Positions 1 to 64,000 of a stretch of DNA of 64,000 nt are shown piece by piece. The notes under the pieces are model-generated. The model was not told the origin of the DNA and searched no databases. It saw only the letters and a program-made list of their open reading frames with translations. How positions within the stretch are numbered: the stretch's first letter is position 1; every line of letters begins with the position of its first letter. Source of the stretch: Pseudomonadota bacterium (GTDB lineage Bacteria > Pseudomonadota > Alphaproteobacteria > SHVZ01); contig JACQAG010000034.1 of assembly GCA_016195085.1 (NCBI GenBank), positions 1 to 64,000 on the forward strand. The letters are read 5' to 3'. The position numbers were made by a program, and so were the translations under genes.

Positions 1-415
1 TGACGAGCTTGAATCACCAAGCTGGCGCCATGTCAAGTAATATCCCTCTATCTACATGGACACAAAAGCAGCCGAAAAGCCGCAGACAGTCAAACAGCTC
101 AAGCGCTTATCGCAAAACACAGGGTAAAGTTCGGCTTAGCCTGGGCAAGGGCCAATGGCAACGGCGGAAGCGGCGGGGCGTAGATGCATTAATTGCGTCC
201 GAAATACATGATTGCTGCGCTAATTGCGTCCGGGAGTTGCACGAATTTGTTTTGGCTCTCGGCCGAATTCAAAGACTTAGGTGGCAGCGCAGTTGCATTT
301 AATGGGTCAACCGACAGCGCTTGTTGATCGAGGCGACAATCGCTGCGCGGGGCGATTGTTGCGATGATCAGAGGCAATTGCGGAGCCAGCCTCGCCATTT
401 CGGGTCGGAGGGAGG
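1..415. other. Left-edge region without a convincing gene
   Basis: No recognisable protein is encoded here. The open frames on both strands have no family resemblance and no good ribosome-binding site. The base composition is visibly less GC-rich than the flanking genes. The only structure I see is a 12-base direct repeat, TAATTGCGTCCG, at 190-201 and 221-232, which could be an old insertion-sequence end or an operator pair. No transposase remnant was recognised. Confidence 0.4.
190..232. repeat. Pair of 12-base direct repeats
   Basis: TAATTGCGTCCG occurs at 190-201 and again at 221-232, a 31-base offset, so both copies face the same side of the helix after about three turns. Paired sites like this can be transposon-end binding sites or tandem operators. 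Nothing nearby identifies the binding protein. Confidence 0.4.
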
Positions 416-910
416 TTAGCTTCCCGCCCGTGCCTTGCCATTGTGGCCACCCAGCACCCGCGGCGGCACGTCGGTCCAGGCGTCCTTCCGGGTCCTCTCG
501 TGGTCCGGGTTCATCGGGTAATGGATGCGGTTTTCCGGCTTGTGGGTTTCGCCGACTACCAGGAGACGGACCTCCGTCGCGGTATTGTTCAGAAAGCTGT
601 GGCAGATCCCGGTACCAGCCGGGAAGCCGACCGCGTCGCCCGGGGCAAGGCGGTGGAGTGTCCCGTCGATCCAGACATCGGGAGTCCCCTCCAGCACGTA
701 GACGAACTCCTCTTCCGTGCTCTCTGCGTGGGGATACGACGTCCGCCGCCCGGGCAAGAGCCGCTCATGGTGGATGCCGATACGGGTCAGGCCGAGGCCG
801 CGACCGAGCGGGGCACCGATCGACAGCAACTCGGTGTCTCCCGGGTAGTGGCGGTCGTCCGCGCCTTCCAGGTCGCGCCAGTGTCGGATGAAATTCGGCC
901 GCTCGGTCAT
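416..910 (-). CDS. Cupin-domain protein, paralogue 1 of 3
   Basis: A single-domain cupin of 164 residues, probably cytoplasmic since no signal peptide is seen. The cupin core reads PHAESTEEEF, then EGTPDVWIDG and PAGTGICHSFLNN. The usual H-x-H metal pair is H-A-E here, so the metal site differs from the two paralogues at 55.5-56.6 kb, which keep HAH. The ATG at 910 was chosen over the longer frame to 931 because a GAGG-like site lies just upstream and the paralogues begin the same way (ERP-FIRH). The C-terminal part keeps the family's NPxxER and GxHxGR-like tail. It follows the amidase gene on the same strand after about 250 bases. The substrate is unknown. Confidence 0.85.
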   Translation of the reverse strand: MTERPNFIRHWRDLEGADDRHYPGDTELLSIGAPLGRGLGLTRIGIHHERLLPGRRTSYPHAESTEEEFVYVLEGTPDVWIDGTLHRLAPGDAVGFPAGTGICHSFLNNTATEVRLLVVGETHKPENRIHYPMNPDHERTRKDAWTDVPPRVLGGHNGKARAGS

Positions 911-1163
911 AGGTACCTCAATTGCGAGCAACGAACCCCGTGTCGGAAGCTGCCACAGCCGGCATAGCTCGGGCTAGTGTGGTGTCTCAAAAGTTCCTGA
1001 GCCTAGGGACTGCCCTGGATCGCAGCCGTGCGACCATGGGAACGTCCCGCACTTTGTTGAAATCGGCATGGCCTGCCGCCGGTTTCATGGATACCACCCG
1101 AAGCCAACGCGGCCAGCGTCGCGAACTCCCTCGCACGCGCGAGATCCCGACCCGCGGCTCGCA
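911..1163. other. Spacer between amidase and cupin 1
   Basis: No gene seen. The open frames here are out-of-frame extensions of neighbours. This stretch holds the promoter or readthrough region for the cupin gene on the minus strand. Confidence 0.3.
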
Positions 1164-2564
1164 TCAGACCCGGTCATGCCAGTTCGTCGCCTGCTGGAAG
1201 GCGTGGCCAGCGGCGAACAACATTGCCTCGGCGAAGGGCGGGCCGATGAGCTGGAAGCCGATCGGCAGGCCCGAGGCGGTGACGCCGCCGGGCACGGCGA
1301 GGCCCGGCAGACCGAGATAATTGAACGAGCGCGTGAACTTCGGGAAGACCCCGAGCCGGGCCGGAAGATCGGGTCCGGGCGGAACGTCGCTCTCGAGGAT
1401 GGTCGGCGCGGCACTGGCCGCCACCGGGGCCATCAGCACGTCGCAAAGCCCGAACACCTTGTCGTTGAACTCGGCCAGCATCGACCCCCGCGCGCGAAGC
1501 GCGTCGAGATAGAGCGTGGCCGGGATCATCAGCCCACCTTCGAGCCGGGCCCGTATCTGGGGGCTGTAGTCGTCGGCGTGGGTGCGCAGCCACTCGCGAT
1601 GGATGGTCGCGGCCTCACAGGCCAGCACCATCGAGCAATAGGCATTGAGCCGCTCGATGTCCGGCATCGGCACCCGCACGATTTCGGCGCCGAGGCTGGC
1701 GAAGATGCTCTCCGCCTCGGCCAGTACGCGGGAGGTCTCGCCGTCAACGTCGGTGAAGAAGCTGGTCGGCACGCCGATACGCAGCCGCTTGACGCCGCGC
1801 CCCAGCAAGGCGACGTAGTCCGGCACCGGCTCGGCGGCGGCCGTCGGGTCAGCAACGTCGGGCCCGGCGATGATCGAGAGGATCAGGGCCGCGTCCTCCA
1901 CCGTGCGGGTCAGCGGTCCGACGGTGTCCAGGCTCCACGACAGCGGCATTGCGTTGGCGCGGCTGACCCGACCCCAGGTCGGCTTGATGCCGACGACGCC
2001 GCAGTAATGCGCCGGCAGCCGAATCGAGCCCCCGGTGTCGGAGCCGAGTGCGGCATAAATCATGCGCGCAGCGACGCCGGTAGCCGAGCCGGACGACGAG
2101 CCGCCGGTGATATGCAGGGGGTTCCAGGCATTGCGCGCATGGCCGAGATGCCAGTTGTGACCGGTCGGTCCGAAGGCGAACTCCACCATGTTGAGCGTGC
2201 CGAGATCGAGGGCGCCGGCGGCATCGAGCCGGGCCAGCGGCGTTGCGGTCGCCGGCGCCACCCAGTCGCGGCGGATCTTCGAGCCGCAGGTCGCGATGCG
2301 CCCCTGGCGGTAATACATGTCCTTGTGCGCCAGCGGCACGCCGTGGAGTGGCCCGCTCCAGCGCCCGCGCCTGGCCTCGGCGTCGGCCAGGTCGGCTGTC
2401 GCCCGCGCATGCTCCGCGTCGATGGCGATGAAGGCGTTGAGCTCGCCGTTCCGGGCTCCGATGCGCGCGAGACAGGCTTCCACCGCGGCGCGCGAGCTCG
2501 CCCGGCCGGCGCGGATGCGCCGCGCCAGCTCGGAAGCGGAGAGCAGCGCCAGATCGGCGCTCAT
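1164..2564 (-). CDS. Amidase signature family hydrolase
   Basis: A 466-residue amidase of the AtzF/GatA/AtzE superfamily, expected to hydrolyse a carboxamide. The Ser-cisSer-Lys triad is visible: Lys81 in PLAHKDMYY, the GGSSSGSA loop at about 153-160, and the nucleophile Ser179 in GSDTGGSIR. The start at 2564 gives an ATGA overlap with the small gene upstream. The frame continues further upstream, but only as a shadow of that gene. The two genes form a tight pair resembling AtzG-AtzE or GatC-GatA. The GatB partner is absent, so a role in tRNA amidation is unlikely. A biuret-type, aryl-amide or other small-amide substrate is possible, but the sequence does not say which. Confidence 0.9.
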   Translation of the reverse strand: MSADLALLSASELARRIRAGRASSRAAVEACLARIGARNGELNAFIAIDAEHARATADLADAEARRGRWSGPLHGVPLAHKDMYYRQGRIATCGSKIRRDWVAPATATPLARLDAAGALDLGTLNMVEFAFGPTGHNWHLGHARNAWNPLHITGGSSSGSATGVAARMIYAALGSDTGGSIRLPAHYCGVVGIKPTWGRVSRANAMPLSWSLDTVGPLTRTVEDAALILSIIAGPDVADPTAAAEPVPDYVALLGRGVKRLRIGVPTSFFTDVDGETSRVLAEAESIFASLGAEIVRVPMPDIERLNAYCSMVLACEAATIHREWLRTHADDYSPQIRARLEGGLMIPATLYLDALRARGSMLAEFNDKVFGLCDVLMAPVAASAAPTILESDVPPGPDLPARLGVFPKFTRSFNYLGLPGLAVPGGVTASGLPIGFQLIGPPFAEAMLFAAGHAFQQATNWHDRV

Positions 2565-2758
2565 CGCTGGCACCGCTGGCGGACGGCGAGGAACGTCGCG
2601 GGCTCGACCTCGAAGCCGAGCGTGCGCGCATGGCCGTCGGCGGTGGCGAGCGGTGCGTCCATCGCGATGGCGGCATTGCGGGCCGCCTCGGCATCGAGCG
2701 TGACGCCGACCCGGGCCGCGAGCACGCGCGCGTCGGCTTCGGTGATCTTCGTGGTCAT
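2561..2758 (-). CDS. AtzG-like (DUF4089/GatC-like) small amidase subunit
   Basis: A 65-residue protein. Its pattern, ARVGVTLDAEAARNAA then a C-terminal LGFEVEPATF, resembles the small helical partners (AtzG, GatC) that wrap around amidase-signature enzymes. The ATG at 2758 has a strong AGGAGGG site a few bases upstream. The stop overlaps the amidase start as ATGA, so the two are translationally coupled. A longer in-frame extension to 2941 has no ribosome-binding site and looks non-coding. Known AtzG is needed for stability of its amidase. That role here is inferred from position and size. Confidence 0.7.
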   Translation of the reverse strand: MTTKITEADARVLAARVGVTLDAEAARNAAIAMDAPLATADGHARTLGFEVEPATFLAVRQRCQR

Positions 2759-3072
2759 GGTTCCCTCCTCTGGGAGCGACGTCGGACATAGCATCACGCG
2801 GGGCCGGTCCGGCGCAACGCCGAGCCGGCGCATCGGGCCGGCCGCCGGCATAGCCGCTCGGACTCGTGGAGATCGGTCACACCGTCCCTCGAATGACGAT
2901 GCGGCACAAATCGGCGGACTTAAGCCATTTTTCGCGAGCAATTTGAGGGGTGCCGGGCCACGCTTCTTAAGTTATTACGTGTGTTGATCAAGGCTCTCGT
3001 GTCGGGTGCATTGCAAGGTTCTGCGCTCGATCGCTTAGGTTGGGTCGAGCCAAAACAGTCGCGAGAAGAAAC
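2759..3072. promoter_or_regulatory. Divergent promoter region, amidase pair / carbonic anhydrase
   Basis: About 314 bases with no gene separate two divergently transcribed units. It becomes AT-richer between about 2900 and 3000, as expected for promoters. I see no clear palindrome or confident -35/-10 pair. Confidence 0.35.
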
Positions 3073-3603
3073 ATGCCGATTTACGCACTGGCCGAACATG
3101 AGCCCCAGCTCCCCGCGCCGGATCGCATCTGGGTAGCACCGGATGCCCATGTCGTCGGCCGCGTCAGGCTCGGTCTCGATGTCTCCCTATGGTTTGGCGC
3201 GGTGCTGCGCGGCGACAACGAGCCGATCGAGATCGGCGATCGGACCAACGTGCAAGAGGGCGCGATGCTGCATGCCGATCCGGGCTTTCCCTTGGTCATC
3301 GGCGCCGATTGCACGATCGGCCATCACGCCGTTCTGCACGGGTGCAGCATCGGCGCCGGATCGTTGATCGGAATGGGGGCAACCTTGCTCAATGGCGCCA
3401 AAATCGGTTCCAAGTGCCTCGTCGGTGCTAATGCCCTGCTGACCGAGGGGAAGGAATTTCCAGACGGCTCGCTCATCATCGGCGCACCGGCGAAGGCGGT
3501 GCGCACGCTGGATCCGGCTGCTGCGGACGCGCTTTCGGAGGTGGCGCAGATTTACGTGCGGCGGTGGCGCTTGTTTGCCACGAGCTTGCGGCGGATCGAT
3601 TGA
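3073..3603 (+). CDS. Gamma-class carbonic anhydrase family protein
   Basis: A 176-residue left-handed beta-helix (hexapeptide-repeat) protein of the gamma-CA/YrdA/PaaY group. Metal-ligand histidines are seen in AMLHADPG and in IGHHAVLHG. The trailing NGAKIGSKCLVGANALLTEG repeats and the IGAPAK turn are typical. The start at 3073 follows a GAGAAG site and gives MPIYALAEHEPQLP. A longer start at 3040 would add 11 residues unlike the family. Known members are carbonic anhydrases or scaffold-like trimers of unsettled function. It stands alone, with its own promoter region upstream and a convergent neighbour. Confidence 0.9.
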   Translation: MPIYALAEHEPQLPAPDRIWVAPDAHVVGRVRLGLDVSLWFGAVLRGDNEPIEIGDRTNVQEGAMLHADPGFPLVIGADCTIGHHAVLHGCSIGAGSLIGMGATLLNGAKIGSKCLVGANALLTEGKEFPDGSLIIGAPAKAVRTLDPAAADALSEVAQIYVRRWRLFATSLRRID

Positions 3604-3674
3604 GGCAAGCCGCAGGTCGGTCGGGTCGTCTCCGGGATCGCACCTCAAGCGCTGGTCATTTGACGCATCAATCG

Positions 3675-4712
3675 CTACGCGGACGCGCTTGTTGCGACGC
3701 TCAGACGATCCATGAAGGCCTTTAGCCGCGGTGCCCATTTGGCCGCATCGGTCCCGGAGGCGAGATGGCCGTGCTCGCTGTCGATCTCGCAATAGTCGGC
3801 CTCGACCCCGGCGCGGCTGAGCTTGGCCATGATTTCGGGCGCCAGCGAGGGCGGGAATAGCACATCGGTGCGCGACAGCACGTAGAGCACGCGGGCGCGA
3901 ATGCGCGAGAATTGCGGCTCGACATCGTAAGTGTTCATCGCGCGGCCCAGCACCAGGAGCGAATGCGCATCGAACTCCCTGGCCCAGGCGAGGGCGAGGC
4001 GGCTTATCTCGGCATTGCGGGTGGCGCGATCGGGCATGCGGGGGGCGAGTTGCGCCTCGATGCCGTAGCGACGCAACGTGTCCTCGCGCAGCGCTGCGAG
4101 CGTCGGCAGGATACCGCCCTTCTCGTAATAATGTCCGTCGTTCCAGTTCGGATCCCGGGCCAGGCGCGCCTGCAATCCCGCTATGTCCGTCTCGTTCGGC
4201 CGGCGCGGTGCGGAGACCACGGGCACGATCGCATCGAGGAAATCCGGGAACGTGACGGCCCACTGGAAGGCCTGGAAGCCGCCGTAGGACGGGCCGACCA
4301 CCGCCGCCAGATGCCGCACCTCAAAGGCTCGCAGCAGCGCCATCTGGGCGGTGACGATGTCGATGAGCGTGATGTCCGGGAAGTCCGGGCCATAGGGCCG
4401 GCCGGTCGCCGGGTTCCGGCTCGCCGGCCCGGTCGAGCCGTAGGACGAGCCCAGCATGTTCGAGCTGACGACGAAGAAGCGGTCGGTATCGATGGCCCGG
4501 CCGGGACCCACCAGCTGGCTCCACGGACCCTCGGATGCCCCGGCGCCGGCCATCAGATGGCTGCTGGTGTAGCCATGGGTCAGCAGCGCGGCATTGCGGC
4601 CGTCGCCGGCGAGCCGGCCATGGGTCACATAGGCCAAGCGGGCTTGCGGCAAGACCGCACCGCTCGCCAGACGGAGGTCGCCGATGTCTTGAATTCCGGT
4701 TTTGTCGACCAT
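3675..4712 (-). CDS. MetX-like alpha/beta-hydrolase (homoserine O-acetyltransferase family)
   Basis: A 345-residue alpha/beta-hydrolase resembling homoserine O-acyltransferases. The nucleophile elbow is GPSYGGFQ, the catalytic Asp lies in SRTDVLFPP, and the His in SEHGHLASG. It begins MVDKTGIQDIG at 4712, behind a GAGGA site. The longer frame to 4808 has no such site. Many MetX-fold proteins annotated as acyltransferases are general esterases. No other methionine or cysteine synthesis gene is adjacent, so the substrate is left open. A C/G-rich repeat element lies upstream, between it and proline iminopeptidase. Confidence 0.8.
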   Translation of the reverse strand: MVDKTGIQDIGDLRLASGAVLPQARLAYVTHGRLAGDGRNAALLTHGYTSSHLMAGAGASEGPWSQLVGPGRAIDTDRFFVVSSNMLGSSYGSTGPASRNPATGRPYGPDFPDITLIDIVTAQMALLRAFEVRHLAAVVGPSYGGFQAFQWAVTFPDFLDAIVPVVSAPRRPNETDIAGLQARLARDPNWNDGHYYEKGGILPTLAALREDTLRRYGIEAQLAPRMPDRATRNAEISRLALAWAREFDAHSLLVLGRAMNTYDVEPQFSRIRARVLYVLSRTDVLFPPSLAPEIMAKLSRAGVEADYCEIDSEHGHLASGTDAAKWAPRLKAFMDRLSVATSASA

Positions 4713-4889
4713 CGCTTTATCCTCAGCATCGCCCCGCCGAGCCCGGGCGGATGAACCAGGCGAAGGTGTCGCATTAATTGGCGCCGAAATGCCAGGTTGA
4801 AGCGGCAATTGCGTGTGAAGGTCGCGAGGATGTAATTCCGCGGCTAGAGCACGTTCCGTTTACTTGGAACAGCCTTGCGTGGCTACTCT

Positions 4890-5022
4890 TCACCTCGCCC
4901 ATGGGGAGAGGTCGCGCGAAGCGCGGGTGAGGGGAGGCGTCGACGGAGTTCGCTGGTAAAGGTACGGCTTGGCGCGGAAGCACCTCCCCTCACCCCGACC
5001 CTCTCCCCATGGGAGAGGGGGC
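4890..5022. repeat. Intergenic inverted-repeat element, copy A
   Basis: Two C/G-rich halves in opposite orientation: one with CCATGGGGAGAGG then GCGGGTGAGGGGA (about 4895-4935), the other CCCCTCACCCCGACC then CTCTCCCCATGGGAGAGG (about 4986-5020). They pair with each other and each also contains a local hairpin. Similar elements lie at 25.8, 42.9 and 51.2 kb. The element is downstream of proline iminopeptidase and upstream of the MetX-like gene, so it may also act as a terminator. Confidence 0.75.
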
Positions 5023-5052
5023 AAGATGCGATTCCTTTAAAGCGGAACGCGG

Positions 5053-6015
5053 CTAGCGGCGCGTGGCGAAGCGATCGGTGGCGGCGACCACGTGGTCCAC
5101 CATTCCCGGGTCGCGCGCGTCGTGCCCGGCGTCATCGACGATGATGAGCTCGCTACCGGGCCAATTCTGGGCGAGCGTCCATGGGGTGATGAGTGGGCTT
5201 CCGAGATCGAGGCGGCCGTGAATCAAGATGCCGGGAATGCCGGAAAGGCGGCCTAAATCACGCAGGAGAACGCCATCCTCGAGCCAGGCGTCGTGGCGCC
5301 AATAATGGGTGACGAGGCGCGCAAAACCCAGCCGGAAGTCGGGCCGCTGATAACGAGGATGCGGCGTGTGGTTTGGATGCACCGCCACGATGGCCATCTC
5401 CCAATCGCACCAGTCTCTGGCGGCCTTCTCGCTGAGGGCTGGGTCGGGGGCCATGAGCAGGCGGTGGTAAGCCTCGACCAAGCTGCCGTCGCGCTCGCCT
5501 GCGGGGACTCCGTCACGAAACCGTTCCCATTCCCTGGGAAACAGCATGCCGACGCCGCTGGTGATCCAGTCGATCTCCCGCCGCGTCGTCGTGGCGACGC
5601 TCATGAGCACGATCTCGCTCACTTGATGCGGATGCCGTTCGGCGTAAGCGAGCGCCAGCGTGGATCCCCAGGACCCGCCGAAGACCAGCCACCGATCGAT
5701 GGCGAGATGTCGGCGCAGCAACTCGATGTCGGCGAGCAGGTGGCCGGTGGTGTTGGCGGAGAAGTCGGCATTCGCATCGCTGGCATGCGGGGCGCTTCTT
5801 CCGCATCCGCGCTGGTCGAAAAGGACGATCCGATAGAGGCTGGGATCGAAAGTGCGGCGCGCTCCCGCGGTACATCCGGAGCCCGGCCCGCCATGCAGGA
5901 CGATCGCGGGCTTGCCGATCGGATTGCCGCAAATCTCCCAGTACACGCGATGCCCATCGCCGACCTCGAGCATGCCAAAGTCGTAGGGTTCGATGTTGGG
6001 ATACGGCGCAGGCAT
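5053..6015 (-). CDS. pip: Proline iminopeptidase (peptidase S33)
   Basis: A 320-residue alpha/beta-hydrolase that removes N-terminal proline from peptides in the cytoplasm. The S33 hallmarks are visible: HGGPGSGC oxyanion region, FDQRGCGRSAPH, the nucleophile elbow GGSWGSTLAL, the catalytic Asp in GRLDLGSP, and His in DDAGHDARD. Length matches the family. The ATG at 6015 begins MPAPYPNIEPYDFGML, a normal Pip N-terminus. It is divergent from the peptide-type ABC importer that starts at 6210, which would fit peptide use, but a functional link is only inferred. Confidence 0.92.
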   Translation of the reverse strand: MPAPYPNIEPYDFGMLEVGDGHRVYWEICGNPIGKPAIVLHGGPGSGCTAGARRTFDPSLYRIVLFDQRGCGRSAPHASDANADFSANTTGHLLADIELLRRHLAIDRWLVFGGSWGSTLALAYAERHPHQVSEIVLMSVATTTRREIDWITSGVGMLFPREWERFRDGVPAGERDGSLVEAYHRLLMAPDPALSEKAARDWCDWEMAIVAVHPNHTPHPRYQRPDFRLGFARLVTHYWRHDAWLEDGVLLRDLGRLSGIPGILIHGRLDLGSPLITPWTLAQNWPGSELIIVDDAGHDARDPGMVDHVVAATDRFATRR

Positions 6016-6209
6016 GGTGCTTCAGTCTATCGCGGGTGATCTTCGACGGGCACCAAGAGAAACCGGGTGGCAAGGGTGGCGGCTGAGGGCTCTCAGCGCA
6101 TCGCGGCGACCAGCCCCTCCTCCACGCCTGGTTTTCTTTGCGGTGGCAATATTTCCGTCACCGTGAAACATTATTCTGAAATCACGAAAACTATCATCGG
6201 GAGGAGTCC

Positions 6210-7856
6210 ATGCGCCGCTTCGATCGCCGCCGCTTCCTGGCGAGTGCCGGCATTGCCGCCGGCGCTTTCGTCTTGCCGCGTGTCGCCTTGGGCCAGGCGG
6301 ATAACCGCCCGACGGTCTCCATCGGCGTGCAGCAGATCGCGACCAGCGCCAACCTCGAGGTCGTGCGCGAACGCTCAAACGTCGGCGAGCGCGTGCAGGC
6401 GCCGATCTTCGAGAACCTCATCGCCCGCAACCTCCAGGGTGCCTTGGAGCCGATGCCGGGCCTGGCCGAGAGCTGGCGACGGATCGACACGCGCACGGTG
6501 GAGCTGTCGCTGCGCAAAGGGGTCAAGTTCCATAACGGCGAGGAAATGACCGCCGACGACGTGGTCTTCACCTTCGGGTCCGAACGCATGTTCGGCGCCG
6601 GGTATGTGAACAACTCAAGCCGCACGATGTTCACCACGGTTCTCGCCCGCGACAGCGTCGAGGGCAAGGCGCTGCCCGCCGAGGTGCCGGCGATCGCCAA
6701 GCGCGTCTGGCCGTCCTTGGAGCGGGTCGAGGCGGTCGACCGCTACACCGTGCGCTTCATCAACCGCACGCCCGACGTGACCCTCGAAGGCCGGATCGGC
6801 AGCCCGGCCAGCGAGATCATCAGCCGGCGCGGCTTCGAGGAGGCGAAGACCTGGGTCGAGTGGTCGCGCAAGCCGGTCGCGACCGGGCCCTACAAGGTGC
6901 GCGAGTTCAAGCCGGACGAGCTCCTCGTCCTCGACGCGCATGACGAGTATTGGGGCGGCCGGCCGCCGATCAAGACGCTGCGTTTCGTCGTCGTCCCCGA
7001 GGTCGCGAGCCGCATCAACGGCCTCTTGAGCGGCCAGTTCGAGTTCATTTGCGACGTGCCCCCCGACCAGATCCAGAGCCTCGAGCAGAACCCCAAATTC
7101 GAGGTCCAGGGCGGGCTCGTCACCAACCACAGGATGACCGTCTTCGACAAGCATTACCCGCAGCTCGCCGATCCGCGCGTGCGTCAGGCGATCAGCCATG
7201 CAATCGACCGCCAGGCGATCGTCGACAGTCTCTGGGCCGGCCGCACCCGGGTCCCGCCCGGCCTGCAGTGGGAGTTCTACGGCCCCTTGTTCATCGAGGG
7301 TTGGACGGTGCCGGAGTTCGACCCGAAAAGGGCGCGAGACCTGCTGCGTGCAGCCAACTACAAGGGCGACCCGATCCCGTTTCGCGTGCTCAACAATTAC
7401 TACACGAACCAAGTCGGCACCGCGCAGATCCTGGTCGAGATGTGGCGCAGCGTCGGCCTCAACGTTGAAATCGAGATGCGCGAGAATTGGCAGCAGATCT
7501 TCGAGAACAATGGCCGGCGCGCGATCCGCGACTGGTCGAACAGTGCCTTCTTCCCAGACCCGATCGGCTCGCTCGTCGGTCAGCACGGGCCGCAGGGCCA
7601 GCAGCAGCAGTCGCAGGAATGGACGAACGAGGAGATGAACAAGATCGCCGCCGAGTTCGAGACCGAGATCGACATCGCCAAGCGCAAGGCGATGTTCAAG
7701 CGCATGCTCGAGATCTGCGAGCGCGAAGACCCGGCCTTCACCGTGCTGCATCAGACCGCGACCTTCACCGCCAAGCGCAAGGACATCCAGTGGAAGGTGG
7801 CGCCGGCCTTCCAGGTCGACTTCCGCGCGCATAATTTCCGCTGGGCGCGGAGCTGA
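6210..7856 (+). CDS. Dpp/Opp-type ABC importer, substrate-binding protein
   Basis: A 548-residue extracytoplasmic solute-binding protein of family 5 (SBP_bac_5). A twin-arginine-like leader, RRRFLASAGIAAG, ends near VALGQ, so Tat export to the periplasm is likely. The fold signatures include LRKGVKFHNGEEMTADDVVFTF and FRVLNNYYTNQ. The start at 6210 has a strong GGGAGGAG site. It is the first gene of a six-gene run (binding protein, two ATPases, two permeases, phosphodiesterase). Family members bind peptides, but also nickel, opines or sugars, so the ligand is undetermined. Confidence 0.9.
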   Translation: MRRFDRRRFLASAGIAAGAFVLPRVALGQADNRPTVSIGVQQIATSANLEVVRERSNVGERVQAPIFENLIARNLQGALEPMPGLAESWRRIDTRTVELSLRKGVKFHNGEEMTADDVVFTFGSERMFGAGYVNNSSRTMFTTVLARDSVEGKALPAEVPAIAKRVWPSLERVEAVDRYTVRFINRTPDVTLEGRIGSPASEIISRRGFEEAKTWVEWSRKPVATGPYKVREFKPDELLVLDAHDEYWGGRPPIKTLRFVVVPEVASRINGLLSGQFEFICDVPPDQIQSLEQNPKFEVQGGLVTNHRMTVFDKHYPQLADPRVRQAISHAIDRQAIVDSLWAGRTRVPPGLQWEFYGPLFIEGWTVPEFDPKRARDLLRAANYKGDPIPFRVLNNYYTNQVGTAQILVEMWRSVGLNVEIEMRENWQQIFENNGRRAIRDWSNSAFFPDPIGSLVGQHGPQGQQQQSQEWTNEEMNKIAAEFETEIDIAKRKAMFKRMLEICEREDPAFTVLHQTATFTAKRKDIQWKVAPAFQVDFRAHNFRWARS

Positions 7857-7869
7857 CGCGTCCGGCCTC

Positions 7870-8871
7870 ATGGCGGAGCCGCTAGTCGAGATCCGTGGGC
7901 TGACCGTCGATTTCGACACCGGCAAGCGTGTCGTGCGCGCCCTGCACGGGATCGACCTCGCCATCGCCAAGGGCGAGACGATCGGTCTCGTCGGCGAGTC
8001 CGGCTGCGGCAAGAGCATCACCTGGTTGGCGGCGCTCGGCTTGCTGGGCTCGAAGGCGCGGATCGGCGGCACGGTGATGATGGCGGGGAAAAACCTCGTC
8101 GGCGCCCCCACCGCCAAGCTCGAGGCGGTGCGCGGCCGGCAGGTCGCGATGATCTTTCAGGACCCTGCGAGCAGCCTCAATCCGGTGCATCGCATCGGCC
8201 GCCAGCTCGGCGAGGCCTTGGGCCTCGGCCGCGGCATCGACGGCGCTGCGCAGCAGGCGGAGGCGCGTAGGCTGCTGGAGCGCGTCGGCATCGCCGATGC
8301 CGCAAGGCGTCTCGGCGACTATCCGCACGAGCTCTCGGGCGGCATGAACCAGCGGGTGATGATCGCGATCGCTCTCGCTCTGGAGCCGCAGCTCCTGATC
8401 GCCGACGAGCCGACGACGGCGCTCGATGCGACCATCCAAGCGCAGATCCTGGAACTCCTCGGCGAGGTCCGGCGCGAGACCGGGATGGCGATGGTGCTGA
8501 TCTCGCACGATCTCGGCGTCGTCGCCGAGAACACCGAACGCGTCTGCGTCATGTATGCCGGCCGGATCGTCGAGGACGCGCCCATCGACCGGATCTTCGC
8601 CGCCGCCGCCCATCCCTACACCGCGGGGCTGCTGGCAGCGCTTCCGGAGCTCACCGGACCGCGCCGGCGGCTCGCGGCGATCCCCGGGGTCGTGCCGGAG
8701 CCGTGGAACCTCCCCGTGGGCTGCAGCTTCGCGCCGCGCTGCGGCCACGCGATCGCGGCCTGCGAGGCGGCCGTGCCGGGGGCGCAGGCGCTCGCTCTGG
8801 GCCACCACGTCGCCTGCATCCGCGCCGGCGACCTGGGGCGCACTGCCGACGCGCATCGAGGTGGGGAATGA
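7870..8871 (+). CDS. Dpp/Opp-type ABC importer ATPase (DppD-like)
   Basis: A 333-residue cytoplasmic ATPase. Walker A is GESGCGKS, the signature is LSGGMNQRV, Walker B is [12 protein letters not shown], and the H-loop is ISHDLG. The C-terminal oligopeptide/dipeptide extension is present, with clustered cysteines ([16 protein letters not shown]) as in DppD/OppD, where such cysteines can hold an iron-sulfur cluster. It sits 13 bases after the binding protein. Its stop overlaps the next start as ATGA. Confidence 0.93.
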
Positions 8872-9884
8872 CGGCCCCGCTGCTCGAAGCCTGCGGCCTC
8901 ACCCGGCATTACACGGTGCGGCGCGGCCGCTGGCCATTCGGCCGCGAGGTGCCGCTCAGCGCCGTCGATGGCATCGCCTTCGCGCTCGAGCCCGGCCGCA
9001 CCCTCGGCCTCGTCGGCGAGTCCGGTTGCGGCAAGACGACGACGGCGAAGCTGGTGCTGGGATTGATCGAGCCCAGCGCCGGCGAGATCCGCCTCGCGGG
9101 CGAGCTTCTCCCCCCGGCCGGCTCCAGGGAATGGCGTGGCCTCAGGCGCCGGATGCAGATGGTCTACCAGGATCCGCTCGGCGCCCTCGACCGGCGCGTC
9201 GCGGTCGGCCGGCAGGTGATGGAGCCGCTGGCGATCCACGGCGGCGGCACTGAAGGCGCGCGTCGCCAGCGGGCGCTCGAGGTGATGGCCTCGGTCGGCC
9301 TCGAGCCGCATCATTTCGACCGCTATCCCCATGAGCTCTCGGGCGGGCAGCGGCAGCGGATCGTCATCGCCCGCGCGCTCGTGCTCGATCCGCGCCTCTT
9401 GGTCTTGGATGAACCGGTCTCGGCCCTCGACGTTTCGATCCAGGCGCAGGTCGTCAACCTCTTGCAGGATCTCCAGGCGGAGCTCGGCCTCGCCTACCTC
9501 TTCATCAGCCACGACCTTCGGATGATTCGCCAGATCAGCCACGAGGTTGCGGTGATGTATCTCGGCCGGATCGTCGAGCAGGGGGATCCCGACCTGCTCT
9601 TCGCAGCGCCGGCGCATCCCTACACGGTGGCGCTGGTGTCCGCGATCCCGGTTCCGAGAGGGGCAGGCCGGCAGCGGCTGATCCTGGCGGGCGACCCGCC
9701 GAACCCGATCGACCGGCCGCCCGGCTGCGCCTTCCACACCCGCTGCCCGCTCGCCGTGCAGCGCTGCCGGTCGGAGGCGCCGGCCTTGCGCGTGCTGGCG
9801 GACGGTCGGCGCGTCGCCTGCCACCTCGCCGGGGACGGATCGGCCGGCAAAGCGGCCGGCTTGACCGGGATCGAAGGCCGATGA
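8868..9884 (+). CDS. Dpp/Opp-type ABC importer ATPase (DppF-like)
   Basis: A 338-residue ATPase partner of the preceding gene. Walker A is GESGCGKT, the signature is LSGGQRQRI, Walker B is LLVLDEPVSALD, and the H-loop is ISHDLR. The C-terminal domain again has the family cysteines (GCAFHTRCPLAVQRC). The ATG at 8868 overlaps the upstream stop. The frame is open further left, but only across the neighbour. The stop overlaps the first permease as ATGA, so the subunits are translationally coupled. Confidence 0.93.
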   Translation: MTAPLLEACGLTRHYTVRRGRWPFGREVPLSAVDGIAFALEPGRTLGLVGESGCGKTTTAKLVLGLIEPSAGEIRLAGELLPPAGSREWRGLRRRMQMVYQDPLGALDRRVAVGRQVMEPLAIHGGGTEGARRQRALEVMASVGLEPHHFDRYPHELSGGQRQRIVIARALVLDPRLLVLDEPVSALDVSIQAQVVNLLQDLQAELGLAYLFISHDLRMIRQISHEVAVMYLGRIVEQGDPDLLFAAPAHPYTVALVSAIPVPRGAGRQRLILAGDPPNPIDRPPGCAFHTRCPLAVQRCRSEAPALRVLADGRRVACHLAGDGSAGKAAGLTGIEGR

Positions 9885-10813
9885 CCCGCTATCTCGTCGA
9901 GCGTCTGCTGCGCGCGCTCCTCACCATCTTCCTCGTCATCACCTTCGCCTTTTTCGTGCTGCGCAGCTCGGGCGATCCTGCCCTCCTCATCCTCTCGGTC
10001 GACGCGCCGCCCGAGGCGATCGAGGCCTTCCGCCGCTCCTGGGGCCTCGACCGCAGCCTTTGGGTGCAATATCTGCACTACGTCGTGAACGCGCTCACCG
10101 GCGACCTCGGCACCTCGATGCGCGATGGCCGCCCGGCGCTGGCACTGGTGCTGGAGCGCGTTCCCGCCACGCTCGCCATCACCGTTCCCGCGCTGTTGCT
10201 CAAGCTCGGCATCGGCATACCGGCCGGCATCCATGCGGCGCTCCATCGGAACTCCTTCACCGACCGGATGACGATGCTGCTGTCGGTGGCGGGCTTCACC
10301 GTGCCGAGCTTCGTGCTGGCGCTGCTGCTGGTGCTGATCTTCTCCGTGACGCTCGGCTGGCTGCCGTCGAGCGGCAGCGATGGCCTCGCCAATGCGGTCC
10401 TGCCGATCGTCACCCTCGGCACCGCCGGTGCGGCGATTCTTGCCCGCTTCACCCGCTCGGCCATGCTGGAGGTGCTGGGTCAGCCCTATATTCGCGCCGC
10501 TTCGGCGAAGGGGCTCACCTGGCGGCGGGTGGTGACCGACCATGCGCTGCCCAATGCTGCGATCCCGACCACCACCATCATCGGCTTCATGGTCGGGAGC
10601 TTGATCGCCGGGGCGGTCGTCGTCGAGAGCGTCTTTGCTTGGCCCGGCGTCGGCCGGCTTCTCGTCGTCTCGGTCAGCAACCGCGATCTTGCCGTGGTGC
10701 AGACGATCCTGCTCTTCGTTGCCGCGACCATGGTCCTCTCCAACATCATCGTCGATATCGTCTATGGCTGGATCGATCCCAGGATGAGGAGCAGCCGGCG
10801 TGTCGGTCGGTGA
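9881..10813 (+). CDS. Dpp/Opp-type ABC importer permease (DppB-like)
   Basis: A 310-residue inner-membrane permease with about six membrane segments. The N-terminus MTRYLVERLLRALLTIFLVI is typical of DppB/OppB. The EAA loop is seen around EVLGQPYIRAASAKGLTWRRV, which docks with the ATPases. It overlaps both neighbours: ATGA at its start, and the next gene starts 14 bases before its stop. Confidence 0.93.
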   Translation: MTRYLVERLLRALLTIFLVITFAFFVLRSSGDPALLILSVDAPPEAIEAFRRSWGLDRSLWVQYLHYVVNALTGDLGTSMRDGRPALALVLERVPATLAITVPALLLKLGIGIPAGIHAALHRNSFTDRMTMLLSVAGFTVPSFVLALLLVLIFSVTLGWLPSSGSDGLANAVLPIVTLGTAGAAILARFTRSAMLEVLGQPYIRAASAKGLTWRRVVTDHALPNAAIPTTTIIGFMVGSLIAGAVVVESVFAWPGVGRLLVVSVSNRDLAVVQTILLFVAATMVLSNIIVDIVYGWIDPRMRSSRRVGR

Positions 10814-11678
10814 GGAGTCCGCCCCGGCGACTCCGACGGCCGCGGCGCGCTTCGTCGAGGCCTGGCCGCCGCTGACCCTGGCGGCACTCGCCTGGATCGC
10901 GCTCATGGTCGTCGTCGCCTTCGGCGCCGATCTCCTCGTCCCTTATTCCTTCACCGCAGTCGACCTTCGGGCCCGTCTGGCGCCGCCGATCCTCTTCGGC
11001 GGCACCTCGATGCATCCTCTCGGCACCGACGAGCTCGGCCGTGACGTCCTCTCGCGGCTCATAATCTCGATCCGGATGAGCCTTCTCATCGCCTTCTTCG
11101 GCACGATGATCGCGGCCACCCTCGGCACGAGTCTCGGTTTCGTGGCCGCGCATTTTCGCGGCAAGACCGAGGCGCTCATCCTGATGCTGGTCGACTTCCA
11201 GGCGAGCATCCCGTTCCTGATCATCGCCCTAGCCGTGCTCGCCTTCTTCGGCAACAGCCTCGGTCTGTTCGTCGTCCTCATGGGCTTGAACAGCTGGGAG
11301 CGCTACGCCCGGATCGCGCGCGGCCTCACCATCGGCGCCAACGAGCAGGGCTATGCCGCCGCGGTCCGCCAGCTCGGTGCCTCGCCGCTCCGCGTCTATG
11401 GGCTGCACGTGCTGCCCAACATCGCCTCGACCCTGGTCGTCTCGATGACCCTGACCTTCCCCGAGACGATCCTTCTCGAGAGCGGCCTTTCCTTCCTCGG
11501 CCTCGGCATCCAGCCGCCGCTGAGCTCGCTCGGCAACATGGTCGGTTACGGTCGCGAATACCTGACCCGGGCACCCTGGATCATGCTGGCGCCAAGCTCG
11601 ATCATCGTCCTCACCACGCTTACGATCAGCATCGTGGGCGACTGGCTCCGCGATCGCCTCGACCCGACCCTGCGCTGA
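10800..11678 (+). CDS. Dpp/Opp-type ABC importer permease (DppC-like)
   Basis: A 292-residue second permease, initiated at a GTG that lies inside the end of the first permease gene. The membrane segments and HPLGTDELGRDVLSRL near residue 65 are typical of DppC/OppC. The EAA loop includes EQGYAAAVRQLGASPLRVY. With the two ATPases and the binding protein, this completes the importer. Confidence 0.92.
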   Translation: MSVGEESAPATPTAAARFVEAWPPLTLAALAWIALMVVVAFGADLLVPYSFTAVDLRARLAPPILFGGTSMHPLGTDELGRDVLSRLIISIRMSLLIAFFGTMIAATLGTSLGFVAAHFRGKTEALILMLVDFQASIPFLIIALAVLAFFGNSLGLFVVLMGLNSWERYARIARGLTIGANEQGYAAAVRQLGASPLRVYGLHVLPNIASTLVVSMTLTFPETILLESGLSFLGLGIQPPLSSLGNMVGYGREYLTRAPWIMLAPSSIIVLTTLTISIVGDWLRDRLDPTLR

Positions 11679-11690
11679 AGGAAGCTAGCG

Positions 11691-12443
11691 ATGACCGATA
11701 TCGTCTCACACCGCGGCGGTGCGCTGCTTTGGCCGGAAAACAGCCGGATCGCCTTCGAGGCGACGGCGAAGCTGCCGGTTGAGCAGGTCGAGTTCGACGT
11801 TCACCCCTCGCGGGACGGCCGTCTCGTCTTCTTCCACGACGAGACCTTGGAGCGCACCACCGACGGAACCGGCCCGGTCAGCGCTCGCGAATGGTCGGAG
11901 CTGGCCACGCTCATCCTCAAGGGAACCGGCGGGCAGCGCATGCTGCTGCTCGAGGAGGTGATCGAGATCTTCCGAATGACGGAGATCGCGCTCCGGCTCG
12001 AGATCAAGCCCGGCCCCGGGCGGGTTCCCTACCCCGACCTGCCGGGCCGCATCGTCGCCACTCTCGCGCGCGAGGGCATGCTCGCCCGCACGGTGATCAC
12101 CTCATTCCAAATCGAGACCGTCGTCGAGGCGCGCCTGCATGGCGTCCCGATGCGTCATGTCTGGCTGGCGACGCCGGCGATGCAGGTCGATCTCGGCCTC
12201 GCCGGCGTCATCGAGGCCGCTCGCCGGCACGAGGTGCCGATGCTGGGACTCCGCCACACCATGCTCGATGTCTCGACGGTTGCCGCGGTGCGCGCAGCCG
12301 GGCTCGGCGTCGGCGGCTGGGGCTGCAACGACGCCTCGGCGATTTCCCACGCGCTCGAGCTCGGCCTCGACGCCTTCACCACCGATCGGCCGGACCTTGC
12401 CCTCGAGCTGCGCGCCCGCCGCATGGGCGGGCGGGCCGGGTGA
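11691..12443 (+). CDS. Glycerophosphodiester phosphodiesterase
   Basis: A 250-residue GDPD TIM barrel that would release an alcohol and glycerol 3-phosphate from glycerophosphodiesters. Active-site motifs are SHRGG and PENSRIAF near the N-terminus, then EFDVHPSRDGRLVFFHDE. No signal peptide is seen, so it acts in the cytoplasm. It starts 12 bases after the last permease with a GGAAG site, so it is the last gene of the importer operon. That placement suggests the importer may bring in a phosphodiester or a related compound rather than peptides. This is inference. Confidence 0.9.
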   Translation: MTDIVSHRGGALLWPENSRIAFEATAKLPVEQVEFDVHPSRDGRLVFFHDETLERTTDGTGPVSAREWSELATLILKGTGGQRMLLLEEVIEIFRMTEIALRLEIKPGPGRVPYPDLPGRIVATLAREGMLARTVITSFQIETVVEARLHGVPMRHVWLATPAMQVDLGLAGVIEAARRHEVPMLGLRHTMLDVSTVAAVRAAGLGVGGWGCNDASAISHALELGLDAFTTDRPDLALELRARRMGGRAG

Positions 12444-12473
12444 GATTTGGATGCGTCCAAGCGCAACAAGCAC

Positions 12474-13268
12474 CTAGAGCGTGAAGGCTTGGCGGAACCG
12501 GGCGAGCGCCAGTTCATCGTCGCCGGAGGCGTAGGCCTCGAGCCCGATCGGGCCGCGGTATCCGATTTCGCCCAGCGTCCTGGCGATGGCCTTGTAATTG
12601 ATCTCTCCGGTCCCCGGCTCGCATCTTCCGGGCACGTCGGCGACCTGAATCTCGCCGATATAGGGTGCCGCCTGGCGTACGAGCTGGGTCAGGTTTCCTT
12701 CGCCGATCTGCGCATGATAGAGGTCGAGCATCAGCCTAAGGGCCGGGCGGTCGACGGCGGCCACCAGCGCCAGGCAGTCCGCCGCCTTGGCGAAGGGCAC
12801 GCCGGGGTGGTCGACCGCGGTATTGAGGTTTTCGAGCACGAAGGTGACGCCGGCCGCCTCGCCGAGATCGGCGATCCGGCGGAGCGTATCCAGCGCCGTC
12901 AGCCACATGGCGCCCGTTACAAGATGCGCCGGCTTGACCGGCAGCCCCTTGCCGTCCAGCCCGGTGCCGTGGAGATTGAGGCGCGGGATGCCGAGCTCCT
13001 TGGCGATCGGAATGGATTGCTTCGCGGTTCGCACCAGTTCGTCGGCACCCTCAGGGTCGGCGAGCGTGCCGGCGACATAGCCGGTCATCGAAGAGAACGT
13101 GGCGCCGGTCCGGGCGAGCTCTGCGATGTCGTGCTTGGTCCAATCCCAGATCTCGACCTCGAAGCCCAGCTCGGCAATGCGCCGGACGCGCTCGACGATC
13201 GGCAGGCTTCGAAAGATCATCTCGGCCGAGACGGCCAGCGTGAATGGAGATTTTGCGGTCGGCGACAT
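12474..13268 (-). CDS. Hydroxypyruvate isomerase-like sugar epimerase (AP endonuclease 2 fold)
   Basis: A 264-residue TIM-barrel protein of the Hyi/xylose isomerase-like group. It shows FVLENLNTAVDHPG and LMLDLYHAQIGEG, the segments that hold the divalent-metal Glu and Asp/His ligands, then IGEIQVADVPGR. It begins at 13268 behind a GGAGCGGG site. Known relatives interconvert hydroxypyruvate and tartronate semialdehyde, but many act on other keto-sugars. It converges on the GDPD gene with a 30-base gap, and is downstream of marR on the same strand. Confidence 0.82.
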   Translation of the reverse strand: MSPTAKSPFTLAVSAEMIFRSLPIVERVRRIAELGFEVEIWDWTKHDIAELARTGATFSSMTGYVAGTLADPEGADELVRTAKQSIPIAKELGIPRLNLHGTGLDGKGLPVKPAHLVTGAMWLTALDTLRRIADLGEAAGVTFVLENLNTAVDHPGVPFAKAADCLALVAAVDRPALRLMLDLYHAQIGEGNLTQLVRQAAPYIGEIQVADVPGRCEPGTGEINYKAIARTLGEIGYRGPIGLEAYASGDDELALARFRQAFTL

Positions 13269-13340
13269 CCCGCTCCATCATGGTTGGAAATGGCCGGCCT
13301 GGGTAGAGGGCGGCTGGCGGCGCGCCGGCCCGGGAGCCCG

Positions 13341-13787
13341 TCAGGAAAGGGCGCGGAGATCGGCGCGCAGGCGATCGGGACTCGACCGGCCAAGCAGGCG
13401 TTCGGCGGCCGCGTGCTCCCGCTTCCACACCGGCACGGCCGTGACCAGCAGAGCCCGGCCGGAAGGGGTCAGCGTCAGGCGGCGGCTGCGCTTGTCTGCC
13501 CGGTCGACCGTCACCTTGACCAGGCCGCGGCGCTCGAGCGGCTTCAGATTGGCGGTCAGCGTGGTGCGGTCCATGGCGAGGAGGGCCGAAACGCTGCCCA
13601 TGCTGGCCGCCTCGGCGCGATTGAGCGACATCAACAGCGAGAACTGCCCGTTGGTGAGATCCAGCGGCCTCAAGGCCTCGTCGAACCGCCGCGCCACCGC
13701 CCGCGCCGCCCGCTGGATGTGCAGGCAGAGACAGGCGTCGCGCACCATGTGGGTGATTTCGAGGGGCAGATCACCACGATTTGACAT
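13341..13787 (-). CDS. MarR-family transcriptional regulator
   Basis: A 148-residue winged-helix regulator. The helix-turn-helix is around TNGQFSLLMSLNRAEAASMGSV through ALLAMDRTTLTANLKPLERRG, and the wing is VDRADKRSRRLTLT. Two cysteines near the N-terminus (DACLCLHIQRA) might allow redox sensing, which is speculative. A palindrome at 13794-13815, seven bases upstream of its start codon, is a good operator, so self-repression is likely. The operator also faces the small ORF and the VOC/DoxX genes on the plus strand. Confidence 0.9.
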   Translation of the reverse strand: MSNRGDLPLEITHMVRDACLCLHIQRAARAVARRFDEALRPLDLTNGQFSLLMSLNRAEAASMGSVSALLAMDRTTLTANLKPLERRGLVKVTVDRADKRSRRLTLTPSGRALLVTAVPVWKREHAAAERLLGRSSPDRLRADLRALS

Positions 13788-13793
13788 TGCTTA

Positions 13794-13815
13794 TTTATGT
13801 TGATATCAACGTAAA
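13794..13815. promoter_or_regulatory. Candidate MarR operator, 22-base palindrome
   Basis: Ten of eleven base pairs are symmetric about 13804/13805. The core GTTGATATCAAC (13799-13810) is a perfect 12-base palindrome. It lies between the divergent starts of marR (13787) and the small ORF at 13848, a classic place for a MarR dimer to control both directions. Confidence 0.65.
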
Positions 13816-13847
13816 AGTCAAATGAGATGCAACGGAGCACGTGGACG

Positions 13848-14000
13848 ATGAGCATCGGAGGATTGTCCAAGACGCGGCTGGCCGGCATGCATGCGGTCAT
13901 GGTCGCCATTCTGATGACCCAGCGTCTCTGGGATTCTCCGGTTCCTCCCGCTGTCTATCTCGACTTCTGGACCTCGGCCTATCGGGCGATCGACGACTGA
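13848..14000 (+). CDS. Small hypothetical protein, 50 residues
   Basis: A 50-codon frame reading MSIGGLSKTRLAGMHAVMV at the start and ending AYRAIDD. A short hydrophobic stretch near residues 13-23 could be a membrane or signal segment. A weak CGGAG site precedes it. It is the first frame after the MarR operator on the plus strand and about 80 bases before the VOC gene. I recognise no family. The support is position, start site and a peptide-like composition, so it may be spurious. Confidence 0.4.
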   Translation: MSIGGLSKTRLAGMHAVMVAILMTQRLWDSPVPPAVYLDFWTSAYRAIDD

Positions 14001-14081
14001 GGCCTGCTACGGCCGGCTCGAGATCCTGGAGACTGTCGCGCTGTTTCGACCCATCACCCCAACCCCAACGGAGTCGATGCC

Positions 14082-14549
14082 ATGCACGTCCAACCCTACC
14101 TGTTCTTCGACGGTCGCTGCGACGAGGCGCTCGAATTCTACCGCAAGGCCCTCGGCGCCGAGGTCTTGATGCTGATGCGGTTCAAGGAGAGCCCCGAGCC
14201 CCATCCGCCCGGCATGATCCCGCCCGGCGCGGGGGACAAGGTGATGCATAGCTGCTTTCGCATCGGCGATACGCAGGTAATGGCATCCGACGGATGTTGC
14301 CTCGGGAAGCCGAACTTTCAGGGCTTCTCGCTGTCGATCACGGCGGCGAATGAGGCCGAGGCCGATCGGCTGTTCGCCTCCCTGGCCGAGGGCGGGCAGG
14401 TGCGGATGCCGTTGGCCAAGACCTTCTTCTCGCCGCGCTTCGGCATGGTCGCCGACCGCTTCGGCGTGACCTGGATGATCATCGTGGCCCAGGCAGAACC
14501 GGTCTCGACCGCAAGGAAAGAGCGCTCTCCGGTGGCAGCGACAGCTTGA
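14082..14549 (+). CDS. VOC-fold protein, PhnB-like
   Basis: A 155-residue glyoxalase/bleomycin-resistance fold protein of the PhnB group. YLFFDGRCDEALEFYRKALGAE and the closing FGMVADRFGVTWMI are the group's signatures. Catalytic activity of PhnB-like proteins is mostly unknown. It is probably cotranscribed with the DoxX-like gene 10 bases downstream and may be under the MarR operator. A second PhnB-like protein lies at 57.6 kb. Confidence 0.85.
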   Translation: MHVQPYLFFDGRCDEALEFYRKALGAEVLMLMRFKESPEPHPPGMIPPGAGDKVMHSCFRIGDTQVMASDGCCLGKPNFQGFSLSITAANEAEADRLFASLAEGGQVRMPLAKTFFSPRFGMVADRFGVTWMIIVAQAEPVSTARKERSPVAATA

Positions 14550-14559
14550 GGGAACACTC

Positions 14560-14967
14560 GTGCAAGCGAGCACTGAAGCGGCGCCGACGTCCAAGAAGAT
14601 GATTTGGACCGGCCGCATCATGAGCGGCCTGGTCATCCTGTTCCTCATCTTCGACGGCGTCACAAAGTTGATAAAGATCGATCCCGTGGTGGAAGCCTTC
14701 GCGCAGCTCGGCTATCCCGATAGCCTGGCTCTCCCGATCGGGATCATCGTGCTCGCTTGCGCGGCTCTCTATGCGAATCCGCAAACCGCCATTCTCGGCG
14801 CGATCCTGCTGACCGGCTTGCTCGGTGGCGCAATCGCCAGCCATGTGCGCGTCGGCGACCCGATCTTCACCCATGTCCTCTTCGGGGCTTATCTCGGTGT
14901 GCTCGCCTGGGGCGGACTCTACCTGCGCGACGAAAAACTGCGCGCGCTTCTCTCTCTGCGACACTAA
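14560..14967 (+). CDS. DoxX-like membrane protein
   Basis: A 135-residue inner-membrane protein with four hydrophobic segments, starting at GTG 14560. The pattern GRIMSGLVILFLIFDGVTKL and the late ASHVRVGDPIFTHVLFG fits the DoxX-like family. No enzyme activity is established for most members. It follows the VOC gene directly and so probably shares its transcript. Confidence 0.85.
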   Translation: MQASTEAAPTSKKMIWTGRIMSGLVILFLIFDGVTKLIKIDPVVEAFAQLGYPDSLALPIGIIVLACAALYANPQTAILGAILLTGLLGGAIASHVRVGDPIFTHVLFGAYLGVLAWGGLYLRDEKLRALLSLRH

Positions 14968-15003
14968 CAAGTGGCGGTCATCCTTCGCCGGCCGCCATGA
15001 GGC

Positions 15004-15780
15004 TCAGACGACGATGGGCGCCGTGGCGCCGTCCATGCTGATGGTGACTCCGGTGATGTAGCTCGCCCGGGCCGAAGCGAGGAATACGACCGCGCTGGCG
15101 ATCTCCTCGGGCTCTGCCATGCGACCGATGGCGATGCGCTGCAGGCTCCGCTTGAGGGCCTCATCCTCGCCGATCCCGCCGAGCCGGGCTTCGGCCTTCA
15201 GGCCTTCGCTCACCCGCTCGGTGTTGGTGAGCCCGGGATTGACCGCGACCACCCGGATGCCGCTCTTGGCATAGGTGGCGCCCAGCCCGGCGGTCGCCAG
15301 CATCAAGGCGGCGTTCGCCGCCCCGCCGGCGATGTGGGTCGGCGAGGCGATCTTGCCGCCATTGCCGATCACGTTGACGATCACCCCCGCGCCGCGCTTG
15401 GCCATGCGCTTCACCACGGGATCGATGACGTTGATGTAGGAGAAATACTTCGCGTCCATGGCCGCCCTCCATGTCGCCGGGGTCAGCTCCTCGGGGGGTG
15501 TGCGCCGAGCCGCTCCAGCGGAGTTGACGAGCACATGGATGGGTCCGAGCCTCTCTTCCATGGTCTCGACCATGGCAAGCGCCTCCTCGGGCCGGCTGAG
15601 ATCGGCGACGACGCCGACGGCGCCCTCGAGCGCGGCCAGCGCGCGATCGACATTGGCCTTGGCGCGGGAAACGATGCCGACGCGGCCGCCCTCGGCCAGG
15701 AACTGGCGCGCGCAGGCGAGGCCAATGCCCTTGGAGCCGCCGGTGACGATGACGGTCTTGCCGTTGAGATCGAGGTCCAT
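15004..15780 (-). CDS. SDR-family protein lacking the catalytic Tyr and Lys
   Basis: A 258-residue Rossmann protein. The cofactor loop TGGSKGIG, the NSAG motif and the C-terminal SYITGVTISMDGA are normal for short-chain dehydrogenases. At the active-site helix the expected YxxxK is replaced: the segment reads HIAGGAANAALM, with no Tyr or Lys in register, and the preceding Ser is also not obvious. The start at 15780 has a GGGAGA site. The longer frame to 15825 does not. It may use a different chemistry or only bind a nucleotide. I recall SDR sequences of this GxxGN type in proteobacteria, so this is likely a subfamily trait rather than damage. Confidence 0.85.
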   Translation of the reverse strand: MDLDLNGKTVIVTGGSKGIGLACARQFLAEGGRVGIVSRAKANVDRALAALEGAVGVVADLSRPEEALAMVETMEERLGPIHVLVNSAGAARRTPPEELTPATWRAAMDAKYFSYINVIDPVVKRMAKRGAGVIVNVIGNGGKIASPTHIAGGAANAALMLATAGLGATYAKSGIRVVAVNPGLTNTERVSEGLKAEARLGGIGEDEALKRSLQRIAIGRMAEPEEIASAVVFLASARASYITGVTISMDGATAPIVV

Positions 15781-15875
15781 TGGCTGGGTCTCCCATGTGA
15801 GGTGCGGGAAAACCCAGTATCGCAAATTGCCGGCCCTGTCCGCCTCGACGGTCGGTCCCTCAGCGCTCGGCCGCC

Positions 15876-18800
15876 TCAGCGCTCGGCAGTTGCCCGACCC
15901 AGAACGTCCTTGGTCACGCGCACGAGCTCGCGCGGAGTGAACGGCTTCAGCAGCACCGCCGCCACGCCCGGCGGCAGCTTGGCCTTCTCCAGGGACTGCG
16001 CGGAGAAGCCGGAGCAGAGGAGTACGGGAAGATTCGGCCTGAGCGCCTGGGCCCGCTCTGCCAGCATGGCTCCCGTCAATCCCGGCATCGTTTGGTCGGT
16101 GATGATGAGGTCGAAGCTCGCCGCATCCTCCTGCAGGCGCTCCCAGGCCGACTGGGGATTTTCATAGCGTTCGACCTCGTAGCCGGCCCAGCTCAAGGTG
16201 ATTTGCATGAGGTCGGCGAGATACGCCTCGTCATCGACCACCAGGATGCGCGCGCGCGGCGCGGCTTTCTGCTGGCGCCCCATCGTGCTTTCCTCAAGCT
16301 GGGAGGAAGCGGTGCCGCGGGAATCGGTATTGTCGGTGCCTTCGCCATGCGCCGGCGTCCTCTCGCTGGCCGGGATCAGGATGGCGCAGGCGGTGCCGGT
16401 GCCGGGCTTCGACTTGATGTGAAGCGCGCCCATATGCGCCTCCACGATGCTGGCCACCGAGGGCAAGCCGAGACCGGTGCCGGCGCCTTTCGGCTTGGTG
16501 GTGAAGAACGGATCGAAGATCTTCTCCATGACCTCGCGGGTCATCCCCGAGCCGGTGTCCCTGACCTGGAGCCTGAGATAGGCACCGGGCCTGAGAACGC
16601 CGCGCCAGAGATGCGACCAGCCGTCATCGGCGGTCTTGATCACTTGGCCTTGCGCGTGCAGCTCCCGCTCGGTCCGGCGCAGTGCTTCGGCGCGGCCGCC
16701 GTCGACCGTCATCCGCTCCAGGATGAGCTCGATCGCCCCGGGCCGGCTGCCCAGCGCGTGCGCCGCGTTGAGGCAGAGATTCACCAGGACCTGCTCGATC
16801 TTGTTGGAGTCGTGCCGCACCAGGTGCGCGGCATCGTCGATCACGAGATCGAAGCTGATGGCCGCGGGAAGGGCGATGCCGATGAGCTGTGCCGCCGAGC
16901 GGACGGTCTCGGCCAGGTCCTTGCTCACCAAGTCCGAGGGCTTGGTCTTGGCGAAGGTGTTGAGGCCGGTCACGATCTCGCGCGCCCGGTTCGCCGCCGA
17001 GACGATCCGGCTCAGACCCTTCTTCGCCGCCTCCGCCGCTCCTGCCGCCTCCTGCAGGCGGCTGCGGGCATTGGCGGGGTCGGTCTCGGCGAGCCGGGCG
17101 GAAAGCTCGGCAAGCACGTCGATTTGCCCATCGCTCAAGGATGCGAAGCCGAGGACGATGGACAGCAGGTTGTTGAAGTCATGGGCGATGGTTCCGGCCA
17201 TGGTGCCGATCGCCTCGCTCTTTTGCGCTTGCAGGAGCCGCTCCTGGATCGCCAGACGATCGGCCTCCTCGCGGCGACGCAGGCTTTGATCGGAGATCCA
17301 AAGCAGCCGGTTGCCGCCGCTCGCGTCCAACAACCCGAAGCGGAGATGCCGGCCATCGGCAAGCGAGTGCTCGATCTCCTCCGCACTCTCGAAAAGCTGC
17401 CGTCGCATCTCCGATGCCGGCAGCACCGACTGCGCTAGCAGCGCGTCGATCGGCTGATCGCGGATGAGACCCTCCGACCAGGTAACGACGCCATCGAGCA
17501 AGCCTGCAAGCTTGAGAAAGCCCTGGTTCCAGAAGGTAGCGCGATTGGCCTCGTCCAAGACCACCAATCCGTCCGGAACGGTGTCCAGCACCGACTGCAG
17601 GAGGAACGTGCGCCGCGCGAGCTCGGCCTCGCTCAAGAGCTCGATCTGCCGGACCGATCGCTCCAGCGCCTGCTCCTTGGCCCTGAGCTCGGTGATGTCG
17701 GTCGATACACGAACGAGCTCGCCCTCGCGCGTCACGTATTCGTTGACGCGGAGAACATGCTTGCCGCGGCGAACCTCGAAGCTGGTGCCGCCGGCCTTGC
17801 GGTGTCGGTGGCGCCGGCTTTCCAGCCATTCCTCTTTGGTCTTGGCATCGTCGGTCGAGACTAAGCCCGCATCCCAGCTCCAGGACCAGATTTCTTCGAT
17901 CGACACCCCTGCCACCACACGCTCGGCGATCGAGACCAGCTCCCAGCGATAGCCATCATTGCAGGCGACCAGGCGGTCGTCCTTGTCGAAGAGCGCAAAT
18001 CCTTCCGTCGCGGCGTTGATGGCGGAGATCAAGCGGTTCTCGGCGCGGTGCATCGCCGTCATGTCCGTGTGCATGACCAGCGCACCGCCTTCGCGCGTGC
18101 GCCCGCGGCGAACCAGAACATGGCGCCCATCGGACTCTTGGCGGACATAGGAGCCGAGCACGCGCGGATCGGATGCGAGAGTGTTATTCTCGGACACATA
18201 TCCCTGGGCCACCGCCAGGGCATTGAGCTCCTGAAAGGTCGCCCCCTTGCGAAACGCGGTGCGCAGGCCGGGGTAGAGATCGAAGGTCGCCTGGTTGCAG
18301 ATCTGCAGGCGGTCCTCGGCGTCGAAGAGGATGAAGGTGCTGCCCATGCTCTCGATCGCATCCGTCAGGCGCAGCTCGGTGCGCCTGAGCTCGGTGATGT
18401 CCTCGACCACTTGGATGAGTCGGCCGTCCGTGGTCCTGGCGCTGGTGATCCGTATGATCGTCCCGTTGCGGGTTCGCGCCTCGATTTGGTCCGGCACACC
18501 GAGCTTGAACGAGGCGGCGCGGGCGTCCTGCCATTGCGCCATCTCCGCCTCGTCGAGCGGGCTGCCATCGGGTTTTTTGACCAGGAACTCCAGAAGCTTA
18601 CCACGCAGGCGGTCCTCCAGACGCTGACCCACGAGCGGGTATCCCGGGGTCTCGGCGTATATCCGGCGCAGGAACTCGTTGGCGACCTCGATGCGGCCGT
18701 CCTGACTGGAGACGAGCATGCCGACCGGCATGTTTTCGATCGCCTCCTGCAGCCGCTGCTGGGCCGATTGCAGATCGGATATGTCCTGGATCACTTGGAT

Positions 18801-20303
18801 GAGCGTGCCATCGGAGGTTCGCGCGGACGTCACGCGGACCACGCGGCCCGAGGCGGTGCGCGCCTCGACCGGCTCCGGGTTGCCGTGGTCGAGCTGATCG
18901 ATCCGCCTCTCCACCCATTCCGCGCGCTCGTCGGGGGTGTAAGGCCTGCCATCCTCGTGCTTCAGCACGAACGTGTCAGCCTGCGTCCTCGCCCGGAACG
19001 CCACTCTTTGCCCGACGATCGCGCACGCATTGGGGATCTCGTGGATCCGCAGATAGGCGTCGTTCACCTCGCTGATGATGCCGTCGGGGGAAATGGTTCT
19101 GACGCCCGCCGGCAGAACCGCGAGCAGCGCCCGGAACTTCAGCTCGGTCTGGCGTAGATCGGTGATGTCCTGGTGCGCCTGGACCAGAGTGCCATCGGGC
19201 GTTCTGGCGGTGGTGATCCGGAGAATTTTTCCGGATGCGGACAGGAATTCGACCGGCTCCGGAACGCCGCTTTCGGCGATGGCGATCCTTTCGGCAATCC
19301 AAGCCTCGCGCTCTTCCGGAGTGTAGGCCGTCCCATCCGCATGGTTCAGAATATAGCGGGCGGCGTCCCGCCGGATCGCGGTCGCCAGATCGTCCGCATA
19401 GACGTTCGCGAGGTTCCGCTTGGGATGGAGCAGCGCATAGGCGTCGTTGACCTCGCGGGTCCGGCCGTTGCGCTCGATCAGGCGAACGCCGATCGGCAAC
19501 GCGGCCAGTAAGGCGCGGAGCCGGCGTTCCTCGGCCTGCGGGTCGGTCACGAAGAGGTCGATGCGGATGAGACCGCCCTCAGGCGTGGGAGCTGAGATCA
19601 CCCGGAGGTGGCGGCCATCGGCCATCGCCACCTCTATCACGTCGTCGGGCTTCGACTTGAGGCTGGCCAGGCGCCGCTCGATCAGGCCGTCAAGCTCCTC
19701 CTCGGGAACCTTGGCGGCGGCGCTATGCTGCCAGAAATGCCGCATATGGTCCTTGAGCAGCGTGCCCTTCGTAAAGATGTCGGCGCCCTGCGGGTCGAGC
19801 ACGCGCGTATGCTTCTGGCTCGCTCGGATGAGCCTGCCGTCGCGGTCATAGATGTGGAAGTCGACCGGCATGCTCTCGATCGCGTGCGCGAGCTGGCGTT
19901 CTTCGGTGAAGGTCTCGCTCACATCCTCATAGCTGAGGAGCCATCGTCCGCCGGTTGTGCGCCTGCTGCGCCGGCGCAGCCGCCTGCCGTCGCCGAGGCT
20001 ATATTCCTCGGTCGCCTCCGACAGCGCTCCCGGCGCGCTCGCTTCTGCTTGGGACAAATATCCGGACGCGGCCTTGGCTCGGTCGCGCTCGAGCTTCATC
20101 GTGCCGGTCTTCAGGGTATGGGCGGCGAGAGGGAAGTAGTCCCGGGCCGCGTCGTTCCAATAGAGGAGCTTTCCGGCGGCATCGTAGCCGGTGACCGCGG
20201 CGTCGATCCCCTCGAGCAGGTCGAGAAGCATGGGGGCATCGACGGCATCTGCGGAGGGAGTCGTGGCGAATGCCGGTTCCTTGGGCCGCACCATCGCTCG
20301 CAT
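15876..20303 (-). CDS. Multi-PAS hybrid sensor histidine kinase with receiver
   Basis: A 1475-residue soluble kinase with no membrane segment. About eight PAS-like units fill residues 20-980. Several share linkers such as [18 protein letters not shown] and RTTDGRLIQ, so internal duplication built the sensor. The phosphorylated His is 1041 in IAHDFNNLL. The ATPase part shows [19 protein letters not shown] and GTGLGLPSV. The C-terminal receiver has [10 protein letters not shown], with phosphoacceptor Asp1403 in IITDQTMPG, and Lys in LLKPF. The ATG at 20303 has a GAAGGG site. A TTG at 20336 is less likely. A separate output regulator is not adjacent. The signal is probably cytoplasmic. Confidence 0.92.
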
Positions 20304-20603
20304 TCGTTTCGCCCTTCGCCTTGCCGGCTGCCGCAAGCGACGCCGCGCGACGTCCCCGCTTATTGGAAATTTCTGAAGATTTAGGCCATTAGGCTCAAAT
20401 CTGGATGGGAATGGTAACGACCATTGGTGTCGAAACGGTTAACGGCCGTTATCCTTAAAACCTTTCACTAACAAGCTCTTAGCGGCCGCGACTGGCGCTC
20501 GGGGTGGCATCGGCAAGGCTGCCCGCCGGCTTGACAAGGCCGTCGCCGAGCGGGCCCACTTTCCCTCCCTCCAATCGGCTTTCGTCGTCTGGGAGTCCCG
20601 CGC
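20304..20603. promoter_or_regulatory. Divergent region with two palindromes
   Basis: This separates the kinase from the sulfatase-fold gene. AATGG-TAACGA-CCATT (20410-20425) and the perfect 12-base palindrome TAACGGCCGTTA (20440-20451) lie in an AT-richer stretch. They may be operators for one or both genes. Which protein binds is unknown. Confidence 0.4.
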
Positions 20604-22250
20604 ATGCCCATCGCCGCTGTTGGATTCCTGGCGCTGTTTGCGCTGGACCATCTGCTGGCGACGGATTTCACCGCGCTTTCGGCACGCACGCTGCTGCCGC
20701 AGTCGATCGCCCTCGAGCTGATCGCGATGCTGGCCGTCTTCGTCTGGCTCGCGCGACGGCGGGCGGAAGAGCCTCGGGCTCTCGTTTGGGCGTTGACGGG
20801 GAGCGTATTCGCACTGGGCCTGCTCAGGCTCGTCTCTTATCTCGTTCCCGCCTATTTCGGCCGGCCGTTCAGCGCCGCCAGCGATCTGGGGCTGGCGCCG
20901 GTGCTGTACCACCTCGTCCGCGAGGCGCTCGGCTCGACGCGATTCTTCATCGCGGCAGCGTCCGTGTTTCTCGGCGCAGTTTTTCTGCTCGTGGCGCTGC
21001 GCTGGATGATCGGTCTCCTCTGGCGCCTCGTCGGCGAAAGGCGCTATCAGCCGATCGCCCTGCTTGCGGGCCTGACTGCCGTCGGATGGACGCTGGCCGC
21101 CACCGACCGCGAGGCAGAATGGACGCCGAAGCCGATCGAGGTGAAGGCCGCGGGACTGCTTTACGAGCAGGTGGAGCAGATGTTCCGGGCCGAATCTCTT
21201 CGCCAGCAGTATCGCCAGGAGATCGCCCGGCGGGTCGCCGGCCGCAGCGGCATTGCCGATCTGGGCAAGCTCGCCGGACGTCCGGTGCTGCTGGTGTTCA
21301 TCGAGTCCTACGGCGCCATCACCTTGAGCGACCCCGGCTTCCGCGAGCGCTTGGCTCCGGCGCGCGCCTATTTCGCCCGGCGCCTCGAGGAGGCGGGCTA
21401 CCACGTCTACTCCGACATGCTGGTCTCGCCCGTCATCGGCGGCGGCTCGTGGTTCGCCCATGCGAGCCTGACCTCGGGCGTTCGCATCGACGATCAGCTG
21501 CACTATGACGCGCTCATCGGCAGCCAGGCACCCATGCTAGCGGGCTATCTGGCGCGAGCCGGCTACGATTCCGTCGCCGCCATGCCGCGGATGGAGAAAC
21601 CGTGGCCGGAGGGACGCAGCTTCGGCTTCGAGCGGATCTATACGGAGGCGGCATTCGACTATGCCGGCCCGCGCTATTCCTGGCGCTCGATCCCCGACCA
21701 GTTCGTGCTGGAAACGATCCACCGTCGCGAGCTGGGCCATGTCGATCGTCCGCGCTTCCTGCAATACGTGCTCGCCAGCAGCCATGCCGCCTTCGACCTG
21801 ATCCCGCCGGTGGTCGAGGATTGGGGTCGGCTCGGGGATGGCAGCCTCTATCGCGACTTGGGCGCGGACGCGCATCCGCTGCCGCCGGGCGGCATCTTCG
21901 AAAACGAGCCGGGCTATCTGGCGGCGATCGACTACGATTTGCGCGTGCTTGCCGACTACCTCGCCAAGCGGCTGTCGGAGCACGGCCTCGTCATCCTCTT
22001 GGGCGATCATCAGCCGCCGCTCAACCGGGTGCTCTCCGCCGGCGAGCGCTCGGTGCCGATCCATGTGCTGAGCCGGGACGCGGACTTGCTCGAGCCGTTC
22101 AGAAGGGCAGGGTGGGCCGAAGGGGTTCTGCCCTCTCGCAGCGCTGCCGCGGACGGAATGGAAACCTTCCTCGAACGCTTTCTCACGGGCTTCAGCACCG
22201 CTGCCGCTCCCGCCGCGGCGGCGACCGGCGGACCATCGACGTTGCGCTGA
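20604..22250 (+). CDS. Membrane sulfatase-fold protein (LtaS/phosphoethanolamine transferase-like)
   Basis: A 548-residue protein. About four hydrophobic segments fill the first 170 residues and an alkaline-phosphatase/sulfatase-fold domain follows, presumably periplasmic. Metal-site elements are Glu234 in VFIESYG, a candidate nucleophile region GGGSWFAHASLTSG, and Asp468-His469 in LGDHQPP. This arrangement resembles lipoteichoic-acid synthase-like and phosphoglycerol or phosphoethanolamine transferases that modify envelope glycans or lipids. The donor and acceptor are unknown. It stands alone on its strand. Confidence 0.8.
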   Translation: MPIAAVGFLALFALDHLLATDFTALSARTLLPQSIALELIAMLAVFVWLARRRAEEPRALVWALTGSVFALGLLRLVSYLVPAYFGRPFSAASDLGLAPVLYHLVREALGSTRFFIAAASVFLGAVFLLVALRWMIGLLWRLVGERRYQPIALLAGLTAVGWTLAATDREAEWTPKPIEVKAAGLLYEQVEQMFRAESLRQQYRQEIARRVAGRSGIADLGKLAGRPVLLVFIESYGAITLSDPGFRERLAPARAYFARRLEEAGYHVYSDMLVSPVIGGGSWFAHASLTSGVRIDDQLHYDALIGSQAPMLAGYLARAGYDSVAAMPRMEKPWPEGRSFGFERIYTEAAFDYAGPRYSWRSIPDQFVLETIHRRELGHVDRPRFLQYVLASSHAAFDLIPPVVEDWGRLGDGSLYRDLGADAHPLPPGGIFENEPGYLAAIDYDLRVLADYLAKRLSEHGLVILLGDHQPPLNRVLSAGERSVPIHVLSRDADLLEPFRRAGWAEGVLPSRSAAADGMETFLERFLTGFSTAAAPAAAATGGPSTLR

Positions 22251-22435
22251 GACGGTCGCCCCACCAAGCGCGGAATTTCTGCACATTCAACAGGCAATTG
22301 ACCGATCCCGCAGCGCATTTCCCGGTCGGGTTGCGCAGCCTTGATCGATCTGGCAAGGTTGCCGAGACGACCGGCATTGATCAGGGCGGTGCCGGCTAGC
22401 GACAACCCATCACATCCAAAACGAAGGAGGAGGCG

Positions 22436-23470
22436 ATGAAGTCTGGAACGCTCAAATGCGTCCTCGGCTTGGCCGTCATGGCCGGCATCGGGCTCGCGGC
22501 AGCCGGACCGGCGAATGCGCAGGCGACCGTGGCCGCGATCAAGCAGCGCGGTGCGTTGAACTGCGGCGTCGATACCGGTATTCCCGGGTTCGCCTATCAG
22601 GACAAGGCCGGCAAGTGGATCGGCTTCGACATCGACTATTGCCGCGCCATTGCCGCGGCCGTGCTCGGCGATCCGGAGAAGGTCAAGTACACGCCGACCA
22701 CCGCCAAGGTGCGCTTCACCGTGCTGCAGAACGGCGAGATCGACGTGCTCATCCGCGACTCGACCATGACCTACACCCGCAACTGGGAGCTGAAGCTCGG
22801 CGAGAACGTGGTGACGTTCTATACCGGCCAGGCCTTCCTGGTGAAGAAGAGCCTCAACGCCAAGGCGGTGAAGGATCTCGACGGCGCCACCATCTGCATG
22901 GTGACCGGCGCCACCCTCGAGCTCAACATTGCCGACTACGCCCGCTCGCACAATGTGAAGATCGGCTCCTTGTTGTTCGACCGGGTCGAGGAAGCCTTCG
23001 CGGCGACCGAGTCCGGCCGCTGCGACGGTTACACCGATGACGGCGGCAGCGTGGCCGCGGCGCGCTCCACCATGAAGAATCCCAAGGATTGGGACATTGT
23101 TGACGAGGTCATCTCCAAGGAGCCGCTCGGCATCCACACCCGCCAGGGCGACGAGAACTGGTCCAACTTCACCCGATGGCTGCACTTCGCGCTGCTCACG
23201 GCCGAGGAGAACGGCATCAGCAAGGCGAGTGCCGACCAGATGGCGAAGACCTCGACCGACCCGTTCGTGCGCCGGCTCTTGGGCGAGGAGGGCGATTTCG
23301 GCAAGATGCTAGGTCTCGACAACGCCTGGGCGCTCCGGGCGATCAAGGTCGCCGGCAACTACGGCGAAATCTATGAGGAGCATTTCGGCGCCAAGGGGCT
23401 CGGGCTGCCGCGCGGACTCAACAGGCTGTGGGACAAGGGCGGGCTGCAATACGCATGGCCCTTCCGGTGA
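22436..23470 (+). CDS. aapJ: General L-amino acid ABC importer, binding protein
   Basis: A 344-residue family-3 solute-binding protein. The signal peptide runs to about ANA-QA near residue 29, so it works in the periplasm. LNCGVDTGIPGFAYQDKAGK, then IDYCRAIAAAVLGD and GEIDVLIRDSTMTYTRNWEL, are close to AapJ of rhizobia, which binds many L-amino acids. AAGGAGGAG lies just upstream of the start. It is first in an aapJ-aapQ-aapM run. Confidence 0.92.
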   Translation: MKSGTLKCVLGLAVMAGIGLAAAGPANAQATVAAIKQRGALNCGVDTGIPGFAYQDKAGKWIGFDIDYCRAIAAAVLGDPEKVKYTPTTAKVRFTVLQNGEIDVLIRDSTMTYTRNWELKLGENVVTFYTGQAFLVKKSLNAKAVKDLDGATICMVTGATLELNIADYARSHNVKIGSLLFDRVEEAFAATESGRCDGYTDDGGSVAAARSTMKNPKDWDIVDEVISKEPLGIHTRQGDENWSNFTRWLHFALLTAEENGISKASADQMAKTSTDPFVRRLLGEEGDFGKMLGLDNAWALRAIKVAGNYGEIYEEHFGAKGLGLPRGLNRLWDKGGLQYAWPFR

Positions 23471-23528
23471 GCCTGACGGGCGGCATCGCTTGAACCGATC
23501 GCCGAGCAAGGACGTCGTGTAGGGACGG

Positions 23529-24698
23529 ATGCGGGCCGAAGCGATCGGACGCATCCGTCTCCGCGTCTCGCCGACACGGGTAAAGGGGTGGCTCTGGCAA
23601 GGGCTGCTCCTTTGCTGCGTTGGCGCCGCCGTCTGGTTTTTCGCCCAGAACGCTACCGACAACCTGACGCGCAAGAACCTGCATTTCGGGCTGGACTTCC
23701 TCGACCGGATCGCAGGCTTCGACATTCCCTTCCGCCTCATCGCCTGGACGGTTACCGACACCTACGGCCGGGCACTCCTCGTCAGCTTCCTCAACTCGCT
23801 TTTGATCGCCTTTCTCTGCGTCATTGCGTCGACGTTCTTGGGCCTGCTTCTCGGTCTTCTCAGGCTTTCCGCGAACTGGCTTGCCCGCAACGTCGCGATG
23901 GGGATCATCGAGCTCGTCCGCAACACTCCGCAGCTCGTGCAGATCTTCTTCTTCTACCTGGCTGTGCTGCAGAGCCTGCCGCCGGCGCGTGCAGGCTACA
24001 ATTTCAACAACGCGGTCTTCCTCAATATCCGCGGCCTGTTCCTGCCCTCGCCGGTCCTGGGGGATGCGTTCGAGACGACGGCTCTGGGCTTCCTCGCCGC
24101 CATCGTGCTCGGCGTCGTCGTCTGGCGGCTGCGCCTACGCGTGACCGGTGCTTCCCGCTTCGGCCTCGGCGCGATCGCGCTCGCCTTGCCCTTCGTCGTG
24201 CTGATCGCCGGCGGGCTCGCGGGCGCCGTCGTCGATGTCAACTATCCCGTGCTGCGGGGCTTCAACTTCCAGGGCGGCGTGCAGATCCCCTCCGAGCTGG
24301 TGGCGCTTTGGGTCGGGCTTTCGGTCTACTCCTCCGCCTTCATCGCCGAGATCGTGCGCGGCGCCATGGAGGGCATCGCCTACGGCCAGACCGAAGCCTC
24401 GCTCAGCCTCGGGCTCAGCCGCTGGCAGACATTGCGCCTGGTCGTCCTGCCGCAGGCGCTTCGGATCATCGTGCCGCCGGTCACCAGCCAGTACCTCAAC
24501 GTCATCAAATCGAGCTCGCTCGGCGCCGGCATCGCCTATCCCGAGCTGTTCCAGATCTTCGCCGGCACGGTCTTGAACCAGTCCGGCCGCGCCATCGAGT
24601 GCATCGCCATCGTCATGACCATCTTCCTGGTGATCAACCTCATCACCTCCATGTTCATGAATTGGTACAACCGCGCGATCGCGCTGAAGGAGCGATGA
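23529..24698 (+). CDS. aapQ: General L-amino acid ABC importer, permease Q
   Basis: A 389-residue inner-membrane permease of the His/Glu/Gln/Arg family. The conserved LNSLLIAFLCVIASTFLGLLLG segment (split by the membrane) and the EAA loop EGIAYGQTEASLSLGLSRWQ are clear. The length and the insert between membrane helices are those of AapQ rather than the shorter HisM/HisQ. It overlaps aapM by ATGA. Confidence 0.92.
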   Translation: MRAEAIGRIRLRVSPTRVKGWLWQGLLLCCVGAAVWFFAQNATDNLTRKNLHFGLDFLDRIAGFDIPFRLIAWTVTDTYGRALLVSFLNSLLIAFLCVIASTFLGLLLGLLRLSANWLARNVAMGIIELVRNTPQLVQIFFFYLAVLQSLPPARAGYNFNNAVFLNIRGLFLPSPVLGDAFETTALGFLAAIVLGVVVWRLRLRVTGASRFGLGAIALALPFVVLIAGGLAGAVVDVNYPVLRGFNFQGGVQIPSELVALWVGLSVYSSAFIAEIVRGAMEGIAYGQTEASLSLGLSRWQTLRLVVLPQALRIIVPPVTSQYLNVIKSSSLGAGIAYPELFQIFAGTVLNQSGRAIECIAIVMTIFLVINLITSMFMNWYNRAIALKER

Positions 24699-25774
24699 GC
24701 GTGGTCGACGCCGCCCTCAAATGGATTCGCGCCAACTTCTTCGGCGACTGGTCGAGCAGCGCGCTCACCATCCTGCTCGTCATCCTGTTCTGGTTCACGA
24801 TTCCACCCTTCGTCGAGTGGGCCCTCATCAAGTCGACCTTCGGCGGCGAGACCAAAGCCGATTGCGATCCGGGCGGTGCCTGCTGGACCTTCATTGGCCA
24901 ACGCCTCCCCAACTTCTTTTACGGCCGCTATCCCGTGGACGAGCGCTGGCGGGTCAATCTCGCTGCCTTGCTGCTGGCCGCCTTCACCACACCGGCTTTG
25001 ATGGACCGTCTCCGCCACCGCTGGGTCGCGGTCCTGGCTCTGGTCGCGGTTTATCCCGTCATCGCCGGAGTGCTCCTGGTCGGCGGCGTCCTCGGCCTTG
25101 CCTTCGTGGACACCTCGCTCTGGGGCGGCCTCATGCTGAACACGGTGCTCTCCTTCGTCGCGCTTGCGGGCTCGCTGCCGCTCGGCATCCTCTTGGCGCT
25201 CGGGCGCCGTTCTGAGCTGCCGGCGATCCGCTATTTCTGCGTCGGCTTCATCGAGCTTTGGCGCGGCGTGCCGCTGCTGACCGCGCTCTTCATGGCGACC
25301 ATCATCCTGCCCCTGTTCCTGCCTGAGGGCGTGTCCTTGGACCGGCTGGTCCGCGCCGCGCTGGCGCTCACCTTGTTCACCTCCGCCTATATGGCGGAGG
25401 TCATTCGCGGCGGCTTGCAAGGCGTGCCGATGGGGCAGGGCGAGGCCGCCCGCTCGCTCGGTCTCGGCTATTGGCCGATGCAGGTCCTGATCGTGCTGCC
25501 GCAGGCGCTGCGCCTAGTGGTGCCGGCGATCGTCAATACCGCGATCGATCTCTTCAAGGACACCACCTTGGTGTTGATCATCGGGCTCTTCGATCTCCTG
25601 GGCATGGTCAATCTGTCGCTCAAGGATTCCGCCTGGCTTGGCATGGCGAGCGAGGGCTTCACCTTCGCGGCCATGGTGTTCTTCGTCTGCTGCCTGTTGA
25701 TGTCGCTCTATAGCCGCCGGCTGGAGCGCCGCCTGGCGGAGCCCACAAGACGAACCGGTCCGGCGCCGGCTTGA
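24695..25774 (+). CDS. aapM: General L-amino acid ABC importer, permease M
   Basis: A 359-residue partner permease. The ATG at 24695 overlaps the aapQ stop. The frame is open to the left only as a shadow of aap[15 protein letters not shown] and the EAA loop [20 protein letters not shown] are typical. The aapP ATPase gene, which usually follows directly, is absent. A repeat element and ettA come next instead. Confidence 0.92.
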
Positions 25775-25812
25775 GCGCGCGGATTTCGAAGCACGTCATA
25801 TTTCGAGCACCG

Positions 25813-25925
25813 TGTGCCCCCACCCCAACCCTCCCCCAGCTTGCTGGGGGAGGGAGTAGAAGGACGCCGTCTTACTCCCTCCCCCGACGTCTTCGGCGGG
25901 GGAGGGCAGGGGAGGGGGCGCACGG
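25813..25925. repeat. Intergenic inverted-repeat element, copy B
   Basis: It opens GTGTGCCCCCACCCC and closes with the imperfect complement GGGGAGGGGGCGCACG. Inside are two hairpins, CTCCCCCAGCTTGCTGGGGGAG and CTCCCCCGACGT-CTTCGGCGGGGGAG, each at most about 26 bases. It lies exactly where aapP would be expected, after aapM and before ettA. It may terminate the aap transcript. Copies A, C and D resemble it. Confidence 0.8.
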
Positions 25926-26058
25926 CAGCCCAGCTAAACTTATGCTGCGCAATTCTCCGTTAGGACGCCAAGAGCCCGCTTATTGCCTCTGCCTACCGGG
26001 ATCGGATACAACCCGGCACCCCGTCGCTCTCGACCCTCTGCCCTTTGGAGCCCGTTTG

Positions 26059-27744
<1,686 letters not shown>

Positions 27745-27746
27745 GC

Positions 27747-28442
27747 ATGGCCCGGCACCTGCCCGAGGTGCGCCTCTTCAGCCTCGAAGAGGGTGCGGCG
27801 GCGGCCGTGGGCACGGTGGTGGTGATCGACGTCTTTCGCGCCTTCACCACTGCGGCGGTGGCGCTCGAGCGTGGTGCCATGCGCGTTCTCATGGTCGCGG
27901 ACATCGACACCGCACTTAGCCTGAGGAGTGCGGGGGCGGTCGATGTCTGCGTCGGCGAGCGTCACGCGGCCAAGCCGTCAGGCTTCGACTTCGGCAATTC
28001 GCCGGCGGCCCTCGCCCGGGCCGACTTGACCGGCCGCCGGATCGCGCTCACCACCTCGAACGGCACGCGCGGGCTCATCGCCGCGCGCGGGGCGACACGC
28101 CTGTTTGCCGGCGCCTTGGTCAATGCTGGGGCGACGGTCGCGGCCATCCAAGCCGAACGCCCTCGGGTGGTGAGCCTGGTTGCCATGGGAAGCCGCGCCG
28201 GCCGCGCCGCCGAGGACGAGCTCTGTGCGCTCTATCTCCGCAGCCGGCTCCTCGGTCTCCACCCGGATTCGGCTTCGGTCGCCGCCGCCATTCGGGCCTT
28301 GGTGGCGCCGATCCCCGAAGCCTTGCAGCGGAGCGGGGACTATCCGCCTGAGGATCGCGCCATCGCGCTCGATATCGATTCCGTGCCGATCGCCGCACCG
28401 GTCGGGAGCAAAGGCGAGCACCTGGCAGTCGGCCGGCGTTAG
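27747..28442 (+). CDS. ComB-like 2-phosphosulfolactate phosphatase family protein
   Basis: A 231-residue ComB-fold protein with VVVIDVFRAFTTAAVALERGA, VGERHAAKP, GFDFGNSPAAL and LTTSNGTRGL, all hallmarks of the family. ComB removes phosphate from 2-phosphosulfolactate in coenzyme M synthesis. In bacteria without coenzyme M the family's role is unclear, so the substrate here is not claimed. It starts three bases after ettA. Its stop overlaps the stop of the convergent DUF1330 gene by two bases. Confidence 0.85.
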   Translation: MARHLPEVRLFSLEEGAAAAVGTVVVIDVFRAFTTAAVALERGAMRVLMVADIDTALSLRSAGAVDVCVGERHAAKPSGFDFGNSPAALARADLTGRRIALTTSNGTRGLIAARGATRLFAGALVNAGATVAAIQAERPRVVSLVAMGSRAGRAAEDELCALYLRSRLLGLHPDSASVAAAIRALVAPIPEALQRSGDYPPEDRAIALDIDSVPIAAPVGSKGEHLAVGRR

Positions 28443-28726
28443 ACGCCTTCGACGATGAAGAGCCGCCCGGTCGAGGTGGCGAAGCGGAGCCGCAGAATTT
28501 CCTGGTAGTCGGGCGAGTGATAGAAGCGCTCGGCCGTCGCCTTGTCGGGGAACTCGATGACGACGACGCGATTGGGCGCGGCACCCTCCAGGCTCACCAC
28601 GTTGCCGCCGCCGCGGACGATGAAACGGCCGCCGAACTTCGCGATGGCACCGGGAGTCTGCGCCTTGTAGGCCTCATAAGCCTTGGGGTCGGTGACTTCG
28701 ACCTCGGCGATGACATAGGCGGAAAT
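28439..28726 (-). CDS. DUF1330 protein with an apparent ATT start codon
   Basis: A 95-residue DUF1330 (dimeric alpha-beta barrel-like) protein. After the start it reads SAYVIAEVEVTDPKAYEAYK, a normal N-terminus, then VVVIEFPDKATAERFYHSP and a C-terminal LFIVEGV. No ATG, GTG or TTG precedes this in frame: the upstream codons are GCC, GAG, CAG, GCC and then TGA. The codon in the start position is ATT at 28726-28724, and AGGAGG (28737-28732) lies five bases before it. The first in-frame GTG is about 40 codons in and would destroy the domain. It follows mlaC by 15 bases. Function of the family is unknown. Confidence 0.82.
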   Translation of the reverse strand: MSAYVIAEVEVTDPKAYEAYKAQTPGAIAKFGGRFIVRGGGNVVSLEGAAPNRVVVIEFPDKATAERFYHSPDYQEILRLRFATSTGRLFIVEGV

Positions 28727-28741
28727 CGGGGCCTCCTGGGC

Positions 28742-29371
28742 TCACCCGGCGGACTGCAATTCCTTGGTCTTGCTGCGCAGCGCATCCAGGAGACCGGAGA
28801 TCTTACCGCCGTTGCGCTGAATGACCGAGGCGAACTCCGAGCGCTGCGTCACGCTGAGGCTCACACCCTCGACCACCACATCGACGATCTTGAAGCCGTT
28901 GTCGGTCCGCAACACCCGCCAATCCACCCGGATCGCCTGGGTCTGGCCCTGGCGCAAGATATGGCTTTGCACCAGCACGACCTTGTCGTCCTCGGGCTGG
29001 GCGCCCGTCACCTTGAAGCTCTCGCCCTGGTAGTCGGCAAAGCGCTGGGCATAGGTGGTGACGATGAGATCCTCGAACAGCTTCAGATATTCCTGGCGCT
29101 CCGGCTCGCTGGCGTCGCGCCAATAGCGGCCGAGCACGAAGCGGGCCATGGCCGGCACATCGAAGCCCTTGGTCAATAGCTCGCGGAACCGCAGATTGCG
29201 TGCGGCGGCATCCAGGTCCTTGCCGGTGAGCAGGCGAATCGCATCGTCGCTCAGCTGCTTCACCAGCTTCTGCGCCTCTTCCGGCGATTCGGCGGCGCCG
29301 GCCTCGGGACGGAGCCAGGCGGTGAGGATCAATCCTGCGGCAGCGGCGGAGAATATACGTCGTGTGATCAT
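28742..29371 (-). CDS. mlaC: MlaC-like phospholipid-binding protein
   Basis: A 209-residue periplasmic lipid carrier. A signal peptide ends near EAGAA (residue ~26). The MlaC pattern is visible in FDVPAMARFVLGRYWRDASEPERQEYLKLFEDL and DWRVLRTDNGFKIVDVVVEGVSL (each shown across a longer match). In the Mla system MlaC ferries phospholipid between the outer-membrane MlaA and an inner-membrane MlaFEDB importer. The latter is not in this window. Its start overlaps the mlaA stop as ATGA. Confidence 0.9.
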   Translation of the reverse strand: MITRRIFSAAAAGLILTAWLRPEAGAAESPEEAQKLVKQLSDDAIRLLTGKDLDAAARNLRFRELLTKGFDVPAMARFVLGRYWRDASEPERQEYLKLFEDLIVTTYAQRFADYQGESFKVTGAQPEDDKVVLVQSHILRQGQTQAIRVDWRVLRTDNGFKIVDVVVEGVSLSVTQRSEFASVIQRNGGKISGLLDALRSKTKELQSAG

Positions 29372-30171
29372 TGCTCGACCGAGGAGGTGGACGTAATGGG
29401 CGTATCGCTGGTCAGCGCCGGCGACATCAGCTCGTAGTAGGTCGGCGAGGCTCCGCCCTGCTTCGGGTTGTTCGCACGGATCTGCCCATCGCGATATTGC
29501 CTATATAGGCTGCGCATCCCGGCATAGAAGTCGAGGGATTGCGCTTCGAGCTGGTCCAGATCCTTCAGGCTATCCGCCCGGTAGACCACCAGCCGCGAGA
29601 CCATGTTCGTATAGCCCATCCAGGCGCGGCTATCCGTGCGCGAGATCCAGGTGATGGGATCGAGGAAGGTGTCGACCAGCAAGCCGATGCCGTCGCGCAC
29701 ATTGGAGGGTCCGACGACCGGGATCACCAGATAGGGGCCTTCCTTGGCGCCCCAGCTTGCCAGCGTCAGCCCGAAATCCGCATCGTGCGCCTGCAGGCCA
29801 CCCTGGGTCGCCGGGTCGCCCAGGCCGAGCGTGATCGTATTCTGCATGAAGCGCTGGGCGGTGATGTCCAAGTGGTGGAAATCGCCCTGCAGCAGGTCAT
29901 TGGCGAGAACGATCGGGGTGCGGATGTAGTCGAGGAAGTTGCTGACCATCGTCTTGATGACGTCTGGCACGAGGTCGCGGTAGGTCACCGCCAGCGGCCG
30001 GATCAAGAAGGTGTCGATCGACTTGTTGAGGACGAAGGTGTTCCGGTTGACCGGCTCGAGCGGATCGTTTTCGCTGTCGTCCTGGGTGGGGCGTGTGGCG
30101 CAGCCCGCGAGCAGCGCCAAGGCGAGGAGCGAGGCGAACAGCGGGCACATTCTGCGCAGGGCGATGGGCAT
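29368..30171 (-). CDS. mlaA: MlaA/VacJ outer-membrane lipoprotein
   Basis: A 267-residue lipoprotein that removes phospholipid from the outer leaflet of the outer membrane. The lipobox is LALLAGC, so the mature protein begins at that Cys. The family motifs DPLEPVNRNTF, NDLLQGDFHHL, GLGDPATQGGL and FGLTLASWG are present. The ATG at 30171 gives MPIALRRM followed by the hydrophobic leader. The frame is open to 30411 but that part has no lipoprotein leader. It is coupled to mlaC. Confidence 0.93.
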   Translation of the reverse strand: MPIALRRMCPLFASLLALALLAGCATRPTQDDSENDPLEPVNRNTFVLNKSIDTFLIRPLAVTYRDLVPDVIKTMVSNFLDYIRTPIVLANDLLQGDFHHLDITAQRFMQNTITLGLGDPATQGGLQAHDADFGLTLASWGAKEGPYLVIPVVGPSNVRDGIGLLVDTFLDPITWISRTDSRAWMGYTNMVSRLVVYRADSLKDLDQLEAQSLDFYAGMRSLYRQYRDGQIRANNPKQGGASPTYYELMSPALTSDTPITSTSSVEQ

Positions 30172-30475
30172 GGGTTCAGACTCTTGAGTGGCGGCGGCGA
30201 GAGGGACTGGCCGGTTCTTAGGATATTGGCACGCAAACGCAGAAGACATCATTAACGCAATGCTCCGTACGCGACGGACCAGCGCCTGGAGCGCAGACCG
30301 GGCCTCGCGCTCGACCGCCCGAGATCCCGTCCGGCATCGATGGTGCCAGGTCGACGAGCGCTTTTGACACGCTTTCTGACCTATCATAGCGCAGGACGAA
30401 AACCAAGCCAAACCAAGCCGCTACATCCGTGCCGGGAAGTGCGTGCGGCAGCGCCTGCCCATTGCGTATTGCCGG

Positions 30476-30504
30476 TTGCGCATATAAGAATATTGTTATA
30501 TGAT
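30476..30504 (+). promoter_or_regulatory. Promoter of the met operon with overlapping operator
   Basis: TTGCGC (30476-30481) and TATGAT (30499-30504) are separated by exactly 17 bases. The inverted repeat CATATAA-GAATATTG-TTATATG (30481-30502) fills the spacer and touches both boxes. A SmtB/ArsR-type dimer bound there would block RNA polymerase. The adjacent gene is an ArsR-methyltransferase fusion, so it is the probable binder. AT-rich IR sites of this kind are known for ArsR proteins. The match here is by eye. Confidence 0.7.
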
Positions 30505-30534
30505 TAACTTATAAACTATGGAGCCCAAACGGCA

Positions 30535-31527
30535 ATGAGCCCTGCCCGACACAGCGTCCAATCGGTCTTGGGCGGCCTTCGCGCCGCCGCGGAATCGACG
30601 CGGCTCAGGGTTTTGTCGCTGTGCGCCGAGGCCGATCTCACGGTCAGCGATCTAACCCAGGTGCTGGGCCAAAGCCAGCCGCGCGTCTCGCGGCATTTGA
30701 AATTGATGTGCGAAGCGGGGCTGCTCGAGCGCAACCAGGAAGGCAGCTGGGCCTTCTTCCGCGTCGCCCGCACCGGCCCGGGGGCGGCGATCGCGACGGC
30801 GCTCAACCAGCTCCTGCCGAATGATGACGAGGCGCTTGCCCGCGATCACGCCAGGCTGGAATCGATCCGGCAGGCGCGGGCCGAGGCGGCTTCGGCCTAT
30901 TTTCGCGCCAACGCGGCCGAGTGGCACCGCATTCGCACGCTCCACGTCGATGATCGAGAGGTCGAGCGGGCGCTGGGCGGTGCCGTGCCGATGCATGGCG
31001 TCGACGATTTGCTCGACGTCGGCACCGGCACCGGCCGGATGCTGGAGCTGTTCGGGCCCCGCATCGCCCGCGGGCTCGGCATCGACACCAGCCGCGAGAT
31101 GCTGGCGCTCGCGCGCGCCAATCTGGACCGGGTCGGCCTGCGGCACTGCGCCGTGCGCCATGGCGACATGTATCACCTGCCGCTGGCCGATCGCTCCTTC
31201 GATGCGGTCATCGTCCACCAGGTGCTGCACTACGCCGAGCATCCCGAACGGGTGATCGCCGAGGCGGCGCGCGTGGTCAGGCCCGGCGGTCGTTTGGCCG
31301 TGATCGACTTCGCTCCCCACGCGCTGGAGGAGCTGAGGCTGGATCACGCCCACCGGCGGCTGGGCTTTCCCGAGGAGGAAATTGCCGGCTGGCTCGCTGC
31401 CGTCGGGCTCGCACCCGAGCCGGCGCGCAATCTCGTGGGCCAACCGCTCACCGTCAGCATCTGGATCGCCAAGCGGCCGGCCGAAACCGTGGCGCTCCGG
31501 CGCGTCGGTGCCGGAGGTCGGCCATGA
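30535..31527 (+). CDS. ArsR-family regulator fused to a SAM-dependent methyltransferase domain
   Basis: A 330-residue two-domain protein. Residues 1-85 are an ArsR winged helix with recognition region LGQSQPRVSRHLKLMCEAGLLE (shown as part of the domain). Residues about 150-260 are a class I methyltransferase fold with the SAM loop DLLDVGTGTGRML and HQVLHYAEHP. No ArsR-type metal cysteines are seen. The fusion sits at the head of metF and metH, overlapping metF by ATGA, so it probably senses SAM or SAH and represses the operon. SahR is a named ArsR regulator of methionine metabolism in proteobacteria. Equivalence here is inference. Confidence 0.88.
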   Translation: MSPARHSVQSVLGGLRAAAESTRLRVLSLCAEADLTVSDLTQVLGQSQPRVSRHLKLMCEAGLLERNQEGSWAFFRVARTGPGAAIATALNQLLPNDDEALARDHARLESIRQARAEAASAYFRANAAEWHRIRTLHVDDREVERALGGAVPMHGVDDLLDVGTGTGRMLELFGPRIARGLGIDTSREMLALARANLDRVGLRHCAVRHGDMYHLPLADRSFDAVIVHQVLHYAEHPERVIAEAARVVRPGGRLAVIDFAPHALEELRLDHAHRRLGFPEEEIAGWLAAVGLAPEPARNLVGQPLTVSIWIAKRPAETVALRRVGAGGRP

Positions 31528-32408
31528 CGGCGGTTCCCAAGGTCTCCTTCGAGTTCTTTCCGCCCAAGACCGAAGCGATGGAGCAGCAGCTTTGGACGGC
31601 GATCGAACGGCTGGCGCCGTTCCGCCCTCGCTTCGTGTCGGTGACCTACGGGGCCGGAGGCTCGACCCGTGTCCGCACCCACGCGACCGTGCGCCGCATC
31701 CTCATGGAGACGCCCCTCACGCCGGCCGCGCATCTCACCTGCGTCGGCGCCTCCAGGGAGGAGATCGCCGCCATCGCCCAGGATTATGCCGAGAGCGGGG
31801 TTCGCCACATCGTGGCGCTGCGCGGCGATCCGCCCCCGGGCACCGGCGCCTTCCGCCCGCATCCCGAGGGCTATCTGCATGCGAGCGAGCTGGTGGCCGG
31901 CCTGAAGCGTGTCGGCGATTTCGAGATCAGCGTCGGCGCCCATCCCGAGACGCATCCCGAAGCGCGTTCGCCCGCGGCGGATCTGGATGCCCTCAAGCGC
32001 AAGATCGACGCCGGCGCCACCAGGGCCATCACCAACTACTTCTTCGAGGCCGACACCTACCTCAGGTTCGTCGAGCGGGCGCGCCATGCCGGGATCGGCG
32101 TGCCGATCGTGCCCGGCATCATGCCCGTTACCAATTTCGCGCAGATCGTCAAGTTCAGCGCCGTCTCAGGCGCCAGCGTGCCGGCCTGGATGGCGAAGCT
32201 CTATGAAGGCCTCGACGACGATCCGGAGACGCGCCGGCTGGTGGCGGCGACCTCCGCGGCGAAGCTCTGCGAGACGCTGCTCGCGAACGGCGTCGATGAG
32301 TTCCACTTCTATACTTTGAACCGCGCGGAGCTGACCCGCGCCCTCTGCCATCTCCTCGGCCTGCGTCCCATCCAGGCGCCGCCGCGCTTGGCCGCCACCG
32401 GCACCTAG
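31524..32408 (+). CDS. metF: 5,10-methylenetetrahydrofolate reductase
   Basis: A 294-residue FAD-dependent TIM barrel that reduces methylene-THF to methyl-THF, the methyl donor for MetH. The catalytic Glu is in VSFEFFPPK, the GAGGSTR loop and the ALRGDPPPGTG segment are normal, and ITNYFFEADTYLRFVERA is the FAD/substrate part. It is coupled to the regulator upstream and lies 10 bases before metH. Confidence 0.95.
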   Translation: MTAVPKVSFEFFPPKTEAMEQQLWTAIERLAPFRPRFVSVTYGAGGSTRVRTHATVRRILMETPLTPAAHLTCVGASREEIAAIAQDYAESGVRHIVALRGDPPPGTGAFRPHPEGYLHASELVAGLKRVGDFEISVGAHPETHPEARSPAADLDALKRKIDAGATRAITNYFFEADTYLRFVERARHAGIGVPIVPGIMPVTNFAQIVKFSAVSGASVPAWMAKLYEGLDDDPETRRLVAATSAAKLCETLLANGVDEFHFYTLNRAELTRALCHLLGLRPIQAPPRLAATGT

Positions 32409-32418
32409 GGGCATCCTC

Positions 32419-35400
32419 ATGAGCCGCTTTCTCGATGCCTTGCTGGAACGCGTGCTGTTGTGCGACGGCGCCATGGGGAGCCGCGTGCAGGCGCTTGACC
32501 TCGATCTCGACCGCGATTTCCAGGGCGCGGAGAACTGCACCGAGATCCTCAATCTGTCGCGGCCCGATCTCGTGCGCGAGATCCATAAAAGCTATCTCGA
32601 CGCCGGCGCCGACGTCATCCAGACCAACAGCTTCGGCGGCTCGCCGGTGACCTTGGCCGAGTTCCAGCTGGCCGATCAGACCCTCGCCATCAATAAGCGA
32701 TCCGCCGAGCTGGCGCTGGAGGCGGTCGCCGACTGCAAGGACGGGCGCGAACGCTTCGTGCTGGGCTCGATCGGACCGGGTACGCGCCTGCCGAGCCTGG
32801 GACACATCGGCTATCAGGCGCTCGAGGACGCGCTGGCGGTGCAGGCGCGAGGTCTGGTGGAGGGCGGCGTCGATGCGGTGCTGATCGAGACCTGCCAGGA
32901 CACGCTGCAGATCAAGGCCGCCGTCAATGCCGCCAAACGGGCCCGCGCCGAGCTCGGCCGCGCGGTGCCCCTGCTGGTGCAGGTGACGGTGGAAACCACC
33001 GGCACGCTCTTGGTGGGTGCGGACATCGGCGCCGCCGCCACCATCGTTCATGCGCTCGATGTGCCGCTGATGGGCCTCAACTGCGCGACCGGACCGCAGG
33101 AGATGGCCGAGCACGTGAAGTGGCTGGGGGAGAATTGGCCGGGTCCGGTCTCGGTGCAGCCCAATGCCGGCCTGCCGGAGCTGGTCGATGGCCGCACTCG
33201 CTATCCGCTGTCGCCCCAGGAGCTGGCGGCCTGGCTCGAGCGCTTCGTGGCCGAGGACGGGGTGGCGCTCATCGGCGGCTGCTGCGGCACCACGGCCGAG
33301 CATATCGAGGCGCTCGACGCCATGCTGCGCCGACGCGGCGGGACCGAGCGCCGGCCGATGCCGGCGGCGCGCAAGCCCCTGTGGACGCCCGGGGTCGCCT
33401 CGCTCTACGGACAAGTGCCGTTTCGCCAGGAAAATGCCTATTTCGCCATCGGCGAGCGCTGCAACGCCAATGGCAGCCGCAAGTTTCGCGACCTGCAGGC
33501 TTCCCAGGATTGGGAAGGCTGCGTTGCCATGGCGCGCGAGCAGGTGAAGGAGGGCTCGAACGCTCTCGACATCTGCACCGCCTTCGTCGGCCGCGAGGAG
33601 ACCGCCGACATGACCGAGATGGTGACGCGGGTGCGCGGCGCGGTGACCGCGCCGCTGGTCATCGACTCCACCGAGCTGCCGGTGCTGGATGCGGCGCTCA
33701 AGCTCTATGGCGGCAAGCCGATCATCAACTCGATCAACTTCGAGGATGGCGAGGAGCCGGCGGCAAAGCGCATGGAGCTGGCCCGGCGCTTCGGCACCGG
33801 CGTGATCGCGCTCACCATCGATGAGACCGGCATGGCCAAGGATGCCGACGCCAAGGTGGCGCTGGCGCGCCGGCTGGTCGAGTTCGCCTGCGCTCGCCAT
33901 GGCCTGCCGCGCTCGGACATCATGATCGACCCGCTCACCTTCACCATCTGCACCGGCAACGAGGATGACCGGCTCCTGGGCGTGGCGACCTTGGATGCGA
34001 TCGAGCGCATTGCCAAGGAGATGCCGGACATCCAGATCCTGCTCGGCCTCTCCAACATCTCCTTCGGCCTCAATCCGCAGCCGCGCCAAGTGTTGAACTC
34101 GGTGTTCCTCGACCACGCGATGCGGCGCGGGCTGACGGCGGCGATCGTGCATACGAGCAAGATCATGCCGCTTCACAAGATCCCCGAGGAGGAGCTGCGC
34201 ACCGCCGAGGATCTCATCTTCGACCGCCGCCGCGAGGGCTACGATCCCCTGCATGCCTTCATCGCGCTCTATGCCGGACGCGGCAAGGAGGTGGTGGCCA
34301 AGGCTGCCCGCGCCGCCACCGTCGAGGAGCGGCTGAAGCAGCGCATCATCGACGGCGACCGGGTCGGGCTCGAAGAGGATCTGGCCGACGCGCTCAAGGT
34401 CCATAAACCCCTCGACATCATCAACGTCTTCCTCCTCGACGGGATGAAGGTGGTGGGCGAGCTCTTTGGCGCCGGCAAGATGCAGCTTCCCTTCGTGCTG
34501 CAATCGGCGGAGACGATGAAGAAGTCGGTCGGCTATCTGGAGCCGTTCATGGAGCGGCTGGAAGGCCAGCACAAAGGTACCGTGGTGCTGGCGACGGTCC
34601 GCGGCGACGTGCACGACATCGGCAAGAATCTGGTCGACATCATCCTCACCAACAATGGCTACCGCGTGATCAATCTCGGCATCAAGCAGCCGATCGCCGA
34701 CATCCTGCGCGCGGCCGAGGAGCACAAGGCGGATGCCATCGGCATGTCCGGCCTGTTGGTCAAATCCACGGTGGTGATGAAGGACAATCTCGTCGAGATG
34801 AGCCGGCAAGGCGTGAGCCTGCCGGTGATGCTGGGCGGAGCCGCGCTGACGCGGGGCTACGTCGAGGAGGATTGCATCAAGACCTATGCCTGCGGCCGGG
34901 TCGCCTACGCCCGCGATGCCTTCGACGGCCTCGACCTCATGGACAAGGTGGTGAACGGCAATTTCGACCGGCATATCGCCGATCGCCAGACGCTGCGCCA
35001 GGACAAGCCGTCGAACAAGAAGCGTCGACTGGGCCAGGCATCCGCCGCCTCTCTGCGCCTGGTGCCCGACGATGCGGCAATCCGCGCCAAGCGCGCCCAG
35101 CTCTCGCGCCTGCACCAGGTCCCGGCACCGCCCTTCTGGGGGCCGCGGATGCTGGAGGCCGTGCCGGTCCGCACGCTCTTGCCCTATCTCAACGAGATGA
35201 CGCTCTATCAATTCCAATGGGGTTTCCGGAAATCCGGCCGCAAGCGCAAGGAATTCCAGAAGTGGGCGGACGCGGAGCTGAAGCCGATCCTGGCGAGGGT
35301 GCTGGCGATGGCCGAGGAGCATGAGATCCTGGTCCCCCAGGCCGTCTATGGCTATTGGCGCGCGGCCGCCGAAGGCAACGACCTCATCCTCTTCGAGGAG

Positions 35401-35910
35401 GATGGCGCCCGCGAGGCGGCGCGCTTCTCGCTCCCGAGACAGGCCGATGGCGACGGGCTCTGCATCGCCGACTATGTGCGCGACGTGACCGACAACGAGC
35501 GCGACGTCGTCGGCCTGCAAATCGTGACCATGGGTGCCAGGGCATCGACGATTGCCCGCCAATGGTTCGAGGGCGATCGCTACCAGGACTATCTCTACCT
35601 GCATGGGCTGTCGGTCGAGATGGCCGAGGCGATGGCGGAGTATGTGCACAAACGCATCCGCGCCGAGCTCGGCTACGCGGCCGAGGAGAGCCGCGAGCGC
35701 GAGGGCCTCTTGAAGCAGGGCTACCGCGGCAGCCGCTACTCCTTCGGCTATCCGGCCTGCCCCAACCTCGCAGACCAGCGCCAGCTCTTGGCGCTGCTCG
35801 GCGCCGAGCGGATCGGCGTGGCGCTCAGCGAGGAAGACCAGCTCGATCCCGAGCAATCGACCTCGGCCCTGGTGCTGCTGCATCCTCGAGCCAAGTACTT
35901 CTCGGTCTGA
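32419..35910 (+). CDS. metH: Cobalamin-dependent methionine synthase
   Basis: A 1163-residue four-module enzyme in one frame that methylates homocysteine with methyl-THF. Module 1 (homocysteine) has DGAMGS and zinc cysteines in GLNCATGP and IGGCCGTT. Module 2 binds folate around IGERCNANGSRKF. Module 3 binds B12 with the DVHDIGKNL His motif (DxHxxG). Module 4 is the SAM-binding reactivation domain with YSFGYPACPN. It is slightly shorter than the E. coli enzyme, but all modules are present. Activity therefore needs cobalamin; no B12 riboswitch was seen upstream. Confidence 0.95.
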   Translation: MSRFLDALLERVLLCDGAMGSRVQALDLDLDRDFQGAENCTEILNLSRPDLVREIHKSYLDAGADVIQTNSFGGSPVTLAEFQLADQTLAINKRSAELALEAVADCKDGRERFVLGSIGPGTRLPSLGHIGYQALEDALAVQARGLVEGGVDAVLIETCQDTLQIKAAVNAAKRARAELGRAVPLLVQVTVETTGTLLVGADIGAAATIVHALDVPLMGLNCATGPQEMAEHVKWLGENWPGPVSVQPNAGLPELVDGRTRYPLSPQELAAWLERFVAEDGVALIGGCCGTTAEHIEALDAMLRRRGGTERRPMPAARKPLWTPGVASLYGQVPFRQENAYFAIGERCNANGSRKFRDLQASQDWEGCVAMAREQVKEGSNALDICTAFVGREETADMTEMVTRVRGAVTAPLVIDSTELPVLDAALKLYGGKPIINSINFEDGEEPAAKRMELARRFGTGVIALTIDETGMAKDADAKVALARRLVEFACARHGLPRSDIMIDPLTFTICTGNEDDRLLGVATLDAIERIAKEMPDIQILLGLSNISFGLNPQPRQVLNSVFLDHAMRRGLTAAIVHTSKIMPLHKIPEEELRTAEDLIFDRRREGYDPLHAFIALYAGRGKEVVAKAARAATVEERLKQRIIDGDRVGLEEDLADALKVHKPLDIINVFLLDGMKVVGELFGAGKMQLPFVLQSAETMKKSVGYLEPFMERLEGQHKGTVVLATVRGDVHDIGKNLVDIILTNNGYRVINLGIKQPIADILRAAEEHKADAIGMSGLLVKSTVVMKDNLVEMSRQGVSLPVMLGGAALTRGYVEEDCIKTYACGRVAYARDAFDGLDLMDKVVNGNFDRHIADRQTLRQDKPSNKKRRLGQASAASLRLVPDDAAIRAKRAQLSRLHQVPAPPFWGPRMLEAVPVRTLLPYLNEMTLYQFQWGFRKSGRKRKEFQKWADAELKPILARVLAMAEEHEILVPQAVYGYWRAAAEGNDLILFEEDGAREAARFSLPRQADGDGLCIADYVRDVTDNERDVVGLQIVTMGARASTIARQWFEGDRYQDYLYLHGLSVEMAEAMAEYVHKRIRAELGYAAEESREREGLLKQGYRGSRYSFGYPACPNLADQRQLLALLGAERIGVALSEEDQLDPEQSTSALVLLHPRAKYFSV

Positions 35911-35914
35911 GCGA

Positions 35915-36706
35915 ATGAGCGGATCGCGGCTCGTTCCAGGCTCGGCGCTCGGCTCCGACGCGATCGGCTGGATTCGCAGCTTTCTGGGCGACCATCCGGT
36001 GCATCGTCTCTATTTCGAATGTGCCCTCGATGCGCTGGCCCAAGACGTGGACAACCGCTTCTTCCTCCTCGATCCCGACCGGCGAGGCCTCGTCCAATCG
36101 ATAGAGTTCGATCGCCAGGTGATTGCCACGACGGTGGGCGCCCTCAGTCCGCAGGACTTGGCTGCTTCCGTGCCCGAGGCAGCGCCAGGCGAGCTGCATT
36201 TGGAAGCTCGCCACGCAAGCGCGCTCGCATCCTATTGCGCCACCCGCATAGAGGAAGTCGATACGCTCCGATACTACCTCCTGGAGGAGGGCGGCAGCGA
36301 TACGCCCGATCCCTGCTGCCGCCTTCTCGTTAACGACGATCTCGGGCTCGTCAGCGCCTTCTTCGCCGCTCACTATCCGCGCACGATCTTTTCGGCGTGG
36401 ATGCTGGACGAGCCGTTCCTCGGATTGTTCGAAGATGGCGAGCTGGTGGCGGCCGGCGGCACAGTGTGCCGACACGCCGGCTTAGGCGCCGCCAACATCG
36501 GCAACTTCCTCACCCATCCCAGCCGGCGTGGACGCAGCTTGGCGCGCCGTCTGGTCGGCAGCCTGGTCGCCACGCTGCGCCGGCAGGGTATCGCTCGCTT
36601 CACGCTCGGCGTGGCCGAGTCCAATCGCAGGGCGTGGCGCGCTTACGAAGCGGCCGGATTCCGGCTCCTCGAAAGCCGCGTGCAGTGGAGCCTCGCTGCA
36701 CCCTAG
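35915..36706 (+). CDS. GNAT-family acetyltransferase
   Basis: A 263-residue protein with a GNAT domain in its C-terminal half. The acetyl-CoA loop is NFLTHPSRRGRSLARRL and the final strand and helix are FTLGVAESNRRAWRAYEAAGF. The N-terminal 130 residues match nothing I recognise. It begins five bases after the metH stop and is probably cotranscribed with it. Substrate unknown. A role in methionine or B12 metabolism is only suggested by position. Confidence 0.85.
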   Translation: MSGSRLVPGSALGSDAIGWIRSFLGDHPVHRLYFECALDALAQDVDNRFFLLDPDRRGLVQSIEFDRQVIATTVGALSPQDLAASVPEAAPGELHLEARHASALASYCATRIEEVDTLRYYLLEEGGSDTPDPCCRLLVNDDLGLVSAFFAAHYPRTIFSAWMLDEPFLGLFEDGELVAAGGTVCRHAGLGAANIGNFLTHPSRRGRSLARRLVGSLVATLRRQGIARFTLGVAESNRRAWRAYEAAGFRLLESRVQWSLAAP

Positions 36707-37147
36707 AAGCGGCGCACGACATGCCGCGATATTCATCCGGACGCGCCTAAACTTTGCGCAAACCGATCACTTTGCCACCAAATGTGGTGCGGAGAGGGTG
36801 CTTAGGTCTTGAAAACGCTTGCCTTATTCGAGGGAACAGCGTAGACCGCTCAACCGCGAAACGGTGGCACAACGAAGAGCCCAACAGGGGGGCTGAACCG
36901 GGGGCGAGTACAAGCGTCCGGGAAACGGAATTGGGCGGACGTTAAGAAATTCCGCCGTAGTTCCGCCACCGTCCGTCGTAGTTTCGTCCACTTCGTCTGC
37001 CATCATTGTGTCATTCGGCCCGTTCGACACGGGGCTGGTCCAAGATTGTCGGGACCGGCGCTTGCGCCTGCGGGCCGATGGCAACATAAGGAGTGGACAC
37101 CGGGTGGCCATTGCATTTCGTCGTGTTTCGCCTCGTGGGGAATGGCG
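36707..37147. other. Gene-free gap before galE
   Basis: About 440 bases with no convincing gene. It is AT-richer than its surroundings up to about 36830, which fits a promoter or terminator. Two imperfect 21-base tandem copies of CCG(C/T)CGTAGTT(C/T)CG lie at 36952-36969 and 36973-36991. A small inverted repeat CACCA-AATG-TGGTG lies near 36777. I do not recognise a riboswitch or small-RNA family. Confidence 0.35.
36952..36991. repeat. Two imperfect 21-base tandem repeats upstream of galE
   Basis: CCGCCGTAGTTCCGCCAC (36952-36969) and CCGTCGTAGTTTCGTCCAC (36973-36991) are offset by 21 bases, two helical turns. They could be paired operator half-sites for the galE unit. Only position supports this. 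Confidence 0.4.
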
Positions 37148-38152
37148 ATGAGCGCCAGCGTGCTGGTCACCGGCGGTGCCGGATATATCGGGAGCCACGC
37201 CTGCAAGGCGCTCTCCCGGGCGGGCTTCCGGCCGATCGTCTACGACAATCTCGTGAACGGCCATGCCGAGGCGGTGCGCTGGGGACCGCTGGTCGAAGGC
37301 GATCTAGCCGATGCCGGACGGCTGCGGGCGGTCATGAGCGCCGAGCGCGTGCGCTGCGTCATGCATTTCGCCGCCTATGCCTATGTCGGCGAGTCCATGG
37401 AAAAGCCGGCCGACTATTTCCACAACAACGTGGTGAACACGGTCACGCTCCTGGACGCGATGCGTGACGTGGGCGCCGACACCATCGTGTTCTCCTCGAC
37501 CTGCGCCACCTATGGCAAGCCGAACCGGGTTCCGGTGGTGGAGGAGCATCCGCAGGTTCCCGTCAGCCCTTATGGCGAATCCAAGCTGATGGCCGAGCGG
37601 CTGCTCGCCTGGTACGGCCAAGCCTACGGCATCCACCACGCGAATCTGCGCTACTTCAATGCTGCCGGCGCCGATCCCGATGGCGAGATCGGCGAGGACC
37701 ATAAGCCCGAGACCCATCTCATTCCGCTCGCCATCCAGGCAGCTCTCGGCCAGGGGCCGGCCCTGCAGCTCTTCGGCACGGACTGGCCCACGCCCGACGG
37801 CAGCTGCATCCGCGATTTCATCCATGTGAGCGATCTCGCCGATGCCCACGTGCTGGCCTTGCGGCACCTCCTGACCGAAGGCGGCAGCTTCAACGTCAAT
37901 CTCGGCACCGGCACCGGCCACTCCGTGCATGAGGTGATCCGCACCGTCGAGCGCTTCACTGGCCTCGGCGTTCCCCTGGTTCGCGCGCCGCGCCGTGCCG
38001 GCGATCCGCCGGTGCTGGTAGCCGATGCGGGCAAGGCTTTGGGCCTTCTCGGCTGGCGTCCGCTGCGCTCGGATCTCGACTCCATCGTCGAGACGGCGCT
38101 TGGCTGGCATTCCCGCCGCGTCGTTCCGCCGCGGGCGGCTGCCGTGCGCTGA
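37148..38152 (+). CDS. galE: UDP-glucose 4-epimerase
   Basis: A 334-residue extended SDR that interconverts UDP-glucose and UDP-galactose (or the GlcNAc pair). The NAD loop is GGAGYIGS, the catalytic pair is in SPYGESK (YxxxK), and NAAGAD and GDPPVL are family motifs. The ATG at 37148 was chosen because GGGGA lies six bases before it; the frame is open to 37046 but without family similarity. It heads a run with the glycosidase-GT2 fusion and the ABC exporter, so it probably supplies nucleotide sugar to that pathway. Confidence 0.93.
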   Translation: MSASVLVTGGAGYIGSHACKALSRAGFRPIVYDNLVNGHAEAVRWGPLVEGDLADAGRLRAVMSAERVRCVMHFAAYAYVGESMEKPADYFHNNVVNTVTLLDAMRDVGADTIVFSSTCATYGKPNRVPVVEEHPQVPVSPYGESKLMAERLLAWYGQAYGIHHANLRYFNAAGADPDGEIGEDHKPETHLIPLAIQAALGQGPALQLFGTDWPTPDGSCIRDFIHVSDLADAHVLALRHLLTEGGSFNVNLGTGTGHSVHEVIRTVERFTGLGVPLVRAPRRAGDPPVLVADAGKALGLLGWRPLRSDLDSIVETALGWHSRRVVPPRAAAVR

Positions 38153-38177
38153 CTTGAGCATCGGCTAAACCCGCGCG

Positions 38178-40745
38178 ATGAACAGCGCTCTTGCCTATCA
38201 ACCCGTCGATCGCCCGCAAGCGGCGGTCGGCGGGCGGATCACCGTGCACGGAAAATTCTTCTTCCGCGGCGCCGAGAAGCACTACCTCAAAGGCGTGACC
38301 TACGGGCCTTTCGGGCCCGGTAGCCATGGCGCCCAGGTGCCGGAGCGCCCGATGGTGGAGCGCGACCTGGCGCTGATGGCCGATCTTGGCGTCAACACCG
38401 TGCGCGTCTTCACCACGCCGCCCGGCTGGTTCCTCGACCGCTGCGAGGCTTGGGGAATGAGCGCGCTCGTCGGCATTCCCTGGACGCAGCATGTGGCCTT
38501 TCTCGACGATGCCGAGGAGAAGCGGCGCATCCGCGAGGCGATCGGCGCCGGGGTCCGGGCCAATGCCGGCCACAAGGCGATCTTGGGATACCTCGTCGGC
38601 AACGAAATCTCGCCCGACATCGTGCGCTGGCATGGGCCCGAGAAGATCCGCGGCTTCCTCAAGGATCTCTCCTCGGTCGCCAAGGACATCGATTCCGATG
38701 CCCTCGTCAGCTACGCCAACTATCCCTCAACCGAATATCTCAACCTCGACTTCGCCGACTTTCTTGCCTTCAACGTCTATCTGCACCGCGAGGCGGATTT
38801 CCGCAGCTACCTCATGCGGCTGCACAACCTGGCGGTGGATCGGCCGGTGGTGCTGACCGAGTTCGGCATGGATTCCATGCGCGAGGGTGCGGCCCTGCAG
38901 GCCGAGACCCTGCGCTGGCAGATCGCGGCTGCCTACGAGCTCGGCGCCGCCGGCACCTGCATCTTCTCCTGGACCGACGAGTGGTTCACCGGCGGCTATG
39001 TCATCGAAGACTGGGCCTTCGGGCTGGTCACCCGCGAGCGGGCGCCGAAGCCGTCCTTCCACGCGGTGCAGTCGGTATACAAGACCGCGCTGCCGCCGCG
39101 CCTGCCGCGCTATCCCAAGGTCTCGGTGGTGATCTGCTCCTACAACGCCGAGCGCACCATGGACCAGTGCCTGGCCTCGTTCGAGCACCTCAATTATCCG
39201 AATTTCGAGGTGATCGTCGTCAACGATGGCTCCAAGGATCGCACCCTCGAGATCTCCGAGCGCTACGCCAAGAAATACCCGTTCCTGCAGATCGTCAGCC
39301 AGGAGAACAAAGGCCTCAGTGCTGCGCGCAATGTCGGCATGGAGCACTCGACCGGCGAGATCGTCGCCTACACCGACTCGGACTGCGTCGTTGATCCGGA
39401 TTGGCTGACATATCTCGTCGCCAAGATGCTGTCCTCCAGCCTGGCCGCCGTCGGCGGACCGAATTTTCCTCCGCCCGAGGAGGAACTGGTGCCCGCCGCG
39501 GTCGCCGTCTCGCCCGGCGGTCCCACCCATGTGCTCCTGTCGGACGACGTGGCCGAGCACATCGCCGGCTGCAACATGGCCTTTCGCCGCGATTTACTGA
39601 CCGAGATCGGCGGCTTCGATCCGTTGTTCCGGGCGGCCGGCGACGATGTCGATTTGTGCTGGCGCCTGCAGTTCGCCGGCTACACCATCGGCTTCAGCCC
39701 GGCGGCGGTGGTCTGGCATTTCCGGCGCAACACGGTCGGTGCCTATATCGGCCAGCAGCGCGGCTACGGCAAGGCCGAGGCCCTCGTCTACGCGAAGCAC
39801 CCCTTTCGCTTCAATCTCTTCGGCCAGGCGCGCTGGCTTGGGCGCATCTACGGCGACCTGTCCGCCTCGCTGCTCATCTCCAGGCGGCCCTTGATCTATG
39901 CGGGCGTGTTCGGCCGCGGGCTGTTTCAAACGCTGTACGAGCCGCCGTCTTCGATCGCCGCCTTCCTGCCCTTGACCCTCGAATGGAACGTGATTGCCTG
40001 GCCGCTGGCGGCCGCGGCACTCCTCTTCGGCGGCTCCATGTGGTTCGGGCTGATACCGCTCCTCCTGTCCTTCGCCATCGCCATCGCCGGCAGCCTGCGC
40101 GCGCCGATCGAGCCGCGCTTCCGGGGGCTTCGCGCGCGCGCCCTGGTGGCGCTCCTCATCTATCTCGGCCCCCTGGTCCGCGGCTGGGAGCGCTTGAAGT
40201 GGCGGATCAAGGGGCTGACCGAGGTCGAGCCGATCCAATACGCCCCGCCGCGCCAGCAGGTGCAATGGCACCTTCCCGATCGCGCCTTCACCTTGAGCTA
40301 CTGGAACGAGGTTGGCATCGAGAAGGAGGCGCTGCTCAACGGCATCTACAGCTTCCTCACCCCGCGCAAATACTTCGTCATCATCGACCAGGGCTGGAGC
40401 AACTGGGATCTTAAGGTGAGCCGCGGCCTGTGGGCGCGATCGGAGATCAAGGTAGTGGGCGAGAATCACGGCGGATCGAAGCGGCTCCTCAGGGTACGCT
40501 GCGCGCTCCGGCTGTCGCGGCTGTCGGCCTTGGCGCTCCGCTCCTATGCGGGCCTGGCGGCCGCCTGCTTCCTCTTCGATTGGAACATGCTGGCGATCAT
40601 GGCGGTGGCGGTCGGCCTGATGAATTCCGGCTTCGTCGTCTACGAGACCGTGCGGCTCGGCCGCGTGCTGCACCGGGTGATCGAGATCGTCGCCGGGCGC
40701 GAGCAGCTCATTTCCATCTCGGACCGCCCGAACGCCGCATCGTGA
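38178..40745 (+). CDS. Glycosidase-GT2 fusion, membrane polysaccharide synthase
   Basis: An 855-residue fusion. Residues about 20-305 form a TIM-barrel glycosidase-like domain (GH2/GH5/GH17 type). The putative acid/base Glu143 is in VGNEIS and the nucleophile Glu228 in LTEFGM. Residues about 310-530 are a GT2 transferase with SVVICSYNAE, VVNDGSKDRT, TDSDC (DxD) and GDDVDLCWR. About five membrane segments follow, with an extra domain between about 690 and 785. No signal peptide or membrane segment precedes the GT2 part, so the glycosidase should be cytosolic. GH17-GT2 fusions make beta-glucans in NdvB-type proteins of Pseudomonas and Bradyrhizobium. The ABC exporter follows 31 bases later. Confidence 0.85.
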   Translation: MNSALAYQPVDRPQAAVGGRITVHGKFFFRGAEKHYLKGVTYGPFGPGSHGAQVPERPMVERDLALMADLGVNTVRVFTTPPGWFLDRCEAWGMSALVGIPWTQHVAFLDDAEEKRRIREAIGAGVRANAGHKAILGYLVGNEISPDIVRWHGPEKIRGFLKDLSSVAKDIDSDALVSYANYPSTEYLNLDFADFLAFNVYLHREADFRSYLMRLHNLAVDRPVVLTEFGMDSMREGAALQAETLRWQIAAAYELGAAGTCIFSWTDEWFTGGYVIEDWAFGLVTRERAPKPSFHAVQSVYKTALPPRLPRYPKVSVVICSYNAERTMDQCLASFEHLNYPNFEVIVVNDGSKDRTLEISERYAKKYPFLQIVSQENKGLSAARNVGMEHSTGEIVAYTDSDCVVDPDWLTYLVAKMLSSSLAAVGGPNFPPPEEELVPAAVAVSPGGPTHVLLSDDVAEHIAGCNMAFRRDLLTEIGGFDPLFRAAGDDVDLCWRLQFAGYTIGFSPAAVVWHFRRNTVGAYIGQQRGYGKAEALVYAKHPFRFNLFGQARWLGRIYGDLSASLLISRRPLIYAGVFGRGLFQTLYEPPSSIAAFLPLTLEWNVIAWPLAAAALLFGGSMWFGLIPLLLSFAIAIAGSLRAPIEPRFRGLRARALVALLIYLGPLVRGWERLKWRIKGLTEVEPIQYAPPRQQVQWHLPDRAFTLSYWNEVGIEKEALLNGIYSFLTPRKYFVIIDQGWSNWDLKVSRGLWARSEIKVVGENHGGSKRLLRVRCALRLSRLSALALRSYAGLAAACFLFDWNMLAIMAVAVGLMNSGFVVYETVRLGRVLHRVIEIVAGREQLISISDRPNAAS

Positions 40746-40776
40746 CGCGGACGGTTGGGAGCGACGTCAGCGCGTC

Positions 40777-42558
40777 ATGAGCACCTTTCGCAAGGTTCTG
40801 CCCTATCTCCGGCCTTATCGCTGGCTGTTCCTGCTCAGCATATTCCAGATGCTGGCGATCACCGCGACCGAGCTCTTGAAGCCCTGGCCCTTGAAGGTCG
40901 TGGTCGACAACGTGCTGGGCCGCACGCCGATCGGGCTAGCGATCCTCGAGGATTGGTCGCCGACGTCCCTTCTCCTCGCCGCCGTGGCCACCACGGTCGC
41001 CGTGCAGGCGCTGATCGGGCTCATCAGCATGTGGAGCAACTACGTCTCCATCGGCATCGGCCAGAGCATGGTGAACGACATCCGCGGCGACCTCTACGGC
41101 CATCTGCAGCGGCTGTCGCTGTTGTTCCATAGCCGCCAGCGGCTGGGCGACCTCATGTACCGCATCACCGCCGACACCTATGCGGTGCAGACCTTGATGC
41201 TGAACGGCGTGCTCCCGGTCCTCCAGGCGGCGACGTTGCTCGCTGGCATGTTCCTGGTGATGTGGGGCATGGATCCGAGCCTGACCTTGCTCGCCATCGT
41301 CGTCTGCCCGATCCTCTACCTCGTCATCCATCTCCTCGATCGGCCGATCGTCGAGGCGGCCGAGGCGATGAAGCGCCACGAGGCGGCGGTCTACTCGGTC
41401 GTGCAATGGGCGATGGGCGCCATCAAGGTGGTGCAGGCCTTCGGCAAGGAGGAGGAGGAGCGCAAGCGCTTCCTGGCCGCGAGCCGCGCCAGCATGGATG
41501 CCAATCTCCGCCTATATAATTGGCAGACTGCCTATTCCGCGATCGTCAACACCATCATCGCGTTCGGCACCGCGCTCGTGCTCTATGCCGGGGCCGAGGC
41601 GGTGTTGGGCGGCCGGCTGAGCCTCGGCCAGCTCCTGGTGTTTGTCACCTACCTCGCCTCGCTCTATGGGCCCATCAACACCATGAGCCAGACCTGGGGG
41701 CAGATCCAGGGTGCCCGCATCGGCGCCCGCCGGGTCTTCGAGCTCCTCGATGTCGAGCCCGACCTCAAGGACGGCGTCCGGCTCTTGGCCGCCAATGCCC
41801 TCGCCGGGCGCGTTACCTGGCGCGGCGTCGCCTTCCACTACCACGCTGATGTCTCGGTCTTGCGCGCGATCGATCTCGACGTGGCGCCGGGCGAGCGGAT
41901 CGCCGTGGTCGGGCCGACCGGTGCGGGCAAGTCGACGATGCTGGGCATGCTGCCGCGGTTTTTCGACCCGACCTCCGGCGCCATCGAGATCGACGGCATC
42001 GACATTCGCGAATTCCAGCTCAAGGATTTGCGCCGCCAGGTGGCGATGGTGCTGCAGCCGCCGCTGATCTTTCCCCTCTCGATCCGCGACAACATCGCCT
42101 ATGGAAGGCCGGAGGCGAGCCAGGCCGAGATCGAAGCAGCCGCCCGTCTGGCGCGGATCGATCAGATGATCGGACGGCTGCCGCAGGGCTATGACACGCA
42201 GGTGGGAGAGGGCGGCGCGACCTTGTCGGAGGGCGAGAAGCAGCGGCTCACCATCGCCCGGGCGATTCTCATGGATGCGCGCTTCCTGATCCTGGACGAG
42301 CCTACATCCTCGCTCGATGCCGAGACCGAAGCCCAGGTGATGGCCGGCCTCGCCGCGCTCACCAGCCGCCGTACCACCTTCACCATCGCCCACCGGCTGT
42401 CGACCGTGGTCAATGCCGATCGCATCGTCGTCTTGCGCGACGGCATCATCGTCGAGAGCGGTCCCTTCGCCGAGCTGATTCGTCGCAACGGCGCCTTCGC
42501 GCAGCTCTACCGCACGCAATTCCAGGAGCGGGACAAGCAAGCTGCACCGCCCGCCTGA
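40777..42558 (+). CDS. ABC exporter, permease-ATPase fusion (MsbA/NdvA-like)
   Basis: A 593-residue half-transporter that should work as a dimer in the inner membrane. Six membrane segments fill residues 1-310. The ATPase has Walker A GPTGAGKST, signature LSEGEKQRL (Glu in place of the usual Gly), Walker B FLILDEPTSSLD, and H-loop IAHRLS. Placed directly after the glycosidase-GT2 gene, it probably exports its saccharide product, as NdvA exports cyclic beta-glucan. A lipid substrate (MsbA-like) cannot be excluded. Confidence 0.9.
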   Translation: MSTFRKVLPYLRPYRWLFLLSIFQMLAITATELLKPWPLKVVVDNVLGRTPIGLAILEDWSPTSLLLAAVATTVAVQALIGLISMWSNYVSIGIGQSMVNDIRGDLYGHLQRLSLLFHSRQRLGDLMYRITADTYAVQTLMLNGVLPVLQAATLLAGMFLVMWGMDPSLTLLAIVVCPILYLVIHLLDRPIVEAAEAMKRHEAAVYSVVQWAMGAIKVVQAFGKEEEERKRFLAASRASMDANLRLYNWQTAYSAIVNTIIAFGTALVLYAGAEAVLGGRLSLGQLLVFVTYLASLYGPINTMSQTWGQIQGARIGARRVFELLDVEPDLKDGVRLLAANALAGRVTWRGVAFHYHADVSVLRAIDLDVAPGERIAVVGPTGAGKSTMLGMLPRFFDPTSGAIEIDGIDIREFQLKDLRRQVAMVLQPPLIFPLSIRDNIAYGRPEASQAEIEAAARLARIDQMIGRLPQGYDTQVGEGGATLSEGEKQRLTIARAILMDARFLILDEPTSSLDAETEAQVMAGLAALTSRRTTFTIAHRLSTVVNADRIVVLRDGIIVESGPFAELIRRNGAFAQLYRTQFQERDKQAAPPA

Positions 42559-42600
42559 GCCGCACCCTGGTTGGCATGGCGCTTGCGATATAGTTCGGTC

Positions 42601-42837
42601 ATGGATGCCCTTTCGGCCAGTCCCCCGGCCTCGATCGGCCACAATGGCGGCCCGCCCATCGAAGAGCCGCCCGGCCCGAGCGACTGGAACTACTATTGCT
42701 GGAAGCGCGCGCATCGCCGGGCGTGGAAGAATCCCGGCCATGAAATCATGATGCGCCGCTTGAAGCGGGCCGAGGAGCTCGGCATGACCTACAAGGAATA
42801 CACCGCGATCATCCTGGATCGCGGAGTTTATCTCTGA
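42601..42837 (+). CDS. Small conserved protein with GHNGGPP motif
   Basis: A 78-residue soluble protein starting MDALSASPPASIGHNGGPP, then a basic, aromatic stretch WNYYCWKRAHRRAWKNPG and a short helix. I recall IGHNGGPP-type N-termini from short proteins and phage-like proteins of alphaproteobacteria. Function is unknown. The ATG at 42601 was preferred over 42571 because the motif starts there. It is about 40 bases after the ABC exporter and may be its last operon member. Confidence 0.65.
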   Translation: MDALSASPPASIGHNGGPPIEEPPGPSDWNYYCWKRAHRRAWKNPGHEIMMRRLKRAEELGMTYKEYTAIILDRGVYL

Positions 42838-42851
42838 GACTGGCGGAAGCC

Positions 42852-42986
42852 GACCCTCATCCTCCCGCGCGTTGCGCGGGCCCCTCCCTCTCCCGCATCG
42901 CGGGCGAGGGGCTAAGGCGGCCTACATTGAGCCCCTCGCCCGCACTGCGGGAGAGGGTGCCGAGCGAAGCGAGGCGGGTGAGGGTC
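42852..42986. repeat. Intergenic inverted-repeat element, copy C
   Basis: Outer arms GACCCTCA (42852) and TGAGGGTC (42979) are complementary. Inside are hairpins around CCCGCGCGTTGCGCGGG and CCCGCACTGCGGG, and further complementary CCCTCTCCCGCA / TGCGGGAGAGGG stretches. It lies between the small GHNGGPP gene and the convergent secreted glycosidase, a likely place for termination of both. Confidence 0.8.
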
Positions 42987-43015
42987 CTTGCTCCGGGCAC
43001 GTAGAGTCCAGGTCG

Positions 43016-44938
43016 CTAAGGCAGCAGCGGCAATTCGCGCCATCTTGCGCTGTCGGCCATCGCCCGATCCGGCGCCAGGCCGGAGAGCGACATCCAGCGC
43101 GAGCGATACCAGGCGGTCGCCGCCAGCTCAAGCCTGAGCCGCGGTTCGGAGGGTGGTCCGGCAAGACCGATCGCCGACCAGGGGATGGTGAGCTCGGTGG
43201 TGACGCGCGGTTGGTCGGCGCCGAAGTAGCTGGTCTCCGCACCCTCGACGCTCCGGCAGACGGCACCGTCCCACAGGCATAGCTCGACGCGCATCTCGAT
43301 CCAGCCTTTCCCGGCCGCCGCGCGCGGCGGCACGGCGAAGAGCGAGAACCGGCGCGGTCCGGCACCGCCATCGATGCCGAGATCGATGCGCATGCTCTCG
43401 CTCCGCGGGAACGATCCGGCGTAGTCCAGGAGCTGCAGGTCATAGTAGTCCATGCCGATGAAGGCGAGCGACAGGCCCTTGGCCCCCCAGGCGAGATAGG
43501 CTTCGCCGAACGGCACCTCGCCCGGCGGGGAGAGCAGCCTCGGCAACAAGGCGCGCTCCTTCGGCCATTCCGTCAGCACCCCGTCGCCGACGACGATCTC
43601 GGCCCTGGGAATGCCGTGGAACTCGTGCGGCGCCTTGCGACCGGCCTCGGCGTGGAGCGCCGGCAGCTCGCTATTGGCCTGGCTCAGCGCTTGGGTCAGC
43701 TCCCCGTAGGCGTGGTCGTCATTGTCGACGAGGCCGAAATTATAATCCTCGCCGTCATTGCGACCGCCATAGGGATCGTCGTGATACTGGAACCAATGGA
43801 GCCCGAGGAGGTTCGGGAGGCGCGCGAAGCGTCGCGTTGCCGCTGCCGCGCCGGCGGCGCGCTCTTTCTGGGTTGCCACGGTCATGAGATGGCCGCTGTT
43901 GACGTTGCCCGAGCGGTTTTCCCGTGCGGCGAAGAACCATTCGGAGACCATGAAGGGCCGGCCCGCTGACAAGGCGTCGAGACCGTCGAAGAAGTAATGC
44001 GCCAGCCAGCCGTCGGGGCTGTCGAGGTTGTAGTTGGTGGCGATCGCGTCGACCCAGGGCGCCATGGCGGCGACCGCCTCCGGGTCGTAGTAGATCGGCA
44101 GCCGATCGCCGAAGAACAGCGCCTCCGGGTCGGCGGCCCGGATCGCCTCCGCGGCCAAGCGGTAGTAGCGCTCCGTCACCTCGCGGGTCCAGCGCCTAAC
44201 GAAGCCGATGCCGCCGCCGCCGGGCTTGAGCCCGACCGGCTCTCCCTCGCTCACCAGGAGTTCGCCGAAGGAGGCGATGCCGGGGGGTGGCAGAAAATCC
44301 TCGGCAAAGCGCTTCCAGTCGCCGCGGTAGTGCTCGACCAGGCGCTCGATCAGTCGCTGCTTGGTCAAGCTCCGGGGGGGCTCCTGGATGTAGAAGGTGA
44401 ACAAGGTGCCGCGCCACCAGCCGACCTCGTTGTCGGAGAAGTAGCCGATCCTCAGCCGGTTGCCGCGGTAGGGAGCGACCAGCCGCTCGGCCAGCCGCCG
44501 CATCCTGAGCTCGGTCTCCGGCGCGAACGGATCGAACCAGTGGAAGCGCGCGAGCCGGCCCAGCTCCAGGTTGACGAGGAAGGGCATCTTCAACAGTTCC
44601 GGCCCGAGCGACCAGCCGCCGCTGGTGTTGAAGCCCCAGCCCTGGAGCTGCCGGCGCGCCCGCTCGGCCCAGGCCGGCAAGGATGGATCGGTCCGTCGCC
44701 AGTCATAGTGGCGTCCGCCCTCGCCGTAGACGACGCCGCCATCGACGACGTTGACGCCGAGGGAGAAGAAGCGCTCGCCGCAGGGAGTCGTGAGCCAAAA
44801 GGCCGCATGATCGCGCTCGATGCTCCAGCGGCTCGACGGCGCTTGGGCGATGTCGGGACAGCCGGAAGCGGCCTCGGCCGGCATCGGCGCGAGGAGGAGG
44901 AAGGCAAGACGCGCCAGGCGGCAGAGCGAGCGAGTCAT
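43016..44938 (-). CDS. Secreted glycoside hydrolase with carbohydrate-binding-like C-terminus
   Basis: A 640-residue protein with a signal peptide (LARLAFLLLAPMPAEAAS, cleavage near residue 24), so periplasmic or outside. A TIM-barrel glycosidase fills about residues 50-430. Glu171 in YFSDNEVGWW and Glu333 in MVSEWFF are plausible acid/base and nucleophile. It looks agarase- or clan-A-like, but the exact family is not clear. The C-terminal 180 residues (EIVVGDGVLTEWP onward) look like a beta-sandwich carbohydrate-binding domain similar to CBM9. It converges on the polysaccharide operon and may trim the exported product. Confidence 0.78.
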   Translation of the reverse strand: MTRSLCRLARLAFLLLAPMPAEAASGCPDIAQAPSSRWSIERDHAAFWLTTPCGERFFSLGVNVVDGGVVYGEGGRHYDWRRTDPSLPAWAERARRQLQGWGFNTSGGWSLGPELLKMPFLVNLELGRLARFHWFDPFAPETELRMRRLAERLVAPYRGNRLRIGYFSDNEVGWWRGTLFTFYIQEPPRSLTKQRLIERLVEHYRGDWKRFAEDFLPPPGIASFGELLVSEGEPVGLKPGGGGIGFVRRWTREVTERYYRLAAEAIRAADPEALFFGDRLPIYYDPEAVAAMAPWVDAIATNYNLDSPDGWLAHYFFDGLDALSAGRPFMVSEWFFAARENRSGNVNSGHLMTVATQKERAAGAAAATRRFARLPNLLGLHWFQYHDDPYGGRNDGEDYNFGLVDNDDHAYGELTQALSQANSELPALHAEAGRKAPHEFHGIPRAEIVVGDGVLTEWPKERALLPRLLSPPGEVPFGEAYLAWGAKGLSLAFIGMDYYDLQLLDYAGSFPRSESMRIDLGIDGGAGPRRFSLFAVPPRAAAGKGWIEMRVELCLWDGAVCRSVEGAETSYFGADQPRVTTELTIPWSAIGLAGPPSEPRLRLELAATAWYRSRWMSLSGLAPDRAMADSARWRELPLLP

Positions 44939-45023
44939 GTTGCGGCCGGCGATACTGCCCGATGGCGCCCGCTCTGTCCAAGAGTTGACCTGAGGGGGCG
45001 GCGACTTCGTGCCGCTGGGACCG

Positions 45024-46784
45024 CTATTTCACCCGCTGCGCGTAGCTGAGGGCGCGGCGCTGCCAGTCGATGAGGCCGACGGCGCGGTAGAGGCGCGCGG
45101 AGAAGCTGAGCATGGCGGCCGAGGTGGCGCTGTCGAGCTCGATCGAGGAGACGCCCAGCATCACCAGTACGTCCGCCTCGCCGACGCGATCGCCCACCTG
45201 CTGATAGAGGACGCGGGCCTCGGCATAGGCTTCCCTGGCGCGCACCAGCTGGCCGCGGACCATTTCGAGGTCGCCGATGGCGCGCATCGCCTTGGCCTCG
45301 CCCGTCTGGTCGCCGAGCTTGGCCAAGAGCGCGCGCGCATGGGTGAAGGTGACGCGCGCCACGTCATAGCTTTCCATCATGACGTCGAGCTGGCCGAGAT
45401 CGAGCAGCGCCTGCACCTGCTCGCGCTGGCCGCCCAGCGTGCGATAGAGAATGTAGGCCTGGCGCAACAGATCGCGGGCTTGCCGCGCCTTGCCCTGCTG
45501 GCGCTCGATATGGCCGATGCCTTTCAGTCCGTCGGCGCCGAGCCCGGGATCCTCGACCGCGCGCGACAGGGCGCGCGCCTTCTCGTAGTGGTTGCGCGCC
45601 TCGGAGAAATGTCCGAGCAGCCGCTCCATCTCGCCGAGCCCGATATTGACCCGGCCTTCGCTCGCCTTGTCGCTCGCCTCGACGAAGAGGTTGGCCGCCT
45701 GCGTGCCCGACAGGCGCGCGCTGTCGAACCGGGAAAGTGCCCGCTTCAGGTCGCCGCGCCCGGACAAGAGATCGCCCTCGCCGATGCGCCTGCCGGCGGT
45801 CTTGAACAGCTCGACCGCGGCCATCGCCATTTCCTTGGCCCCGGCGACGCGCTCCATGAGGCGCATCATCTCGGACAGCGCCTGGCGCACCACCGCCTCG
45901 CCCAAGGGATCGCTCACGGTCTTGTAGATGGTGAGCGCCCGTTCGTAGCGGTTGAACGCCTCGCCCGTATCCCGGCGCTGCCGGTTCATGTCGCCATGGC
46001 ACACCAGCGCATGCGCCTCGCCCAAGCGGTCGCCGGACTGGCTGAAGGCGAAGCGGGCGAAATCGAAGCTGGTGGCGGCCTCCTCGGGGCTGCCGAGCTT
46101 GAGCGACATCTCGCCGGCGCCGAGCGCTGCCTCGCCCTCGCCGAAGCGGTCGCCTTCGCGGGCGAAGAGATCGCGCGCGGTCTCGAAGTTCGCCCGGGCG
46201 GTATCGTGGGTGTTGCGTTTGGCCAGGAGCGAGCCCAGGCGGAGGAGGGCCTTCGCTTGCTCGCGGGGGTCCTTGGCCTCTTCGAAGATTTCATGCGCGC
46301 GGGTGTAGCGCTCGAGGGCGGTGTCGAGCTGGCCCATGGCCTCTTCCGCCTCGCCCTCGCCGAGCACGGCAAGACCGCGGCCGCGCTGATCCTTGACCTC
46401 CTGAAACAGGGCCCCGGCCTCGTCGTAGAGCTTGCGGGCATCGGCAAGGCGGCCCGACAGGCGCATGCCTTCGGCCTGCACCCACAGGCGGCCGGCGGCC
46501 GCCCCCGGCCCCTTCGAGGCGCCGGCCTGGAAGGAGGAAAGGCCGCCCTGGCGGCGGATCCGCCGCGAGGCGATCATGTCGATGGTGACCGCGAAAACGG
46601 TCAGGAGGCCGCTGGCACCCATCAGGAAGTACTGGAAGTTCGGATTCTGGCCGAGGGTGTAGACATAAGCGAAGGCGGCGGTCATCGCGCCGCCAACGAA
46701 GATCAGCCCGCGACGACGCCAAGCGCCGGTGCCCCTCGTGGCGGCGAGCGATGTCGACGGGGCGGAGCGGATTCGCGTGCTCAC
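45024..46784 (-). CDS. Membrane-anchored tetratricopeptide-repeat protein
   Basis: A 586-residue protein. Two membrane segments lie at about 27-45 and 50-71. From about residue 95 to the end run roughly a dozen TPR-like units of 40 residues, with the repeating pattern G..GEG.AL..LGE and (F/Y)..A. No enzyme domain is seen. TPR arrays are protein-interaction scaffolds. Start GTG 46784 is uncertain because the ribosome-binding site is weak. It is divergent from the thioesterase gene. Partner unknown. Confidence 0.85.
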   Translation of the reverse strand: MSTRIRSAPSTSLAATRGTGAWRRRGLIFVGGAMTAAFAYVYTLGQNPNFQYFLMGASGLLTVFAVTIDMIASRRIRRQGGLSSFQAGASKGPGAAAGRLWVQAEGMRLSGRLADARKLYDEAGALFQEVKDQRGRGLAVLGEGEAEEAMGQLDTALERYTRAHEIFEEAKDPREQAKALLRLGSLLAKRNTHDTARANFETARDLFAREGDRFGEGEAALGAGEMSLKLGSPEEAATSFDFARFAFSQSGDRLGEAHALVCHGDMNRQRRDTGEAFNRYERALTIYKTVSDPLGEAVVRQALSEMMRLMERVAGAKEMAMAAVELFKTAGRRIGEGDLLSGRGDLKRALSRFDSARLSGTQAANLFVEASDKASEGRVNIGLGEMERLLGHFSEARNHYEKARALSRAVEDPGLGADGLKGIGHIERQQGKARQARDLLRQAYILYRTLGGQREQVQALLDLGQLDVMMESYDVARVTFTHARALLAKLGDQTGEAKAMRAIGDLEMVRGQLVRAREAYAEARVLYQQVGDRVGEADVLVMLGVSSIELDSATSAAMLSFSARLYRAVGLIDWQRRALSYAQRVK

Positions 46785-47102
46785 GCGCGGGCGGTGGTTC
46801 TTGCCGGCTTGGACGGCATATTCGTTCGTTTCCCCCTGGCTCGCCGTCCTTGCCGCCGACCCACAGGACTGCCGCCTCGGCGAGCCGGCGATGGACCGGT
46901 TTCAACGGGGCGGGCAGCAGAAGGATCGGCAACTGCCCGACGGCGAGAAATGACAGAATATCATACTCCGCCGCCTCGCCGCGCGCGCCAAGGAGAAGCG
47001 CCGGGGTGCGGTTGCCGCGCATCGGCATGACGGTGGCGACTGGCCTGGCGCGGAGCCCATCGGCTTTCGCCGACCCGGCCAATTTCGGCTAAGCTTTCGC
47101 CC
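46785..47102. promoter_or_regulatory. Divergent gap, TPR protein / thioesterase
   Basis: About 320 bases with no gene that I can support. It must hold promoters for both directions. I see no clear palindrome or box pair. Confidence 0.3.
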
Positions 47103-47609
47103 ATGCATGGCGATGGCGACGATCTCTTGCGGCTGCATGAGGAGCGGGTGCGTCCGGAATGGATCGACGCCAACGGCCATATGAACGTCGCCTACTATGT
47201 GTTGGCCTTCGACAACGCCACCGACACGGTTTTCAACCATCTCGGCATCGGCACGGCCCATCGCCAGCGGACCTCCCAGGCGGTCTTCGTGCTCGAAGCC
47301 CATGTCACCTATGAGCGCGAGCTGAAGGCGGGCGATCCCATGCGGTTCACCACGCAGCTTCTGGGTGTGGACCAGAAGCGACTGCACTTCTTTCATGCCA
47401 TGTACCATGCCGAGGCGGGGTTTCTCGCCGCCACCAACGAAGTTCTCGGCCTCCATGTCGATCTCCTCCAGCGCCGCAGCCAGCCCTTTCCGGAGCCGGC
47501 GCTGGGGCGGCTCAGACAATTGGCAGACCGCCATGCAAGGCTCCCCCGACCGCCCCAGGCCGGGCGCGTCATCGCCCTGAAAAAGCCGGGCATCGGCACC
47601 GCCGCCTGA
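47103..47609 (+). CDS. HotDog-fold acyl-CoA thioesterase
   Basis: A 168-residue thioesterase of the 4-hydroxybenzoyl-CoA thioesterase/YbgC type. The signature VRPEWIDANGHMNVAYY has the catalytic Asp and the N-terminal helix. ITY-type second strand VLEAHVTYERELKAGDP follows. It cleaves an acyl-CoA in the cytoplasm. Substrate is unknown. It precedes the diguanylate cyclase, 64 bases away. Confidence 0.88.
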   Translation: MHGDGDDLLRLHEERVRPEWIDANGHMNVAYYVLAFDNATDTVFNHLGIGTAHRQRTSQAVFVLEAHVTYERELKAGDPMRFTTQLLGVDQKRLHFFHAMYHAEAGFLAATNEVLGLHVDLLQRRSQPFPEPALGRLRQLADRHARLPRPPQAGRVIALKKPGIGTAA

Positions 47610-47673
47610 TCGGCTTGTTTGATGGGTCCGGGGCCTATGCTAATGGTAGCCGGACGCGGCTCACGGGGGTTGG

Positions 47674-48762
47674 GTGCGGCACGATCGACCCGAGCAGGTA
47701 GCGGAAACGGCACGCTCTGCCCTGGCCAAGATGGGCGAGCTCGGCGTCGCCCCCACGCCGCAGAATTTCGCGCTTTGGTATCTCTATGCGAGCCGGCAGC
47801 GGCCGGAGCTGGGGCAGGCGCTGGATGCGCTCATCGCCGTCAAGCGCCCGATCGACGAGGCAACCTTAGCCGAGCTGTATCAGCGCTTTCTCGGTCACGA
47901 TGGTCTCACCGTCGCCGCGGCGGGCGAGGACATGGAGGCGGTCCTGGTCCGCCTGCTCGATCAGGTCGATGCCTTCGGACGCCACAGCGCCAGCTATAGC
48001 GGCACGCTTGCCCAAGCCGGCGGCGCGCTCGCCGAGGGCATCGCCGACCTGGCGCTGAAGGCGATGGTGAGCCGGCTTTTGGCCGAGACGCATCGGGTGG
48101 AAGAGGTCAATCGCACGCTGCAGGGCGAGCTCGAGCACTCGGCGCGCGAGGTCAAGCGGCTGCGCAAGCGGCTGGAGCACGTCCAGGTCGCGGCCGAGAC
48201 CGATCCCTTGACCGGTGTGGCCAATCGCAAGCGTTTCGATCATCGCTTGAAGGAAGCGGCGCGCACGGCCGTCGAGCTGGGGCAGCCGCTCTCGCTGCTC
48301 ATGGTCGACATCGACCAGTTCCGGCAGTTCAACGAGGTCCACGGCCATCAGCTGGCGGACGAAGTGCTGAAGCTGGTTGCGCGCACCGTGCATGACAGCG
48401 TGCGGCCGAGCGACACCGCGGCGCGTTACGGCGGCGACGAATTCGCCGTCATCCTGCCCAAGGCCACGCACGAGCAGGCCATCAACGTCGGCGAGCGCAT
48501 CCGCGGCGCCATCGCGTCGCGCAAGATCACGGTCAGAAACACCGGCACCGTCATCGGCAGCATCACGCTCTCGATCGGCGTCGGTACCTTGAAGCCGGGC
48601 GAGCCGATGGAGGACCTGATCAAGCGTGCCGATGAGGCGCTCTACGCCTCCAAGCGCGGCGGCCGCAATCGCGTCTCCGGAGGGGGTGCAGCAGCAGGCC
48701 TCGTCCAGGAGGTCGCCGCGGCGGATCCGCCCGTCGCTCAAAAAGGCGCCCGCGCCGGCTGA
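47674..48762 (+). CDS. Diguanylate cyclase
   Basis: A 362-residue cytoplasmic protein. The C-terminal GGDEF domain has an intact active site, RYGGDEFAVIL, and an inhibitory site RPSD five residues before it, so it should make cyclic di-GMP with feedback inhibition. The N-terminal 170 residues are helical with a coiled-coil-like LEHSAREVKRLRKRLEHV linker and no recognised sensor family. The start is GTG 47674. Confidence 0.93.
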   Translation: MRHDRPEQVAETARSALAKMGELGVAPTPQNFALWYLYASRQRPELGQALDALIAVKRPIDEATLAELYQRFLGHDGLTVAAAGEDMEAVLVRLLDQVDAFGRHSASYSGTLAQAGGALAEGIADLALKAMVSRLLAETHRVEEVNRTLQGELEHSAREVKRLRKRLEHVQVAAETDPLTGVANRKRFDHRLKEAARTAVELGQPLSLLMVDIDQFRQFNEVHGHQLADEVLKLVARTVHDSVRPSDTAARYGGDEFAVILPKATHEQAINVGERIRGAIASRKITVRNTGTVIGSITLSIGVGTLKPGEPMEDLIKRADEALYASKRGGRNRVSGGGAAAGLVQEVAAADPPVAQKGARAG

Positions 48763-48898
48763 TTCGGCTGGGCCGTCTCAGAGCTTATCGAAGGGCGAGG
48801 CACGCGTAGCCGGCATCCAGCGCGTTGTCTCTTGTACGAGTCTAGGGCACCGGCGAAAACGCGACACCGCTTCCTCGGCACCTTATATTGAGCCCAGC

Positions 48899-51178
48899 AT
48901 GTCGGATGAGTTCGCCCCCTTAGAAACACCGCAGTCCAACGGCCCGCTGCCCTATTTGGCCGGGCTCAACCAGGCGCAGATCCACGCGGTCGAGGCGCAG
49001 GACGGCCCGGTCCTGGTCCTGGCCGGCGCCGGCACCGGCAAGACCCGCGTGCTGACGGCCAGGCTCGCTCATCTGCTTGCCTCCGGTCGCGCGCGTCCGT
49101 GGAACATCCTCGCGGTCACCTTCACCAACAAGGCGGCGCGCGAGATGAAGCAGCGGGTGGCCGCCATGATCGGCCCGGCGGTCGAGCAGGTGTGGCTCGG
49201 CACGTTCCATGCGCTGTGCACGCGCATCCTCCGCCGGCATGCGGAGCTGGCCGGGCTCAGGTCCAACTTCACCATCCTCGATTCCGACGACCAGATCCGG
49301 CTCTTGAAGCAGCTCATCGCCGCCCACAACATCGATGACAAGCGATGGCCGGCCAGGGTCGTCTTGGGCGTGATCCAGCGCTGGAAAGACAAGGCGCTCA
49401 CCCCCGACCGGGTGCCCACGGAGGAAGCGGGGGAGATCGCCGGCGGCCGCGCGGTCGCGCTCTACCGCGCCTATCAGGAGCGCCTGAGGACGCTGAACGC
49501 CGCCGATTTCGGCGACCTGATCTTGCACACGGTGACGCTGTTTCAGACCCAGGTCGAGGTGCTGCGGAGCTATCAGCAGCAATTCCGCTACATCCTGGTC
49601 GACGAATACCAGGACACCAATGTCGCGCAATATCTCTGGCTGAGACTCTTGGCTCAAGGCCATCGCAACCTTTGCTGCGTCGGCGACGAGGATCAGTCGA
49701 TCTATGGCTGGCGTGGTGCCGAGATCGGCAACATTCTCCGCTTCGAGCACGATTTCCCCGGCGCCCGCGTGATCCGGCTCGAGCAGAATTATCGCTCGAC
49801 CCCGCACATCCTGGCCGCGGCAGCGGGACTGATCGCCCACAACCAGAGCCGGCTCGGCAAGACCTTGTGGACCGCGTCCAACGAGGGCGAGAAGGTGCGC
49901 GTGCAGGGCGTGTGGGACGGCGAGGAGGAGGCGCGCGCGGTGGGCGAGGAGATCGAGGCCCTCCAGCGCCGGGGCGAGCGGCTCGCCGAGATGGCGATCC
50001 TGGTGCGCGCCGGCTTCCAGACCCGGGAATTCGAAGAGCGCTTCATCAGCCTGGGCCTCGCCTACAAGGTGATCGGGGGCCTGCGCTTCTACGAGCGCCA
50101 GGAGATTCGCGACGCGCTCGCCTATCTGCGCGTGGTGGCGCAGCCCGACGACGATCTCGCCTTCGAGCGCATCGTCAACGTGCCGAAGCGCGGCATCGGC
50201 GATGCGAGCTTGAGCGCGCTCCACAAGACCGCCCGCGCGCAAGGGGTCTCGCTCACCCGCGCGACGCGGGCCCTGATCGCGACCGACGAGCTGAAGCCCC
50301 AGGCGCGCCGCACCTTGGCCGCGCTCATCCAGGACTTCGATCGCTGGCGCAAGCTGGCCGAGGGCATGCCGGGCCCGGAGCTGGCGGGAATCGTCTTGGA
50401 CGAATCCGGCTATACCGGCATGTGGCAGGCGGACAAGTCGATCGAGGCGCCCGGCCGCCTGGAGAATTTGAAAGAGTTCGTGCGCGCGATCGAGGCGTTC
50501 GACAGCCTCACCGGCTTTCTCGAGCATGTGGCGCTGGTGGTGGAGAACGCCGAGGCGGTCGATGGCGATCAGGTCTCAATGATGACCCTGCACAGCGCCA
50601 AGGGCCTGGAGTTCGACACGGTGTTCCTGCCGGGCTGGGAGGAGGGGCTGTTCCCGCATCCCCGGTCCTTGGACGAGAACGGCGAGAAGGGGCTCGAGGA
50701 GGAGCGGCGGCTTGCCTATGTCGGCCTCACCCGCGCCCGCCACCGCGCGCTCATCAGCCACGCCGCCAATCGCCGCGTGCACAATCTCTGGCAATCCAGC
50801 ATCCCATCCCGCTTCGTCGGCGAGATGCCTGCTGCCTCGCTCGACTATCTGAGCGAGCCCGGCCTCTACTCCGGCGCCGGCCACGGTCTCTTTGGCCTCG
50901 GCGAGGAGGCCTGGGGCGCCAGGGCCGGGAGCGGGATCGCAGTTGCGAGCGGCCGCCAGAATTGGGGCCGCCATTACGGTGCCGCACCGCTCATCGAAGC
51001 CGATGCCCGCGTGTTCGGCTCCGAGTCGGCGAAGCCCAGCTACGCCGCCGGCATGCGCGTGTTCCACCAGAAATTCGGCTACGGCACGGTCGAGACCGTC
51101 ACCGGCGACAAGCTCGAGGTCGCCTTCGACCATGCTGGCCGGAAGAAGGTGATCGACAGCTTCGTCGCCAAGGCGTGA
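48899..51178 (+). CDS. uvrD: UvrD/PcrA-type superfamily 1 DNA helicase
   Basis: A 759-residue 3'-5' helicase acting in repair and replication. Walker A is AGAGTGKT (residues 42-49), motif II is VDEYQDTN, motif III is GDEDQSIYGWRGA, motif IV is EQNYRST, motif V is TLHSAKGLEFD and motif VI is AYVGLTRARH. The C-terminal tail ends GYGTVETVTGDKLEVAFD, as in PcrA. The frame is open to 48626 but that part overlaps the diguanylate cyclase. ATG 48899 starts MSDEFAPLET. Confidence 0.95.
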   Translation: MSDEFAPLETPQSNGPLPYLAGLNQAQIHAVEAQDGPVLVLAGAGTGKTRVLTARLAHLLASGRARPWNILAVTFTNKAAREMKQRVAAMIGPAVEQVWLGTFHALCTRILRRHAELAGLRSNFTILDSDDQIRLLKQLIAAHNIDDKRWPARVVLGVIQRWKDKALTPDRVPTEEAGEIAGGRAVALYRAYQERLRTLNAADFGDLILHTVTLFQTQVEVLRSYQQQFRYILVDEYQDTNVAQYLWLRLLAQGHRNLCCVGDEDQSIYGWRGAEIGNILRFEHDFPGARVIRLEQNYRSTPHILAAAAGLIAHNQSRLGKTLWTASNEGEKVRVQGVWDGEEEARAVGEEIEALQRRGERLAEMAILVRAGFQTREFEERFISLGLAYKVIGGLRFYERQEIRDALAYLRVVAQPDDDLAFERIVNVPKRGIGDASLSALHKTARAQGVSLTRATRALIATDELKPQARRTLAALIQDFDRWRKLAEGMPGPELAGIVLDESGYTGMWQADKSIEAPGRLENLKEFVRAIEAFDSLTGFLEHVALVVENAEAVDGDQVSMMTLHSAKGLEFDTVFLPGWEEGLFPHPRSLDENGEKGLEEERRLAYVGLTRARHRALISHAANRRVHNLWQSSIPSRFVGEMPAASLDYLSEPGLYSGAGHGLFGLGEEAWGARAGSGIAVASGRQNWGRHYGAAPLIEADARVFGSESAKPSYAAGMRVFHQKFGYGTVETVTGDKLEVAFDHAGRKKVIDSFVAKA

Positions 51179-51194
51179 GCCGCGGGACAGCGCG

Positions 51195-51298
51195 TGCCCC
51201 CACCCCGACCCTCCCCCGCCTAACGGCGAGGGAGGGAGTGATGATGCGCTTTCACCCCCTCCCCCACGCTTGCGTGGGGGAGGGGCGGGGTGGGGGCA
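51195..51298. repeat. Intergenic inverted-repeat element, copy D
   Basis: Perfect 13-base terminal inverted repeats, TGCCCCCACCCCG (51195-51207) and CGGGGTGGGGGCA (51286-51298). Inside are CCCTCCCCCGCC-TAACGGCGAGGGAGGG and CCCCTCCCCCACGC-TTGCGTGGGGGAGGGG (in two pieces). It lies between uvrD and the convergent Lys/Ala-rich gene and may terminate both. Confidence 0.85.
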
Positions 51299-51329
51299 AA
51301 GGCGCTGGCCGGCTGGTGGTCTGGAGGCC

Positions 51330-51602
51330 TTACGAAGCAGGCTTCTGGGTGGTATCGCCGGGCTTCGTGGTCTTGTGGGTCTTCGCATGGGCCGTGGTCG
51401 CCGGCCTTTTCGCCTTGGCGGTGGCGCTCTTGCTCGTGGACTTCGCCTTGCGTGCATCTGCTTTGCTGGGCTGCGAGGGTTGCGCCGGAGCGGTCGCGCT
51501 GGGGGCGCTCTGCGGGACGGCCGCGGGCGGGCTGGCCGTCTGCGCCAGCGCCGGCAAGGCAGCGAGGCTCAGCGACACGGCGAGGACGACGGGTTTCAGC
51601 AT
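51330..51602 (-). CDS. Secreted Lys/Ala/Thr-rich small protein
   Basis: A 90-residue protein with a signal peptide (MLKPVVLAVSLSLAALPALAQ, cleavage after LAQ region near residue 21). The mature part is low-complexity, rich in Ala, Ser, Pro, Lys and Thr, with no fold. The long frame upstream to 52664 is a shadow of prmA on the other strand. A GAGAAG site precedes the ATG at 51602. Basic, disordered periplasmic proteins of this sort are common and uncharacterised. Confidence 0.65.
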   Translation of the reverse strand: MLKPVVLAVSLSLAALPALAQTASPPAAVPQSAPSATAPAQPSQPSKADARKAKSTSKSATAKAKRPATTAHAKTHKTTKPGDTTQKPAS

Positions 51603-51794
51603 GGGTCTTCTCACTTCCGAAGGTGCGTGGGCTGCCGGATTGGCGTCCCTTGACGCCATCAAAGCTAGGAGCGCTTTCCGGCGGATCCGTGGCAGCTTCA
51701 GGCCGAGCCCAGGGCATTGTCGTGACCGAATGGACGCGCGAACGATGAGGCGGTCCCTGACGCCAGGGCGCGGTTTTGCCGCCAACCCCAGCCG

Positions 51795-52709
51795 ATGACC
51801 GGCCCCCGCGGCAGCGTCATCGCCGGCTGGCGCATCGAATTCGAGGTGCCGGAACGGGCATTGGCGGTGTTTGCCGCCGCCCTCGACGGGCTGGCCGAGG
51901 CGGTGGCTACGGTCGAGGTCGCCGGGTCTTGCGCCTGGCGGGTGGAGGCCTTCGCCAACCAGGCGCCCGACCCCGCCGGGCTGGCACTGGCCCTCGAGCT
52001 GGCGGCGGCGGCCTCGGGACTGCCGGTTCCCGCCCCCAGCATCCATGCCGTGCCGGCGATCGATTGGGTCGCGGCCAACTACCGCGAGTTCCCGCCGGTC
52101 CAGGCCGGCCGCTATTTCATTCACGGCTCCCATTGGCGGGGATCGTCGCCGCCCGGCAGCATCCAGCTCCGCATCGATGCGGCGACCGCCTTCGGCTCGG
52201 GCGAGCATGCGACCACGCGGGGCTGTCTCCTCGCCCTTGATCGCCTGCAGCGCCGGCTGCGGCTGCGGCACGTGCTCGATCTCGGCTGCGGCACCGGAAT
52301 CCTCGGCCTCGCCGCCGCCCGGACCTGGCATTGTCCGACGCTCGGCGTCGACATCGACCCGGTCGCCGTCAAGGTGGCAGGCGCCAATGCCCGAGCGAAT
52401 GGCCTCGCCCGCTGGGTTCGCATGGCCGTGAGCCGAGGCTTCGCCAACCCGGCGATCCGGCGCCGAGGGCCTTACGACCTCATTCTCGCCAATGTGCTGG
52501 CCCGACCGCTGATGCGCCTCGCCCGGCCGCTCGCCCGGCGCCTGGCCCCGGGCGGCCATGCCGTGCTTTCGGGCCTGCTTGCCTCCCAGGAGCGCCAGGT
52601 GCTTGCGGCCCAGCGCATGCAGGGCCTCACCTTGCAAACACGGATCGCAATCGACGGCTGGCACACCCTCGTCGTCCGCCGCGCGCCCCGCCGGCTCAGG
52701 GCCGATTGA
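51795..52709 (+). CDS. prmA: Ribosomal protein L11 methyltransferase
   Basis: A 304-residue class I methyltransferase. SAM loop DLGCGTGILGLAAART, acidic residue in GVDIDPVAVKVA, and motif IV NVLARPL match PrmA, with the AFGSGEHATT motif before the SAM loop. The N-terminal about 120 residues are the L11-recognition domain. It would methylate L11 in the cytoplasm. A few positions (NVLARPL instead of NILxxPL) are slightly unusual. Confidence 0.9.
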   Translation: MTGPRGSVIAGWRIEFEVPERALAVFAAALDGLAEAVATVEVAGSCAWRVEAFANQAPDPAGLALALELAAAASGLPVPAPSIHAVPAIDWVAANYREFPPVQAGRYFIHGSHWRGSSPPGSIQLRIDAATAFGSGEHATTRGCLLALDRLQRRLRLRHVLDLGCGTGILGLAAARTWHCPTLGVDIDPVAVKVAGANARANGLARWVRMAVSRGFANPAIRRRGPYDLILANVLARPLMRLARPLARRLAPGGHAVLSGLLASQERQVLAAQRMQGLTLQTRIAIDGWHTLVVRRAPRRLRAD

Positions 52710-52717
52710 TCGTCCCC

Positions 52718-52753
52718 AAAAAGCAGAACGGCGGCCCTTTCGAGGCCGCCGTT
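52718..52753 (-). terminator. Rho-independent terminator for the DUF1127 gene
   Basis: A perfect 10-base stem AACGGCGGCC / GGCCGCCGTT (52727-52736 and 52744-52753) with a 7-base loop. Read on the minus strand it is followed by CTG and five T (52722-52718), so it terminates transcription coming from the DUF1127 gene. It would also form a hairpin at the end of prmA on the other strand. Confidence 0.8.
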
Positions 52754-52780
52754 CCGATCCGCGCTGGAGGGCGCTGACGC

Positions 52781-53182
52781 TTACGCCGCCTTGTAGGGGC
52801 GGTTGTAGTTGGCCGGCCGGCCGATGAAGGGCTCGCTGGTTTGCGCGCCGATATCGACCATGCTCGCATCGTGGGAGCGGCTCGGCAGCTGGCCGAACTC
52901 GGCGGCGGCCTGGATCTCACCGCGGTTGAGGCCGATATCGGCCAGCATGCGGTCATCCAAGCGCACCAGCTCGGCATAGGTCGCCCGGCGCTCGCGCCAA
53001 GCGGCGACGCGGCGGGCCAAGCGCCCGACCACGCGCCCGAACGTCGACAGCGCGGCTGCGAGATTCTCGTCCCGCAGCTGGCGTGCCTCGCGCTCGATGG
53101 CAAGGTGGTCGATCCGGCTGGCCTCTGTAGAAGTCGCGGACCGACCCATCCACCCAAACTGGGTAATTCCGTAATCATTCAT
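52781..53182 (-). CDS. DUF1127-domain protein
   Basis: A 133-residue protein. The C-terminal half has the DUF1127 pattern AAWRERRATYAELVRLDDRMLADIGLNRGEI (shown across several pieces: ELVRLDDRMLADIGL, NRGEI). Short DUF1127 proteins regulate phosphate and carbon metabolism by binding RNA in Agrobacterium. The longer N-terminal part here is unlike those small forms. A GGA-rich site lies before ATG 53182. It has a clear terminator downstream. Confidence 0.8.
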   Translation of the reverse strand: MNDYGITQFGWMGRSATSTEASRIDHLAIEREARQLRDENLAAALSTFGRVVGRLARRVAAWRERRATYAELVRLDDRMLADIGLNRGEIQAAAEFGQLPSRSHDASMVDIGAQTSEPFIGRPANYNRPYKAA

Positions 53183-53452
53183 GGGTTCGGTTCCTTTGTA
53201 GGGTCTTACAACTCGTGTGAACGCCGGAGACACCAGCGCCCCCCGTAAATAGGCGTTCCAAGCCCGGTTGTTCAGCCGATTTATTGCATTGCAGCATTGC
53301 CGTAACCGCATGACCCCCTTGGAATTTGTGGCGAATTCTGGGCATAGGCTTGCCACCCCGCCACCGCCGCCTTAGGTTCCTCGGGGCGGCCCGGAAAGGC
53401 TGCGAGGGCGCCCCCTGCAACCCCTCCCAGCCTCGATCAAGGAGCATTGAGC

Positions 53453-55483
53453 GTGTCGATGCGGCGGAGCGCGTATAAGGGGGACGCGGGCTTGAGCGGG
53501 CTCCTCGCCAAGCAGGGCCTTTCCCCGGCGGTCTCATCCATCCGCGACCTGCTGGCCGGAGTGGCGGCCTCGGCGTTGCCAGAGACGGACGATTCCTGGC
53601 TGGCGCTCATCGGCGCCGATTTATCGCCGGACCTGGTGGCCGAGCTCCGGGCGCTCAAGGCGGAGATCGCCGCCTCTGGCGCCACCCGGGGCGCCCCCGG
53701 AGCGGCGCCGGCGGAGCGGGTTGCCGCTCTCCGCGCCGAGCTCGCGCGCCGCGGGCTCGATGGCTTCCTGGTACCGCGCGCCGATGAGCACCAAGGCGAA
53801 TATGTGTCGTCGCGCGCCCAGCGCCTCGCCTGGCTCACCGGCTTTTCCGGCTCCGCCGGGCTCGCGGTCGTGCTCAGGGAGCGGGCCGCGATCTTCGTCG
53901 ACGGCCGCTACACCCTCCAGGTTCGCGGCCAAGTGAATGTCCCGCTGTTCGAGCCGCAGCATCTGACCGACCAGCCGCCCGAGGCGTGGCTGGCCCTGCA
54001 CCTGAAGCAAGACCAGCGCCTCGGCTACGATCCCTGGCTGCACACGGTGGATGCGATCGCCAAGCTCAAATCCGCCGCCGAGCGCGTGGGTGCCGTCCTG
54101 GCCCCGGTCGATGGCAACCCCTTGGATGCGGTTTGGCGGGATCAGCCGCCGCCGCCTCTGGGTCCGGTGGTGCCCCATGCCCTCGACTTCGCCGGCGTGG
54201 AGGCGGCCGAGAAGCGCCGCGCCGTCGGCGAGGCGGTCAAGAAGGCGGGGGCGGATGCGGTGGTGCTGACCTTGCCGGATTCGATCGCCTGGGCGCTCAA
54301 TGTGCGCGGACGCGACGTGCCGCGGACACCCTTGCCGCTCTCCTTCGCGGTTGTCGACAGCGAGGGCCAGGTCGATCTCTTCATCGATCCGCGCAAGCTG
54401 ACGCCGGCGGCGCGCGATCGGCTGGGCAATGCCGTCAGCGTGCGCCCGCCCGGGGAATTCGCCGCCGGCCTATCCGAGCGCGCCAAAGAGCGGGTCCTGG
54501 TCGATCCCTCGACCGCGCCCGCCTGGGTCTTCGACCGCCTGAGCGAGGCCGGCGCCACGATCGTGCGCGGGCCCGATCCCTGCCAGCTGGCGAAGGCGTG
54601 CAAGAATTCGGTCGAGCTCGACGGCACCAGGCGCGCGCATCGGCGCGACGGCGCCTCGGTCACCCGGTTCCTCGCCTGGCTCGCCGAGCGGGCGCCGCAG
54701 GGCGGCTTGAGCGAGATCGAGGCCTCCGATCGGCTGGCGGCGCTGCGCGGCGCCAATGAGCATTTCCGCGATCTCAGCTTCGACACCATCTCCGGCGCCG
54801 GGCCGAACGGCGCCATCGTGCATTACCGCGCCGAGCCTAAAAGCCAGGGCAAGCTGGCACCCGGCCAGCTCTATCTCGTCGATTCCGGCGCGCAGTATCT
54901 CGACGGCACCACCGACATCACCCGCACCATCGCGGTCGGCGAGGTCGGCCCCGAGCCCAAGGATCGCTTCACCCGCGTGCTCAAGGGCCACATCGCGCTG
55001 GCGACCGCGCGGTTTCCCCAAGGCACCACCGGGAGCCAGCTCGATGCGCTGGCGCGCCGGCCGCTCTGGGAGGCGGGCCTCGACTTCGATCACGGCACCG
55101 GCCACGGTGTCGGCAGCTATTTGAGCGTGCATGAAGGCCCGCAGCGGATCTCCAAGCTGCCCAACACCCAGGCATTGAAGCCCGGCATGATCGTCTCCAA
55201 CGAGCCCGGCTACTACAAGACCGGCGCCTACGGCATTCGCGTGGAGAATCTGGTCATCGTCGTCGAGCTGCCGAAGGAGAACGGCGCCGAACGCGACATG
55301 CTGGGCTTCGAGACGCTGACCTTGGCGCCGATCGACCGCAATCTGGTGGAGCCGTCGCTGATGACCGAAGGCGAGCTCGATTGGCTCAACGCCTACCACG
55401 CCCGCGTGCGCGAGACGATCACGCCCTTGGTCGACCACGAGACCGCCCTCTGGCTCGCGGCGGCGACGGCGCCGGTGAGGTGA
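53453..55483 (+). CDS. pepP: Xaa-Pro aminopeptidase (peptidase M24B)
   Basis: A 676-residue cytoplasmic metallopeptidase with two N-terminal creatinase-like domains and a C-terminal pita-bread domain. Metal ligands are seen in LVDSGAQYLDGTTDITRT (two Asp), GTGHGVGSYLSVHEGP (His), SNEPGYY (Glu) and RVENLVIV (Glu). The size is that of the long aminopeptidase P form. GTG 53453 was chosen because AGGAG lies eight bases upstream; the TTG at 53447 is too close to it. Confidence 0.9.
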   Translation: MSMRRSAYKGDAGLSGLLAKQGLSPAVSSIRDLLAGVAASALPETDDSWLALIGADLSPDLVAELRALKAEIAASGATRGAPGAAPAERVAALRAELARRGLDGFLVPRADEHQGEYVSSRAQRLAWLTGFSGSAGLAVVLRERAAIFVDGRYTLQVRGQVNVPLFEPQHLTDQPPEAWLALHLKQDQRLGYDPWLHTVDAIAKLKSAAERVGAVLAPVDGNPLDAVWRDQPPPPLGPVVPHALDFAGVEAAEKRRAVGEAVKKAGADAVVLTLPDSIAWALNVRGRDVPRTPLPLSFAVVDSEGQVDLFIDPRKLTPAARDRLGNAVSVRPPGEFAAGLSERAKERVLVDPSTAPAWVFDRLSEAGATIVRGPDPCQLAKACKNSVELDGTRRAHRRDGASVTRFLAWLAERAPQGGLSEIEASDRLAALRGANEHFRDLSFDTISGAGPNGAIVHYRAEPKSQGKLAPGQLYLVDSGAQYLDGTTDITRTIAVGEVGPEPKDRFTRVLKGHIALATARFPQGTTGSQLDALARRPLWEAGLDFDHGTGHGVGSYLSVHEGPQRISKLPNTQALKPGMIVSNEPGYYKTGAYGIRVENLVIVVELPKENGAERDMLGFETLTLAPIDRNLVEPSLMTEGELDWLNAYHARVRETITPLVDHETALWLAAATAPVR

Positions 55484-55541
55484 GGATCGACGCCTTCGCC
55501 TGCGCAATGCCGGGCCGGGTGAACAATGAGCGAGAGGCCAG

Positions 55542-56027
55542 ATGACTGGAAGCCGTGAGCGCCCCGCCTTCATCCGTCACTACCGCGAGATCGAACGATC
55601 CGTCGGTGAAAACAACCTCCAAGCCATGGCAGCCCCGTTCGGCAGCGCCCTCGGCCTTGCAAGGATCGGCGTCAATCAAGAGATCATTCAGCCGGGCCAT
55701 CGCTCGAGCTTTCCGCACGCTCACAGCGAAGATGAGGAATTCGTGTTCGTCGTCGAGGGCCATCCCGATGTGTGGATCGATGGCGATCTCTACGGGCTCG
55801 AACCGGGCGATGGTGTCGCGTTTCCGGCTGGGACCGGCATTGCGCACTGCTTCATCAACAACTCCGGCGCTCCCGTGCGGCTGTTGATCGTCGGCGAGCG
55901 CCGGCCCGAGGATCGCGTCATCTATCCGGTCAACCCGGAGCGACGGGAGCGGCCGAACTGGTGGCACGATGCGCCGCAGCGGCCGCTGGGCGCCCATGAC
56001 GGTCGGCCGACGCCGCGGCGTCGATGA
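55542..56027 (+). CDS. Cupin-domain protein, paralogue 2 of 3
   Basis: A 161-residue cupin. The metal motif HAHSEDEEF keeps both His and the Glu. The second motif is GTGIAHCFINNS. It is very similar throughout to paralogue 3 (ERPAFIRHYREIERS, NPERRxRPNxWHDAP, RPLGAHDGR) and less so to paralogue 1. The stop overlaps, as ATGA, the start of a truncated GNAT gene. Substrate unknown. Confidence 0.87.
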   Translation: MTGSRERPAFIRHYREIERSVGENNLQAMAAPFGSALGLARIGVNQEIIQPGHRSSFPHAHSEDEEFVFVVEGHPDVWIDGDLYGLEPGDGVAFPAGTGIAHCFINNSGAPVRLLIVGERRPEDRVIYPVNPERRERPNWWHDAPQRPLGAHDGRPTPRRR

Positions 56028-56125
56028 GCTTCGAAACGAATCCTACGGTCGGCATCAGAGCGGCGGAGCCGGCGGATCTGCCGGCTGTCGAGGGCATCGT
56101 CCGCACGACCATGGCGTGGGAGTGA
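56024..56125 (+). pseudogene. GNAT N-terminal remnant after cupin 2
   Basis: A 33-codon frame beginning at the ATGA overlap with cupin 2. It reads GIRAAEPADLPAVEGIVR in its middle, almost the same as IRLAEPADLPAVERIVR at the start of the intact GNAT at 57163. After IVR it diverges and stops at 56125. The remainder of a GNAT is missing, and cupin 3 starts five bases later. It looks like the stump of a gene cut by duplication or deletion. Confidence 0.75.
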
Positions 56126-56129
56126 GGCC

Positions 56130-56615
56130 GTGCCTGCAAAACCCGAGCGCCCCGCCTTCATCCGCCACTACCGCGAGATCGAACGATCCTACGGTGCCGA
56201 TGATCTCGAATTCGCCGGCGCGCCGTTCGGCAAGACGCTCGGGCTGGCACGGATCGGCGTGAACCACGACGTCATCCCTCCGGGCCACCGCACGAGCTTC
56301 CCGCACGCTCACAGCGAGCAGGAAGAATTCGTGTTCGTCATCGAGGGCCACCCGGATGTGTGGATCGATGGCGTCTTGCACGCCCTCGGGCCAGGAGATG
56401 GCATCGCATTCCCGTCCGGGACCGGGATCGCGCATAGCGTTCTCAACAACTCCGATGCGCCCGTGCGACTCCTCGTGGTGGGTGAGCGTCGGTCCGGGGA
56501 TCGCATCGCCTTTCCGATCAACCCGGAACGGCGCGACCGGCCGAATTATTGGCACGATGCGCCGACGCGACCGCTTGGCGCCCATGATGGCCGCGTGACA
56601 GCGCGGGTGCGCTGA
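56130..56615 (+). CDS. Cupin-domain protein, paralogue 3 of 3
   Basis: A 161-residue cupin starting at GTG 56130. HAHSEQEEF and GTGIAHSVLNNS are the two cupin motifs. It is nearly the same as paralogue 2 across its length, so a recent local duplication is likely. An intact GNAT gene lies 550 bases further on, with an antitoxin gene on the other strand between them. Confidence 0.87.
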   Translation: MPAKPERPAFIRHYREIERSYGADDLEFAGAPFGKTLGLARIGVNHDVIPPGHRTSFPHAHSEQEEFVFVIEGHPDVWIDGVLHALGPGDGIAFPSGTGIAHSVLNNSDAPVRLLVVGERRSGDRIAFPINPERRDRPNYWHDAPTRPLGAHDGRVTARVR

Positions 56616-56663
56616 GGATCTGTTGCGTTATGAACGGGTCGCCGATCTGCCCGGTCATCGGCT

Positions 56664-56915
56664 CTATCGCCGACCCTTGTCCCGATACCCTAACCACTCG
56701 CTCCAGTCGTTGCGATCGAGCCGCATCTCTCGGGCGAGCTCGCGTAGCCCGGCGGCTGCCGCCCACGCGCGCGCCACGTCGTGCCGTTGCCCAGCCGGCA
56801 CCAGCCAGGCAATCGCGCGTCCATGCCGAGTAATCGTGATTTCTTCGCCGCGCTCGACCCGCGCAAGCAGTCGGGCCAACAGCATCTTTGCCTTGGAGAC
56901 ACCGACCTCAGCCAT
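56664..56915 (-). CDS. Phd/YefM-family antitoxin, no toxin partner seen
   Basis: An 83-residue protein beginning MAEVGVSKAKMLLARLLARVERGEEITI (shortened: VSKAKMLLARLLARVERGEE) and GRAIAWLVP, the Phd/YefM DNA-binding half. Such antitoxins are normally followed by a VapC/Doc/YoeB-type toxin. No toxin frame follows here; 48 bases later the cupin 3 gene ends on the other strand. It may be an orphan or repurposed regulator. Confidence 0.75.
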   Translation of the reverse strand: MAEVGVSKAKMLLARLLARVERGEEITITRHGRAIAWLVPAGQRHDVARAWAAAAGLRELAREMRLDRNDWSEWLGYRDKGRR

Positions 56916-57162
56916 GCGTTCTTCACCGAATTGTTTGTAGCCTACTCATAACAGAGGCTGTGGTATGTGGCGGTGGAAATCCGCGAGGCACGCGACGGCC
57001 GATCCGGCGGGAAACCTGATGGAAATGGCGCTCTCGCCATCCATCGGTATTGCGGGGCTCGCACTGCGCATGGCCGAGATGGTACCAGTCGGACGAGGAC
57101 GCAGGCGAGCGAACGGGGCTACTCTGTCGTCCAGGCGCATCAATGGATGTTGACCAGCGGGC

Positions 57163-57618
57163 ATGATCCTTTCCGACATCAGACTCGCCGAGCCCGCGGA
57201 TCTGCCCGCCGTCGAACGCATCGTCCGCGATGCCTACACGAAATACATCGAGCGCATCGGCAAGCCGCCGGGACCGATGCTCGACGACTATGCCGAGCGC
57301 ATCAAGGAGCGCGCAGTTTGGGTGCTCGTCGATGCCGGCGTCGTCGCGGGCATTCTCGTCCTGCTGTTCGAGGCCGACCATGTCCTGCTCGACAACGTCG
57401 CCGTCGATCCGCGGAGCCGAGGCAAGGGTCTCGGTCGCGTTCTCATCGGCTTCGCCGAGGCAGAGGCGCGGAGGCGGGGATACGGCGAGATCCGCCTCTA
57501 TACGCATCAGAAGATGCGCGAGAACATCGCCATGTACCCTCGCCTGGGATACGAAGAGACGGGTCGCGGCGAGCAGTCGGGGTATGAGCGGGTGTTTTTC
57601 AGGAAGAGACTCGGCTGA
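57163..57618 (+). CDS. GNAT-family acetyltransferase, intact copy
   Basis: A 151-residue GNAT. The N-terminal IRLAEPADLPAVERIVR matches the remnant at 56.0 kb. The acetyl-CoA loop is VDPRSRGKGLGRVLI and the closing helix MYPRLGYEETGR is normal. It acetylates an unknown small molecule or peptide in the cytoplasm. By comparison with the remnant, it was probably once directly after a cupin gene. Confidence 0.9.
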   Translation: MILSDIRLAEPADLPAVERIVRDAYTKYIERIGKPPGPMLDDYAERIKERAVWVLVDAGVVAGILVLLFEADHVLLDNVAVDPRSRGKGLGRVLIGFAEAEARRRGYGEIRLYTHQKMRENIAMYPRLGYEETGRGEQSGYERVFFRKRLG

Positions 57619-57635
57619 GGGCCGCGCCCGCGGAG

Positions 57636-58121
57636 TCATCCCTGGTCGTATGCTTGCTGCAGCTTCTTTATATCGATCTTATCCATCTGCATCATCGCCT
57701 TCATGACTCTCTGCGACTTCTCGGGATCCTTGTCCTGCAACAGCGTGCCCAAGAGCGAGGGGATGACTTGCCATGACAGGCCGAATTTGTCCTTGAGCCA
57801 ACCGCATCGGTTCTTTTCGCCGCCTGCGGACAGCTTCTCCCACAGCTCGTCGACTTCCTGTTGTGTCTCGCAGTTCACGAAGAACGATATCGCCGGCGTG
57901 AAGGTGAAGTGCGGGCCGCCGTTGAGCGCGAAAAATTCCTGGCCATCGAGCTGGAAGGTCGCGGACATGACCGTCCCTTTCGCTCCGGGCCCGGCGTCTC
58001 CATAGCGGGTCACGCTCCCGACCTTCGAATTCTTGAAGATCGAAACATAAAAATGCATCGCCTCTTCGGCTTTGCCGTCGAACCACAGGAACGGGGTGAT
58101 CTTTTGCATGGTGGTGTCCAC
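57636..58121 (-). CDS. VOC-fold protein, PhnB-like
   Basis: A 161-residue protein of the PhnB/3-demethylubiquinone methyltransferase-like VOC group. [40 protein letters not shown] and [12 protein letters not shown] are typical. Start is ATG 58109 or GTG 58121; neither has a strong site. It follows the SRPBCC gene on the same strand, so it is probably the last member of the TetR operon. Confidence 0.85.
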
Positions 58122-58179
58122 TCAGTCAGAGGATTGCCGCTGCCGCTTCATCATGGAATTCGAGAGCCCGGTAGTAGCG

Positions 58180-58665
58180 TTAGAGCTTCTGGACGAGGGC
58201 CGCGAGCTGGTCGGCGCATTGGCCCCAGCCTTTGTGGAAGCCCATGTTTTCGTGCATCTCGCGGTCCGCAACGGTCCAGTGGCGGACGAGTGCGGTGTAT
58301 TTGGTTTTGCCGCCGCCAAGAGCCTCGAAGGTCAGGATCACCGTCATGAACGGCTTCTCCGACGGCTCCCATGCCTTCGTATAGGCATTGGTGAAGACCA
58401 ATCGCTCATTCTCGACGACTTCGAGATAGACGCCCCGGTTCGGCATGTCCTTGCCGTCGGGGCTGCGCATGACGATCAGATTCGAGCCGCCCAGCCGGAC
58501 GTCGAGTTCGGCGACCGGCGTGGTGTAGGGCAGCGGCGCGAACCACTGCTTCAGAAGCTCGGGATCGGTCCATGCTCTGTAAACTTTCTCGCGCGGCACG
58601 TCGAAGATGCGGGTAAGCACCAGGTCGCGATCGGAGACCGGCGTCGCCTTGTCCGTGGTGGTCAT
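58180..58665 (-). CDS. SRPBCC (AHSA1-like) protein
   Basis: A 161-residue START/AHSA1-fold protein. RIFDVPREKVYRAWTDPELLKQWF is the diagnostic first helix, and the C-terminal GWGQCADQLAAL closes the cavity. Such proteins bind hydrophobic ligands; no enzyme activity is claimed. Its start overlaps the tetR stop as ATGA. Confidence 0.88.
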   Translation of the reverse strand: MTTTDKATPVSDRDLVLTRIFDVPREKVYRAWTDPELLKQWFAPLPYTTPVAELDVRLGGSNLIVMRSPDGKDMPNRGVYLEVVENERLVFTNAYTKAWEPSEKPFMTVILTFEALGGGKTKYTALVRHWTVADREMHENMGFHKGWGQCADQLAALVQKL

Positions 58666-59297
58666 CGTCTATTCCTCTTTTTCTTCTCTGGTGACGGTGG
58701 GCTCAAAAGCGTTTCCAGATAACGCCTGAGATGCTGAAGGCACGCGGCGGCGACCTCGGGGCTCTGCTTCGCCTTGGCGAAGATGAAGGCTCCTTGCAGA
58801 ACGGATTGCATGAAGTAGCCGACGCTCTCGGCGCTCCACGGCGCATCGGGCGCGTAGTGCTGCTTGGCGGCCTCGATGTCCCGCACCAGCTCCGCCACAT
58901 GAGCAGACATACCTGCCTCGCAGGCGGCGCGAATGTCCGGGTGGGTCGCGTAGACCTCCTGCACCGTGGTGCCCAAGAGGCAAGTGAAATGTGGGATGTC
59001 CCATTCGAGCATGGAGGCGCGAAAATCGACGTAGCCCAGCACCCGGTCGCGCGGGTCGAGCTTCGCGCCGTAGGGCGCCGAACCGAAGATCGTCGCGGCC
59101 ATCGCGCCGAACCGCTCGATCGCCGCGATCGCCAGCTGCTCCTTGCTCACAAAGTGGTGGAAGAAACCGCCCTTGGTGACACCCGCCTCCGAGCAGATGT
59201 CGTCCACCGTCGTCGCCGCGTAGCCCTTGGCGCGGATCGCATCGCGGGCCGCATCGAGCAGCCTTGTTCGTGTCGCAGCGCCGTCTCTGGTTTTCAT
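58662..59297 (-). CDS. TetR-family transcriptional regulator
   Basis: A 211-residue repressor. The helix-turn-helix is GYAATTVDDICSEAGVTKGGFFHHF (as DDICSEAGVTKGGFFHHF). The C-terminal half is the ligand pocket with no named subfamily. A palindrome nine bases upstream of the start is the likely operator. It controls its own operon with the SRPBCC and VOC genes. It resembles the AcuR/NemR type in helix pattern only. Confidence 0.92.
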   Translation of the reverse strand: MKTRDGAATRTRLLDAARDAIRAKGYAATTVDDICSEAGVTKGGFFHHFVSKEQLAIAAIERFGAMAATIFGSAPYGAKLDPRDRVLGYVDFRASMLEWDIPHFTCLLGTTVQEVYATHPDIRAACEAGMSAHVAELVRDIEAAKQHYAPDAPWSAESVGYFMQSVLQGAFIFAKAKQSPEVAAACLQHLRRYLETLLSPPSPEKKKRNRR

Positions 59298-59305
59298 CGC
59301 TTTAT

Positions 59306-59325
59306 CATACCAACTGGTTGGTATG
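59306..59325. promoter_or_regulatory. Candidate TetR operator
   Basis: CATACCAA-CTGG-TTGGTATG: eight-base arms in perfect inverted repeat around four bases. It lies at positions -9 to -28 from the tetR start codon and upstream of the dioxygenase on the other strand, so it may repress in both directions. The form ATACCAA-N4-TTGGTAT is a typical TetR half-site arrangement. Confidence 0.78.
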
Positions 59326-59500
59326 TATAGTCGTGCAGGTCCGGGCGCCCGTCAAGGGCATTGCACGGCAGGATCAATTTTGTCGATCACTCAATGGCTT
59401 AGGGCCATCGCACAAGGTCGGCCAAGGTGGCAGCCCCGCCTTGACAGGGTTCGGGGCGGGACTATCGTTCCGGACTGGCATTGAAGAGGAGGTGCCGCGC

Positions 59501-60418
59501 ATGTCGAGTGCAACCCCGCGGCGTCATCGGCACCCCGGGCCCGATCCGGCCGACAGCCTCACCGAGCGCGTCCTCCAGGCGATGGCAGGAACCGCCGATC
59601 CGCGCGTGCGGGCGATCATGGCGGCGATCGTCCGCCATGCCCATGCGCTCGTGCGCGAGCTCCAGCCCACGCCCGAGGAATATGAGCAGGCGTTGCGGTT
59701 TTTGGTCGACCTCGGCCACCACACCACCGCCGCCAAGAACGAGGTCGTGCTGTTCGCCGACGTGATCGGCGTCTCCGCCCTGGTCGATCAGGTGAACCGC
59801 ACCGGTGTGGAGAGCGAGACCGCACTGCTCGGCCCGTTCTACCGGGGTGCGGCACCCTGGTGCGCGGCCGGCGACAGCATCGCGCGTTCGGAGGCGCCGG
59901 GGCCGACGCTCATGGTCGCGGGGCAGGTGCGCAATGCCGAGGGTGGGGCCATCGCCGGCGCCGTGCTCGACGTCTGGCAGGCATCGCCCGTGGGCCTTTA
60001 CGAGAACCAGGACCAGGGCCAGGCCGACATGAATCTGCGCGGCCGTTTCCGCGCCGATGGCGAGGGCCGATACCGGTTCCGCACGGTCCGGCCGGCCCGC
60101 TATCCCGTGCCCACGGACGGGCCGGTGGGGGTGCTGCTCAGCGCCCAGCGGCGCCATCCCTACCGCCCGGCCCATCTGCATTTCATCGTCTCCGCCGAAG
60201 GCCACCGCACCCTCGTCACCCAAGTCTTCACCGACGCCGAGGCGGAGCTTGCGAGCGACGTCGTCTTCAGCGCCACGCCCGGGCTCATGGGCGGCCTCCA
60301 CCGCCATGACCGCCCGGATCCGGCGCATCCCGGCGCAGCACCGCCCTTCTTCAGCCTCGAATACGATTTCGTGCTGGCCAAGGGGACCCCGACCTTCCCC
60401 GTCCCGCCGATCCCCTAG
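59501..60418 (+). CDS. Intradiol ring-cleavage dioxygenase (catechol/hydroxyquinol type)
   Basis: A 305-residue non-heme Fe(III) enzyme that opens an aromatic ring between two hydroxyls. Iron ligands are seen: Tyr in GLYENQD, Tyr in ARYPVPTDGP, and the two His in RPAHLHF. The N-terminal about 110 residues are the helical dimerisation domain. GAGGAGG lies nine bases before ATG 59501. Length and the DGPVGVLL segment fit hydroxyquinol 1,2-dioxygenase best. No maleylacetate reductase is adjacent, so the pathway is incomplete here. Confidence 0.88.
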   Translation: MSSATPRRHRHPGPDPADSLTERVLQAMAGTADPRVRAIMAAIVRHAHALVRELQPTPEEYEQALRFLVDLGHHTTAAKNEVVLFADVIGVSALVDQVNRTGVESETALLGPFYRGAAPWCAAGDSIARSEAPGPTLMVAGQVRNAEGGAIAGAVLDVWQASPVGLYENQDQGQADMNLRGRFRADGEGRYRFRTVRPARYPVPTDGPVGVLLSAQRRHPYRPAHLHFIVSAEGHRTLVTQVFTDAEAELASDVVFSATPGLMGGLHRHDRPDPAHPGAAPPFFSLEYDFVLAKGTPTFPVPPIP

Positions 60419-60445
60419 GGGTGCGTCTTGCCGGCCGAGGAACCG

Positions 60446-61510
60446 ATGCCCGAGGCATCCCCGGCAGGGGCGGCGAAGTGCCGGGCGAGCCACGCGCCGG
60501 TCCCTGGCACGCCTGGCCGCTATCGGGCCTTGCGGCTCGGCGAGAAGGCGCCGGACCTCGAACGGCTGCAGTTCCGCGTGGAAGATCTGCCGCGTCCGCG
60601 GCTGGGGCCCGGCCAATGCCTCGTCGCCGTTCATGCCGCCGCAGTCAATCCGAGCGATGCCAAGGCGGCCCTCGGCCTCATGCCCCATGCCGTCTGGCCG
60701 CGCACGCCCGGCCGCGACTTTGCGGGCACGGTCATCGAAGGGCCGCCCCGGCTCCTCGGCCTGGAGGTTTGGGGCAGCGGCGGCGATCTCGGCATTCGCC
60801 GCGAGGGAACCCATGCCCGCCTCCTCGTCCTGGACGAGGATGAGGTTCGCGCCAAGCCCGCACGCCTGTCGCTCATCGAGGCGGCCGGGATCGGCGTCCC
60901 GTTCGTGACCGCTCTCGAAGGTTTCCGCGCCGCGGGCGGAATCGGCGCTGGCGCGGTCGTGCTGGTCATGGGAGCCCAGGGCAAGGTCGGGCAGGCCGCG
61001 GTCCAGATCGCCAGCATGAAGGGGGCCCGCGTGATGGCGGTGGTGCGCCGCAGCGGGGATTTTTCCGGCCATGCCGCGGGCACGGTCGAGGTCATCGACG
61101 CCGCCAGCGAAGATGTTGCCAGAAGAGTGCAGGACGCAACGGCCGGGCATGGCGCGGACATCGTCTTCAACACCGTCGGCAGCCCGTATTTCGATGCGGC
61201 GAACAAGGCGATGGCGCTGGGCGGGCGGCAGATCCTGATCTCCACCTTCGAGCGGACCGTTCCCTTCGACATCCTCGAGTTCTACCGCGGCCGGCGGGTC
61301 TATGTCGGCATCGATACCTTGGCGCTCGATGCCGCCGCCTCGGCCCGCCTCCTGGAGGAGCTGAGGCCCGGATTCGAGGCAGGCCTGCTCAAACCCTTCC
61401 CGGTGGCGGAGGACTCGGTTTTCCCCCTGGAGGAGGCGGCATCCGCCTACCAGAGGGTCATGGGCGGGGCAGGCACCCGCGTCTTTCTCATGCCGGAACC
61501 GGCCCGGTGA
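60446..61510 (+). CDS. MDR-family quinone/alcohol oxidoreductase
   Basis: A 354-residue zinc-independent medium-chain dehydrogenase. It shows VHAAAVNPSDAKAALG, TPGRDFAGTVIEG, the NADPH loop GAQGKVGQAAVQIA, and GADIVFNTVGS. No zinc-site cysteines are present. GAGGAA lies before ATG 60446; a TTG at 60428 is less likely. It is 27 bases after the dioxygenase and so probably in the same operon, perhaps reducing a ring-cleavage product or quinone. Substrate is not proven. Confidence 0.88.
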   Translation: MPEASPAGAAKCRASHAPVPGTPGRYRALRLGEKAPDLERLQFRVEDLPRPRLGPGQCLVAVHAAAVNPSDAKAALGLMPHAVWPRTPGRDFAGTVIEGPPRLLGLEVWGSGGDLGIRREGTHARLLVLDEDEVRAKPARLSLIEAAGIGVPFVTALEGFRAAGGIGAGAVVLVMGAQGKVGQAAVQIASMKGARVMAVVRRSGDFSGHAAGTVEVIDAASEDVARRVQDATAGHGADIVFNTVGSPYFDAANKAMALGGRQILISTFERTVPFDILEFYRGRRVYVGIDTLALDAAASARLLEELRPGFEAGLLKPFPVAEDSVFPLEEAASAYQRVMGGAGTRVFLMPEPAR

Positions 61511-61548
61511 CGGTGGCGGACCTCAATGAAAATGAATAGGGGAGGACC

Positions 61549-62595
61549 ATGATGCGATGCGATCGAAGGAGCCGGCCGTTCCGGCGGTTCGTCCTGGCGC
61601 TCGTCGGTGGAATGCTGCTCGCCTCGGGGCTGGCTCCGGTGCGGCCGCTCGCTGCAGAGGAGGCGAGCGCGATCCGCGTCGGCTTCGGCTACGGCATCGG
61701 CTTCCTGCCGCTGATGATCGCCGACAAACTGAAACTCCTGGAGCGGCGCGCCGAGGCGGCGGCGGGGCGGGCGATCCCGGTCAGCTATCTCCGCTTCAGC
61801 GGCTCGGCGGCGATGCAGGATGCGATCCTCACCGGCAATGTCGAGGTCGGCGGCTATGGCGTGCCCGGGTTGCTGATCGCCTGGGAGAAGACCCGCGGGC
61901 TTCCCCAGGAAATCGTCGGGCTGGCCGGGATCACCACCGGCGCGCTCACCCTCGTCACCAGCAATCCGGCGGTGAAGAGCGTCCGCGACTTCGGCAAGAA
62001 CGACCGCATCGCCATGCCGGCGACGACCAGCCCGCAGATGTATCTCCTGCAGATGGCGGCCGAGCGCGATCTCGGCCCCGACAAGGTGGACGCCTTGAAG
62101 CCGCAGGTCGTCTCGCTGCCGCATCCCGAGGCGGTGAACGCGCTCCTGTCGCGCACCGAGGTCACCGCCTACTTCGCCTCGGCGCCGTTCACCCAGATCG
62201 TGCTGGCCGACCCGAAGATCCACGCCGTCCTCACCTCCGAGGACGTGTTCGGCGGCCAGGCGTCGTTTCTGGTGCTGGCGGCGACCAAGCGCTTCGCTGA
62301 CCAGAACCCGCGCCTGGTCGAGGCGATGGTGGCGGCGATCGACGAGGCGGCGGCCTTGATCGCTAGCGATCCCATGCGCGCCGCCGAGATCTATCTCGAG
62401 GCGGAGCCGACCAAGGGGGTGACGCCGGAGCTCATCGCCAAGCTCCTGAAGGAGCCGGGCAACGGCTTCGGCGCCGAGGTGCGTGGGGTCAAGCGCTACG
62501 CCGATTTCATGGTCCGCCTGGGCCAGCTCCGCGCCGCCCCCGCCGACTGGCGCGCCGTCTTCCTGCCCGTGCTGCACGGACGAGAGGGTTCATAA
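61549..62595 (+). CDS. NMT1/SsuA-type ABC substrate-binding protein
   Basis: A 348-residue periplasmic binding protein with a signal peptide (FVLALVGGMLLASGLAPVRPLAA, cleavage near residue 36). The NMT1/THI5-like pattern is VGFGYGIGFLPLMIADKL, ILTGNVEVGGYG, and FLVLAATKRFAD. Members bind sulfonates, nitrate, aromatic acids or thiamine precursors. GGGAGG precedes ATG 61549. It lies downstream of the dioxygenase and MDR genes, so an aromatic substrate is possible. Its permease and ATPase are not in this run. Confidence 0.88.
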   Translation: MMRCDRRSRPFRRFVLALVGGMLLASGLAPVRPLAAEEASAIRVGFGYGIGFLPLMIADKLKLLERRAEAAAGRAIPVSYLRFSGSAAMQDAILTGNVEVGGYGVPGLLIAWEKTRGLPQEIVGLAGITTGALTLVTSNPAVKSVRDFGKNDRIAMPATTSPQMYLLQMAAERDLGPDKVDALKPQVVSLPHPEAVNALLSRTEVTAYFASAPFTQIVLADPKIHAVLTSEDVFGGQASFLVLAATKRFADQNPRLVEAMVAAIDEAAALIASDPMRAAEIYLEAEPTKGVTPELIAKLLKEPGNGFGAEVRGVKRYADFMVRLGQLRAAPADWRAVFLPVLHGREGS

Positions 62596-62626
62596 GGCCG
62601 AGTCCCGGACGACGCGGCAATAGGCG

Positions 62627-63454
62627 CTACTTGACCGCGCCGGCGGTCAGCCCGCGCACGATGTAGCGCTGCCCGATGAGGAGCAGCAGCAAGGCCGGGA
62701 TGACCGAGAGCGCGCTGCCGGCCGCCATCTCGCCGAACTTGATCTCGTTTTCCTGGGCGTATTTGGCGATCGCCAGCGGCACGGTCTGGGTGTGCTTGGC
62801 GCTCAGATTGAGCGTCACCACAAACTCGTTCCACGAGCTGATGAAGACCAGCATGGCAACGGCGACGAGCCCGGGCAGGATCACCGGCAGGATGACGCGC
62901 CAGATCAGGTTCGGGATCGAGCAGCCGTCGATCCGCGCCGCCTCCTCGAGCTCCTTCGGCACCTCGCGCATGAAGGCGGTCATCAGCCACAGCGCCAGCG
63001 GCAGGTTGAGCGCCACATGGGCCAGCACCAGGCCGGCATAGGTGTTGTAGAGCCTGGCCCAACGGAAGAAAAAATACCAGGCGCCGACCAAGGTGATCGC
63101 CGGCAGGATGTGGAAGACGACGGACCAGAGCAGGAGCGCATAGACGAGCCAGCGCGGCCACTCCAGCCGCGCCAGCGAATAGGCGCCGAGCGTGGATATT
63201 GCGAGCACGATCGCGGTGCTGGCGGTCCCCACGATCACGCTGTTCATGAAGTTCTGGAGGAAGTCGGAGGTTCCGGAGAACAGCAGCTCGTTGAAATTGT
63301 CGATGATCGGGGTGAACCAGAATTCGCCCATGATGAGCGAGATCCGCGAGCGAAATCCGGCCGCGGTGATCCACAGGAACGGGAACACCACGATCGCGGC
63401 CGCGGCCAAGAGGCCGGCTTGGGCGATGCCGCCGTTCAGGCGAAGGGGCCTCAT
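62627..63454 (-). CDS. Sugar-type ABC permease (MalG-like)
   Basis: A 275-residue inner-membrane permease with about six membrane segments. The EAA loop is PKELEEAARIDGCSIPNLIWRVILP and FISSWNEFV is the typical final segment. ATG 63454 overlaps the upstream permease stop as ATGA. The longer frame to 63739 is a shadow of that gene. It pairs with the MalF-like gene upstream; the binding protein and ATPase lie beyond the window edge. Confidence 0.92.
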   Translation of the reverse strand: MRPLRLNGGIAQAGLLAAAAIVVFPFLWITAAGFRSRISLIMGEFWFTPIIDNFNELLFSGTSDFLQNFMNSVIVGTASTAIVLAISTLGAYSLARLEWPRWLVYALLLWSVVFHILPAITLVGAWYFFFRWARLYNTYAGLVLAHVALNLPLALWLMTAFMREVPKELEEAARIDGCSIPNLIWRVILPVILPGLVAVAMLVFISSWNEFVVTLNLSAKHTQTVPLAIAKYAQENEIKFGEMAAGSALSVIPALLLLLIGQRYIVRGLTAGAVK

Positions 63455-64000
63455 GCGTATTGAGCGCGCCGCCGCGCGACCGCCGATGCGAGCACGATCG
63501 CCAAGGCCAAGATGAAGAGTGTGGCGATCGACATGGCGGCACCCGGCCCGGTCAGATCCTGCTGAAAGAACCGGCGGTAGATGGTGAAGCTCAGGACCTC
63601 GGTCGCGGTGCCGGGACCGCCGCCGGTCAAGAGATAGACCTCGTCGAAAACCTTGAAGGCGACGATCAGGCGGAAAATGAGCGTGACCGCGATCGTCGGC
63701 AGCATCAGCGGCAGCGTAAGGTGGACGAGCTCCTGCCAAGCGGTGGCGCCGTCGGAGCGCGCCGCCTCATAGATGTCCTGCGGCAGGGATTCGAGCCCCG
63801 CCAGCATCAAGAGGAAGACGAAGGGCGTCCAATGCCAGACATCGACGGCGATCACCGCCGGCAGCGCCAAGGCCGGCTGGCCCAGCCAATCCTGCGCCGT
63901 GCCGCCGAGGAGCTCCCAGAGCTGGTTCAGGACGCCGAAGTCGAAATTGTACATGAGCTTCCAGATGGCGCCGATCACGATCCCCGGCACCAGGATCGGC
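63451..64000 (-). CDS. Sugar-type ABC permease (MalF-like), cut by window edge
   Basis: The C-terminal part of an inner-membrane permease; its start lies beyond 64000. The EAA loop is seen in IYEAARSDGATAWQELVHLTLPLMLP. It is coupled by ATGA to the MalG-like gene. Family-1 carbohydrate or related importers have this MalF-MalG order. The substrate is unknown. Confidence 0.9.
   Translation of the reverse strand, partial: PILVPGIVIGAIWKLMYNFDFGVLNQLWELLGGTAQDWLGQPALALPAVIAVDVWHWTPFVFLLMLAGLESLPQDIYEAARSDGATAWQELVHLTLPLMLPTIAVTLIFRLIVAFKVFDEVYLLTGGGPGTATEVLSFTIYRRFFQQDLTGPGAAMSIATLFILALAIVLASAVARRRAQYA

Follow-up and report, generated by a model that had tools for sequence, protein, structure and literature searches.

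Gene structure and location of the DUF1330 gene

The window, a stretch of 64,000 nucleotides from a draft genome of 4.8 Mb in 95 contigs, contains the only DUF1330 (PF07045) gene of that source genome. The gene lies on the minus strand at 28439..28726 and, read from an ATT codon, consists of 95 codons and a TAA stop (28441-28439). Its assignment rests on Pfam, coding signal and orthologue identity. Upstream lie the lipid-transport gene mlaC (PF05494; 28742..29371, minus strand; E 1.6e-45) and mlaA (PF04333), and downstream a convergent 2-phosphosulfolactate phosphatase-like gene. The mlaC stop, TGA at 28744-28742, is in frame with DUF1330 and stands 15 bases (five codons) before the ATT, and the frame is open from this stop to the TAA. 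The sequence after the TGA, in the DUF1330 frame, is GCC CAG GAG GCC CCG ATT TCC GCC TAT GTC ATC GCC GAG GTC. Here ATT at 28726-28724 (28724..28726) is the inferred initiation codon, and AGGAGG at 28737-28732 (28732..28737), a Shine-Dalgarno (SD) match on the same strand, ends 5 bases before it. The original prediction gave the gene a span of 28439-28742; the coordinate 28439 is retained, while 28742 already belongs to the mlaC stop, being its last base, and is corrected to 28726. No Rfam families or tRNAs were found within the window.

The 95-residue product spans the whole PF07045 model (profile 1-94 of 94, E 7.5e-32) and scores 110 bits against a gathering cut-off of 23. By sequence profile, the solved structures 2fiu (E 7.5e-22) and 3lo3 (E 3.6e-11) are members of this family; they are structural-genomics entries without a name, and in both the N-terminal half lies inside the domain. 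In the open literature DUF1330 is mentioned in seven papers, but in no title or abstract. At 28600-28615 (minus strand) the protein carries one glycine more than its family orthologues, reading RGGGN instead of RGGN.

The initiation codon

In the DUF1330 frame, the stretch from the mlaC TGA to the ATT contains no ATG, GTG or TTG. The first such codon is the GTG of codon 43 (28598..28600, minus strand), an unlikely start, and initiation there (from 28600) would cost 42 conserved residues, against the roughly 40 first estimated. Compared with five relatives, codons 2-42 show dN of 0.17-0.23 and dS of 0.66-1.60, and codons 43-95 are alike. GC at third codon positions stands at 0.83 for codons 2-42, against 0.86 overall, and the coding score of the 42 codons ahead of the GTG equals that of the remaining gene. 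Because codons 2-42 are constrained like the rest and the N-terminal half is part of the domain, a GTG start is not credible; judged from the sequence, no ATG, GTG or TTG fits the conserved N-terminus. The SD match is strong, with AGGAGG separated from the ATT by a 5-base spacer, and just 50 of the 1769 clear genes of the source genome carry this motif with a usable spacing. RNA accessibility near the start (0.39, against 0.36-0.50 in relatives) is not distinctive. The original prediction, in which ATT was the only sensible start, preceded at five bases by AGGAGG and with no canonical codon back to the in-frame TGA, is borne out on each of these points.

Translation might also proceed without the ATT, by readthrough of the mlaC TGA to give an MlaC-DUF1330 fusion, by initiation at the GTG of codon 43, or from an out-of-frame ATG followed by a frameshift. 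The in-frame position of the TGA and the availability of the GTG speak for such routes. MlaC proteins, however, are secreted as a family, while DUF1330 lacks a signal; the GTG start would drop nearly half of a domain that is evenly constrained, and no slippery site like that of prfB was seen. In the relatives, moreover, 7 or 8 bases separate the mlaC stop from the ATG, and the stop is in a different frame from DUF1330, so that no conserved fusion exists and the readthrough product was rejected. Translation by any of these routes appears very improbable.

Orthologues and the origin of ATT

DUF1330 follows mlaC directly on the same strand in the window and in five (G002-G006) of the six other family genomes, all six of which belong to another genus; the gene order is the same in these five same-family metagenome-assembled genomes. 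Identity to the same-family orthologues is 64-68%. At the start position all five carry ATG, from which the window departs with ATT. Homologues from named genomes numbered 79: at the aligned start codon 66 have ATG, 8 have GTG and 2 have TTG, the remaining three begin one codon earlier, and ATT was found in none. The near-cognate codon is not conserved among orthologues, and by parsimony it is probably a derived G-to-T change private to the source genome, since the family orthologues, although of another genus, all have ATG. The spacer between mlaC and DUF1330 is longer here and carries the full AGGAGG, which the relatives lack.

The original prediction treated ATG in close relatives as a sign of sequencing error. 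ATG was indeed found in all five orthologues; by itself, however, it is no proof of an error. An error of this kind would mean that the true codon is ATG and that the assembly holds either an incorrect consensus base or the base of a minor strain variant. Against an ATT start, all five orthologues have ATG, which a single substitution separates from ATT, so that a single G-to-T error would also explain it. The source genome is also a draft of many contigs, and the case was chosen for its oddness, which favours errors. Alternatively, the start may have been lost recently and in reality, leaving DUF1330 as an incipient pseudogene with negligible product, whose frame is intact only through youth. 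The private ATT would agree with this, as would the general dispensability of DUF1330, which was matched in 28 of 60 genomes and is missing from many relatives. Against it, the gene has no stop or frameshift and keeps its conserved residues, and the strong, well-spaced AGGAGG is not common to the relatives.

Other ATT, ATC and ATA starts in the source genome

A sample of 2.36 Mb, half of the source genome, was scanned with a dicodon coding model for which known genes served as the seed. Its 2152 gene calls were ranked by the coding signal lost before the first ATG, GTG or TTG. A model trained on the longest open reading frames was dropped, as it was contaminated by antisense shadow frames. DUF1330 took rank 1 among the 2152 calls, and prfB surfaced through its programmed frameshift and served as a positive control. 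About five genes started by ATT, ATC or ATA (ATH) were found in this half of the genome: DUF1330, xthA, an AsnC/Lrp-type regulator, purM and infC. AGGAGG is present in two of the five, DUF1330 and infC.

In infC (contig C32) the start is ATC behind AGGAGG with a 6-base spacer, and in six same-family genomes it is ATA or ATC, in line with what is known of infC. In the AsnC/Lrp-type gene (C1:4188-4712, minus strand), ATC with AGGAG at 7 bases is the only plausible start; no close orthologue was found, and the case depends on the SD motif and distant N-termini. For xthA, of the exonuclease III type (C6:42952-43836, minus strand), ATT is the only plausible start. In most same-family relatives an ATG stands one codon downstream; G006, which is without ATG, GTG or TTG, apparently uses CTG. 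A methyltransferase gene (C35, 4806-5627) without a near canonical start was left uncounted, as it has only distant homologues (38% or less).

A widely conserved case is purM (C3:40942-42045, minus strand), with an ATA start and GAGG at 5 bases. ATA is found in all six family genomes that contain this end of the gene, in the pattern GAGGA(C/T)(A/G)CC-ATA. In about ten further alphaproteobacterial families ATA, ATC or ATT stands at the corresponding place, usually with GAGG 5 bases before it, while other families have ATG, GTG or TTG. In several of the families with ATA, ATC or ATT, the stretch from the upstream stop to the conserved N-terminus has no in-frame ATG, GTG or TTG. A literature search, with most subscription journals outside its reach, found no paper on a near-cognate purM start.

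As infC, purM, xthA and the AsnC/Lrp-type gene are without a usable canonical start, their sequences indicate that ATH initiation operates in this lineage. The original prediction that ATT-type starts belong mainly to infC, making DUF1330 unusual, does not hold for this genome, in which purM (ATA), xthA (ATT) and the AsnC/Lrp-type gene (ATC) also lack a canonical start. A changed initiator tRNA that reads ATH was considered as well. The pattern GGGCTNNNAACCC has two matches in the source genome, both lacking a CAT anticodon, while GGGCTCATAACCC, the anticodon arm usual for initiator tRNAs, was found in none of the seven family genomes. Unassembled rRNA operons are the probable cause, though a variant initiator tRNA may be present.

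Start losses compared with nonsense breaks

Random substitutions, be they errors or neutral decay, meet 88 sites per gene that can give a nonsense codon but only 7 at which the start can be lost. With a detection power of 0.319 for nonsense and 0.231 for start lesions, 0.057 start lesions are expected per nonsense lesion, or 0.025 when only ATH is counted. At an equal threshold, the in-frame nonsense breaks seen in half of the genome numbered only two, and the private ATH starts three. The nonsense breaks are a TAA in a gamma-glutamyltransferase-like gene (C39:43776) and a TGA in a small kinase-like gene (C22:8214), each of which may be a pseudogene or an error. The observed ratio has p about 0.0015 under random substitution (0.00013 for ATH only), and 0.016 (0.003) without DUF1330; as the events are few and some of them were classified by eye, these values are support rather than proof. 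In a sugar-isomerase-like gene (C39:146589-147173, minus strand), the upstream part seems to run on in another frame, a frameshift, deletion or assembly fault.

Base errors would create in-frame stops far more often than they would abolish starts, and the nonsense breaks are too few for random errors to yield three private ATH starts, so that the ATH starts are probably real. The private cases, moreover, are all ATH codons with an SD-like motif and not a mixture of AAG, ACG, AGG and CTG. A base error at the DUF1330 start is considered unlikely. The two interrupted genes speak for a recent start loss; the excess of ATH starts over nonsense breaks, however, runs against that reading, and it is regarded as rather improbable.

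Proposed weak initiation at AUU

The explanation preferred here, with moderate confidence and on the basis of sequence comparison, is that an intact, mlaC-linked DUF1330 gene had its ancestral ATG changed to ATT and would still be translated weakly from it, helped by the SD motif and held down by IF3. After the change from ATG in this lineage, AGGAGG 5 bases upstream would keep the 30S subunit at AUU, and ribosomes that finish mlaC 15 bases upstream might help by re-initiation. Initiation by fMet-tRNA on AUU would then proceed with reduced efficiency under IF3 discrimination, and DUF1330 output would lie below the AUG level and drop when IF3 is high. Translation at the ATT, its strength and its sensitivity to IF3 are the inferred parts of this scheme.

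Published cases support each of these steps. A switch from AUG to AUU, it is true, is rare, with one in 61,358 reconstructed AUG starts, a figure from annotated genes only, which mostly cannot begin with AUU; in the same study a stronger SD tends to accompany suboptimal starts (PMC5622118). In S. aureus, expression from AUU and AUA starts that have an extended SD is about 10% of that from AUG (PMC13009471). IF3 represses non-canonical starts such as the GTC of sigR and the ATT of infC (PMC5472188), and in E. coli the SD lessens IF3 inhibition of re-initiation (PMC2268962).

The nearest known systems are E. coli infC and pcnB (AUU), in which, as in DUF1330, an ATH codon stands on an intact gene and low, IF3-sensitive initiation is expected (PMC5472188, PMC13009471). 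The infC start is ATC in Streptomyces and AUA in S. aureus. Autoregulation of infC, however, is specific to the IF3 gene, whereas DUF1330 is not known to be linked to IF3, and its ATT occurs in one genome only while its orthologues have ATG. The S. aureus genes cvfC1 (AUU), ccpN (AUA) and citZ (AUA) combine a near-cognate start with a strong SD, as DUF1330 does, and the AUA of citZ is likewise limited to one lineage, as the ATT is to one genome (PMC13009471). For those three starts the proof came from ribosome profiling and from reporters, whereas the evidence for the DUF1330 ATT is that of sequence. Streptomyces sigR similarly has a single non-canonical start, repressed by IF3, that sets a low protein output; it differs in its codon (GTC) and in having an experimentally shown regulatory role (PMC5472188), none being known for DUF1330.

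Implications for near-cognate initiation in Alphaproteobacteria

DUF1330 is probably a further gene with a near-cognate start, a known phenomenon, unusual yet not unique in its own genome. A broader proposal, offered only tentatively, is that the lineage may use ATT, ATC and ATA as a regular minor start class including infC, purM, xthA, DUF1330 and the AsnC/Lrp-type gene. Some members, such as purM, would be conserved, IF3 activity would jointly set their level, and DUF1330 would be a recent entrant through its ATG-to-ATT change and new AGGAGG. Conserved in many families, purM provides a testable core metabolic case beyond infC, and, provided that the starts are real, its translation should vary with IF3. 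Pipelines that accept only ATG, GTG or TTG truncate or lose such genes; the earlier expectation that gene-finders so limited would truncate or miss DUF1330 is supported. If these starts are real, near-cognate starts would be commoner in Alphaproteobacteria than annotation suggests.
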